Assembly (NCBI GenBank): GCA_020847515.1
Contig: JADLBW010000215.1
Coordinates: forward strand, 1-46,890
Direction: 5' to 3'
Source: Pirellulales bacterium
Lineage (GTDB): Bacteria; Planctomycetota; Planctomycetia; Pirellulales; Lacipirellulaceae
DNA length: 46,890 bases
The notes beneath the pieces are model-generated. The model did no database searches. It was not told the DNA's origin and saw only the letters and a program-made list of their open reading frames with translations. The position numbers and the translations under genes are program-made. Shown piece by piece: positions 1 through 46,890 of this stretch (position 1 is its first letter; each line of letters starts with the position of its first letter).

Positions 1-57
1 AAATTCAGGCGGCAACGCCGCAAACTGCTCCGGCGAAATCGGCGGCGGCAACGACAT
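1..57 (-). CDS. Possible N-terminus of an IS66-type transposase, cut by the window edge
   Basis: An ATG at 57 on the minus strand opens a frame that runs off the window. The 19 visible residues read MSLPPPISPEQFAALPPEF. From memory, the segment PISPEQFAALPPEF resembles the start of IS66-family transposases, where a proline-rich leader precedes an ALPPE segment and a coiled coil. The same frame is coding-like a little further upstream, back to a TAA near 100. No good ribosome binding site and no IS66 terminal repeat is visible, so this is a weak call. If real, it would be the border of an insertion sequence that cut into the beta-helix gene to its right. Confidence 0.3.
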   Translation of the reverse strand, partial: MSLPPPISPEQFAALPPEF

Positions 58-1294
58 GCCCCTGGTGTGACCGATTTCGCCCAATGCGCGAAGAGCAGTT
101 TCTTATCCCAGGGCGTGAACGGTTACCGTCGATTGTCTGGCGAAAGCCGCCGCTGTCGGCGATAGGCTGCAGAGGGGTGCCGAAGTTGCGCACTACCTCG
201 GTACTGGAGCCGGTAAACGAGACTGGCCCGCTATAATTGTCGGCGAGCCAATTGCTGATGATCAGATTCCGGTCACAATACGGCGCGATCTCTGATATGC
301 CGTATCCGAGTTCGGGATTCCCTGAGCCGGTGATCGTATTGCCCACGACGATGCCGTCAGAGGCATTCAAGAGGAACAGCCCAGTGTACTTCGCCCCCTC
401 GATGAGCGCGCCTGAGACCTCAAAGCCGGTAACTTTGGGACCGATGCTGTCATGCACGCCCATGGCGATGTTGTGCCATAGGGCCCCGCTGTAGCGGCCG
501 CCGCGGATGCGGATGTTGGTGCAATCGGCCTCGCCGGCAACCCTCAGGCAGCCGTAATTCTCGGTTTGCGGGCGGTCGATGACGACGTTCCGCAGTTCGA
601 CGTCGGTCGAGCCGTCGATCCGCGCCGCTAGCTTGGGGCGCAAGATCGTGGTGTTGGCCAGTCGAATGTTCGACACGCCCTTGACGCGCAGGCCGCCATT
701 GTCCCCCTCGCTGGCGTCGAGCGTAACGCCGTCGATCTCGACCTCTGAGACGCGGTTATCATTGTTCTCGTCGTGGATGTCGATCCCCAGACCGCTGGGC
801 GCCGTACCGCCCACCTTGGCCACGATGTTGGCCAATCGCACCCGGCTGATGGTTCGCGTGACGCCCGACCTTACGTATGCCTTGAAGGCGTTGGCCTTGG
901 CGCTGTGCAAGTAGCAGTTGACGGCCGTGAAGTCGGTCAGGTCGGTCGTCGCAAGCGGAGTAAAGTTTTCCTGCGTCAGCGCCAAGGCGTCGTCGCCGCT
1001 GCGGATATTGCAATCGCTGACGACGATGCGGGCGCCTCCCACGAAGTGCAGGCCGTCTTCCCCGAAGTTCTCGCCGCTGTTCATGACGACGCCCGAGATC
1101 TTCACGTCCTGGCAATCGATGAAACTGGCGTTCCAGCGGTTGTAGACTCCCTCGAAGCGAACGCCCTCGATCGACAGGTACTGGACCTTGATCATCGACA
1201 GATGCGTTCCCTCGTAGGCGGCGTCGTGCGCCAGGGATTTGATCGTCCCGCCGGTAATACGAATATTGGAAAACGACGGGGCGTCGGGAGCCAA
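5..1294 (-). pseudogene. C-terminal part of a right-handed beta-helix protein (frame-disrupted)
   Basis: This long frame contains many short repeats typical of parallel beta-helix (pectate-lyase-like) proteins, for example VRLANIVAKVGG, NIRIRGGRYSGAL and GIVVGNTITGSGN. Such proteins usually bind or cleave polysaccharides outside the cell. It has no ATG of its own. The open frame continues upstream as ADNRHSELLAPDAPSFSNI, which is coding-like, whereas the N-terminal half lies in another frame (1192-1569). A frameshift near 1300-1325 therefore separates the halves of what was one gene. The C-terminal 40 or so residues (rich in R, N, H and A) look unlike a beta-helix end, so the original 3' end may also be lost. 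Broken gene or sequencing error cannot be told apart here. Confidence 0.6.
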
Positions 1295-1569
1295 TAGTTC
1301 CGAGTGCCGATTGTCGGCTGGTCTCCGGCGGAGAACCGCCGGACGATTACCGCCCCTTCGTCGAACCGCACTTCGACGTTACTGCCGAGCATCAATCCCC
1401 AGATCATCCCGGGCGGCGGCGATCCGCCGCCTGGGGGACCGGCGTAGTAGTTGCCGCCCGTCAAACGAACCCGCCCGCCGCCGCTTGCCTCGACGGCGTC
1501 GATCGCGGCTTGGATGCGCGGTGAGTCGTTGACTGTATCGTCATTCGATCTGGTTAGCGTGGCCAGCAT
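1192..1569 (-). pseudogene. N-terminal part of the same beta-helix protein
   Basis: From the ATG at 1569 (a TTG at 1632 is an upstream alternative) the frame reads a typical N-terminus of pectate-lyase-like proteins: DSPRIQAAIDAVEASGGGRV, then VRLTGGNYYAG and GLMLGSNVEVRFDEGAVIVR. This is the usual 'index set of positions, then first coil' segment. After FSAGDQP the sequence turns into a non-coding-like arginine/proline tail, while the neighbouring frame picks up the beta-helix repeats. The join lies around 1300-1325. No signal peptide is obvious. Confidence 0.55.
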
Positions 1570-1769
1570 GGGGCGGTGAAGTGCGAGGATTGTTCGGCTA
1601 ATGAACCCTATTGTAGCAATCGGTGCGGTCAATTAGGGCAAAATGTGCCGCCATAAAATATTTAAAATGCTCGTCGCGTCGAGCGGGACAGGCAGCCAGC
1701 CGCTAACATCGAAGCGCGCCGACGCCTGTGTCGCGGAGGCGTGATAGAAGCACCTATGCACCATGCGGC

Positions 1770-2084
1770 TTACGACGACAGCTTCATCAGCGCCAGGCCG
1801 GCGACGATCAGCAGGGCCGCAACGATTCGCGGTGCGGTTGCCGGCTCGCCGAGAAACATGAGGCCGGCGAAGAAGGCGCCAACTGCGCCGATGCCGGTCC
1901 AGATCGTGTACGCCGTCCCCAGCGGGAGCGTTCTCATCGAGATCGCCAGCAGCGCGAAGCTGGCGGTCATCGTCATGAGGGTGACGATCGACGGGCCGGG
2001 CCTGCTGAAGCCTATAGAGAGCTTCATGAAGTAGGCCCACACGACTTCCAGCGCCCCGGCGACCACCAACAATATCCAGGCCAT
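1770..2084 (-). CDS. gdx: SMR-family guanidinium exporter (Gdx/SugE type)
   Basis: A 104-residue four-helix membrane protein of the small multidrug resistance family. It starts MAWILLVVAGALEVVWAYFM and carries the conserved membrane glutamate E13 and the motif WTGIGAVG at 62-69, which marks the SugE/Gdx subgroup rather than EmrE-type drug pumps. Proteins of this subgroup export guanidinium in exchange for protons as dimers in the inner membrane (family knowledge). The ATG at 2084 is chosen over a longer GTG/ATG-less extension because AGGAG sits six bases upstream and the membrane helix begins at once. It is a single gene. Its 5' leader looks like a guanidine-responsive riboswitch (see 2085-2155). 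Confidence 0.88.
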   Translation of the reverse strand: MAWILLVVAGALEVVWAYFMKLSIGFSRPGPSIVTLMTMTASFALLAISMRTLPLGTAYTIWTGIGAVGAFFAGLMFLGEPATAPRIVAALLIVAGLALMKLSS

Positions 2085-2155
2085 GCGGCTCTCCTTTAAC
2101 AAAGAGCCGGGCCGTCCCGGACATTGGTCCCGCAGCGGGCGAGGTCGTGGCCTCG
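2085..2155 (-). promoter_or_regulatory. Candidate guanidine-II (mini-ykkC) riboswitch of gdx
   Basis: Reading the minus strand towards gdx there are two hairpins. The second (2120-2107) is CCGGG-ACGG-CCCGG, a perfect 5-bp stem with an ACGR tetraloop flanked by GG and CC. The first (2155-2140) is CGAGG-CC-ACGA-CCTCG, the same arrangement with two extra C's before ACGA. Paired hairpins with ACGR loops define the guanidine-II class, which is known upstream of sugE/gdx genes. Immediately downstream, GGCTCT (2106-2101) can pair with AGAGCC (2091-2086), covering part of the ribosome binding site. That suggests control of translation. The imperfect first hairpin is the weak point. Confidence 0.5.
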
Positions 2156-2597
2156 GGTTCAATGATAGGAATCGAGAGGCTGGGGGCAAGATGCCGCTAC
2201 GGCAGTCGCGTTTGATGGCGATTGTTACTTGCGCGTTGCGCCGTCAATGAGCCGTGATTCATCGAATGCATCCCCGGCCTTGGGACCGGGCTCGCGGGCC
2301 CTTGGGATCGACATGGTCCCGATGGAAAGCGACGCCCGGCCGGAGGCTGGGGCTGCAGAGGCCCGTTAGCGGCGCAACGGTCAATAAGTAGGCGGACAAT
2401 GGCAGCCGGCGCAGCGTCTCATGGTGACAAAATCGTCATAGTCGACGCCTTGGCGCGGGAATGCGGCGCCAGGAATTCGCGTTGCTCGGCGGCGCCGTTT
2501 ACAATGGAGCGGATCGGCCTCTCGCTGGGCTGCTCGCGCCGCACGGGCGGCGCACGACGCTCTGCTTCTGTTTACTCGCTCCACCAAGAACGACACC
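2156..2597. other. Intergenic region without recognised gene
   Basis: About 440 bases between the divergent gdx leader and the LEPR-motif protein. Short frames here lack ribosome binding sites and family features. It must hold the promoters of both genes, but no convincing -35/-10 pair was found. Confidence 0.4.
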
Positions 2598-4760
2598 ATG
2601 GCGCTATTCTCGCGGGGCCGCGCTCCGCATTCTCGGCGGCAAGTTCAACGTAACGCTAACGGCCTGGTTGCCCTCCGCGGCTGCGGGCTAGGGCTGGAGC
2701 CGCTCGAGCCGCGGCTGATGATGGCGGCCGATTTCGGCGACGCCCCGACGCCGTATCCGACGACGCTGGCCGAAAACGGTCCGCGCCACGAGGCGGTCGG
2801 GCCGCAGCTCGGCGCCCTGCGCGATACGGAGGCCGACGGGCTTCACTCGCTCACGGCCAGCGGCGACGCCGACGAGGACGGCGTGATCTTCGGCGCGCTG
2901 CGCGTCGGCGACCTGGGCGCCACGGCGACGGCGACCGTTCAGGGCGTAGTCGCGTCCGGGGCGCGCTTGAGCGCGTGGATCGACTTCAACGGCGACGGGA
3001 GCTTCGGCGGCCTGGGCGAGCAGATCGCCGACAGCATTTCGGTCGTCAACGGGGCGAACGTCGTGACGTTCGACATTCCGGCGATCGCCGAGGCCGGCGC
3101 CACGATCGCCCGGTTCCGGATCAGCACGGCGGGCAATCTCGGCTATAGGGGCGCGGCGGCCGACGGCGAGGTGGAGGACTATGCCGTCACGCTGGCGTCG
3201 GCGGCGCCGGGGGCCGGGGCGTTCAGCGGCGAGCGGCCCGTGACGACCGAGGGGGACCAGACGTTCAGCGTGTACGCCGCGGACGTCGACGGCGACGGGG
3301 ATATGGACGTGCTGTCGGCGTCGCTGGGCGACGATGAGATCGCCTGGATGGAGAACGACGGCCATGGCGCCTTCACGCGACACGTCATCGACAATACGGC
3401 GATGGGGGCCCGCAGCGTATTTGCGGCCGACGTGGATGGCGACGGCGACATGGACGTGCTCGCGGCGTCGGAGACCGATACGACGATCGCCTGGTATGAG
3501 AACGACGGCAACGAAAGCTTCACCGCGCGAACGATTACGACGCAGGCCAATGGCGCCAAAAGCGTGCTGGCGGCCGACATGGACGGCGACGGCGACCTGG
3601 ACGCCGTGGCTGCCCATGGGACGCGCATCGCGTGGTATGAGAACAACGGCAGTCAGACCTTCACGCAGCGGCTGCTGCCCGGCGCGCAGGGGGTCGTCTA
3701 CGGGCTGTATGCGGCCGACGTCGATTCCGACGGCGATATGGACGTGCTGTACACGTCGTCGAGCGAAGACGAGATCGGCTGGTACGACAACAACGGCAGC
3801 CAGACCTTCACGGCCAAGATCGTGGCCAGCGGCGTGATGGGCGCGCGGGCGGTGGCGGCGGCCGACATCGACGGCGACGGCGACGTCGACGTGGCGGCGG
3901 CTTCGTCGGACGACGCGACGATCGCCTGGTACGACAACAACGGCAGCGAGACGTTCACCCGGAAAGACATCTACACCACGGCGACGACCGCCTGGAGCGT
4001 GGCCGCCGGCGACGTGGACGGCGACGGCGACGTCGACGTGGTGGGCGCCGCCACGGGCAACGACCGCATTCTGTTCTTGGAGAATAACGGCACGGAGATT
4101 TTTTCGCCGCTGGTGGTGGCGACGTCGCTCGACGGGCCGCGGAGCGTCGCGCTGGCAGACGTCGACGGGGACGGCCGGGTGGACATTGTGGCCGGGGCTT
4201 CGATCGACGACAGCGTCGCCTGGTTTCAGCAGCAGGCGACGGGCGATTACGACGACAACGATGGGGTCGACGGCGGCGATTTCCTCGTGTGGCAACGCGC
4301 ATTCGGCAGCGAGGCCAATCCCGCGGGCACGGGCGCCGACGGAAACGGCGACGGGTTTGTCAATGCGGCTGACCTGGGGCTGTGGCGGTCCGGGTTCGGC
4401 TTCCCCACGGCGGGCGCGTCAGCGGTCGCCGCCGGGGCGTCGGCGGCGCTGAGCGCGGCGTCCGATGGCGGTTCGCAGAAGGCGGGGCAGGGCGAATGGT
4501 TCGTGACGGCCGACCTGTTCGCGGCGCCGACGTCGAGCGGTGCAGGCCCGCAAGCTCAGGCGACGGCGACCGGCGTGGAAAGCGTCGCTGAGCTTGCCGC
4601 CAGGCCGGCAGACGCCGCCTCCAGCGCCAGCGCCTTCGATGCGGCGCTTACGGCATTGTTCGCCAGGAAGGGCGACGGCGCCGCGACTGGCGACCGGGGC
4701 GAGTTGTCGGACGAGTTGGTCAGCGACGGGGGCGCGGCGTTAATCACGCTGGCGCAGTAG
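2598..4760 (+). CDS. Secreted LEPR-motif protein with GEVED, FG-GAP/VCBS repeats and dockerin-like domain
   Basis: A 720-residue extracellular protein. A basic N-terminus is followed by LEPLEPRLMMA (about 33-43), the planctomycetal LEPR motif associated with export or surface sorting. Residues about 45-200 form a GEVED-type domain (WIDFNGDGSFGG, later GEVEDYAVTL). Residues about 214-541 hold about seven FG-GAP/VCBS repeats, each with a calcium-loop signature such as DVDGDGDMDVL and IAWYENDG, expected to form a beta-propeller. Residues about 548-600 (DYDDNDGVDGGDFLVWQRAF, then GNGDGFVNAADLGLWRSGFG) look like a type I dockerin pair. A 120-residue Ala/Ser/Gly-rich tail follows, although dockerin-like pairs usually end such proteins. 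Binding partner and substrate are unknown. Confidence 0.85.
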   Translation: MALFSRGRAPHSRRQVQRNANGLVALRGCGLGLEPLEPRLMMAADFGDAPTPYPTTLAENGPRHEAVGPQLGALRDTEADGLHSLTASGDADEDGVIFGALRVGDLGATATATVQGVVASGARLSAWIDFNGDGSFGGLGEQIADSISVVNGANVVTFDIPAIAEAGATIARFRISTAGNLGYRGAAADGEVEDYAVTLASAAPGAGAFSGERPVTTEGDQTFSVYAADVDGDGDMDVLSASLGDDEIAWMENDGHGAFTRHVIDNTAMGARSVFAADVDGDGDMDVLAASETDTTIAWYENDGNESFTARTITTQANGAKSVLAADMDGDGDLDAVAAHGTRIAWYENNGSQTFTQRLLPGAQGVVYGLYAADVDSDGDMDVLYTSSSEDEIGWYDNNGSQTFTAKIVASGVMGARAVAAADIDGDGDVDVAAASSDDATIAWYDNNGSETFTRKDIYTTATTAWSVAAGDVDGDGDVDVVGAATGNDRILFLENNGTEIFSPLVVATSLDGPRSVALADVDGDGRVDIVAGASIDDSVAWFQQQATGDYDDNDGVDGGDFLVWQRAFGSEANPAGTGADGNGDGFVNAADLGLWRSGFGFPTAGASAVAAGASAALSAASDGGSQKAGQGEWFVTADLFAAPTSSGAGPQAQATATGVESVAELAARPADAASSASAFDAALTALFARKGDGAATGDRGELSDELVSDGGAALITLAQ

Positions 4761-4839
4761 GGTTGCCCGCGCTCGCCTGGGGTCAAGCGGCATCAGGGGC
4801 GAGCCCCACGAAGCTCGTGCAACGGCGCGCAGACGGATA

Positions 4840-4877
4840 GCTCTCGCGGAGCCGCGGAGACGCAGAGCCGCAGAGGG
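4840..4877. repeat. Dispersed CGCGGAGACGCAGAG repeat
   Basis: GCTCTCGCGGAGCCGCGGAG and the following ACGCAGAGCCGCAGAGG closely match 15061-15090, where the order is CTCTCGCAGAGGCGCGGAGA then CGCAGAGG. This is a short intergenic repeat with a GCAGAG core. Further right, GTTCTCC (4945-4951) and GGAGAAC (4961-4967) can form a 7-bp hairpin, a possible terminator without T run for the minus-strand DUF3467 gene. Confidence 0.5.
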
Positions 4878-5022
4878 TAAGCGCAGGCAGAGAGTGGCTA
4901 GTGCTTTGTCAAGGCGCAGCTTTAGGATTAGCCGCAGCGCGCGCGTTCTCCATCTTGCTCGGAGAACCCGGGGCTTGCGGCTCCGCGGCTGATCTGGCCA
5001 ACCGTAATGCGCCCTGTCGGCC

Positions 5023-5361
5023 TTACGATTGCTGCGGGCGGTGAATGACGCGCTTGTTCACGTCGGTCTCCAGCACGCCAAAGGCCTGTTCGTGCCGCTG
5101 CACCGAGAGGTGCAGGGCGTGCAAGAGCCGCTTGGCGGTGTAATAATTCGTGACGATCCGCTGCGTGATCTGCACCGCCTCGGTCGGGACGCCAAAGGGT
5201 TGGGCGTTCAGGCCAAAGTCGATGATCAGCTCTTCGGGCGTGCCGGTGACGCGGCAAAAATTCGAGTACGAGGAAACGGCGTGCTTATCCTCGACCTGCA
5301 CGCGCTGGCCTTGCTCTTGGGGGTTAGCGGCGGGGGCGGGTTGTTTCGGTTCTTCAGCCAT
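5023..5361 (-). CDS. DUF3467 family protein
   Basis: A 112-residue soluble protein. The start MAEEPKQPAPAANPQEQ (ATG at 5361) is preferred over a frame beginning at 5466 because the extension looks non-coding and GGAG lies seven bases upstream of 5361. A disordered N-terminus precedes a compact domain with YSNFCRVTGTPEELIIDFGL and a C-terminal VQITQRIVTNYYTAKRLLHA helix. This pattern is typical of DUF3467, a small widespread family of unknown function. It is monocistronic, convergent with the LEPR gene and followed by a weak hairpin at 4945-4967. No signal peptide or catalytic motif is visible. Confidence 0.7.
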   Translation of the reverse strand: MAEEPKQPAPAANPQEQGQRVQVEDKHAVSSYSNFCRVTGTPEELIIDFGLNAQPFGVPTEAVQITQRIVTNYYTAKRLLHALHLSVQRHEQAFGVLETDVNKRVIHRPQQS

Positions 5362-5611
5362 GGTCGGGCTCCGTAGTACGATGAATCCGGTGAAGCGGAA
5401 TGCTGATAATCTAGGGCTCTGCCGGCTAAATTCAACTTGCCCGCCCTGTTGGAGCCCGCGAATCACGCGAATAGACGCGAACCGGGTGAAAGCAAAGTTG
5501 AAGGCCCAAGCCGCGCGGGCAAGTTCGGGGGAGCGAGTCGTCTAGACGGTTGTTTTCGCACTTGCCGCGCGCGTTTGCCTTCAATAGGGCGACAAACGCC
5601 GAACTGCCGAA

Positions 5612-5747
5612 TCTATTGAGAACTGCGCGACTAATGAACCGTGCCTGGCTTTCGGCTAGCGGCCGACGACCAGAGGGAAAACGCCTAATTCTGGACGCTA
5701 GCCGACAGCCCAATTTACAACGCGTTCATTAGCGGCGCGGGCATCAA
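5612..5747. repeat. Dispersed element of about 136 bp, copy 1
   Basis: The sequence from TCTATTGAGAACTGCGCGAC to GGCGCGGGCATCAA recurs at 28418-28546. The ends are nearly identical and the middle is more diverged. CTAATGAAC at 5631-5639 and GTTCATTAG at 5724-5732 form a perfect 9-bp inverted repeat near the ends, with a GC-rich, palindrome-prone interior. There is no coding frame, so it looks like a small non-autonomous or REP-like element. A fragment GGTTCATTAGCC also occurs on the minus strand near 1592-1604. Flanking sequence (5362-5611, 5748-5967) holds no recognised gene. Confidence 0.65.
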
Positions 5748-5967
5748 AAATTATTCGCCGCGGATTGCGCAGCGGCCGCCCATCGGGCGGCGCCGTGAAA
5801 AAAAACAAGGCCGGCTCGAACGGCAATATCGGCGCAAGCGCCCGGCGTTGCCAGGTAGGGGTTCGGTGCCATCGATCGCCGCCGGCGTGAGCGACGGGTG
5901 GCGCCTCGCTCGGCAGTGAGTTTAGGGGATCGAGTCGGCACAACCCGTCCCCGCCCCACGCCCGGCG

Positions 5968-6663
5968 CTAGGCATCCTCGTCCTCTGGGCTGCGGGGCCG
6001 GATACGCAGGATCACGCTCTCGCCGGGGGGCGTGCCAGGCATGGGGTAACTGGCGATCTTGCGAAGTTCGAGTCGCTTGAGCAGCCCGCGGTGGCGGGCT
6101 TCGCCCCGTTCGTCGGACCAGGCGCTCCCTTTGACCAGCAGCAGTTCGTCGAACGCTTCCCAGTGGCCGGCGAGCCACGACAGGATCTTCCATGTGGGGG
6201 CCACGGCTCGGGCCACCAGCGCGTCGAACGTGCGGAGCTCGAGCAGCTCTTCGGCCCGCACGGCGAACACCTCGACGGGCAAGGCCAATTCGTCGACGAT
6301 CGACTGCAGTACACGGGCCTTTTTCTGGGTAGATTCGCAGAGGGTCATCCGCAGGTCGAGGCGGCAGATGGCCATCACCACGCCCGGAACGCCGCCGCCT
6401 GAGCCGATGTCCAGCACCCGGCGGGCTTGGGGGATCTGCCGGGCCAGTTCCAAACTATCGGCGACGTCGCGATCGACGAACTTATCCAGCGTAGTATGCC
6501 GCGTAAGGTTCAGCTTCTCGTTCCACCGCCAGAGGGCGCGTCGATAGCGGTCCAGCAGTTCGATCTGCTCGGCGCTGAGCGTAATGGCGCGCGCGGCAAG
6601 GGCCTCGGCCAGCGTCGTTGGCTGCGGCGAGTCGTCGTACGAAGCGGGGGACTGGTCCGGCAC
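5968..6663 (-). CDS. rsmG: 16S rRNA (guanine527-N7)-methyltransferase RsmG
   Basis: A 231-residue SAM-dependent methyltransferase that modifies G527 of 16S rRNA (the loss of which gives low-level streptomycin resistance in other bacteria). The Rossmann motif I VLDIGSGGGVPG lies at 83-94, preceded by the family signature RWNEKLNLTRHT (46-57). The following FDALVARAVAP segment is typical of RsmG. The length is slightly above the usual 210-220 residues because of a poorly conserved N-terminus, so the start at 6663 may be a little too far upstream. It is divergent from truB, with about 140 bases between the two starts, so they may share a promoter region. Confidence 0.93.
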   Translation of the reverse strand: MPDQSPASYDDSPQPTTLAEALAARAITLSAEQIELLDRYRRALWRWNEKLNLTRHTTLDKFVDRDVADSLELARQIPQARRVLDIGSGGGVPGVVMAICRLDLRMTLCESTQKKARVLQSIVDELALPVEVFAVRAEELLELRTFDALVARAVAPTWKILSWLAGHWEAFDELLLVKGSAWSDERGEARHRGLLKRLELRKIASYPMPGTPPGESVILRIRPRSPEDEDA

Positions 6664-6800
6664 GGCGAGAGTGCGGGCTTGCGGGTTAACTGTATGGGGC
6701 TGGAGGCAGTATGTTGGAAACGTCGGCGATTGAACAGGTCGCCGAAACGCAGATGACCAGAGTGCCAGCCAAAAATGGCATGCTGAAAATGGGGGCCGCC

Positions 6801-7757
6801 ATGTTCGGGGTCGTGAATCTCTGCAAACCGGCCGCTTGGACGTCGCGCGACGCGGTCAATCGCGTGCAGCGGCTCGTCCGCCCGGCGAAGGTCGGGCATG
6901 CAGGGACGCTTGATCCGATCGCCGAAGGGGTGCTGGTAGTCTGCGTGGGCGCGGCCACGAGGCTGATCGAGTACGTGCAGCGGGCCCCGAAAGAATACCG
7001 GGCGACCTTCCTGCTGGGCCAGCGCAGCCCGAGCGACGACGTTGAGACGCAGGCCGAGGCGATCGACGACGCGCCCCAGCCGACGCGCGAGGAGCTGACC
7101 GCCGCACTGCCCCGGTTCACGGGCGCTATTGAACAGCGGCCGCCCGCGTATTCGGCGGTGAAAATCGACGGGCAGCGGGCCTACATGCTTGCGCGCCGCG
7201 GCGAAGCCGTGGATATCGCGACGCGAACGGTCGAAGTGTATGGCTTGCAGGTCGAGCGGTACGATTACCCGGTGCTGGTGCTGTCGATACGCTGCGGCGG
7301 CGGGACGTATGTGCGCAGCTTAGGACGAGACCTGGCTGAATCGCTGGGCACATGCGCGGTCATGACCCAATTGGTGCGAACGGCCGTCGGCGACTTTCGC
7401 GTTGAAGAGGCGATCGATCCGCGGGGCGTGGATGCAATGCGGCTGCGGACCGCGCTGGCTCCGCCGCTGGCGGCAGTCGGCGATTTGCCCCGAGTAGAGC
7501 TGACGGCGGAGCAACTCGACCATGTGCGGCGCGGCGGACTGATTGACGAGGCGGCGCTAAAGGGGTCGGGACTCGCTAGCGACTGGGAAGTCCGCCTGCC
7601 AAGTAGTCATCTCGTCGCCAACGAGTCACGACGCCGCCTTGCAGGCAAACCGATCGAACTGGCTGCCGTGGATCACGCCGGAAATCTCGTGGCCATCTTA
7701 AAACAGGCCCGCCCGGGGCTGCTGCGGCCGTCGCCAAACTTTTTGCAGATGGTATAG
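6801..7757 (+). CDS. truB: tRNA pseudouridine(55) synthase TruB
   Basis: A 318-residue enzyme that makes pseudouridine 55 in the T-loop of tRNAs. The start MFGVVNLCKPAAWTSRDAVN (ATG at 6801) matches how family members begin; an upstream ATG at 6711 would add 30 non-conserved residues. The catalytic block GHAGTLDPIAEG holds the nucleophilic aspartate D38. Further motifs are YRATFLLG, RPPAYSAVKIDGQRAYMLAR (the tRNA-binding tyrosine region) and CGGGTYVRSLGRDL. The C-terminal domain is short and poorly conserved. Gene order rsmG/truB then ftsK shows no tight operon: about 500 bases separate it from ftsK. Confidence 0.93.
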   Translation: MFGVVNLCKPAAWTSRDAVNRVQRLVRPAKVGHAGTLDPIAEGVLVVCVGAATRLIEYVQRAPKEYRATFLLGQRSPSDDVETQAEAIDDAPQPTREELTAALPRFTGAIEQRPPAYSAVKIDGQRAYMLARRGEAVDIATRTVEVYGLQVERYDYPVLVLSIRCGGGTYVRSLGRDLAESLGTCAVMTQLVRTAVGDFRVEEAIDPRGVDAMRLRTALAPPLAAVGDLPRVELTAEQLDHVRRGGLIDEAALKGSGLASDWEVRLPSSHLVANESRRRLAGKPIELAAVDHAGNLVAILKQARPGLLRPSPNFLQMV

Positions 7758-8273
7758 GCGGCCTGGCGGACGCGGAATTTGGCGTACTTTCGCGGCGCCT
7801 GCCTCGAATCGCCGAACCGGAACCGGGCGGCCATCGTTGATAATGCGGCTGTTGGGCAAAATGCGGTCCCCGCCGACGGCGTGGAAATCGAGGCGGCGAT
7901 CGCCTTGTCGGCAGTACGCCGCACTGAGGACGAAGTGCGCTGTACGGGAACGCTTGGAGCGTAATCGAGCCTGGCCGCGCCCGATCGTGGCGAACGTAGC
8001 GATTGCACGCAAGGTTCCTGTCGCTAGTGAAGTTTCTTCGGGGTAAGCCTTCACGCAGCAGGCTGAAGTCGTGCATCGCGGCGCACGGGGAGGCCGAAGT
8101 TATTAACAGCGATGCCGCGGTCGACGGACGACGGCGGCTTGAAGTGTCGTACCAAAAGGTATTACGGAAGATACGCGGGCACGGATGCGCCCTACGATCG
8201 CGCTGGCGCCGGTCATGACGACCGCGCGGCGAACCGGCAGTATTGTTGCGGATCGTTGTTGCATCGAGTGCCT
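7758..8273. other. Intergenic region, no gene supported
   Basis: About 515 bases between truB and the chosen start of ftsK. The ftsK frame is open upstream to 8112, but that stretch does not resemble an FtsK N-terminus. Other frames (for example 7779-7964 on the plus strand) have no family features. No tRNA or structured RNA was recognised. Confidence 0.4.
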
Positions 8274-11270
<2,997 letters not shown>

Positions 11271-11465
11271 CCCAGCCATCCGGGCCCGGCGCCTGTGGGC
11301 GAGCCAGCCATTCGGCGTCGAGTCGCCGAGACTCGCATTGGCGTTTGACCATGTCCCCCTGAGGACTACGCCCTTCGAGCTAGCAAACCTGGACGGCGTC
11401 ATCCGCGTTTTGGAGAAACGCGGCCGCATTCGGCGCCGGCCAGGATCGCCCGGCCCTATGGCGGT

Positions 11466-11494
11466 TTGACAACTGGGGCGGCCCGACTTATCCT
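11466..11494 (+). promoter_or_regulatory. Sigma70-type promoter of the cimA leader
   Basis: TTGACA at 11466-11471 (perfect -35), a 17-base spacer, and TATCCT at 11489-11494 (four of six -10 positions). Transcription would start near 11501, giving a leader RNA of about 185 bases up to the terminator ending at 11684. The position just before an Ile-rich mini-ORF and a terminator supports the call. Confidence 0.6.
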
Positions 11495-11530
11495 TTAGAA
11501 CCGTCGCAACTTAGGTCCGGAAACCTCCCG

Positions 11531-11620
11531 ATGCGTTCGCCCCAGCCCACTACCAGCTTTCAATCGCTCGCGATCGGCGTGGCGATTATTGGCATTATTA
11601 TTCGGGAGGTCCGGCCGTAA
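11531..11620 (+). CDS. Ile-rich leader peptide of the cimA attenuator
   Basis: A 29-codon ORF from ATG 11531 to TAA 11618-11620. Its middle reads AIGVAIIGIIIREV: six Ile codons and a Val within ten codons (11573-11602). The ORF begins about 30 bases after the predicted transcription start and ends inside the 5' arm of the proposed antiterminator. A ribosome binding site is weak (GGA nine bases before ATG). Such peptides sense charged tRNA-Ile: stalling at the Ile run would expose the RNA that disrupts the terminator. The target would be cimA, which commits pyruvate to isoleucine. Too short to support by protein homology; the case rests on codon content, position and RNA structure. Confidence 0.65.
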   Translation: MRSPQPTTSFQSLAIGVAIIGIIIREVRP

Positions 11621-11665
11621 GGGTTGCTGACTCGCACGTACGATTCACACAAACCCTGGGGCCGG
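11611..11665 (+). promoter_or_regulatory. Antiterminator of the cimA attenuator
   Basis: CCGGCC (11611-11616) can pair with GGCCGG (11660-11665), and AGGGTT (11620-11625) with AACCCT (11652-11657), separated by a small internal loop (GTA opposite GG). The 12-bp helix uses the same bases as the 5' arm of the terminator at 11651-11684, so only one of the two can form. Its 5' strand begins just after the Ile codons of the leader peptide. A ribosome stalled on them would leave it free, while a ribosome at the stop codon would cover it. Confidence 0.6.
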
Positions 11666-11684
11666 AAGGCTTCAGGGTTTTTTT
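11651..11684 (+). terminator. Rho-independent terminator of the cimA leader
   Basis: AAACCCTGGGGCC - GGAA - GGCTTCAGGGTTT forms a 13-bp stem (11 Watson-Crick and two G-U pairs) capped by a GGAA tetraloop and followed by TTTT; the T tract is seven T's from 11678 to 11684. It is the best intrinsic terminator in the window and lies 31 bases after the leader-peptide stop codon. Confidence 0.75.
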
Positions 11685-11702
11685 GTTGGGGGGAGAGGCC
11701 AA

Positions 11703-11758
11703 AGGTCAGAGGTCAGAGGTCAGAGGTCAGAGGTCAGAGGTCAGAGGTCAGAGGCCAG
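11703..11758 (+). repeat. Heptamer array (AGGTCAG) x8
   Basis: Seven perfect AGGTCAG units (11703-11751) and an eighth with one change (AGGCCAG) end exactly at the ATG of the four-helix-bundle gene at 11759. A shorter array of the reverse complement follows that gene at 12166-12190, so the gene sits between inverted arrays. Confidence 0.9.
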
Positions 11759-12151
11759 ATGAAGCACTCAAACCCGATCCGAAGTCATCGCGATCTTGGC
11801 GTGTGGCAGTTGGGAATGCGACTCGCCGAGCGGATATATGCGATTACGCAAGCGTTTCCGCCCGACGAGCGGTTTGGACTGACCAGTCAACAGCGCCGTG
11901 CAGCGGCCTCCGTCCCTGCCAACATCGCCGAAGGCAATGCCCGCGATTACACGCAGGACTATCTGCGGTTTCTGTCCATCACTATCGGCTCCCTGGCAGA
12001 AGTAGAGACATATCTGGAGCTAGCAGTTCGGCTCCAGTACGGCGCACCTGAACACAGCCAAGACGTCGAGGAATTGATCGCCGAGGAGCGTCGCATGCTA
12101 CGAGGCCTCCAGCGTTCGCTACGCTCCAAACTTATCCCCCCGTCGCCCTGA
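11759..12151 (+). CDS. Four-helix-bundle protein of the 23S rRNA IVS / S23 family
   Basis: A 130-residue all-helical protein with the family's hallmark pattern: a short N-terminus SHRDLGVWQLGMRLAERIYA, then TQAFPPDERFGLTSQQRRAA, SVPANIAEGNAR and FLSITIGSLAEVETYLELA. Family members are encoded in intervening sequences of 23S rRNA in some bacteria and as free genes elsewhere, and are related to Avd of diversity-generating retroelements; they form pentameric barrels that bind nucleic acid (family knowledge). ATG 11759 is chosen because it follows the heptamer array and starts the conserved part; an upstream frame from 11624 just translates the repeats. The gene lies between the cimA attenuator and cimA, flanked by inverted heptamer arrays, suggesting a mobile cassette. 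Function here is unknown. Confidence 0.85.
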   Translation: MKHSNPIRSHRDLGVWQLGMRLAERIYAITQAFPPDERFGLTSQQRRAAASVPANIAEGNARDYTQDYLRFLSITIGSLAEVETYLELAVRLQYGAPEHSQDVEELIAEERRMLRGLQRSLRSKLIPPSP

Positions 12152-12165
12152 CCACCGTCCGCCAA

Positions 12166-12193
12166 CCTCTGACCTCCGACCTCCGACCTCTCC
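12166..12193 (+). repeat. Inverted heptamer array (CCTCTGA/CCTCCGA)
   Basis: CCTCTGA, CCTCCGA, CCTCCGA and CCTCTCC follow each other from 12166 to 12193, the degenerate reverse complement of the AGGTCAG array at 11703-11758. The array ends five bases before the cimA ATG. Confidence 0.75.
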
Positions 12194-12198
12194 CCCCC

Positions 12199-13875
12199 AT
12201 GCACATCCAAATCTACGACACGACGCGTCGCGACGGCGCCCAGGGCGAGGGCGTCAGCTTCTCGCTCGAGGACAAGGTGCTCATCGCCCGTCGCCTTGAC
12301 GAGATGGGCTTCGACTACGTTGAAGGAGGCTACCCGCTGTCGAACCCGAAGGACGCCGAGTTCTTCGCGCGACTCGCGGCCGAGCCGCTTAAGAACAGCC
12401 GGCTGTGCGCCTTCGGCATGACGCGGCGCCGCGGCATGAAGCCGGCCGACGACCCCGGCATGAGGGCCCTCGTCGAAGCGAAGACGCCGGTGGTGACGAT
12501 CGTCGGCAAGACGCACGACTTCCACGCCACGGAGGTGCTCGGCGTATCGCTCGAAGAAAACTTGGCGATGATTCGCGAGACGGTCGCCTACCTGCGCGAG
12601 CAGGGCCGGCAGGTGATCTACGACGCCGAGCATTTCTTCGACGGCTGGAAGGCCAACCCCGAGTACGCCGCCAAGACGATCCGCGCGGCGGCTGAGGCCG
12701 GGGCGTCGCTGGTGGTCATGTGCGACACCAACGGCGGCAGCCTGCCGGAGGAGATTTCCGCCCTTACCCAGGAAGCGGCGCATGCCGTGGACGTCCCGCT
12801 GGGCATCCACTGTCATAACGACTGCGAGCTGGCGGTCGCCAATTCGCTGGCCGCCGTCGACGCCGGCGCCGTCCACGTTCAGGGCACGATCAACGGTTTT
12901 GGCGAGCGTTGCGGCAACGTCGATTTAATTTCGGTGATCGGCAATCTGGCGCTCAAGAAACGGGGCTACGGAGTGCTAAGCGTCTACAATCCCCCTCCCC
13001 CGAAGGGAGGGGCTAAGGGAGGGCTTAGCATCCCCCTAGAAAAGGCCGCGTCGAACGCCTTGCAAGCGCCCCACGCCCAACCTCTCACCTCTGGGGAGGG
13101 GAGTCCTCTGGGGCATCTCACGGAGCTGTCGCGCTATGTATACGAGATCGCGAACATGAACTTCCGCAACGGGCAGCCGTTCGTCGGGGCGAGTGCTTTT
13201 GCTCACAAGGGGGGGATGCACGTTCACGCCGTCGCCAAGGCGGCCCACACGTACGAGCACATCGACCCGGCGCTGGTGGGCAACGAGCGCCGCGTGCTGG
13301 TAAGCGAGCTGTCGGGCCGCTCGAACATCATCGCTCTGGCCAACAAGCACCATCTCAACCAGGACAAGGAGCTGATGGATCGCGTCTTGCGGCAGATCGT
13401 GGAGCTGGAGAACCGCGGGTACCAGTTCGAGGCGGCCGAGGCCTCGTTCGAGCTGTTGGTAAAGCGGCTGGCGGGCGTGTTCACCCCCCACTTCGAGCTG
13501 GTGAAGTACAGCACGCTGGTCGAAAGCCGCGGCGGCGAGCCGATTACGCAGGCGACGGTGAAGCTGCTGGTTGGCGAACAGGTCCGCCACGAGGTGGCCG
13601 AGGGGGACGGCCCGGTGAACGCCCTGGACGCGGCGCTGCGGAAGGCCCTTAACGGCCACTTCCCGAACCTGGCCGACATGCACCTGGTCGACTACAAGGT
13701 GCGGGTCATCAACAGCGAGGCCGCCACGGCGGCGAGCGTGCGAGTTGTGATCGAGAGCCGCGACGACCAGGACGTGTGGGGCACCGTCGGCGTGCACGAG
13801 AACGTCATCGAAGCCAGTTGGGCGGCGCTGGTCGATAGCATCGAGTACAAATTGTGCAAGGATGAGCGCCAGTAA
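12199..13875 (+). CDS. cimA: (R)-citramalate synthase CimA
   Basis: A 558-residue enzyme of the LeuA/homocitrate-synthase family that condenses pyruvate and acetyl-CoA to (R)-citramalate, the entry to isoleucine via the pyruvate route. The N-terminus IYDTTRRDGAQGEGVSFSLE carries the metal-binding aspartate and the DGAQGEG signature of the citramalate type; GIHCHNDCELAVANS gives the metal-binding histidines. The C-terminal third is the regulatory domain (HMHLV-type allosteric fold). Residues about 264-304 (YNPPPPKGGAKGGLSIP and following) are an in-frame insertion built on a palindromic repeat (12988-13029). Just upstream lie a repeat-flanked cassette and, further, an Ile attenuator. Its stop overlaps one possible start of the next gene. 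Confidence 0.93.
   Translation: MHIQIYDTTRRDGAQGEGVSFSLEDKVLIARRLDEMGFDYVEGGYPLSNPKDAEFFARLAAEPLKNSRLCAFGMTRRRGMKPADDPGMRALVEAKTPVVTIVGKTHDFHATEVLGVSLEENLAMIRETVAYLREQGRQVIYDAEHFFDGWKANPEYAAKTIRAAAEAGASLVVMCDTNGGSLPEEISALTQEAAHAVDVPLGIHCHNDCELAVANSLAAVDAGAVHVQGTINGFGERCGNVDLISVIGNLALKKRGYGVLSVYNPPPPKGGAKGGLSIPLEKAASNALQAPHAQPLTSGEGSPLGHLTELSRYVYEIANMNFRNGQPFVGASAFAHKGGMHVHAVAKAAHTYEHIDPALVGNERRVLVSELSGRSNIIALANKHHLNQDKELMDRVLRQIVELENRGYQFEAAEASFELLVKRLAGVFTPHFELVKYSTLVESRGGEPITQATVKLLVGEQVRHEVAEGDGPVNALDAALRKALNGHFPNLADMHLVDYKVRVINSEAATAASVRVVIESRDDQDVWGTVGVHENVIEASWAALVDSIEYKLCKDERQ
12988..13029 (+). repeat. Palindromic repeat inserted in frame within cimA
   Basis: AATCCCCCTCCCCCGAAGGG and the following AGGGGCTAAGGGAGGGCTTAGC are nearly identical to the reverse complement of 17852-17891 inside valS. 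The centre CCCTCCC..GAAGGGAGGGG is a palindrome. A second GC-rich piece (CCTCTGGGGAGGGGAG, 13087-13102) lies in the same insertion. It is translated as a Pro/Gly/Lys stretch absent from typical CimA. Confidence 0.7.
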
Positions 13876-13891
13876 GCTGAAAGGGCACGCT

Positions 13892-14218
13892 ATGGCCGGC
13901 AAGCAAGTGCAACTGGTGTACGTCGAGCTGAAATCAGGTTATTCCGACAACGGGCCGGCCTGGATCGGTTGGGGGAGATTCACGCGGACCGGCCGCTCGC
14001 TGTACTTCCACGACAAGATGCTACAAGCCTGTAAAGGGGGAGGCATCGCTGGCAATTTTTTTGACGTAGAGACGGGCGAGGAATATTGGGTCTCTGGTCC
14101 GAAGAAGGACGGACGGGACCGGCATCGCCATGGCGGCGGACCGGTTCAAATCGACGACGATGCCGCCGGTGCCGACTGGAGTGAGATTCGCGGCGCTACA
14201 GCGCGAACAAACCACTGA
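13892..14218 (+). CDS. Conserved small protein of unknown function
   Basis: A 108-residue protein with VYVELKSGYSDNGPAWIGWG, TGRSLYFHDKMLQACKGGG and VETGEEYWVSGPKKDGRDRH. From memory, small proteins with the YWVSGPKKDGxDRH signature are widespread and often carried in databases under an unrelated (DXP synthase) name; nothing here supports that activity. ATG 13892 is preferred, but an in-frame ATG at 13862 overlapping the cimA stop is possible and would couple the two genes. Function unknown. Confidence 0.65.
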   Translation: MAGKQVQLVYVELKSGYSDNGPAWIGWGRFTRTGRSLYFHDKMLQACKGGGIAGNFFDVETGEEYWVSGPKKDGRDRHRHGGGPVQIDDDAAGADWSEIRGATARTNH

Positions 14219-14269
14219 TCGCTGTTCCTCCAGATGGCCATTCCCGACGAAGCCAGGTAGAATTGCATT

Positions 14270-14545
14270 ATGCACTTAACGTCCCTCGATATTCCCCGGC
14301 CTCTTGAGCAGGCGTTGCTCTCTCGGGCAACGGCCGAGAGTAAGACCGTGGCCGAAGCCTTGCTCGACGCCGCGGCTCGCGGTTTAGGCGTGGAGCTGAC
14401 GGCGGTTAGTGAAAACGCCAAGCAGGTAGAGGCGTCGCCTAAGAAGCGTGATTTGTCCTTCCTGTGGGCCGATGGGCCGCTTGAACCGGAGGTAATTGAA
14501 GCGCTCGAAGCTCAGCGGCAAATCGATCCAGACAAGTGGAAATAG
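14270..14545 (+). CDS. Antitoxin-like protein paired with a PIN toxin
   Basis: A 91-residue protein with an N-terminal helical segment (DIPRPLEQALLSRATAESKT) that looks like a ribbon-helix-helix or related DNA-binding start, and a C-terminal tail DLSFLWADGPLEPEVIEALE that could wrap the toxin. It ends six bases before the PIN-domain gene, the usual antitoxin-toxin order. Its GC content is visibly lower than that of cimA or valS, hinting at transfer. The family assignment as a VapB-type antitoxin is inferred mainly from position. Confidence 0.6.
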   Translation: MHLTSLDIPRPLEQALLSRATAESKTVAEALLDAAARGLGVELTAVSENAKQVEASPKKRDLSFLWADGPLEPEVIEALEAQRQIDPDKWK

Positions 14546-14551
14546 CGTTGT

Positions 14552-14935
14552 ATGCGGCTTTTGATCGATACCAATCGTTATAAGGACGCTGTCGCTCGCG
14601 ATTTCGAGGTTGCTGAGAGGTTACAAGCGGCTGAAGAAGTATGGCTCTCGGTCATTACAGTCGGTGAATTGCTTGCCGGATTCGCCCAGGGGACTCGCCG
14701 CGAACGCAACGAGGCCCGCTTGCGTCAAATGATTGAGATGCAAGGGGTCGGCGTACTGGTCCCGGATTTCGACACCGCTCAGTTGTATGGCCAAATAATC
14801 GCTCATCTGCGGAAGCAAGGCATGCTCATTCCCACCAATGATGTATGGATCGCTGCCCAGGCCTTGCAGCATGGCCTGTTGCTCGATACGCGCGATCAGC
14901 ACTTCCGGCGCGTTCCCGGCGTGCAATTGGCTTAG
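14552..14935 (+). CDS. VapC-like PIN-domain toxin
   Basis: A 127-residue PIN-domain ribonuclease. The four acidic positions of the active site are visible: D6 in LLIDTNRY, E39 in VGELLAGF, D98 in IPTNDVWIA and D113/D116 in DTRDQHF. VapC toxins cut tRNA or rRNA and are kept inactive by the partner encoded just upstream (family knowledge). Spacing to the antitoxin is six bases, so the two are translated from one message. Length is normal for the family and nothing looks broken. Confidence 0.82.
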   Translation: MRLLIDTNRYKDAVARDFEVAERLQAAEEVWLSVITVGELLAGFAQGTRRERNEARLRQMIEMQGVGVLVPDFDTAQLYGQIIAHLRKQGMLIPTNDVWIAAQALQHGLLLDTRDQHFRRVPGVQLA

Positions 14936-15015
14936 CCATCGGTCCTCTGCATAACGGGACGCGGGGCTAAACCCCGCGGCTCGCCCGGTTGGCCGCCGCG
15001 CGCTCGTGCATTTCG

Positions 15016-15090
15016 CCCCTTTGCGCCTTTGCGCCTTTGCATGAGAATTCTGGGAGAAAAGTCTCTCGCAGAGGCGCGGAGACGCAGAGG
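15016..15090. repeat. Composite intergenic repeat upstream of valS
   Basis: CCCCTTTGCGCCTTTGCGCC followed by TTTGCATGAGA (15016-15046), then CTCTCGCAGAGGCGCGGAGA plus CGCAGAGG (15063-15090). The first half is an array of TTTGCGCC units; the second matches 4840-4877. Such paired arrays occur between genes in many genomes and often give false small proteins when translated. They lie immediately before valS and may shape its leader. Confidence 0.6.
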
Positions 15091-15125
15091 ACTTGGCAGT
15101 AAATACAGCTTTATTGGCGTTCCAT

Positions 15126-18100
15126 ATGAGTGACGGCAACGGCAGCACCGGCTCCCTGGGGGGTCTTCCCCCGCAATACGACCACCAGGGGGCCCAGCAG
15201 CGGTGGTACAGGTTTTGGGAAGAGCGCGGCTACTTCCATGCCGAGCCGGGGGCCAAAGACGCGGCCGGCAACCCCAAGAAGCCCTACTCGATCGTTATCC
15301 CGCCGCCGAACGTGACGGGCGCCCTGCACCTGGGCCACGCGCTGAACAACACGCTGCAGGACATCCTCATTCGCATGAAGCGGATGCAGGGGTTCAACAC
15401 GCTGTGGATGCCGGGGACCGACCACGCGGGGATCGCCACGCAGGCGGTCGTCGAGCGCCGGCTGCTGGAGGAGCAGAAGCTCACCCGGCATGAGCTCGGC
15501 CGCGAGGGGCTGGTCGAGAAGATCTGGCAGTGGAAGAACCAGTACGAGAAGCGGATCATCGGCCAGCTCAAGCAACTCGGCTGCAGTTGCGACTGGCAGC
15601 GGCTGCGGTTCACGCTCGACGAGCAGTGCGCCCGAGCGGTCCGCGAGACCTTCTTTAGGCTCTTCCAGGACGGCAAGATCTACCGCGGGAAGCGGCTGGT
15701 GAACTGGGACACCTACCTGCAAACGGCCGTCAGCGACGACGAGGTCTTCAAGGAGCCGATTAAGGGGCACTTCTGGCACTTCAAATACCCGGTCATCAAG
15801 GACGCGGCGTGGAAGGAAGGCGATCCGGAGTACGTAACCATCGCCACCACCCGGCCCGAGACGATGCTCGGCGACACGGCCGTGGCGGTCCATCCCGACC
15901 CGGCCGCGGCCTTTGATAAGCTCAGCACAGAGCTACGCGAGCGGATGCTTACGTCGACCGAGAAGGAACGCGAGCAGCTTAATGAGCAAGCGGAGCTCTT
16001 GCTGGCGCGTCGAGCTCGGATGTTGCCGCAGCTTGAGCGGCTGCGCGACATGGCCGAGCGCGGCGTGAAGCTGCGGCTGCCGCTGGCCGAGCGGGAGATT
16101 CCGCTCATCGCCGACGAGTGGGCCAAGCCCGAGCTCGGCTCCGGCGCCGTGAAGATCACGCCGGCCCACGACGAGAACGACTACGCCGTGGGGCAGCGCC
16201 ATCCCGAGATCGGCGCCATCAACATCATGAACCCTGACGGCACGCTCAACGACAGCGTGCCGGAGAAGTACCGCGGCCTCAAGATGCACACCACGGCCCG
16301 GGCGGCGGTGATCGCCGACATGGAGGCCGCCGGTCTGTTCAACCCCGAGACCGACCGCGAAGACCGCGAGATCGAGCTGCCGCATTCGGATCGGTCGAAG
16401 ACGCCGATCGAGCCGTACCTGGCCGACCAGTGGTTCGTGAAGATGGACGACGAGTTGACCGGGCCCGGTTCTGGCAAACCTGGCCTTGCCCAATCGGCGA
16501 TGGACGCGGTCAGCGACGGCCGGGTGAAGATCGTGCCGGAGCGGTATGGGAGGACTTACCTCGATTGGCTCAGCGAGAAGCGCGACTGGCCGGTGGGCCG
16601 GCAGTTGTGGTGGGGACACCGGATTACTGTGTGGCATGAAAGCGCAAGTGACTCACTCACTGCCTCAGAAAAAGCAGTACGTCGGAAGCAACGAGCCCAA
16701 TTGAATGCTCAATATGACAAGTGGGAACAAGACGGGCGCATTTCCAGGCGGATCAAGGACCAATCATGGGGACCAATCCTCGGACCCAACTTCTATGAAC
16801 CCGATCACTACTACTACTGCGTGAACGATTCTAGCGATGGTGAGATCGTCGATTTGTTAGAGCAAAATGGAACATACCTACAGAGCGAAGAAGTCCTCGA
16901 TACCTGGTTCTCCTCCGCCCTCTGGCCCCACTCGACGCTCGGCTGGCCCGAGCGAACGCCGGAACTGGCCGAGTTCTACCCCACGAGCGTGCTGGTCACC
17001 AGTCGCGACATCATCACCCTGTGGGTCGCGCGGATGGTCCTCACCGGCCTCTACAACATGGGCGAAGTCCCGTTCCACGAGGTCTACATCCACCCCAAAA
17101 TTCTCGACGGATACGGCGAGACGATGTCCAAATCGAAGGGCAACGGCGTCGACCCGATCGACGTGATCGAGAAGTTCGGCGCCGACGCCCTGCGGTTCGG
17201 CATCGCCTACCTTTGCACCGAGACGCAAGACGTCCGCCTGCCGGTGGAGTTCGAGTGCCCCCGCTGCAGCGCGCTGATCCCGCAGACGAAGAAGAACCGC
17301 ACGCAGCCCCGCATCGAGTGCGAGCGGTGCCATCAGCCGTTCCGCACCCAGTGGGCCGAGTCGGACCCCGACAAGGCCCTGCCGCGCGGGGCCGTGGTGA
17401 GCGAGCGGTTCGAGCTCGGCCGCCGCTTCTGCAACAAACTGTGGAACGCCTCGCGCTTCAGCCTGATGAACCTTGAAGGCTACGCCAGCGACCCGGGCCG
17501 TCTCGGCCCCGGCGAGCTCCTGTTAGAAGACCGCTGGTTGCTCTCGCGGCTGGCGACTGTCACGGGCCAGGTCACCGACGCTCTCGAATCGTACCGCTTT
17601 GCCGATGCGGCACGGCTGCTCTACGCCTTCGCGTGGAACGACTTCTGCGACTACTACGTTGAGATGACCAAGGCCCGCTTCGCCGTGGCCGAGCAGCGGC
17701 CGGTCGCGCAGCGGGTGCTGGCCTATGTACTCGATTCGCTGCTGCGATTGTTGCATCCGATTGTGCCGTTTCTTACTGAGGAAGTCTGGCAGCTTTTGAA
17801 TCAGGTGGCGCCGGTGCGCCGGATTGAGGGGCTGGGCTCAAACGCTCCGGACAATCCCTCCCCTAGCCCCTCCCTTCGAGGGAGGGGGATTTGGGAGAGC
17901 GTCTGCGTGGCCGATTGGCCGCAGGCGGATACGGCGAGAATCGACGCGACGATCGAAGAGCAATTCGCCGACTTCCAGGGGGTGCTTGGCGCCGTGCGCG
18001 AGCTGCGGATGGCCCAGAACATTCCGCCGCGCGAGCCGGTCGAGTTCTGCGTTCGCTGCGACGAGGCCACCGCCCGGCTGCTCGAGCCGATGCAGCCCTA

Positions 18101-18431
18101 CTTCACGCAGATGGCCAAGGCCGCCTCCACCGCCTGGGGCCCGAGCGTGACGCCGCCGGAAGTCGCCGCCACCAGCCAGGTGACCGGCGCTCGCGGCACG
18201 ATCGAGGTCCACGTCGACGTCAGCCGGTTCATCGACGTAGAGGCCGAAAAGGCCCGGCTCGCCAAGCAGCGCGACCAGCTCCGCGGCTTCGCCAAATCGA
18301 TCGAGGGGAAGCTGGCCAACGAGAGCTTCGTCAGCCGCGCCCCGGCGGAGGTCGTCCAGCAGCAGCGGGATAAGCTCAAGGAGGTACAGGGCCAAATCGA
18401 CTCGATCGAGTCGGCTCTGGCAAAGCTTTAG
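15126..18431 (+). CDS. valS: Valyl-tRNA synthetase
   Basis: A 1101-residue class I synthetase that charges tRNA-Val and edits mischarged threonine. The HIGH motif is HLGH at 68-71 in PPPNVTGALHLGHALNN; the KMSKS motif is MSKSK near 666-670. The CP1 editing domain (VTIATTRPETMLGDTAVAVH and ITPAHDENDYAVGQRHP) contains an extra coiled segment around 260-320. A zinc-ribbon-like CPRC..CERC insertion follows KMSKS. The C-terminal coiled-coil arm is intact (VEAEKARLAKQRDQLRGFAK). Two oddities: a GC-poor patch at 16627-16900 with a large insertion, and a short in-frame palindromic insertion at 17852-17891. ATG 15126 matches the normal N-terminus. The length exceeds most bacterial ValRS (about 900-950) because of these insertions. 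Confidence 0.95.
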   Translation: MSDGNGSTGSLGGLPPQYDHQGAQQRWYRFWEERGYFHAEPGAKDAAGNPKKPYSIVIPPPNVTGALHLGHALNNTLQDILIRMKRMQGFNTLWMPGTDHAGIATQAVVERRLLEEQKLTRHELGREGLVEKIWQWKNQYEKRIIGQLKQLGCSCDWQRLRFTLDEQCARAVRETFFRLFQDGKIYRGKRLVNWDTYLQTAVSDDEVFKEPIKGHFWHFKYPVIKDAAWKEGDPEYVTIATTRPETMLGDTAVAVHPDPAAAFDKLSTELRERMLTSTEKEREQLNEQAELLLARRARMLPQLERLRDMAERGVKLRLPLAEREIPLIADEWAKPELGSGAVKITPAHDENDYAVGQRHPEIGAINIMNPDGTLNDSVPEKYRGLKMHTTARAAVIADMEAAGLFNPETDREDREIELPHSDRSKTPIEPYLADQWFVKMDDELTGPGSGKPGLAQSAMDAVSDGRVKIVPERYGRTYLDWLSEKRDWPVGRQLWWGHRITVWHESASDSLTASEKAVRRKQRAQLNAQYDKWEQDGRISRRIKDQSWGPILGPNFYEPDHYYYCVNDSSDGEIVDLLEQNGTYLQSEEVLDTWFSSALWPHSTLGWPERTPELAEFYPTSVLVTSRDIITLWVARMVLTGLYNMGEVPFHEVYIHPKILDGYGETMSKSKGNGVDPIDVIEKFGADALRFGIAYLCTETQDVRLPVEFECPRCSALIPQTKKNRTQPRIECERCHQPFRTQWAESDPDKALPRGAVVSERFELGRRFCNKLWNASRFSLMNLEGYASDPGRLGPGELLLEDRWLLSRLATVTGQVTDALESYRFADAARLLYAFAWNDFCDYYVEMTKARFAVAEQRPVAQRVLAYVLDSLLRLLHPIVPFLTEEVWQLLNQVAPVRRIEGLGSNAPDNPSPSPSLRGRGIWESVCVADWPQADTARIDATIEEQFADFQGVLGAVRELRMAQNIPPREPVEFCVRCDEATARLLEPMQPYFTQMAKAASTAWGPSVTPPEVAATSQVTGARGTIEVHVDVSRFIDVEAEKARLAKQRDQLRGFAKSIEGKLANESFVSRAPAEVVQQQRDKLKEVQGQIDSIESALAKL
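17852..17891 (-). repeat. Palindromic repeat inserted in frame within valS
   Basis: On the minus strand this reads AATCCCCCTCCCTCGAAGGG then AGGGGCTAGGGGAGGGATTG, almost the same as 12988-13029 in cimA. In valS it encodes the Pro/Ser/Arg-rich stretch NPSPSPSLRGRGI, placed where other synthetases have a short loop before the anticodon-binding domain ends. Confidence 0.7.
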
Positions 18432-18819
18432 CCCCGCCGGCGGCGCGAGGGTAGCGATGCGCCGCGCCCGGCGAGCCGCTAGGCAAGTCGCGGTTCTTCA
18501 TTAATAGGCATAGCATCCGGCCATTGGTGATTGCGGTTAACTAGATGGCGGCGCTAGTTGGGGGAAACTTGAGGGCCCAGTGGGCTCTGATTGGCCGGCG
18601 TTTATCGACGTCGCAGACTTTTCAAGCCGCCAAGCCAGGCAAGAAGCGGGCGTGCCAGGCGAATTATCCCACAAGAACGCACACCCGATCGGGCCGCCCG
18701 GCGGACGGTCTGCCGGCGGTCGCCGGGGGTAAAAATGAGGAAGCTGTGCGGCGAACTAACGGCCGGGCGCCGGCAAGCGTTACAATAACCGTCGATTTCC
18801 AATCGCCAGGAGCCAGATC
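18432..18819. other. Intergenic region, no gene supported
   Basis: About 390 bases between valS and the NfeD-like gene. Short frames here have no ribosome binding sites or recognisable families. No tRNA-like cloverleaf or T-run terminator was found. Confidence 0.4.
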
Positions 18820-19548
18820 ATGCTCGGGACCATTTTTCTAATTGCGGCGGTGGTGGGCGGCACGGTCATGGTATGCCAGTTCCTGCTTACCTTGGCGGGG
18901 CTGGGGCACGACGGGGCCGACGGCGGACTAGGCCACCACGGCGATTTCGCGGGCGACGGCCAATTTGGCGGCGATGTGCACGCCGGGGGCGGCTTCCACG
19001 CCGGCGACGTTTCAGCCCATGGCGGCGACGCAGGCCTGGGGGCCGACGACGGCATTTCGGGCGACCATCATAACACCTGGTCGACGGCCGCCGCCGACAA
19101 CATGCATCACCCGGACAGCACGTGGCTGTTCAGCGTCATTTCGTTCCGCACGCTGGTAGCCGCGTCGGCGTTCTTTGGCGTCGTGGGGCGGGCGGCGCTG
19201 AGCGCAGGACTCTCCCAATCGGCATCCTTTGCGCTGGCGCTGGCGGCGGGGTTGGGAGCGATGTATGGGATGTACTGGTTGATGCAGGCGATCGCCGGCC
19301 TGGCTTCCAGCGGCAATGAGCGGATCAGCAATGCCGTGGGCCGCCAAGCGACGGTGTACCTGTCGATACCGGCCGACGGCGTGGGAGCGGGCAAAGTTCA
19401 GCTTTCGATGCAAAACCGCATCGTAGAGTTTCAAGCCGTCACCGACGAGGGAGAGCCAATCAAGACGGGCGAGGCGGTTCAGGTCGTAGCCGTCGCGGGC
19501 AGCGATACGGTGCGCGTGCGACGGATTGCCCAGCCGGCCGCCGTTTGA
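18820..19548 (+). CDS. NfeD-like membrane protein with His/Gly-rich loop
   Basis: A 242-residue membrane protein. One helix at about 1-28, a loop of about 70 residues very rich in Gly, Asp and His (for example GLGHHGDFAGDGQFGGDVHA), two or three membrane segments at about 105-165 (VISFRTLVAASAFFGVVGRA, FALALAAGLGAMYGMYWLMQ), then a C-terminal beta-rich domain (VGRQATVYLSIPADGVGAGK) of NfeD type. NfeD proteins are partners of stomatin/flotillin proteins, and a flotillin gene follows directly, supporting the call. AGGAG lies seven bases before ATG 18820. The His-rich loop is unusual and could bind metal ions (inference). Confidence 0.75.
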   Translation: MLGTIFLIAAVVGGTVMVCQFLLTLAGLGHDGADGGLGHHGDFAGDGQFGGDVHAGGGFHAGDVSAHGGDAGLGADDGISGDHHNTWSTAAADNMHHPDSTWLFSVISFRTLVAASAFFGVVGRAALSAGLSQSASFALALAAGLGAMYGMYWLMQAIAGLASSGNERISNAVGRQATVYLSIPADGVGAGKVQLSMQNRIVEFQAVTDEGEPIKTGEAVQVVAVAGSDTVRVRRIAQPAAV

Positions 19549-19636
19549 CGAAATCCCATTCGCCGCGGCCGGCCTTCGCGCGGCGCCGGCCCTTCCGCGC
19601 GGCGCGCAACATACAACGTACAACAAACGTAGTTCA

Positions 19637-19656
19637 GATCGGCCCTCCGGCCGATC
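19637..19656 (+). promoter_or_regulatory. Perfect hairpin between nfeD-like gene and flotillin gene
   Basis: GATCGGCC - CTCC - GGCCGATC forms an 8-bp stem with a four-base loop. It ends 20 bases before the flotillin ATG and about 10 before its GAGG ribosome binding site. There is no T run, so it is more likely an RNA-processing or translation-level element, or a dispersed palindrome, than a terminator. Confidence 0.4.
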
Positions 19657-19676
19657 CTCGTGGCGAGGTTAAAGTC

Positions 19677-21296
19677 ATGATGCTTGCAGCACTTTTTGAA
19701 TCGCGAGAGACCATGTTCTGGCTGGCGGTGCTCGCCGGCTTCGTCGGCATGGTGTTCTTTTCAACCGTCATTCTGCTGAAGAGCAATTACAAGCGCTGCT
19801 CCAGCAACCAGGTGCTGGTGATCTTCGGCAAGACGTTTCAGGGGCAGGCCGCCAAGACGGTGCACGGCGGCGCCGCGTTCGTCTGGCCCCTGTTTCAGGA
19901 CTACCGGTACCTGAGCCTGGAGCCAATCCAGATCGAGATTCCGCTCCGCGGGGCCCTGTCGATCGAGAATATTCGCGTCAACGTGCCAAGCGTCTTCACG
20001 GTGGCCATCGGCACGCAGCCGGACGTCATGACTAACGCAGCCATCCGGTTGCTCGACCTTACGACGCAGGACATCCGCAAGCAGGCCGAGGAGATCATCT
20101 TCGGCCAATTGCGGCAGGTGATCGCCTCGATGCGGATCGAGGACATCAACCGCGACCGCGACACCTTCCTGCAGCACATTCAAAACTCGGTGGAGCCGGA
20201 GTTGAAGAAGATCGGCCTGGTGCTGATCAACGTCAATATTACGGACATCACGGACGAAAGCGGCTACATCGACGCCATCGGCAAAAAGGCCGCCTCGACC
20301 GCCATCCAGCAGGCCCGCGGCGACGTCGCCGAGCAGGAGAAGTTGGGCGAAGTCCGCGTCGCCGACGCCGAGCGCGAGAAGGTGGTGCAGGTTGCCGCGG
20401 CGACCAAGCTCCGCGAAATCGGCACCCGCGAGGCCCAGCGCGAACAGGCGGTGCGGCTGGCCGAGCTGGCGAAGGAGCAGACCATCGGCGAACAGACGGC
20501 CGCCTTCCACCGCGATATGCAGGTGAAGGAAGCCGAGCAGCAGATGCGCATCTCGGTCGCCGAGGCCAACGCCAAGGCGGTCGACGGCGAAAACATCGCC
20601 GAGGCGAAGGTCGCCGCCTCGCAGGCGACGCTCCTGGTGCAGAAGGCCGAGGCCTATCAGCGCGGCGAGGCTCGCAAGCGCGAGGCCGAAGCGGCGGTCA
20701 TCGAGGCCCAGAACAAGGCGCTGGCCAAGGCGGCCCTGGCTCAGGCCGAGCGGGTCGAAGCCGAAGAGCGGGCCAAGCTCGAAGCCCCTGCCAAGGCCCA
20801 GAAGGCCCGCATCGTCGTCGACGCCGAGGCGGAAGCCGAAAAGCGGCGTTTGGAAGCCGAGGGCGAGGCGGCGGCCATTTACGCCCGGCTCGAGGCCGAG
20901 GCCCGCGGCCACTATGAGATTCTGGCCAAGAAGGGCGAGGGCCTCAAGCAGATCGTCGAGGCCTGCGGCGGCGCCAAGGAGGCCTTCCAACTGATGATGC
21001 TCGAGCACCTCGACAAGCTGGCCGAGTCGAGCGCCAAGGCGATCAGCAATATCAAGTTCGATAAGATCGTCGTCTGGGAAAGCGGCGGCAACGGCAACGG
21101 CCGTTCGAACACGGCCGACTTTCTACACAAGATGGCCGGCACGCTGCCGCCGATGATGCAAGTGATGCGCGACATCGGCGGGGTGGACATCCCCGAGAGC
21201 TTGGCGAAGCTGGCTGGGGAAGACGGGCCGACGGTCGAAGGAGGGCGGGTAAAGGTCGCGGAAAACGGCTCGGCGGCGCATCCTGGCGGTGCGTAG
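19677..21296 (+). CDS. Flotillin-family (SPFH domain) protein
   Basis: A 539-residue membrane-anchored scaffold protein. A membrane segment at about 13-34 (FWLAVLAGFVGMVFFSTVIL) is followed by an SPFH/band-7 domain (VLVIFGKTFQGQAAKTVHGG, RVNVPSVFTVAIGTQPDVMT, GLVLINVNITDITDESGYID), then a long Ala/Glu-rich coiled coil (about 235-440) as in flotillins. Flotillins build ordered membrane patches together with NfeD-type partners, here encoded directly upstream. ATG 19677 is chosen because GAGG lies eight bases before it and the membrane segment follows; the frame is open further upstream, but that stretch is not flotillin-like. Confidence 0.88.
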   Translation: MMLAALFESRETMFWLAVLAGFVGMVFFSTVILLKSNYKRCSSNQVLVIFGKTFQGQAAKTVHGGAAFVWPLFQDYRYLSLEPIQIEIPLRGALSIENIRVNVPSVFTVAIGTQPDVMTNAAIRLLDLTTQDIRKQAEEIIFGQLRQVIASMRIEDINRDRDTFLQHIQNSVEPELKKIGLVLINVNITDITDESGYIDAIGKKAASTAIQQARGDVAEQEKLGEVRVADAEREKVVQVAAATKLREIGTREAQREQAVRLAELAKEQTIGEQTAAFHRDMQVKEAEQQMRISVAEANAKAVDGENIAEAKVAASQATLLVQKAEAYQRGEARKREAEAAVIEAQNKALAKAALAQAERVEAEERAKLEAPAKAQKARIVVDAEAEAEKRRLEAEGEAAAIYARLEAEARGHYEILAKKGEGLKQIVEACGGAKEAFQLMMLEHLDKLAESSAKAISNIKFDKIVVWESGGNGNGRSNTADFLHKMAGTLPPMMQVMRDIGGVDIPESLAKLAGEDGPTVEGGRVKVAENGSAAHPGGA

Positions 21297-21437
21297 AATG
21301 AAAAAGTCGCGATGATTCTCGAACTACATCGGCGGGAGGGCTGCGGAGGGCCCAACGATGCACGCACATGGCGACGCCTAGGCGCTAGGCATCTTCGCCA
21401 GACGCGTTGGAGATAATTCGCCGAATCGGGGCCGAAC

Positions 21438-21740
21438 ATGTCGGAACTTGAACCGAAACTTCCGACGATCCACGAGGCTTGCCGCCAGTTCGGCGTGCGG
21501 CGGCTGGAGCTGTTTGGTTCCCGGGCCCGCGATGATTACCGCCCGGAGAGCGACTATGACTTCATCGTTGAATTTCACGATCCGGCGATGAAGGGCGCCT
21601 TTAAGCGGTACTTTTCCTTTAAAGAGGAGCTTGAAGCTCTACTAGGCGCGACCGTTGACCTGATGGAAGGCGCCGAGATCCGCAACCCCTACCTCAAGCG
21701 CAGCGTCGATCGGGATCGAACCGTCATCTATGCAGCATGA
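21438..21740 (+). CDS. mntA: MntA-type minimal nucleotidyltransferase (antitoxin)
   Basis: A 100-residue nucleotidyltransferase. It has the full GSX10DXD active-site motif: G27 S28, ten residues, D39-Y-D41 (FGSRARDDYRPESDYDF). In type VII toxin-antitoxin systems MntA transfers AMP groups to the HEPN toxin HepT and so silences it (family knowledge). The stop codon overlaps the start of the HEPN gene by 11 bases, so they are co-translated. The order antitoxin then toxin and the intact motifs on both sides suggest a working pair. Confidence 0.85.
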   Translation: MSELEPKLPTIHEACRQFGVRRLELFGSRARDDYRPESDYDFIVEFHDPAMKGAFKRYFSFKEELEALLGATVDLMEGAEIRNPYLKRSVDRDRTVIYAA

Positions 21741-22080
21741 TCCGAACAAGTACTTGTTCGACATCGCAAGCGCGGCCCGAGAGGCGGTTGCGTTTCTGGG
21801 CAATGCGACGCTGGACGATTACCGCGCTAACGACATGATGCGAGCCGCGGTGGAGCGAAAACTGCTCATCGTCGGAGAGGCCGCAAGCCGACTGGCACGG
21901 CAGTTTCCCGAAATAGCGGCGAAGATCACCGACTGCCGCCGTATCGTCGACTTTCGCAATCGCCTCGTTCACGGATATGACGCCGTCTTGGACTCCACCA
22001 TCTGGCAGGCCGTGCGAATTAACGCGCCCGCGCTGATTCAGGAAGTTGAACAGTTGCTGCCGCCCCGCGGTCCAAGCTGA
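21730..22080 (+). CDS. hepT: HepT-type HEPN ribonuclease toxin (DUF86)
   Basis: A 116-residue all-helical HEPN protein. The RX4HXY motif is complete at 76-83 (RNRLVHGY): R and H form the RNase site and the tyrosine is the residue AMPylated by MntA in studied systems. Other DUF86 features are ERKLLIVGEAASRLARQFPE and the aromatic C-terminal helix IWQAVRINAPALIQEVEQLL. The gene overlaps mntA by 11 bases. Confidence 0.88.
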   Translation: MQHDPNKYLFDIASAAREAVAFLGNATLDDYRANDMMRAAVERKLLIVGEAASRLARQFPEIAAKITDCRRIVDFRNRLVHGYDAVLDSTIWQAVRINAPALIQEVEQLLPPRGPS

Positions 22081-22261
22081 ACGAGTTTCGCGCCTTGCCG
22101 GGAATGAAAGGCGCTGACCGCGGCGGACGAACTTGCGCGCCTATCGGCGGGTAAACTATTTTCACGGCCGCGCCGCCCCTTCTATAATGGCCATGGCCTG
22201 TGGCCCTTGCCGCTCTGCCGTGACAGTCGTTTATGCCATACCATTTGAAGGACGCCTCACC

Positions 22262-22666
22262 ATGCCCGTTGCGATGGAGCTATCGCGGATCATCATCAGC
22301 GAGATCAACAGCGAGCAAGTCATCTACCTCAAGGAGGTCGACGGGACGCGGACCTTTCCGATCCTCATCGGGTTTTTCGAGGCCACCAGCATCGACCGCC
22401 GCGTAAAGCGACAGGAAGCCCCGCGGCCGCTGACGCACGACCTGCTCGTGAACGCCGTCGAGCAGCTCGGCGGGGAATTTCAAGACGTGATCATTAGCGA
22501 GCTGAAGGAGCACGTCTACTTCGCGCTGCTGCGGGTGCGGCACGAGGGCGAGCTGATCGAAATCGACGCCCGCCGCAGCGACGCCATCGCGGTAGCCGTC
22601 ACCTGCGACCCGCAACTGCCGATTTACGTGAGCGAAGACGTGCTGACGGACATCGCCGGCGGGTGA
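22262..22666 (+). CDS. Bifunctional nuclease family protein (DUF151)
   Basis: A 134-residue protein of the BFN/DUF151 family, whose plant member has DNase and RNase activity. The core pattern is visible: ILIGFFEATSIDR, the RPLTHDLLVNAVEQLGG segment, VYFALLRVRHEGELIEIDAR and the signature RRSDAIAVAVTCDPQLPIYV. ATG 22262 has AAGGA eight bases upstream; the longer open frame from 22133 has no family similarity. It is convergent with lysC, with an 18-bp tandem repeat and a hairpin between them. Confidence 0.85.
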   Translation: MPVAMELSRIIISEINSEQVIYLKEVDGTRTFPILIGFFEATSIDRRVKRQEAPRPLTHDLLVNAVEQLGGEFQDVIISELKEHVYFALLRVRHEGELIEIDARRSDAIAVAVTCDPQLPIYVSEDVLTDIAGG

Positions 22667-22672
22667 CAAAGC

Positions 22673-22726
22673 AGCCGCGGCTCAACCGTTAGCCGCGGCA
22701 CACTCGTTAGCCGCGCTCATCGAGCC
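22673..22726. repeat. 18-bp tandem repeat after the DUF151 gene
   Basis: AGCCGCGGCTCAACCGTT, AGCCGCGGCACACTCGTT and AGCCGCGCTCATCGAGCC start exactly 18 bases apart (22673, 22691, 22709), beginning eight bases after the stop codon. Similar AGCCGCGGCT pieces occur after the Uma2 gene (26940-26969). Confidence 0.6.
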
Positions 22727-22767
22727 GCCGGAGCGAAATATGGCGATACGCGGCGTTTAGCCGCCCG

Positions 22768-22784
22768 GCCGATCGTTGATCGGC
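22768..22784. terminator. Hairpin between convergent DUF151 and lysC genes
   Basis: GCCGATC - GTT - GATCGGC is a perfect 7-bp stem with a three-base loop between two convergent genes. Without a T run on either strand it is only a possible bidirectional terminator. Confidence 0.35.
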
Positions 22785-22832
22785 GGCTACGTTGGCGGCT
22801 TTGAATGCTGCGTACAATATTGGCTCGCGGCG

Positions 22833-24611
22833 TCAGCCCATCACGTCGGCGAAGGCGTCCTTGAGGGCCGCCAGCCCCGCTTCGCCGCGGTCGGCGTCGA
22901 CGACGACGTTCACCCGCACCTCGCTGGTGTTGATCATCTCGACGTTGATGCCCGCTTCGCTGAGGGCCTTGAACATTCGCGAGCCGACGCCGACGTGCGT
23001 GCGGATGCCGACGCCGAAGACGCTCAGAATGGCGATGGCCGGATCGCTCGTCACGGGGCCGCAGCCGAGCTTTTTCGAGGCGGCCTGAGCGACGGCGACC
23101 GCGGCCGCCATCGAGTCGCGCGGCACGGTGAAGCTCAGGTTCGCTACGCCGTCGCGGCCGGCGCCCTGGACGATCATGTCCACCAGCAGGTTCTCGGCAG
23201 CCACCGACTCGAAGATTTCGGCGGCGATTCCCGGCTTGTCGGGCAATTGGGAGATCGTCACGCGGCCCTGCGATTGATCGAGCCGGATGTCGTCGATCGT
23301 CAGGTCTTCCATTCGCTGGAGGCGGGATACCACGTCGACCGGGCTGGGGCGCTCGGCCGTGCGGGCGCCGTTGCCAAAGCTGGCCCGCGAGCCGGGTTCC
23401 TTCTCGAGTTCAAATTCATCGTGGACGGCCCGCAGGGCCTCGCCGCCCTGGGCGCGCGGCACCAGGCAGGAGATCTTGATCTGGCTGGTGCTGATGGCGT
23501 GGATGTTGACCTTGGCGTCAGCCAGGGCGCGGAACATGCGATCGGCCACGCCGGTCTGAGTCGCCATGCCGAGGCCGACCACCGAGACCTTCGACAGATT
23601 CGCATCGTGCGTTACCTCGCCGCCTAATTCCTGGGCGGCCTCGCTAACGGTCTTCAGCGTCTGCGGCAGGTCGGCTTCCATCACGGTGAAAGCGATATCC
23701 GCGAGGCCGCCTGCGCCGATGTTTTGCACGATCATGTCGACGGCCACATTGACCTTCGCCAGCCGCGAGAAGATCCGCTGCATTGTGCCCGGCTTGTCGG
23801 GAACGCGGGAGAGCGAGATGCGGGCCTCATGTTTGGTGAGGGCGCAGCCGCTGACTGCGCGGTCGCTGCTTTCCGGCGCCGAGCCGATGATCGTCCCCGG
23901 CTCGTCGCTGAAGCTCGCGCTATTGCGGACGTGAATGGGCACGCCGAATTTCATGCCGAATTCAATCGATCGACTGTGCATGACGCCCGCGCCGAGGCTG
24001 GCCAGTTCCAGCATTTCGTCGTGGCTCACGCGGTCCATCTTGCGGGCCGAGGGGACTAGCCGCGGGTCGGTCGTGAAGACTCCGTCGACGTCGGTGTAAA
24101 TCTCGCAGGAATCGGCCCGCAGCACGGCCGCCAGGGCGACGGCGGTGGTGTCGCTGCCGCCGCGGCCGAGGGTAGTGATATTGAACTCCTCGTCGACCCC
24201 CTGAAACCCGGCGGCGATGACGACGGCGCCGTCGTCGAGGTGCTTGCGCATCCGCTCGGTCGAGATCGACTGAATGCGGGCCTTGGTATGCGAGCTATCG
24301 GTCTTGATGCCGATCTGGGCGCCGGTGAGACTGACCGCCTCGCCGCCCAGGGCGCAGATGGCCATCGCCATCAGGGCCACGCTGACTTGCTCGCCGGTGG
24401 AGAGGAGCATGTCCATTTCGCGGGCCGGCGGCTCGTCGATGATCTGCTTCGCCAGATCGACCAGCGCGTCGGTCTGTTTTCCCATGGCGCTGACGACCAT
24501 CACCACCTGGTGGCCCTGCTGCTGGGCGCGGATCGCCTTGCGGGCGGCAGCCATGATTTTTTCGCTATTGGCGACGCTCGTGCCGCCGAATTTTTGGACG
24601 ATTAACGACAT
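22833..24611 (-). CDS. lysC: Aspartate kinase with four ACT domains
   Basis: A 592-residue enzyme for the first step from aspartate to lysine, threonine, methionine and isoleucine. The kinase domain (about 1-250) has IVQKFGGTSVANSEKI and the FNITTLGRGGSDTTAVALAA loop. It is followed by two ACT pairs: about 265-410 (ISLSRVPDKPGTMQRIFSRL, then VVGLGMATQTGVADRMFRAL) and about 445-590 (TISQLPDKPGIAAEIFESVA, then VFGVGIRTHVGVGSRMFKAL). Most aspartokinases have one such pair; the doubled form is known in cyanobacteria and planctomycetes. The ACT domains are expected to bind Lys and/or Thr for feedback control. ATG 24611 is directly before MSLIVQKFGGT. It is the last gene of the hom / apgM-like / lysC series. 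Confidence 0.94.
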   Translation of the reverse strand: MSLIVQKFGGTSVANSEKIMAAARKAIRAQQQGHQVVMVVSAMGKQTDALVDLAKQIIDEPPAREMDMLLSTGEQVSVALMAMAICALGGEAVSLTGAQIGIKTDSSHTKARIQSISTERMRKHLDDGAVVIAAGFQGVDEEFNITTLGRGGSDTTAVALAAVLRADSCEIYTDVDGVFTTDPRLVPSARKMDRVSHDEMLELASLGAGVMHSRSIEFGMKFGVPIHVRNSASFSDEPGTIIGSAPESSDRAVSGCALTKHEARISLSRVPDKPGTMQRIFSRLAKVNVAVDMIVQNIGAGGLADIAFTVMEADLPQTLKTVSEAAQELGGEVTHDANLSKVSVVGLGMATQTGVADRMFRALADAKVNIHAISTSQIKISCLVPRAQGGEALRAVHDEFELEKEPGSRASFGNGARTAERPSPVDVVSRLQRMEDLTIDDIRLDQSQGRVTISQLPDKPGIAAEIFESVAAENLLVDMIVQGAGRDGVANLSFTVPRDSMAAAVAVAQAASKKLGCGPVTSDPAIAILSVFGVGIRTHVGVGSRMFKALSEAGINVEMINTSEVRVNVVVDADRGEAGLAALKDAFADVMG

Positions 24612-24640
24612 ATTCGATGGGTAGTTGGTAGTGCTTTTCG

Positions 24641-24755
24641 ATGCTGGATAGGGAGGTTTGGCGGGGGGATATTGGATGTTGGAGGGTGGATATTAGATGT
24701 TGCAGGGTAGGTGGCGCGCGTCAACTGGCATCGAGCATCGAGCATCCAGCATCAT
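24641..24755. repeat. Heptamer repeat element between apgM-like gene and lysC
   Basis: GCATCGA GCATCGA GCATCCA GCATCAT (24728-24755) is a heptamer array. To its left, degenerate units of the opposite orientation appear (GGATATTGGATGTTGGAGGG and GGATATTAGATGTTG at 24667-24702, GATGCTGGATA at 24640-24650). On the minus strand the array begins at the TGA stop codon of the apgM-like gene. The same heptamers occur at 40994-41308. Confidence 0.65.
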
Positions 24756-25972
24756 CTCTCTCCCAGGAACCACCCCATCGCCCGCCAGCCTTCATCGAAC
24801 GCAAGCGTGGATTTAGCCGCGTTCGTATCACCGTAGCTGGTGAACTCGTCCGCCGCGACGCCGGTTCCCGCGATCGCCACGGGGACGTCGCCGTGGGTGT
24901 GCATCTTCGTGCGGAGGAACGTGGGGTGGTCTGGAGAGATCATCATCCGCCACTGGCCGCCGTGGCGAAGCCGATCCAGCAGCGGGGCGACGATGTGGCG
25001 ATCGATCTCTTCGATAGCCTGGACCTTGCCGGCGACGTCTCCCTGGTGGGAAGCCTCGTCGGGGGCCTCGACGTGAACGCAGATAAGGTCGACGTCGTCG
25101 AGCGCATCGACGGCGTGGCGGCCCTTGGCGGCGTAGTCAGTATCGGTGTAGCCCGTGGCCCCGGGGACTTCAATCCGCTTCCACTCGATGAGCGTCGCCA
25201 GGCCGCGGAGCAGGTCGACCGCCGTGATCATCGCGCCGCGGACCCCGTAGGCGAGTTCAAAGGGCTGGAGGTGCGGCGCCCGCCCCAGGCCCCACAGCCA
25301 GATGTTCGTCGCCGGCCGCTTGCCGTAGCCCTGGCGCACGACGTTCACCGGATGATCGCGGAACAGGTCGACCGACTTCTCCATCAGCGACACGAGCACG
25401 TCGCTCCCGGGCCCGCGGGGAAAATCCTCGGTGATTGACTTATCGGTGAGGTCGTGCGGGGCCGTGCTGCGAGTCTCTTCGGCGAACGGAGCCGCCGTCG
25501 TGATGCCGCGCCAGATCATGAGATTGCGGTAGCTCACGCCGGGGACGAAGTGGACGGCCGCGTTCAATTCGGCGACGGTGCTCACATAATCCTGCATCGA
25601 CGCCAATAACTTCGCCGCTTCATCCGTGCTGATGTGATCGGCTGTGAAATCGCGCATTATCTGGTCCTCGACGGTGACCAGGTTGCAGCGGACGGCCCAA
25701 TCCTCGACCCCCAGCTCGATGCCCTGAGCGGCCGCTTCAATCGGCGCCCGGCCGGTGAAGTTGGCAATCGGGTCGTAGCCCAACAGGCTCATGTTGCCCA
25801 CTTCCGACCCGGCCGGCAGCGAACGGGGCGTATGGCAAGCGCGGGCGACGACTCCGGCGGCGGCGACGGCGTCCATCGCCGGCGTGTGGGCGGCCTCCAG
25901 CGGCGTGCGGCCGTCCAGAAGCGCCTGCGGCTCGTCGGCGGCGCCGTCGGGGATAATGATGGCGTATTTCAT
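24752..25972 (-). CDS. ApgM-like phosphoglycerate-mutase homologue, candidate homoserine kinase
   Basis: A 406-residue protein of the alkaline-phosphatase superfamily close to archaeal-type cofactor-independent phosphoglycerate mutase. MKYAIIIPDGAADEP holds the first metal-binding aspartate; AGSEVGNMSLLGYDP is the segment with the phosphate-carrying residue; VHVEAPDEASHQGD and ISPDHPTFLRTKMHTHGDVP give the remaining metal ligands. A subgroup of this family (TIGR02535) is proposed to be homoserine kinase. Here it lies between hom and lysC, and no classical thrB is in the window, which fits that role. ATG 25972 is preferred over a GTG 12 bases upstream. Confidence 0.8.
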   Translation of the reverse strand: MKYAIIIPDGAADEPQALLDGRTPLEAAHTPAMDAVAAAGVVARACHTPRSLPAGSEVGNMSLLGYDPIANFTGRAPIEAAAQGIELGVEDWAVRCNLVTVEDQIMRDFTADHISTDEAAKLLASMQDYVSTVAELNAAVHFVPGVSYRNLMIWRGITTAAPFAEETRSTAPHDLTDKSITEDFPRGPGSDVLVSLMEKSVDLFRDHPVNVVRQGYGKRPATNIWLWGLGRAPHLQPFELAYGVRGAMITAVDLLRGLATLIEWKRIEVPGATGYTDTDYAAKGRHAVDALDDVDLICVHVEAPDEASHQGDVAGKVQAIEEIDRHIVAPLLDRLRHGGQWRMMISPDHPTFLRTKMHTHGDVPVAIAGTGVAADEFTSYGDTNAAKSTLAFDEGWRAMGWFLGER

Positions 25973-26176
25973 GGCAGGCTTCACCGGAATTCAACCGCGT
26001 CGGCTCGGCAGGCGCGACGCGGAACTCAAGGACGATTCCCTTACCCGTCGCGTGGTTTGGCCAGGGACGATCATGTAGAATACCCAGTTGCCCGCGGCTA
26101 CTCTAGCGGGCCATCGAAACGGCCCGATACGGCCCGAAACGACCGCACTTCCGCCTCCTTCGACAAGGAAGCCGGC

Positions 26177-26914
26177 ATGAGCATCGCCGACCACTTCAGC
26201 ACTCATGTTGCCGCGCCGGTCGTAGCGTTTGGCAAGGTCCCGCCGCTGCGAAACGGCGACCGCCTTTCGCGAATCGAATTCGAGCGGCGTTATCTGGCCA
26301 TGCCGGAGGTTAAGAGAGCTGAGCTCATTGAAGGGATCGTCTATATGCCGTCGCCAGTTTCGCTAAGTCACGCGGAGCCTCATGCGACAACAATAGGCTG
26401 GATTGCGCACTACGCGTCAAGAACCCCCGGACTGCTGTTCGTGGACAATGCCACCTGCCGACTAGACGGCGTCAACGAGCCGCAACCGGACGTGATGCTC
26501 TTGCTTCCCGCGGCAGCCGGCGGGACTTCTCAGGTCGACCAGGACAACTACATAAGCGGCGCTCCCGATCTCGTTTGCGAGATTGCTGTAAGTTCCGTCT
26601 CGATCGACCTGCATGCCAAGAAAAACGCCTATGAACGCAATGGCGTGCGGGAATATCTCGTTTGGCGCGTCGAGGACAGGGCGATTGACTGGTTCCAGCT
26701 CGTTGACGGCCGCTATCAGCCCATGGCGGCCGATGAACAAGGCCGCCTGTGCAGCAAGGTGTTTCCTGGCCTTTGGCTGGATGCGGCGGCGATGTTGCGC
26801 CGCGATCTGAGCAAGGTGTTTGCGGTCGTCGATGAGGGGACGGCGACGGCCGAGCATGCCGCGTTGGTGGAGCGGTTGGCTGCAGCGCAGCGTGCGGGCG
26901 GCGGAAAAGGTTGA
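26177..26914 (+). CDS. Uma2-family (DUF820) putative nuclease
   Basis: A 245-residue protein with the PD-(D/E)XK-like core of the Uma2 family: RAELIEGIVYMPSPVSLSHA, NEPQPDVMLLLP (catalytic D), APDLVCEIAVSSVSIDLHAK (E and K) and KKNAYERNGVREYLVWRVED. These genes are very numerous in planctomycetes and cyanobacteria, and their role is unclear. AAGGA lies seven bases before ATG 26177. It stands on the opposite strand between hom and the apgM-like gene, so it may have been inserted into an older threonine operon. Confidence 0.82.
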   Translation: MSIADHFSTHVAAPVVAFGKVPPLRNGDRLSRIEFERRYLAMPEVKRAELIEGIVYMPSPVSLSHAEPHATTIGWIAHYASRTPGLLFVDNATCRLDGVNEPQPDVMLLLPAAAGGTSQVDQDNYISGAPDLVCEIAVSSVSIDLHAKKNAYERNGVREYLVWRVEDRAIDWFQLVDGRYQPMAADEQGRLCSKVFPGLWLDAAAMLRRDLSKVFAVVDEGTATAEHAALVERLAAAQRAGGGKG

Positions 26915-26967
26915 TCCGCGCCGCTCCGGCGGCTTGTTGAGCCGCGGCTGTTTGCGTTGAGCAGCGG

Positions 26968-28263
26968 CTAGTCGCGAACCCACATGCGGACCGTTTCGCC
27001 GCGGACCGGCGGCAACGCGTCGATCTCTTCGCAGGCGCGCGCCGCGTCTCCTTCGCTGGTTTCGTGCGTCATAATCACCAGCGGCACGACGCCCTGCGCC
27101 TCGATCGGCTCGCGCTGCAGCACCGACGCGATCGAAATGCCGTGCTTGCCGAGAATTGCGGTCACCTGCGCCAGCACGCCAGGATGGTCTTCGACCATCA
27201 CCCGCAAATAGAACTTCGCCCGGGCGGCGTCGTTAGGCGCCGTCGTCACGCGGGCCTTGCGATTGGACCACAGCTCGAGCGTACGGAACGTGATAGCCGT
27301 GCGGCCGACCGCCATGTCGATCATGTCGGCCACCACGGCCGAGGCCGTGGGCATCTGACCGGCGCCCTGACCGTGGAAGAACAACGGCCCGACGGCGTCC
27401 CCTTCGACGCGAATGGCGTTAAACGGCCCGCTCACCTCGGCTAACGGGCTGCGGGCCCGCACCAAGGCGGGCGAAACATCCAGTTCGAGCGTGTCGTCGA
27501 CCAGATCGGCGGTCGCCAGCAGCTTGATCCGGTAGCCCATTTCCTTGGCATAGCGGACGTCGCACACGTCGACGGTGTCGATGCCGGCCCGCGGGATGTC
27601 CTTCCAGTCGACCCGGGCGCCGAACGCCAAGTGGGCCAGAATCGCCAGCTTCTGGGCCGCGTCGCTGCCATCGACGTCCATGGTGGGATCCGCTTCGGCG
27701 TAGCCAAGCCGCTGGGCCTCGGCCAGCACGGCGTCGAACGGCGCTCCCTCGTCGTGCATTTTCGTGAGGATGAAGTTGCTCGTGCCGTTGAGAATGCCGT
27801 GCAGCGACTCGATCTGATTGGCCGAAAGGCAGGTGCTGATATTGGCGATGATCGGAATTCCGCCCGCCACGGACGCTTCGAAGGCGATCGACCGACCCAG
27901 TTCACGGGCTGCGTCGAACAGCTCCGGGCCGTGCTCGGCGAGCAGGGCCTTGTTGGCCGTCACCACGTCCTTGCCGCTTTCCAATAGCCGCAGCATGATC
28001 GTGCGGGCCGGCTCCAGCCCGCCGACCAGGTGAGCAACGACTTCGATCTCAGGATTGTCGATCACCTCATCGACGTTATCGGTGAGCACCCCGGCCGGCA
28101 ACGCGCAATCGCGGCGCTTCTGCAGGTGGCGGACGACAGCCTTTTCGAGCCACAAGATTCGGCCGGCGTGGCGAGCCGTCCGATCGCCGTGATCGAGCAG
28201 AAGCTTCGCGACGCCGCTACCGACAGTTCCCAGGCCAATGATCGCAACTTTGGTTTTTTGCAT
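26968..28263 (-). CDS. hom: Homoserine dehydrogenase with C-terminal ACT domain
   Basis: A 431-residue enzyme that reduces aspartate semialdehyde to homoserine for threonine, methionine and isoleucine. KVAIIGLGTVGSGVAKLLLD is the NAD(P)-binding fold; NKALLAEHGPELFDAARELG, ASVAGGIPIIANI, LHGILNGTSNFILTKM and EADPTMDVDGSDAAQKLAIL are the catalytic-domain signatures. Residues about 350-430 form the ACT domain (VMVEDHPGVLAQVTAILGKH), suggesting feedback by threonine. ATG 28263 is directly before MQKTKVAIIGLG; no ribosome binding site is visible, but a perfect inverted repeat lies 18 bases upstream. Confidence 0.95.
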   Translation of the reverse strand: MQKTKVAIIGLGTVGSGVAKLLLDHGDRTARHAGRILWLEKAVVRHLQKRRDCALPAGVLTDNVDEVIDNPEIEVVAHLVGGLEPARTIMLRLLESGKDVVTANKALLAEHGPELFDAARELGRSIAFEASVAGGIPIIANISTCLSANQIESLHGILNGTSNFILTKMHDEGAPFDAVLAEAQRLGYAEADPTMDVDGSDAAQKLAILAHLAFGARVDWKDIPRAGIDTVDVCDVRYAKEMGYRIKLLATADLVDDTLELDVSPALVRARSPLAEVSGPFNAIRVEGDAVGPLFFHGQGAGQMPTASAVVADMIDMAVGRTAITFRTLELWSNRKARVTTAPNDAARAKFYLRVMVEDHPGVLAQVTAILGKHGISIASVLQREPIEAQGVVPLVIMTHETSEGDAARACEEIDALPPVRGETVRMWVRD

Positions 28264-28280
28264 ATACGTCGATCGAAATA

Positions 28281-28300
28281 GCCGAGCATGCTAGCTCGGC
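28281..28300 (-). promoter_or_regulatory. Inverted repeat in the hom leader
   Basis: GCCGAGC - TAGCAT - GCTCGGC (minus strand) is a perfect 7-bp inverted repeat ending 17 bases before the hom start codon. It has no T run. It could be an operator or an RNA hairpin that affects translation; the absence of a normal ribosome binding site nearby makes either plausible. Confidence 0.35.
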
Positions 28301-28417
28301 AGGGGTAGGAATCGAGCTTGGAAAGAGGCGCTTCGCCGTTCGCCTGCTCGACGACGCGGCGATCTGCTCTAATCGCTGTGGTTTGCGCGGCGTGTACGGG
28401 CGGATACAATCGGCGGT

Positions 28418-28546
28418 TCTATTGAGAACTGCGCGACTAACGAACCGTGCCGGGCTATCGGCTGTCGGCCAGCGGAAACAGGCCTCATTCTGGCCGCTCG
28501 CCGCTAGCCGAATCTACAACGGGCTCATTAGCGGCGCAGGAATCAA
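28418..28546. repeat. Dispersed element of about 130 bp, copy 2
   Basis: Second copy of the element at 5612-5747, in the same orientation. The first 22 bases (TCTATTGAGAACTGCGCGAC and on) and the last 20 (CATTAGCGGCGCAGGAATCAA region) match closely, the middle about 60-70 percent with a few gaps. Here the terminal inverted repeat is degraded (CTAACGAAC versus CTCATTAG). It lies between hom and leuS, which are divergent. Downstream, GCGACTT-GGCT-AAGTCGC (28627-28644) is another perfect hairpin. Confidence 0.65.
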
Positions 28547-28739
28547 TAGACCGGTTTTTTGGCGTCCTGAGGCCTGCGTTGCCGCCGCGAAGGTTCCTCG
28601 CACGATCTGCAAGTATACCACCCACGGCGACTTGGCTAAGTCGCGGCAGGCGGGAGCAGATTCGCCGGCCGGCTGAATGGCAGTCGCCTGGACCTCAAAA
28701 ACCGATATTCCGAACCCCTACCGCCCTGCCCTGCCCTCC

Positions 28740-31388
28740 ATGCCTCGTTACAATCCCGCTGCGATCGAGCCGAAGTGGCAAGCCTACTGGGAGCAGCACC
28801 AGACATTCGCCGCCCCGCGCCTCCCGGCAGGCGATGGGCTGTACGTCCTCGACATGTTTCCTTATCCCAGCGGCAATGGACTGCACGTGGGGCACCCGGA
28901 GGGTTACACGGCCACCGACATCGTCTGCCGCGCCGCCCGGATGCAGGGTAAGAGCGTCCTGCACCCGATGGGGTTCGACTCCTTCGGATTGCCGGCCGAG
29001 GAGCACGCGATCCGAACGGGCGTCCATCCGCGGATTCAAACGGAAAAGAATATTTCGACGTTCCGCCGGCAGCTTAAGATGCTGGGCTTCAGCTACGATT
29101 GGGGCCGCGAGATCGCCACGACTGACGTCGATTATTTCCGCTGGACGCAGTGGATTTTTCTGCAAATTTACGATACGTGGTTTGATCCCGACGAGCAGCG
29201 CGGCCGGCCGATCAGCGAGCTGCCAATTCCCGGCGCGGTAGCGGCGCAAGGACCCGACGCTGTCTGCGCGTATCAAGACGAACGCCGGCTCGCGTACCAG
29301 AGCGAAGCCCCGGTGAATTGGTGCCCCGCCCTGGGCACGGTGCTGGCCAACGAGGAGGTTGTCGACGGCAGGAGCGAGCGCGGGGGGCACCCGGTCGTCC
29401 GCATGCCGCTACGGCAGTGGATGCTGCGGATCACCGCCTATGCCGACCGCCTTGAACAGGACCTGGGAGGCCTCGATTGGCACGAAGGCATCAAAGCCCT
29501 GCAGCGCAACTGGATCGGCCGCAGCACCGGCGCGGAGGCGGACTTCTACATCGGCGACAAGTCGTCGTTCGACGGGTGGAAATCCGCTCGCGGCTCAGGT
29601 CCTTTCCCGGCCAAGCTCGCAGACGACGTCCTGCGCATTTATACGACGCGGCCCGACACGCTCTTTGGCGCTACCTACATGGTGATTGCTCCGGAGCATC
29701 CGCTGGTCGAACGGCTTACGACGCCCGATCATCGGGCCGCCGTCGAGGCGTACCGCCAGCAGGCGGCCGCGAAGAGCGATTTAGACCGCACGGAGCTCTC
29801 CCAAGAAAAAACGGGCGTCTTCACCGGCAGCTATGCGATCAATCCGGTGAACGGCGAGGCGATTCCCGTCTGGATCGCCGACTACGTCCTCATCAGCTAT
29901 GGGACCGGCGCCATCATGGCCGTCCCCGCGCACGATGAGCGAGATTTTGCGTTCGCGCAAGAATACAGCATCCCTATCCGCCCCGTCGTCCAGCCGGGGG
30001 ATCACATTCCCCGGGAGGAAGCGGCCAAAGTCCTGGCGGGCGAGCAGGTCTACGTCGAGAGCGGCGTCGCGATCAACAGCGGCCAGTTCAACGGCCTCCG
30101 CACGCAGGAATTCAAAGAGCGCATCACCGCCTGGCTCGCCCAGCGCGGCCTCGGCCGCCAGGCGGTCAACTATAAGCTCCGCGACTGGCTTTTCAGCCGC
30201 CAGCGATTTTGGGGAGAGCCGTTCCCGATCCTCCATGAGCTCGACTCCGCGGGCAAACCTACGGGGCGGGTTCGTGCCGTCCCCGAAGAACAGCTTCCCG
30301 TCGACCTGCCGCACCTCGACGACTTCAAACCCCACGGACGCCCCGAGCCGCCGCTCGACAAGGCGCCCGAGGAATGGCTCTACCCGGTCGTCGAAGGTAA
30401 GCGCTACAAGCGCGAAACCAATACGATGCCGCAGTGGGCCGGCAGTTGCTGGTACTACCTGCGGTTCCTGGACCCAAAAAACGCCCAGGCGCCGGTCGAC
30501 CCGGCCATCGAACAGGCGTGGATGCCGGTCGATCTGTACATCGGCGGCGCTGAGCACGCCGTGCTCCACCTGCTCTACGCGCGGTTCTGGCACAAGGTGC
30601 TTTACGATCGCGGCGTGGTGAGCACGCCCGAGCCGTTTCAGAAGCTGGTGAACCAGGGCATGATTCTCGGCGAGAACAACGAGAAAATGGCCAAGAGCCG
30701 CGGCAACGTCGTCAACCCCGACGACATCGTCCGGGAATATGGCGCCGATTCGTTGCGGCTCTACGAGATGTTCATGGGCCCGCTCGAGGCCGCCAAGCCC
30801 TGGAGTATGGAAGGCGTTAACGGCGTCTGCAACTTCCTCGGGCGGGCGTGGCGGATGATCATCGACGACCGTTCCGATCGCGTGCAGCTCAATCCGGCAA
30901 TCGGCGATTGGCCGCCGACCGACGAGGACCAGCGGGTGATCCACCGCACGATCAAGTCGGTGACCGAAGACATCGCGAAGCTATCGTTCAATACGGCGAT
31001 CGCGCGGATGATGGAGTTTACCAATCACTTCACGAAGCAGGACCGGCGTCCGCGCGTGGCGATGGAACAGTTCGTGCTGCTGCTGTCGCCGTTCGCGCCG
31101 CACATCGCCGAAGAGCTGTGGCAGTCGCTGGGCCATGACCAGACGCTGGCGTACGAGCCCTGGCCGCAGCACGACGAGTCGCTGCTGGCTGAGGCGACGA
31201 TCGAGCTGCCGGTGCAGGTCAACGGGAAGCTGCGCGGCAAGATCGTCGTGTCGACGGACGCCGACCAGGGGTCGATCCTCGCCGCGGCCCGTGCCCATCC
31301 GAAGGTAGCCGAATATACCGCCGGCAAAGCGGAGGTGAAGGCCGTGGTCGTGCCAGGACGACTGGTCAATATTGTGGTGAAGGGCTGA
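28740..31388 (+). CDS. leuS: Leucyl-tRNA synthetase
   Basis: An 882-residue class I synthetase. The start [20 protein letters not shown] (ATG 28740) matches the family; an open frame begins 63 bases earlier. The HIGH motif is HVGH at 49-52 in [20 protein letters not shown]; the KMSKS equivalent is KMAKS near 648 in [20 protein letters not shown]. The CP1 editing domain is present ([20 protein letters not shown] and [20 protein letters not shown]). The C-terminal domain ends with the usual [13 protein letters not shown] segment. No T-box or leader peptide is visible upstream. Confidence 0.95.
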
Positions 31389-31916
31389 ATCGCAATTGAG
31401 TTTCGTTCAGGGAGTAAACGGCGGATTTCGCAACTGGCGCGAATATTGGACAGGCGCATGGGACTTGGTTTTCGATCATCGCTCATTGGGAGCCGTAGTT
31501 CCTCAGCATCGCCTTGCAAGCTCCGTGGCGAACCCTGGCCGAAGGCCATATTCACGCCGCCATGAGTTTGGCCTTCAGCCAAAAAGGAATCATCGCCCTC
31601 GTTCCCTAGGGCGATGCCCTAGGCTACGTTTAATTTGGCCTGCGGCCAAATCCTGGCAGGCATTCCTGCCAACGCGGCGATCGGTGGTCCCCATTCATCC
31701 AGGGGGGTGAATTCACTCAGCCATCGGGGCTGTTTTGCGAACCGGTTCCTGGGCCGATGCCCTAGGCGGCGCCCTGGGGTAAAGCCTTCGGCCCAAACCG
31801 CGAGATTCCATCGAAAATATCTGCGATTTCCGTGCAATCGGTCGCTCGACGTTCGCATTTCTTCGACTCAGCATTCATCATTAGCAGCACAAGCATCGAT
31901 GCCAGGAAGCTCCGCC
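31389..31916. repeat. Intergenic region with a cluster of perfect hairpins
   Basis: No gene is supported between leuS and glgC, although the glgC frame is open from 31635. Four hairpins follow each other: TTTGGC-CTTCA-GCCAAA (31567-31583), CCTAGGGC-GAT-GCCCTAGG (31605-31623), ATTTGGCC-TGC-GGCCAAAT (31633-31651) and GGCAGG-CATT-CCTGCC (31655-31670). The first two types recur at 37155-37246. These look like dispersed palindromic repeats, but some may form structured RNA in the leuS 3' or glgC 5' region. Confidence 0.6.
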
Positions 31917-33227
31917 ATGAAAAACGCTGTTGCGGTCGTCCTCGGCGGCGGGCGCGGTACGCGGCTGCAGCCGCTAACGAAGTACCGCTCCAAGCCCGCC
32001 GTGCCGCTGGCCGGCAAATACCGCCTGATCGACATCCCGCTGTCCAATTGCATTAACAGCGGGCTGAACCGGGTCTACGTGCTCACCCAGTTCCTGTCGG
32101 TCAGTTTGCACCGGCACATTCGCGGCACCTATCGGTTCGACATCTTCAGCGGCGGCTTCGTCGAGATCCTCGCCGCCCAGCAAACCGATTCCAATCATGG
32201 CACCGACTGGTATCAAGGCACTGCCGACGCCGTCCGCAAGAACCTGCGTTACATGACGCAGCCGGGGATCGATTACGTCGTCATCCTCTCAGGCGACCAG
32301 CTTTACCGCATGGACTTATGCGCCATGCTGGAGGCCCACATCCGCTCTGGCGCCGACGCCACGATCGCCACCAAGCCGGTCCATGCCAGCGAGGCGTCGG
32401 CGATGGGCGTCATGAAAGTCGATCACGACGGACGCGTCCTGGGCTTCGTCGAAAAGCCGAAGACCGCCGAAGCCGTCGACCCGGTTCGCATGGACCCGGC
32501 GTGGATCGACGCTCGCGGCATCGCCAGCGGCGGCCGCGACTGCCTGGCCAACATGGGCATCTACGTGTTCAACGCCAAGGTGCTGGCCGAACTGCTGGCC
32601 GACGAGTCCCATCAGGATTTCGGCCATCAGGTGTTCCCGCACGCCATCGGCACGCGCAACGTGATGATTCACCTGTTCGACGGCTACTGGGAAGACATCG
32701 GCACGATCGGCTCGTTCTACGAAGCCAATCTCGAATTGACGCGGACCAACCCGCCCTTCGCCCTCAGCAGCGCCGCGGCGCCGATTTACACCCGTCCGCG
32801 GTTCCTTCCGCCGTCGCGGATCGACGGCGCCTCGATCACCGGCAGTCTCATTTCGGACGGGTGCATCATCGAGCCGGGCGCGCGGATCGAGAACAGCGTC
32901 ATCGGCCTGCGTTGCCGGATCGGGCGAGACGTCACCATCCGCAACTCGATCCTGATGGGGGCCGACTTCTACGAAGAGGTCGACTCCCTCTCCTCGGCTC
33001 GACTGGCCGATCACCCGCCCATCGGCATCGGCGCCGGCAGCGTCATCGAGGGCGCCATAGTCGACAAGAATTGCCGGATTGGCCAGCGCGTGCGTATCAT
33101 TAACGACGCCCAGGTCGACGACGGCATGGCCGGCCAATTATGCGCGATCCGCGACGGCATTCTGGTAGTCGAAAAGGAGGCCGTGCTTCCTACCGACTGG
33201 TACGTCGAGAGCGGCCAACCGCGGTAA
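31917..33227 (+). CDS. glgC: Glucose-1-phosphate adenylyltransferase
   Basis: A 436-residue enzyme that makes ADP-glucose for glycogen. VVLGGGRGTRLQPLTKYRSK is the nucleotide-binding signature; FVEILAAQQTDSNHGTDWYQ followed by GTADAVRKNL is the ATP/regulatory region; VVILSGDQLYRMDLCAMLEA contains the catalytic aspartate; GFVEKPKTA and HLFDGYWEDIGTIGSFYEAN follow. The C-terminal half is a left-handed beta-helix (hexapeptide repeats such as CIIEPGARIENSVIGLRCRI), the allosteric domain. ATG 31917 has AGGA nine bases upstream and starts MKNAVAVVLGG; an ATG at 31899 in the same frame is possible. Confidence 0.94.
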   Translation: MKNAVAVVLGGGRGTRLQPLTKYRSKPAVPLAGKYRLIDIPLSNCINSGLNRVYVLTQFLSVSLHRHIRGTYRFDIFSGGFVEILAAQQTDSNHGTDWYQGTADAVRKNLRYMTQPGIDYVVILSGDQLYRMDLCAMLEAHIRSGADATIATKPVHASEASAMGVMKVDHDGRVLGFVEKPKTAEAVDPVRMDPAWIDARGIASGGRDCLANMGIYVFNAKVLAELLADESHQDFGHQVFPHAIGTRNVMIHLFDGYWEDIGTIGSFYEANLELTRTNPPFALSSAAAPIYTRPRFLPPSRIDGASITGSLISDGCIIEPGARIENSVIGLRCRIGRDVTIRNSILMGADFYEEVDSLSSARLADHPPIGIGAGSVIEGAIVDKNCRIGQRVRIINDAQVDDGMAGQLCAIRDGILVVEKEAVLPTDWYVESGQPR

Positions 33228-33481
33228 TCCGCACATTCCGCCCGCAAGGCGTGCGAATTGCCCGGAAAAGCCGCCCTACCGCCGATTGGCCCCGATGAAG
33301 TCGGTCGTCATACTGGGTGAACAGGCGCATTTTGCGGCCGGGCAGGAGGCGATGCGGCGATCGCGCAGCCTTCCAGCCGGCAAGCGACTGCGTCGGCCGT
33401 AGCACCGCCCCGGTTATCTTCAGCTTGGCATCTACTTCGGCGGCGGGCGTCCATGCCGCTGCTATTTTTGGAGATTGAGAT

Positions 33482-34159
33482 ATGACTTGTCTGCGTCTGG
33501 CGTCGCTGTCGCATCTGGCAGCGGCGGCGCTATTGGTAACGGGCATTGACGCGCGTGCGCTGGCCCAGCAGCCGACCCCGCAGCAGCCAGCGGCCGCCGA
33601 GCAGATACTCTTGGACGAACCGCCGGCGCCCCCGCAGCCGAAGGTGACCGCCGAGGGGCCCGTCCGGGAGAACTACGAGGACGGCAAAGTCCGGGTCGAG
33701 CGCAAGGTGCGCAAGATGTCGGACGATTCAATCGTCAACCATGGCCAGTTCATCGAGTATTACCGTAACGGGCAGAAGTTCGCCGACGGCACGTACGACA
33801 ACGGCGTCATGGAAGGGACCTGGACCTACTGGCATGAAAATGGGCAGCAAGGCAAGCAGGTTAACTTCAAGAACGGCCTGCCCGACGGCTCGTGGGAGTG
33901 TTTTCGGGCCGATGGAACGCTGCAAGCCAAGCGATCTTACAAGGAGGGTAAGCGCGAGGGCCTCTGGGTGACCTACTACGCCGACGGCAAAACGCCGCAG
34001 GTGGAACAAACCTTCGCCGGCGGCAGGCTTAACGGAACGATGACCGTGTACTTCCCGTCTGGAAAGCCGCGCATCGTTTCGGAATTCAAAGATGACATGC
34101 GAAGCGGCGTGGTGACCGAGTGGGATGAATCCGGCCGGAAGATCGCCGAAGCGACGTAG
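33482..34159 (+). CDS. Secreted MORN/YwqK-type repeat protein, ended early by a TAG codon
   Basis: A 225-residue exported protein. A signal peptide (LSHLAAAALLVTGIDARALA) is followed by a Pro/Gln-rich linker and five or six MORN-like repeats: GQFIEYYRNGQKFADGTYDN, GTWTYWHENGQQGKQVNFKN, GSWECFRADGTLQAKRSYKE, GLWVTYYADGKTPQVEQTFA and GTMTVYFPSGKPRIVSEFKD. Such repeats form beta-hairpin arrays; related proteins are called YwqK antitoxins, but no toxin is nearby. The frame stops at TAG 34157-34159, while the next 36 codons continue the repeat pattern (see 34160-34270), so the intact protein was probably about 262 residues. Confidence 0.75.
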   Translation: MTCLRLASLSHLAAAALLVTGIDARALAQQPTPQQPAAAEQILLDEPPAPPQPKVTAEGPVRENYEDGKVRVERKVRKMSDDSIVNHGQFIEYYRNGQKFADGTYDNGVMEGTWTYWHENGQQGKQVNFKNGLPDGSWECFRADGTLQAKRSYKEGKREGLWVTYYADGKTPQVEQTFAGGRLNGTMTVYFPSGKPRIVSEFKDDMRSGVVTEWDESGRKIAEAT

Positions 34160-34270
34160 GAAAACAATCAGCTCAACGGCAAGCTGACGCGCTTTAGCGC
34201 CGACGGCGCCTCGCGGGAAGAGTTCTATAATCACGGCAAGCGCGTGCCGGCGCCGGCGTCCGCGCCGTGA
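34160..34270 (+). pseudogene. Cut-off last repeat of the MORN-type protein
   Basis: In the same frame as 33482-34159, directly after a TAG codon, the sequence reads ENNQLNGKLTRFSADGASRE then EFYNHGKRVPAPASAP and ends at TGA 34268-34270. ENNQLNGKLTRFSADG is a normal MORN-like repeat unit, and the preceding TAG stands where these repeats have tyrosine (TAC/TAT). A single base change thus explains the interruption. Read-through is possible but not shown. Confidence 0.6.
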
Positions 34271-34322
34271 GTCGACGCATCCTAAGAATCGCCGCTTCCA
34301 CGCTCCAGGTCAGTAACACGCC

Positions 34323-34643
34323 ATGCCCACCAGCGCCCACGGACTGGCACACGTTGTGTTCTTTACCTTGAAGGATCAAACGCCGGCGGCGCAACAGGCG
34401 CTGGTCGCAGCGTGCCATCGCTGCCTGCCCGACCATCCGGGCGTCGTGCACTTTAGCGCGGGCGTTCGCGGCCCCGCCTATCAGCGGCCCGTGAATGATC
34501 AGCAGTTTGACGTAGCGCTGGTAGTCGTCTTCGACAGCGAAGCGGCGCACGATAATTATCAGACGTCGACCGCACACCAGCAATTCATCGCCGAGCAATC
34601 GGGCAACTGGGCGCAAGTGCGGGTATTCGACGCGCTGGTCTAA
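34323..34643 (+). CDS. Dabb (stress-responsive A/B barrel) family protein
   Basis: A 106-residue dimeric alpha/beta-barrel protein. GLAHVVFFTLKDQTPAAQQA at the start, HPGVVHFSAGVRGP in the middle and FDVALVVVFDSEAAHDNYQT, then HQQFIAEQSGNWAQVRVFDA are typical of the Dabb fold. Members range from stress proteins to small enzymes, and the substrate cannot be inferred here. It follows the MORN-type gene by 52 bases and may share its transcript. Confidence 0.82.
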   Translation: MPTSAHGLAHVVFFTLKDQTPAAQQALVAACHRCLPDHPGVVHFSAGVRGPAYQRPVNDQQFDVALVVVFDSEAAHDNYQTSTAHQQFIAEQSGNWAQVRVFDALV

Positions 34644-34931
34644 CGGCAGGCCGTTGGAACACGCTGTGTGCCGTTCATAGCCGGCGTGGACCAGATTACG
34701 CCCGGGGGATCGGCGGCCGGCCGCCTATGCGCGGCCAGCTCCGCTACCGCCGCGAGAGCGGCCTGCCGGTTCTGAACGCGGCTAAGGGGGAATTGCCGAC
34801 GAGCCGTCGCCGCGCACGCGGGTCCAGGCCTGGCCGCGGCGTCATCCGCGGCCGCGCCGGGGGCAATCGCAAGTACGCTATAATTCCAATAGCCGCTGCG
34901 ACCGCCTCCGATCTTCCAAGGCCCCAGTACA

Positions 34932-37124
34932 ATGCCGGACGGCGTTACTTATCAACCTGAGCATTTCATCAATCGGGAGTTGAGCTGGCTGGAGTTCAAC
35001 GCCCGCGTGCTCGAGGAGGCGCAGGACCCTTCCAATCCGCTGCTGGAGCGGGTGAAATTCCTGGCCATCTTCAGCTCTAATCTTGACGAGTTTTTCATGG
35101 TCCGCGTCGCGGGGCTGCGCGAGCAAGCCTTCGGCGGAGTCGCCCCGCAGGACGTGGCGGCAGACGGCCTGGCCGCCATCACGCAGCTTCAGCGGATTTC
35201 AAAGCGGACCCGCGAGCTGGTCGACCAGCAATACCGCTGTTGGAACAAGCAGATCGTCCCGGCGCTGGCCGAGCACGGGATCCGCCTGCTCCAGGAATGC
35301 GATTTCGACAAATCCCAGCGCAAGATCGTCGACGACTTCTTCCGCAAGCGGGCGTTTCCGATCCTGACGCCGATGGCGATCGACCCCAGTCACCCCAGTC
35401 CGCGGTTCCACAATCGCGGGCTCTATCTGGCGGCGCTGCTGCAGCGGGTCAGCGGGCTGGGGCCGCCCGAGCTGTTCGCCGTCGTGCAACTGCCCCAGGT
35501 ACTGCCGCGATTCATCGACGTCGGCGGCCCCAATGAGAACAGCTTCGTGCTGCTGGAAGACATCGTGGCCTGCAAGCTGCCCGAATTGTTCGGCGGATAC
35601 GTCAGCTCGCACCATGCGACCTTCCGGTTGACGAGGGACATGGACGTCGACCTGCTTGAACAGGAAGGCGACGACATGCTGCGAGCCATCGAGTCGCGGC
35701 TGCGCGCCCGGCAGCATTCCGAAGCCGTGCGATTGGAGGTGCGGCACGACATCAATCGCGGCCTGCTCGACATCCTGGCGGGCGAAGAGCGACTGCAGGA
35801 GAATTTCTTCGTCGAGGGCGAAAAGTACTCCGAGGTGTACCGCGTCGACGGCCTGCTCGACATGACCGCGCTGTGGGAACTGGCGCGGATTCCCGGCAAG
35901 GACGAGCTGCGCGAGCCTGGCTTCGTCCCGCAACGATCGCCTAACCTCGCCCGCGGCGACGCCCTGCTGGCGGCCGTCGCTGAGGGCGACGTGCTGCTGC
36001 ACCACCCGTTCGACTCGTTCGACCCGGTGGTCGATTTCATCGAAGGCGCCGCCGAAGATCCCAACGTGCTGGCCATCAAGCAGACGCTCTACCGCACCAG
36101 CGGCGACAGCCCGATCATCAAGGCCCTCATGTTGGCGGCCGAAAACGGCAAACACGTCACCGCCTTGGTGGAGCTCAAAGCACGGTTCGACGAAGCCAAC
36201 AACATCAGTTGGTCGCGGCAGATGGAACGGGCCGGCGTGCACGTAGTCTACGGCTTCATGGATTTGAAGACCCACTGCAAGCTGGCCATGGTCGTCCGCC
36301 AGGAGGGGTCCAAGGTTCGGCGCTACGTCCATTTGGGCACGGGCAATTACAATCCCACGACCGCGCGGCTATATACCGACCTGGGGCTCTTTACGTCGAA
36401 TAAGCTGATCGCCGACGACTGCACGGCGCTATTCAACTTTCTTACCGGCTATTCGCAAGGGCACGAGTGGAAGAAGCTCGTCGTCGCGCCCCAGGACCTG
36501 CATCGGCGCACGCTGGAACTGATACGCGCCCAGGCCGCCCGAGCCCGCGAGGGCAAGAGCGCCCGCATCTTTGCTAAGCTCAATTCCCTGGTCGACAGCG
36601 ACACGATCGAGGCGCTGTACGACGCCAGCCAGGCGGGGGCCCCGGTCGATCTGGTGATTCGCGGCATTTGCTGCCTGCGTCCAGGATTGCCTGGCATCTC
36701 CGAGAACATCCGCGTGCGGAGCGTCGTCGACCGTTTTTTGGAGCACAGCCGGATCATCGTCTTCGGCGAGGGCCAAAAGGCCGAGGTGTATCTCAGCAGC
36801 GCCGACTGGATGCCTCGAAATTTCGAGCGCCGCGTCGAGGTGATGTTTCCCGTGGAAACGCCGGAGCTGCGGCGGCGAATCTGCGAGGAAATCGTTCCCG
36901 CCTACCTGAAGGACAATTGCCGTGCGCGGGTGTTGCTGCCCGACGGCGCCTATGTCCGCGCAGCCGCCTGGCACGACGAGCCGCAGCGACGGGCCCAGCG
37001 CGATCTGCTCGGGTTGCCGCCGGCGCCCGCAGGCCGAACGGCGCTCGCGGCGGTCGCAGCCAACGGGCAGTCGGGCCCCGACGCCGACGGCGCCGTCAAA
37101 GGCAAGCATGCCAAGGCCCGTTGA
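34932..37124 (+). CDS. ppk: Polyphosphate kinase 1
   Basis: A 730-residue enzyme that makes polyphosphate from ATP. The N-terminal domain starts FINRELSWLEFNARVLEEAQ and LAIFSSNLDEFFMVRVAGLR. The catalytic domains are phospholipase-D-like: DPNVLAIKQTLYRTSGDSPI, ELKARFDEANNISWSRQMER, the autophosphorylated histidine near 448 in MDLKTHCKLAMVVRQEG, and RYVHLGTGNYNPTTARLYTD. The C-terminal 40 residues are low-complexity (Ala/Gly/Pro). AAGG lies upstream of ATG 34932. The 288 bases before it hold no recognised gene. Confidence 0.94.
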   Translation: MPDGVTYQPEHFINRELSWLEFNARVLEEAQDPSNPLLERVKFLAIFSSNLDEFFMVRVAGLREQAFGGVAPQDVAADGLAAITQLQRISKRTRELVDQQYRCWNKQIVPALAEHGIRLLQECDFDKSQRKIVDDFFRKRAFPILTPMAIDPSHPSPRFHNRGLYLAALLQRVSGLGPPELFAVVQLPQVLPRFIDVGGPNENSFVLLEDIVACKLPELFGGYVSSHHATFRLTRDMDVDLLEQEGDDMLRAIESRLRARQHSEAVRLEVRHDINRGLLDILAGEERLQENFFVEGEKYSEVYRVDGLLDMTALWELARIPGKDELREPGFVPQRSPNLARGDALLAAVAEGDVLLHHPFDSFDPVVDFIEGAAEDPNVLAIKQTLYRTSGDSPIIKALMLAAENGKHVTALVELKARFDEANNISWSRQMERAGVHVVYGFMDLKTHCKLAMVVRQEGSKVRRYVHLGTGNYNPTTARLYTDLGLFTSNKLIADDCTALFNFLTGYSQGHEWKKLVVAPQDLHRRTLELIRAQAARAREGKSARIFAKLNSLVDSDTIEALYDASQAGAPVDLVIRGICCLRPGLPGISENIRVRSVVDRFLEHSRIIVFGEGQKAEVYLSSADWMPRNFERRVEVMFPVETPELRRRICEEIVPAYLKDNCRARVLLPDGAYVRAAAWHDEPQRRAQRDLLGLPPAPAGRTALAAVAANGQSGPDADGAVKGKHAKAR

Positions 37125-37150
37125 TCGATTGATCGTCGACGCCGGACAAT

Positions 37151-37312
37151 CGCTCCTAGGGCGATGCCCCAGGACGCAAGCGCCCACATGCCCGCTTTGG
37201 CCGTAGGCCAAAAGCACCCCGCGGTTTCTTTGGCCTTCAGCCAAAGCGGGCGCGACGGGTTTGCATCGTTCCTGGGGCACGCCCGAGGCTACGGCGATGG
37301 AACGCCTTCGGC
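37151..37312. repeat. Intergenic hairpin cluster related to 31567-31670
   Basis: Between the convergent ppk and CehA-like genes lie CCTAGGGC-GAT-GCCCCAGG (37155-37173), TTTGGCC-GTA-GGCCAAA (37196-37212) and CTTTGGC-CTTCA-GCCAAAG (37228-37246). The outer CCCGCTTTGGC (37191-37201) can also pair with GCCAAAGCGGG (37240-37250) over 11 bp. The same motifs occur before glgC. Confidence 0.6.
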
Positions 37313-38920
37313 CTACTCCGCCGTGGCGCGGGCCAGCAAGTTGTTCCAATAGGGCCGGGCGGCGTCGATCTCCGCCAGTACCGCCTTGTTGCCCGAGAAC
37401 TTCGCGGCCGCGTCGTCCAGCCACGCCAGGAAGAATCCCACGCTCGCTCGGCTAATCCGCGGCTGATAGTTCGATTCCACGTAGTACGGGCCTGTTGTCG
37501 CCAGTTGGTAAACGTTGGCGTTTTCCGTGACGGCCCTGATGAGGAACCACCCGCTCGCATCGAATTCGACCCGCGGCAGCCGGCCGGAGCGACGCGCCAG
37601 TTCATCCAGCCGCACGGTATGCAGCGAGCGGCCGTTTTGGACGATCTCCAGATATTCCACCTTGGTGGCGTCGTAAAACGCCAGCTCCAGGGCGATTTCA
37701 AATTCGCGCCGTTCGCCCGGATCGAGCTGGAAGACGTAACCGGGCGGCTGGCCGGCAACCTTGGTGCGCAGCAGCGGGCCGTTCGTTACCATGACGCGGC
37801 CTTCGCGAAGGCCCTTGAGCCAGGCCTCGCGCGAAAAATCTTCGCCGCAGTGAACGTAAGTGCGATTGAGGCCGAGCGGGCTGGCGATGGTGCGCGAGGT
37901 CGTCCTCTTGCCGCCCGCCAATAGGGCCGCGCTGAATGGCGCGCCGGCCCCGCTGCCTGCAGCGGGGGGCAATCGCAAGCCGCAATTGAGCAGATGGTGA
38001 TAGATCGATTCGCCGTAGCGGCCGTTGCCCAGCGGGCCGGGAAAGAGGACCTTGTCGCGCGGGCGGCCGTCGGTCTCGGCATCGACGACGGCGTCTTGCT
38101 GGCAGTGACGATTGATGATCTGCACTGCGTCGAGCTTGCCCGCGGCGACCCACAGCGGAAGGTCCCACGCGTACGGCGTCAGCGCGACGACCAGCCCGCC
38201 CGCGTCGCGGGCCGCAGCGGCCGAAGCCAAGGACGGATCAAGCACCTTCCACTGACATACGTCCACCGGCGGCTGCGCGGCTAACGCAAGCAAGCCCCCG
38301 CCGCGTCGCAGATCGAGCGTGGCCCACCCGCCGCAAAGTTGTTCGCCGCCAGGCGCCTGATCGGCTTGCGGCGCCTCGGGCTTCAGCTTCAGGCAGCGGC
38401 CATGGTCGTTGACCATCGCAGCCACCGGCACGAAGTCGATTCCCCGGGCCCGCATCTGTAGCGGCAGCGCGTCGAGGCCCAGTTGCACATCTACGTCGCC
38501 TGCCCACCAGCCCTCGCTGTGCATATCGATACGGCGAGCCAGCGACACCTGCGTGCTGTCGTCGGCATGGCGATCGATGGTGAAATGGCCGGGTCGAGTG
38601 AGGTACTCCGGTCCTGCCTCGATCAGAAAGCTATAGGTCCCCAGACCCAGCTCGAGCGTCGTCTCGCCGTCGAAGTAGATGCTGGAGCCCACAACCGCGG
38701 CGCCGTCGGGCCGGACGCGAACCGGCCGGCCCCGCTGGTCGCGCAGCTCCAGCCGCACGGCGAGCGGCTGGCCGGTCTTTTCATCGACGGTCGTGATCGT
38801 CAGCTTCCCGCCGGGCGCGGCGGCGGCACTGGTCGCCAGCAGCAAGACCGCCAAAGCCCCGCCCGCCGGCAGTCGTCCGGTCCAGCGATAATAAATGCCT
38901 CGTCCGGTTTTTCCCGTCAT
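37313..38920 (-). CDS. Secreted CehA/McbA-like protein with altered metal site
   Basis: A 535-residue exported protein. A signal peptide (GGALAVLLLATSAAAAPGG) is followed by a beta-sandwich-like N-terminal domain (KLTITTVDEKTGQPLAVRLE) and a PHP-like region. The family usually carries a GW(W)xGDxHxH metal motif; here the matching segment is EGWWAGDVDVQLGLDALPLQ, with both histidines replaced. The later GLREGRVMVTNGPLLRTKVA and FDASGWFLIRAVTENANVYQ are typical of the family's C-terminal part. Enzyme activity is therefore doubtful, and a binding role is possible. The family link is from remembered patterns and is moderate. Confidence 0.6.
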   Translation of the reverse strand: MTGKTGRGIYYRWTGRLPAGGALAVLLLATSAAAAPGGKLTITTVDEKTGQPLAVRLELRDQRGRPVRVRPDGAAVVGSSIYFDGETTLELGLGTYSFLIEAGPEYLTRPGHFTIDRHADDSTQVSLARRIDMHSEGWWAGDVDVQLGLDALPLQMRARGIDFVPVAAMVNDHGRCLKLKPEAPQADQAPGGEQLCGGWATLDLRRGGGLLALAAQPPVDVCQWKVLDPSLASAAAARDAGGLVVALTPYAWDLPLWVAAGKLDAVQIINRHCQQDAVVDAETDGRPRDKVLFPGPLGNGRYGESIYHHLLNCGLRLPPAAGSGAGAPFSAALLAGGKRTTSRTIASPLGLNRTYVHCGEDFSREAWLKGLREGRVMVTNGPLLRTKVAGQPPGYVFQLDPGERREFEIALELAFYDATKVEYLEIVQNGRSLHTVRLDELARRSGRLPRVEFDASGWFLIRAVTENANVYQLATTGPYYVESNYQPRISRASVGFFLAWLDDAAAKFSGNKAVLAEIDAARPYWNNLLARATAE

Positions 38921-39030
38921 GCAATAAGCTTAGCACGCCTGGGAGGCGGCCCGCTGTCCAACGCAATCTGGCCGGCTAGAATGGCAATTGCGCGTCAAAT
39001 GTTTTGCAGTTCAGCAACCGGCCGACGTTC

Positions 39031-39969
39031 ATGGCTGAAGATTACTACGCAACCCTGGGCGTTCCCCGCGGAGCTTCGGCCGAAGAAATCAAGAAGGCAT
39101 ACCGCGGCCTCGCGCGGAAGTACCACCCCGATCTCAATCCGGACGATCCCAAGGCGAAGGAGAAATTCCAAGCGGTCCAAAGCGCGTTCGACGTCCTTAG
39201 CGACCCCAAGAAGCGCGAGCTGTACGACCGCTACGGTCACGCCTACGAGTCAGCCGGGGCCGGCCAGCAGGGTCCGCGCGCTTGGCCGGGCGGCGGCAAC
39301 GCCGGAACGGGCGGGTTTGAAGTCAATCTGGACGACCTGTTCGGCGGCGGAGGCGGGGGCGGGTTTAGCGATCTGTTTCGCCAATTCGGTCAGCGCGGTC
39401 GTAGCGGGCGGCGCCCCGCGCAGACCCCCGGCGCCGACGTCGAATACGAGCTCGCCATTCCCTTCACAACGGCCATTTTGGGCGGTGAAGCGCAAATCGT
39501 CGTCCAGCGCGGATCGGGACGCACGGAGAACATCCGGGTGAAGATCCCGGTCGGCATCGAAGACGGCAAGAAGATCCGCCTCCGCGGGCAGGGCGAGCCA
39601 AGCGACAACGGCGGGCCCGCCGGCGATTTGTTCATACGCGTTCGCGTGACGCCCCATCCGGTTTATCGCCGCCAAGGCAAGCGGCTGGAAGTCACCGTGC
39701 CAATCACCCTGGCAGAGGCCCTCAACGGCGGTAAGATCGATCTGCCCACGCCCCACGGCACGATCACGCTGACCGTGCCGCCAGGGTCGTCGAGCGGGCG
39801 GCGCTTGCGCGTCAAAGGGCAGGGCGTGAAGTCGCCAGATGCGCCGGGCGACTTATATGCCGAGCTGCAGATCGCCCTGCCGAAGGGCCTCGCCGAAGAA
39901 GATCGGCGACGAATCGCGGACCTGGTGGAAAAATACGCCGACGATCCGCGCTCGGAGCTGCGATGGTAA
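39031..39969 (+). CDS. DnaJ/CbpA-type co-chaperone without zinc finger
   Basis: A 312-residue Hsp40. The J domain (about 1-66) has the HPD motif in [21 protein letters not shown] Gly-rich linker ([20 protein letters not shown] and on) leads to the two beta-sandwich substrate-binding domains ([20 protein letters not shown] to [20 protein letters not shown]). The CxxCxGxG zinc repeats of true DnaJ are absent, so this is a class B/CbpA-like protein that would stimulate DnaK. ATG 39031 starts [14 protein letters not shown]. It overlaps the next gene by seven bases and heads a cluster with rnpA and yidD. Confidence 0.9.
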
Positions 39970-40316
39970 GCCGCTACGGCGCAGGCCCCGACAGTTTGGA
40001 ACTGCTCCTGCTGGCGGAAGCGGCCGGGGGCCAAAAGCTGCCGCCGCCGGCTCGCGCGGCGGTGCTGATGGCGCTGTTGGGCATCGCGCTGTTGGGCATG
40101 TTGCTGGTCGCCGTGGTTTTGCTCGGCGGTAACTGGGTGCGCCGGCAAGGCAACTATCGACGCGGGCCGTCGGTACCTCGGGACAGAACGCCGCTGATTC
40201 GAGAGCCTGACGCCGCCGACGGCGACCAGCCCCGCCGGCAAGCACGCGAGTCCCCTCAGGACGGCGCCGGCGATGCGCAGGACACACAGGCCGACTTCGG
40301 CGAAACCAGGGCCTAG
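39963..40316 (+). CDS. Small single-pass membrane protein of unknown function
   Basis: A 117-residue protein. One strong membrane helix ([20 protein letters not shown], about 48-68) is followed by a basic, polar C-terminal tail ([20 protein letters not shown]). It overlaps the dnaJ-like gene by seven bases, and its TAG stop overlaps the GTG start of rnpA (TAGTG), so it is translated in an operon. The family is not recognised. The overlaps on both sides make a real gene likely. Confidence 0.65.
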
Positions 40317-40663
40317 TGAGCGGCAAATATCCCAAATCGCGGCGACTGCTCAGAACGGCGGAATTCGATCGCGTCTTCCAGCGGAAGCGCTCGCGATCAG
40401 ACGAACTGCTCGTCCTCTACGGCTGCCGCAACGATCAGCAGCACTCGCGATTGGGGTTGGTCGTATCACGGAAGGTCGGCAATGCCGTCAAGCGGGCCCG
40501 GTGGAAGCGGCGACTGCGGGAAGCCTTTCGCCTGTCCCAGCAGGAACTGCCCCAGGGAATCGATTTCGTGGCGCTCCCGCGAACCGGGATGAAGCCGACG
40601 ATGCAAGCGGTCCGGGCATCGATGCTGCGACTTGCGGGACGACTAGCCGCAGCACTCGAGTGA
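40316..40663 (+). CDS. rnpA: Ribonuclease P protein component
   Basis: A 115-residue basic protein that helps the catalytic RNA of RNase P trim tRNA 5' ends. RRLLRTAEFDRVFQRKRSRS at the start and RLGLVVSRKVGNAVKRARWK then RRLREAFRLSQQELP are the family core. The usual RNR motif reads RAR here (KRARWKRRLRE), losing the conserved asparagine. GTG 40316 overlaps the preceding stop codon. rpmH, the normal upstream neighbour, is absent. Confidence 0.9.
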   Translation: MSGKYPKSRRLLRTAEFDRVFQRKRSRSDELLVLYGCRNDQQHSRLGLVVSRKVGNAVKRARWKRRLREAFRLSQQELPQGIDFVALPRTGMKPTMQAVRASMLRLAGRLAAALE

Positions 40664-40756
40664 CGATGGCGACGCGCCCCCGGCTGGTCGCCCACGGGGG
40701 TCGGTCGGATCGCGGTCTGATAGAGCGGCGGCCTTGGGGGGCGGTAGGGAGGGGCG

Positions 40757-40993
40757 ATGTCAGCAGTAAAGTGGATCGCCGTCGGCTTGCAGGCCACGAT
40801 CATCGCCGCCGTGCGGTGCTATCAGTACGCATTCAGCCCCTGGCTCGGCCCCTGCTGCCGTTACCAGCCGTCGTGCAGTCAATATTTTATTGAGGCCGTG
40901 CAAAAGTACGGAGCGATCCGAGGCAGTTGGCGAGGCGTCCGCCGAATCCTGCGCTGCCACCCCTGGGGTCGCAGCGGCTACGATCCGCCGTGA
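40757..40993 (+). CDS. yidD: Membrane protein insertion efficiency factor YidD
   Basis: A 78-residue membrane-associated protein with the family signature [20 protein letters not shown] and [12 protein letters not shown] at the end. YidD assists the YidC insertase and is often encoded after rnpA, as here (93 bases downstream). GGAGGGG lies just before ATG 40757. A heptamer array begins immediately after its TGA stop codon. Confidence 0.92.
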
Positions 40994-41308
40994 GCTGGAT
41001 GCTGGATGCTCGATGCTCGATGCTAGACGCTCGATGCTCGATGCGCGATGGAGCCCTTTGAAGCTATCACTGCTTGAGTCTGTAAATTAAGGCCTTTTCG
41101 AAGGACCGCTGCCGCTCGTCCTTTGACCGTCAAAAAACTGACTAACTGAATTATTCGGGATTCGTAACGCTAGCATGCTCGTGAATCCCGTGACAGCTTT
41201 AAAGGGCTAATGCTCGAAGCTCGCTGCAACAGTGCAACGACCGAGAATCCAGCATCCAGTATCGAGCATCGAGTTTCCAGCATCCAGCATCCCGCCTCCA
41301 GCCTCCGC
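40994..41308. repeat. Heptamer-array element with a 195-bp core after yidD
   Basis: The left array (40994-41050) is built of GATGCTC/GATGCTG units and starts right after the yidD TGA. The right array (41246-41308) has the opposite orientation (GCATCCA, GCATCGA and variants). Between them lies a core of about 195 bases that is more AT-rich than its surroundings. It contains the inverted repeat CGGGATTC (41156-41163) / GAATCCCG (41183-41190) and TTTGAC-C-GTCAAA near 41122-41134. No protein is supported. The element resembles 24641-24755 and, in layout, 11703-12193. Confidence 0.6.
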
Positions 41309-41413
41309 CCTTGACCCTCCTCGCCAGCGTTCTTATTCTTCGCCTCCTCTCAGGCTCGTTGCCCAGCAGTGCGCGCACCCTTGCGCGGGCCGCCACACGA
41401 TGGAGCATTTGTC

Positions 41414-43129
41414 ATGACCGCTCGTCCCCGGCACGGAAGCCACATGTCGCGGAGAGTCTTTTGTAAGGCCGCCGCTGCCGGCGCCCTGCTGTCGCCGCTG
41501 ACTGGCTGCATGGGGCCCATCTTTCGGCAACAGAGCCCCGATGCGTCGTTGACGCCCGTCGACGACGAATCTCCAGGTTCCACTCGACTCATCAGCTCGG
41601 TCGCCCACCCTTACGGCATGGACTACGTGAAGATCGAAAACGTAGCCCTGGTGACCGGCCTGTCCGGCACGGGCGAGGATCCCGCGCCTTCGCCGCAGCG
41701 CGCCGCGCTGTTGGCGGAGATGAACCGCCGCGAGATCGAGAATCCCAACGAAGTGCTCGCCTCGCCCAATACGGCGCTGGTGCTGGTCCGCGGCTATCTG
41801 CGTCCGGGAATGCAGGAGGGCGACCAGTTCGACATCGAGGTCCGGACCCCCTCGAAAAGCGACGCTACAAGCCTCCGCGGCGGGTGGCTGCTGGAGACGC
41901 GGCTCAGTGAAACCGCGGTGCTGGGAGGGCAGATTCGGACCGGGCATGAAACGGCCGTCGCCCAGGGCCCGATTCTGGTCGACCCGGCCGCCACGGCGGA
42001 CGACGACCCGGCGCTGGCGACGCAAGGGCGCGTCCTGGGGGGCGCCGTATGCATCAAGGCGCGGCAATTGGGGCTCATACTCGATCATCAGCACCGCTCG
42101 ATCCGGCTCAGCCAGGTGGCGGCCAAGGCCGTCAGCGACCGCTTCTGCACGTACATCAACGGCCGCCGCATGGGCGTGGCCACGCCCAAAACGGACGAGT
42201 ACATCGAGTTGGCCGTACATCCGCGATATAAGGACAACGTCGCGCGCTACATGCGCGTGGTGCGCAGCATCGCCATTAACGAATCGGCCGCCCAGCAGCT
42301 TGAGCGGCTGAAACTGCTGCACGATCAATTGCTCGATCCGGTGACGACCGAAACAGCCGCGTTGCGGCTGGAAGCCATCGGCGGCGATCAGGCCATTGAA
42401 TTGCTCAAAGAGGGCGCCTCGTCCAAGGACAAGGAAGTGCGATTCTACTCGGCCGAGGCCCTGGCCTTCTTAGACGTTACCGAGGCGGTGGCCCCGCTCG
42501 CTCAAGCGGCCATCGACGAACCGGCCTACCGGATCAACGCCTTCTCGGCCCTGGGCGCCATGAAGGACGGGGCCGCCTCGGAGGCCCTGTTCGGGATGCT
42601 GTCGCTCAAAAGCGCAGAGACCCGCTACGGCGCGTTTCGAGCGCTCACCGCCATGGCGCCCGACGACCCGCGAATTGGCGGCGTCAAACTCGGATCAGGC
42701 GGAAAATTCAATTATCACGTCCTCGACATTCCCGGCCCGCCGATGATCCACGTCACTAACAGCCACCAGCCCGAGGTGGTGCTGTTCGGCAAGGAGCATC
42801 GGTTCCAGACGCCGCTGTTCGTCGACGCCGGTCCGTGGATTCTCGTCAAGGGCAATGCCGGCGCGCAAATCACCGTCAGCCGCTTTGCGCCGCGGGAGCC
42901 GACGCAACAGCGGATCGTCTCGACGAACGTCGACGAAGTCATTCGGGCAGTCGTTGATCTGGGCGGCGATTACCCGGACGTCGTGCAGATGCTGCAACAG
43001 GCGAAAAACTTGGGCGCCTTGCCGAGCCGTTTCCGCGTCAACGCCTTGCCCCAAAGCGGCCGCACGGTCGACCTCGGCGATGAAGGGGCGCAACCCGAGT
43101 CGGACAAATTGCTCACCAAAGCCGAGTAA
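41414..43129 (+). CDS. FlgI-like lipoprotein with HEAT-like repeats
   Basis: A 571-residue exported protein. The N-terminus MSRRVFCKAAAAGALLSPLT and a following GC combine a twin-arginine-like start with a lipobox (LTGC), suggesting a lipoprotein. The next part resembles the flagellar P-ring protein FlgI (VENVALVTGLSGTGED-like segment KIENVALVTGLSGTGEDPAP, and LASPNTALVLVRGYLRPGMQ). The middle (about 320-420) has HEAT-like helical repeats (VRFYSAEALAFLDVTEAVAP, AYRINAFSALGAMKDGAASE). The C-terminal domain is not recognised. No flagellar genes are nearby, so a flagellar role is uncertain. GGAG lies eight bases before ATG 41414; ATG 41444 is an alternative start. Confidence 0.7.
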   Translation: MTARPRHGSHMSRRVFCKAAAAGALLSPLTGCMGPIFRQQSPDASLTPVDDESPGSTRLISSVAHPYGMDYVKIENVALVTGLSGTGEDPAPSPQRAALLAEMNRREIENPNEVLASPNTALVLVRGYLRPGMQEGDQFDIEVRTPSKSDATSLRGGWLLETRLSETAVLGGQIRTGHETAVAQGPILVDPAATADDDPALATQGRVLGGAVCIKARQLGLILDHQHRSIRLSQVAAKAVSDRFCTYINGRRMGVATPKTDEYIELAVHPRYKDNVARYMRVVRSIAINESAAQQLERLKLLHDQLLDPVTTETAALRLEAIGGDQAIELLKEGASSKDKEVRFYSAEALAFLDVTEAVAPLAQAAIDEPAYRINAFSALGAMKDGAASEALFGMLSLKSAETRYGAFRALTAMAPDDPRIGGVKLGSGGKFNYHVLDIPGPPMIHVTNSHQPEVVLFGKEHRFQTPLFVDAGPWILVKGNAGAQITVSRFAPREPTQQRIVSTNVDEVIRAVVDLGGDYPDVVQMLQQAKNLGALPSRFRVNALPQSGRTVDLGDEGAQPESDKLLTKAE

Positions 43130-43225
43130 ACCTGGCAACGGCTCCAACGGGCGCACGTCGCCCGCGATCGTCCCACAACCCGCTTGCGCGCCTGACCTGG
43201 CCTTCGCGATTGCATAATCACCGCC

Positions 43226-46200
43226 ATGCTCTCCGCCCTCGAACTCAATGGCTTCAAGAGCTTCGCGGATCGGACGAGATTTGAGTTCAGCGCCGGCATC
43301 ACCGTCGTAGTCGGCCCCAACGGCTCGGGCAAGTCGAACGTCGTCGACGCCGTAAAGTGGGTGCTGGGCTCCCAAAGCGTCAAGAGCTTGCGCGGCAAGG
43401 AGATGACCGACGTCATTTTCGGCGGCTCGCCCAGCCGACGTCAGGCCAACGCCGCCGAAGTCTCGCTCGTGTTCGACAACCGGGCTCGCATCTTCGACCA
43501 CGACGCCGCCGAAATCCAGATCACCCGCCGCGCCTACCGCAGCGGCGAAGGCGAGTATCTCATCAACCGGCAGCCTTGCCGGTTGCGGGATATTCGCGAT
43601 CTGCTGGCCGACGTCGGCATGGCCGGCGGCGCCTACAACATCATTGAGCAAGGCAAGGTCGACGCCGTACTGCAAGCATCAGCCAAGGAACGCCGCCTGA
43701 TCTTCGAGGAAGCCGCCGGCATCAGCCGCTTCCGGCTGAAACGCGAAGAGGCGGCGCGACGGCTCGACAAGGTTCAGCAGAACCTGCTGCGGCTGGCCGA
43801 CATCGTCGAGGAACTCGAATCGCGACTGCGCAGCGTCCGCTCGCAGGCCGGCAAGGCGCAAAAGTACGCCGAAGCCGCCCGGCGGCTGGAGCGGCTCAGG
43901 ACGCTCGCCGGCGTCGACGACTGGCGGCAATTGACCGAAAAAATCGCCGCCCTGCGGACCGCCGCCGCAAGCGACGCCCGCGACGTGGCCGACTTCGAAC
44001 GGCAACTTGCCAGTTGCGACGAGCAAGTCGCGGCGGCCGACCGGGCGGTCGGCGAGCTGCAACAGGAATTGCGCGCACGTTCCGCCGCCGACACGGCGGT
44101 GCGCGAGCGAATCGCCCAGTGCGAATCGACCCGCAGCGCCAACCTGGCCCGCATCGACGAGCTCGATCAGGAAGTTCAGCGGCTAGCCCATCAACTGCTG
44201 CTGCTGACGACCCGCGTCGGCGACGCCCAGCAGCTTGTCGCCGAGACGGCCCGCGAGCTCCATGCCTCCCAAGACCAGCATGACCGCGCCCGCAGGCTGC
44301 TCGACGATCGGCAAGCCGAACTCTCCGCGGGCGAAGCGGCGCTATTGGAGGCCAGTCAAACGGCCGCCGAGGCCCGTCGGAACTTGGAGTTAGCCGAGCA
44401 ACAAGCCAAGCAGGCGATCCACGACGAGCAGATCTTGCTGGCCAGGGTCCGCGCAGCGGAGGAGGCGCTGGCCCGCTTCGACGAAGCGCTCGCCCAACTC
44501 GTCCCGGCGCGGGACCGCCTCGACTCCCAAGTGAAAGCCGCTTCCGCGGCCGTCGCACGACTGGCCGCAGAACTGGACGCCGCTTCGCGGCAGTTGGCGG
44601 CGGCTCAACGGGAACTGGCTGCCGACCGGGTGCAACTGGCGGCGCGGCAAAAGCACCTCGCGGAACTTCACGGCCGCCTGAGCGGCGCCCGCGAACGCAC
44701 CGTCGTCTTGGAGGAGCTCGAGCGAAGGCTCGATGGACTGGCCTCCGGCGCCAAGGAGGTCCTGCGACAAGCCCGCGCCGAGCCCGACGGTCCGTTCCGC
44801 CACGTCCGCGGCGTCGTAGCCGACCTGCTGCAGGTCGACGCGGATTCGGCGCCGCTGATCGAAGTGGCGCTGGGCGAGCGCGCCAACTATCTCGTCGTCA
44901 CAGAGACCAAATCGCTCGCGGCGGCCCTGGCTGAGGACCCGAACAATTGGCCCGGGCGCGTCAGCTTTCTGCGGCTCGACGTGCCCAGCCCGGCCAGCGC
45001 CGTGGAACGCATCGACCTTGCCGGGGAGCCTGGCGTCATGGGGCGCGCCGACTCATTCGTGGAAACCGACGAAGAGCTGGCGCCGATGGTGCGCCGCCTG
45101 CTGGGCCGGCATTGGCTGGTCGACGCGCTCGGTACGGCGCTGCGACTGGCCGACGGCGTGGGTCGCGGCCTGAATTTCGTCACGGCGGCTGGCGAGGCGG
45201 TGCTTGCGGACGGCGCCCTGATCGTGGGACCGCGGCAAAACATCGCCGGGCTCTTGTCGCGGCGCAGCGAGCTGCGGGCGCTGCGCGAGCAAATCGCCGA
45301 AATGGAAGCCGCCGTTGACCAGGCTCAGGCGGATTGCCAGCGACTCGAAGACCGCATCGCCGCCAGCGAATCCCAAATGCAACAGTTGGCCGCGCAGCAG
45401 TCGGCCGCCTCCGATCGGCACGGCGAGGCTCGACTCCGCGCGGCCGGACTGACGCAGCAGCTTGAACAGCTCGCCGGGCGACTGGCGGAGGCCGCCGCTG
45501 CGCGGGATTCGGCCAGCGAGCAATTGCAGGGACTGCGGCGGGCATGCGATCAGTCGTGCGAGCAATCCGAGTCGTTCCGGAGGCGAATCGACGCCTGCCA
45601 GGCCCTGATCGCCGACGCCCAGGACCGCCAGGCGACGTGGGAGACTCGACTCTCCCAGTTGCGGCAGGCGGCGACTGAGCATCGGGTGCAGCTTGCCGGC
45701 AGCGAGCAACGAGTTGACGGACTGAAGCGCCAGATGGAGCAACTGCTCCGCGACCGTGAAGAACGCGATACCTTGCTGGAGGAAACGCGCGCCCGGGCGC
45801 TCGAATGCCAGGCGCAGAAGGTGCGGCTGCAGCAAGCCGTACTGGATCTCGCCGCAGAAAGCTCGGAGCTGTTCGCGAAGAAAGACGCGTTCGCGCTGGA
45901 GCTGGCGACGCTCGATAGTCGCCGCGCCGCCTGCCAGGAGCAGCGCAACAGGGCGGCGGCGGCGGCCGACGACGCGCGCGAACAACTGCGCGACCGCCAG
46001 CGGCGTTTGCAGGCCGTCCAGTTGCAGCTCCAGCAGTTCGAGCAGCAGCGGGCCGTGCTATCAGACCGCATGCGGGAGGATTACGGCGTCGAATTGGCGG
46101 TGCGGGCCGCTGAACTGCTCGGCGGGCCGCCCGCCGGGGACGTCGATCTGCGCGACCGCGACGCCATAGAAGCGGAGATTCGCGAGCTGCGCAGCCGGAT

Positions 46201-46855
46201 GCAATCCGCCGGCCCGGTCAATTTGGATTCGCTAGCGGAGCTGGAGTCGCTGGAATCGCGCTACGGCGGCCTCGCAGCTCAGTACGAGGATCTGCAGGCC
46301 GCCCGAGCGCGGCTGGAGCAGATTGTTCATAAAATCAACGGCGAGAGCCGCGAGCTGTTCGTACAGGCGATTTCCAGCGTTCGACAGCACTTCCAGGAGA
46401 TCTTCCGGGTACTCTTCGCCGGCGGCGAAGCGGACATTGTGATCGAGGAAGACCCCGGCGGCGACGTGCTGGAATGCGGGGTCGCCATCATCGCCCGGCC
46501 GCCGGGCAAGCAGCCGCGGAGCATCTCGCTCCTTTCCGGGGGCGAGCGCACGCTGACATGCGTCGCGTTGCTGCTAGCAATCTTCCGCAGCCGGCCCAGC
46601 CCGTTTTGCGTGCTCGACGAGGTCGACGCGGCGCTCGACGAGGCGAATATCGACCGCTTCGTTCAAGTGCTGAAGCAGTTCCAACAGTCCACGCAGTTCA
46701 TCGTCATTACGCACTCTAAACGCACGATGGCCTGTTCCGCCACGTTGTATGGAGTAACAATGCAAGAGTCCGGCGTATCGAAACGCGTCTCGGTCCGGTT
46801 CGAGGATGTGAGCGACGACGGCCACATCAGGCCGACGGCCTTGAAAGCCGCGTAA
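43226..46855 (+). CDS. smc: Chromosome segregation protein SMC
   Basis: A 1209-residue ATPase that organises and segregates the chromosome. The N-terminal head has [20 protein letters not shown] and Walker [10 protein letters not shown] at about 32-40. Two long coiled coils flank a hinge domain at about 515-660 ([20 protein letters not shown] to [20 protein letters not shown]). The C-terminal head has the signature [20 protein letters not shown] near 1100 and Walker [21 protein letters not shown]. The length is normal for bacterial SMC. It starts 96 bases after the FlgI-like gene. Partners ScpA and ScpB are not in the window. Confidence 0.95.
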
Positions 46856-46890
46856 GGAATGGCGGCGCCGTGCACCGGGGTGGGGGCGGC

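Follow-up and report, generated by a model that had tools for sequence, protein, structure and literature searches.

The question raised by this locus is how the gene for citramalate synthase, cimA, which provides the pyruvate–citramalate entry to isoleucine, might be regulated in a planctomycete. We analysed a 46,890-nucleotide stretch of a Pirellulales genome (hereafter the window), in which cimA lies at 12199–13875 on the forward strand, as do the leader elements and the inserted gene described below, and is recognised as an equivalog by TIGR00977 (665 bits; cut-off 450). The original prediction placed an isoleucine attenuator upstream of this gene, and the parts present in the window, covariation of the terminator among relatives and a swap of isoleucine for leucine codons that goes with the gene all support it. 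The window very probably contains a classical ribosome-mediated transcription attenuator that would sense charged tRNA-Ile and control cimA, the presumed regulated gene, together with a second gene inserted in front of it.

The first element is a sigma-70-type promoter (11466–11494; ten of twelve consensus matches), with the hexamers TTGACA at 11466–11471 and TATCCT at 11489–11494 separated by a 17 nt spacer. When four species of the genus are compared, both hexamers are invariant whilst the spacer drifts. Downstream lies a leader ORF of 29 codons, MRSPQPTTSFQSLAIGVAIIGIIIREVRP (11531–11620, with its TAA stop codon at 11618–11620), whose codon run comprises six isoleucines, at 11573, 11585, 11588, 11594, 11597 and 11600, and one valine; none of 300 shuffled sequences reached this level of isoleucine. 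No Shine–Dalgarno sequence was found before the leader start codon (11518–11531). An anti-Shine–Dalgarno-like CCTCCCG stands immediately 5′ of the ATG and belongs to the first of the RNA helices described next.

Four RNA segments can be recognised. Segment 1 (11504–11531), just 5′ of the leader start codon, is the 5′ strand of a protector or pause helix, 1:2, which in the minimum-energy fold pairs CCTCCCG (11524–11530) with CGGGAGG (11603–11609), plus flanking pairs. Compensatory changes within the genus (CCTCCCG/CGGGAGG in the window, CCTTTCG/CGGGAGG in L004 and CCTTTCG/CGAAAGG in L006) give C–G, U–G and U–A versions of the same pairs; at distant loci the helix is weaker (mean z -1.3). Segment 2 (11603–11625), which holds the leader stop codon within the GGCC-(stop)-AGGG conserved in alignment A1, can pair either with segment 1 or with segment 3 (11652–11665). 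The latter pairing forms a 12 bp antiterminator in which CCGGCC-GTA-AGGGTT (11611–11625) meets AACCCT..GGCCGG (11652–11665), six pairs joining 11611–11616 to 11660–11665 and six joining 11620–11625 to 11652–11657. This duplex is stronger than those of shuffled sequences (z -3.6, P = 0.003), and the folding energy of the region as a whole (11501–11690) is lower than that of dinucleotide shuffles (z -2.9). Segment 3 also supplies the 5′ strand of an intrinsic terminator, 3:4 (11651–11687), whose 13 bp hairpin with a GGAA loop spans 11651–11680 and is followed by a T run, making antiterminator and terminator mutually exclusive. The promoter, the isoleucine-rich ORF, the antiterminator overlapping the leader stop codon and the competing terminator had all been proposed earlier, and each is present as described; helix 1:2, not listed then, completes the layout of the ilv/his/trp attenuators to which the region had been likened.

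Does the placement of the leader codons allow a ribosome to choose between these structures? E. coli ribosomes cover the RNA to 12 nt past the first base of the A-site codon. Calculated in this way, a ribosome with isoleucine codon 19, 20, 22 or 23 in its A-site would cover the RNA to 11597–11609, leaving the antiterminator strand free, whilst one on the stop codon would cover it to 11630, so that the terminator alone could form. A terminating ribosome would thus mask segment 2 and a stalled one leave it open. Under a stall at codons 19 to 23 the antiterminator hairpin is predicted at -25.7 kcal/mol (-21.6 for a stall at isoleucine 24), at a time when polymerase has yet to make the final terminator strand. 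After the complete leader has been transcribed, with the ribosome stalled at codon 19, the two states lie at -32.8 and -33.3; because these energies are so close, we infer that the choice between them would be kinetic.

The following mechanism can be proposed from this geometry. RNA polymerase would start near 11501 and a ribosome would translate the leader. With tRNA-Ile charged, the ribosome would proceed to the stop codon, hide segment 2 by covering the RNA to about 11630, and so allow the 3:4 terminator to end transcription. Were charged tRNA-Ile scarce, the ribosome would stall on the isoleucine run with codons 19–23 in the A-site, break helix 1:2 and leave 11611–11625 free; helix 2:3 would then form before segment 4 was made, and polymerase would read on into cimA. 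If the leader were not translated at all, 1:2 would form and the terminator would win.

The inserted cassette that had been noted between terminator and cimA is a gene for a TIGR02436 four-helix-bundle protein (11756–12151; 113.7 bits, cut-off 24), flanked by GGTCAGA-type repeats. Standing where it does, it would be co-regulated with cimA if the attenuator works. A TIGR02436 gene occupies the same gap in three other loci (L017, L020 and L023), and the tree requires two to three changes, so that the genes of this kind at cimA may or may not share one insertion. In the window (11690–12198) this S23-like gene is bordered by short tandem repeats in inverted orientation (GGTCAGA.. / ..TCTGACC); units of the same type are found at the matching site before cimA in two other genera, and in L251 a close homologue, with inverted repeats of its own (GTGGCTA type), lies between pheS-like and pheT-like genes. 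Because of these repeat borders and their recurrence at cimA and at the pheS/pheT-like site, the units look like mobile elements of intra-operon gaps. The cimA gene of the window is also interrupted, in frame, by an insertion some 40 codons long (residues 262–300; 12980–13100) with a palindromic CCCCTCCC/GGGAGGGG repeat, on either side of which alone the cimA genes of relatives all match, and valS (15093–18431) seems to carry a similar insertion near 17830–17870.

Alignment of the region upstream of cimA in related planctomycetes, suggested as a check in the original prediction, shows both the isoleucine run and the paired stems, with covariation of the terminator stems. The cimA loci were taken from relatives and from named genomes, and 55 of 110, most of them planctomycete, have a terminator in the 650 nt before the gene. 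Some genomes were entered twice (L031/L038, L021/L035 and L023/L036), so the counts of loci are slightly inflated. Isoleucine content of the ORF ending just 5′ of the terminator was significant (P ≤ 0.05, each against its own dinucleotide shuffles) at 37 of 54 cimA loci; the leaders of relatives have Ile/Val runs at the matching position, and the distance from leader stop codon to terminator is mostly 20–36 nt. In alignment A1 (26 loci), 18 cells of the terminator changed on both sides, compared with 5.8 ± 2.9 in shuffles, and the covariation score exceeds those of all 500 shuffles. The antiterminator is 88% paired in A1 and nearly invariant in sequence, so covariation is uninformative there; it is complementarity that supports this helix, the duplex reaching P ≤ 0.05 at 26 of 58 loci (mean z -1.8).

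A covariance model built from cimA leaders, R1, matches the window's own leader. By hand count, 37 of 54 cimA-bearing relatives have a match no more than 0.6 kb before the gene and three more have one at 0.7–2.1 kb; the matches before cimA span 15 of 20 families. Leaders reach the Gemmataceae (L063, L064, L069 and L090, the last being Gemmata sp. IIL30). No attenuator was found at cimA in roughly one in four of the relatives that have the gene, some of them in the window's own family. Those R1 matches in relatives that were inspected and lay at neither cimA nor leuA (see below) look like ordinary gene-end terminators.

Several individual loci deserve mention. In L008 and L009 (G016:C37 and G028:C35, of one genus), a tetratricopeptide-repeat-like ORF separates cimA from an attenuator-like match about 2 kb upstream, and further genes may therefore have been brought under attenuator control. 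L160 (G052:C110:7400–8454) has a full isoleucine attenuator, its leader ending in IVGMIIIREVRP; the cimA-like start that follows (MPRTQIHDAALRVGAQGEGDTL) is degraded and continues as an unrelated frame resembling a membrane protein, and the leader is possibly a relict. Two deltaproteobacterial genomes, L096 and L097, have isoleucine-rich leaders before cimA (MKRDTATIIIAGIIIRPEHRSGLMMG and MIRNIVSIIRPIIIIIIQDTSG) whose terminators are unrelated in sequence; these leaders are perhaps of independent origin.

Could the hairpin simply be where the transcript of the upstream gene ends, preceded by a chance isoleucine-rich ORF? The ftsK gene, on the same strand, ends at 11270, and chance alone does produce simple terminators. 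Yet the hairpin is preceded by a promoter of its own downstream of ftsK, and the ORF, antiterminator and terminator are found together, with conservation at fixed spacing across 15 families. Such a pairing of accidents would also have to account for a leucine version of the device at a second gene, and we regard it as very improbable.

That second gene is leuA, encoding 2-isopropylmalate synthase, which we named from its own sequence (IFDTTLRDGEQSPGxSMN) and upstream of which lie the next full-length matches of R1 in relatives. The leuA leaders keep the scaffold of the cimA leaders, with CTTAGGG at the stop codon, ACCCTGAGGCC..GGCTTCGGGG and the T run, and their codon runs specify leucine (MTLSLLPLLLLLPDARA, MNAATLLNLVLLLLAPRTP and MSTASLLLPLLLLAPTGS among others). 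Leaders for comparison were chosen by their combined content of isoleucine, leucine and valine, a measure blind to isoleucine versus leucine. Leucine outnumbers isoleucine in all 46 leuA leaders, whilst among 53 cimA leaders isoleucine outnumbers leucine in 46, the reverse holds in three and four are tied (Fisher's exact test, P = 6.7e-24). The short leader ORF thus appears to carry codons for the end product at each gene, as expected of ribosome-mediated attenuation, and the switch of the run from isoleucine to leucine at leuA is what a sensor of tRNA charging requires. All six leucine codons are used in the leuA leaders, which argues that the amino acid rather than the codon is what is kept; the rare codon CTA is nonetheless strongly enriched (103 of 387 in these leaders and 85 of 2430 in genes). 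Isoleucine codon choice differs too, the ATT:ATC ratio being 177:63 in cimA leaders against 439:1135 in cimA genes. We did not find leuA in the window's own genome, an assembly that is 69% complete, and the paired isoleucine/leucine control therefore comes from relatives.

The same comparison bears on whether the peptide itself, rather than the decoding of its codons, might stall the ribosome, in the manner of TnaC or RAPP-like arrest peptides. RP or RS forms the C terminus of many leaders, and arrest peptides are described as widespread (PMC10987492). The antiterminator strand (CGGCCTTAGGG/CGGTCTTAGGG) nevertheless accounts for this ending, which L032, L057 and L063 lack; outside the Ile/Leu run and the RNA-dictated tail the peptide is unconserved, and isoleucine gives way to leucine exactly where the gene is leuA. 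Sequence-specific arrest of the nascent chain is accordingly a highly unlikely explanation.

A more serious qualification concerns the signal. Residue totals in the cimA leaders are 174 isoleucines, 114 valines and 32 leucines, and the Gemmataceae leaders are valine-rich (VVVVITTG). Since many leaders also have valine codons, attenuation could be real with a multivalent signal of isoleucine plus valine, or control could be partly translational. The run in the window, with its six isoleucines to one valine, speaks against a joint signal here, and a hairpin with a T run, more than 500 nt from the cimA start in the window, suits termination better than control of translation. We consider a variant of this kind rather unlikely and favour attenuation of transcription in response to charged tRNA-Ile.

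At 19 ilvB loci in the relatives' genomes used for cimA and leuA, no leader or terminator was found. With leaders at cimA and leuA and none at ilvB, the device appears to belong to the two branch-point synthases of branched-chain amino acid synthesis, the enzyme they share being without it. We think it likely that a planctomycete-wide pair of attenuators, isoleucine at cimA and leucine at leuA on one RNA scaffold, controls both of these synthases, and that its upkeep in the Gemmataceae reflects coupling of transcription and translation there. Attenuation needs a ribosome close behind the polymerase, so the conserved leaders predict such coupling in planctomycetes, with Gemmata among them. For Gemmata a separation of the two processes in space has been proposed (Gottshall et al. 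2014, as cited in PMC5394234); a recent phylum-level classification does not place Planctomycetota among the phyla with runaway transcription (PMC13323073). Judging from their leaders, translation and transcription appear to be coupled in these bacteria: the Gemmataceae attenuators, with Ile/Val runs at cimA and leucine-rich leaders at leuA, where the hairpins have weak T runs, offer independent sequence evidence for coupling and make the question directly testable. The Ile/Leu pair on one scaffold amounts to a natural codon-swap experiment.

How does the device compare with known systems? Searches of Rfam gave no match in the window at gathering score and no relevant family at permissive thresholds (up to E 5), amino-acid operon leaders and the T-box included. 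The T-box leaders of branched-chain operons in Firmicutes likewise respond to tRNA charging, and in the same pathway (PMC2494555), yet need no leader peptide; with no Rfam match to the window and no T-box in the single planctomycete surveyed (PMC2494555), the probability that a T-box or other tRNA- or ligand-binding riboswitch operates here is negligible. In Actinobacteria, candidate leader peptides of ilvB and the LEU element (PMC1262725) also bring branched-chain codon runs in short ORFs before ilvB and leuA, but there leader and terminator overlap at ilvB and a pseudoknot is found at leuA, whereas the planctomycete device has a classical antiterminator and terminator at cimA and leuA. In the literature searched, mostly open-access, we found no attenuation by leader peptide described at cimA, nor at any amino-acid gene of Planctomycetota, in keeping with the earlier remark that none was known for planctomycete cimA; PMC4833913 counts short leader ORFs in Planctomycetota for another purpose and mentions neither cimA, leuA nor isoleucine.

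The closest likeness is to the leuL/leu operon of Enterobacteria and to the trp, his and ilv attenuators, which share with the planctomycete leaders a peptide rich in the end product, alternative 1:2, 2:3 and 3:4 helices, an intrinsic terminator and a stop codon over segment 2. E. coli leuL uses rare CTA codons, like those enriched in the planctomycete leuA leaders. The present device differs from these in controlling cimA, in belonging to Planctomycetota and in matching no Rfam model. The putative mechanism is of the classical trp/his/leu/ilv kind; what is new, as far as the literature searched shows, is the gene, cimA, and the phylum.
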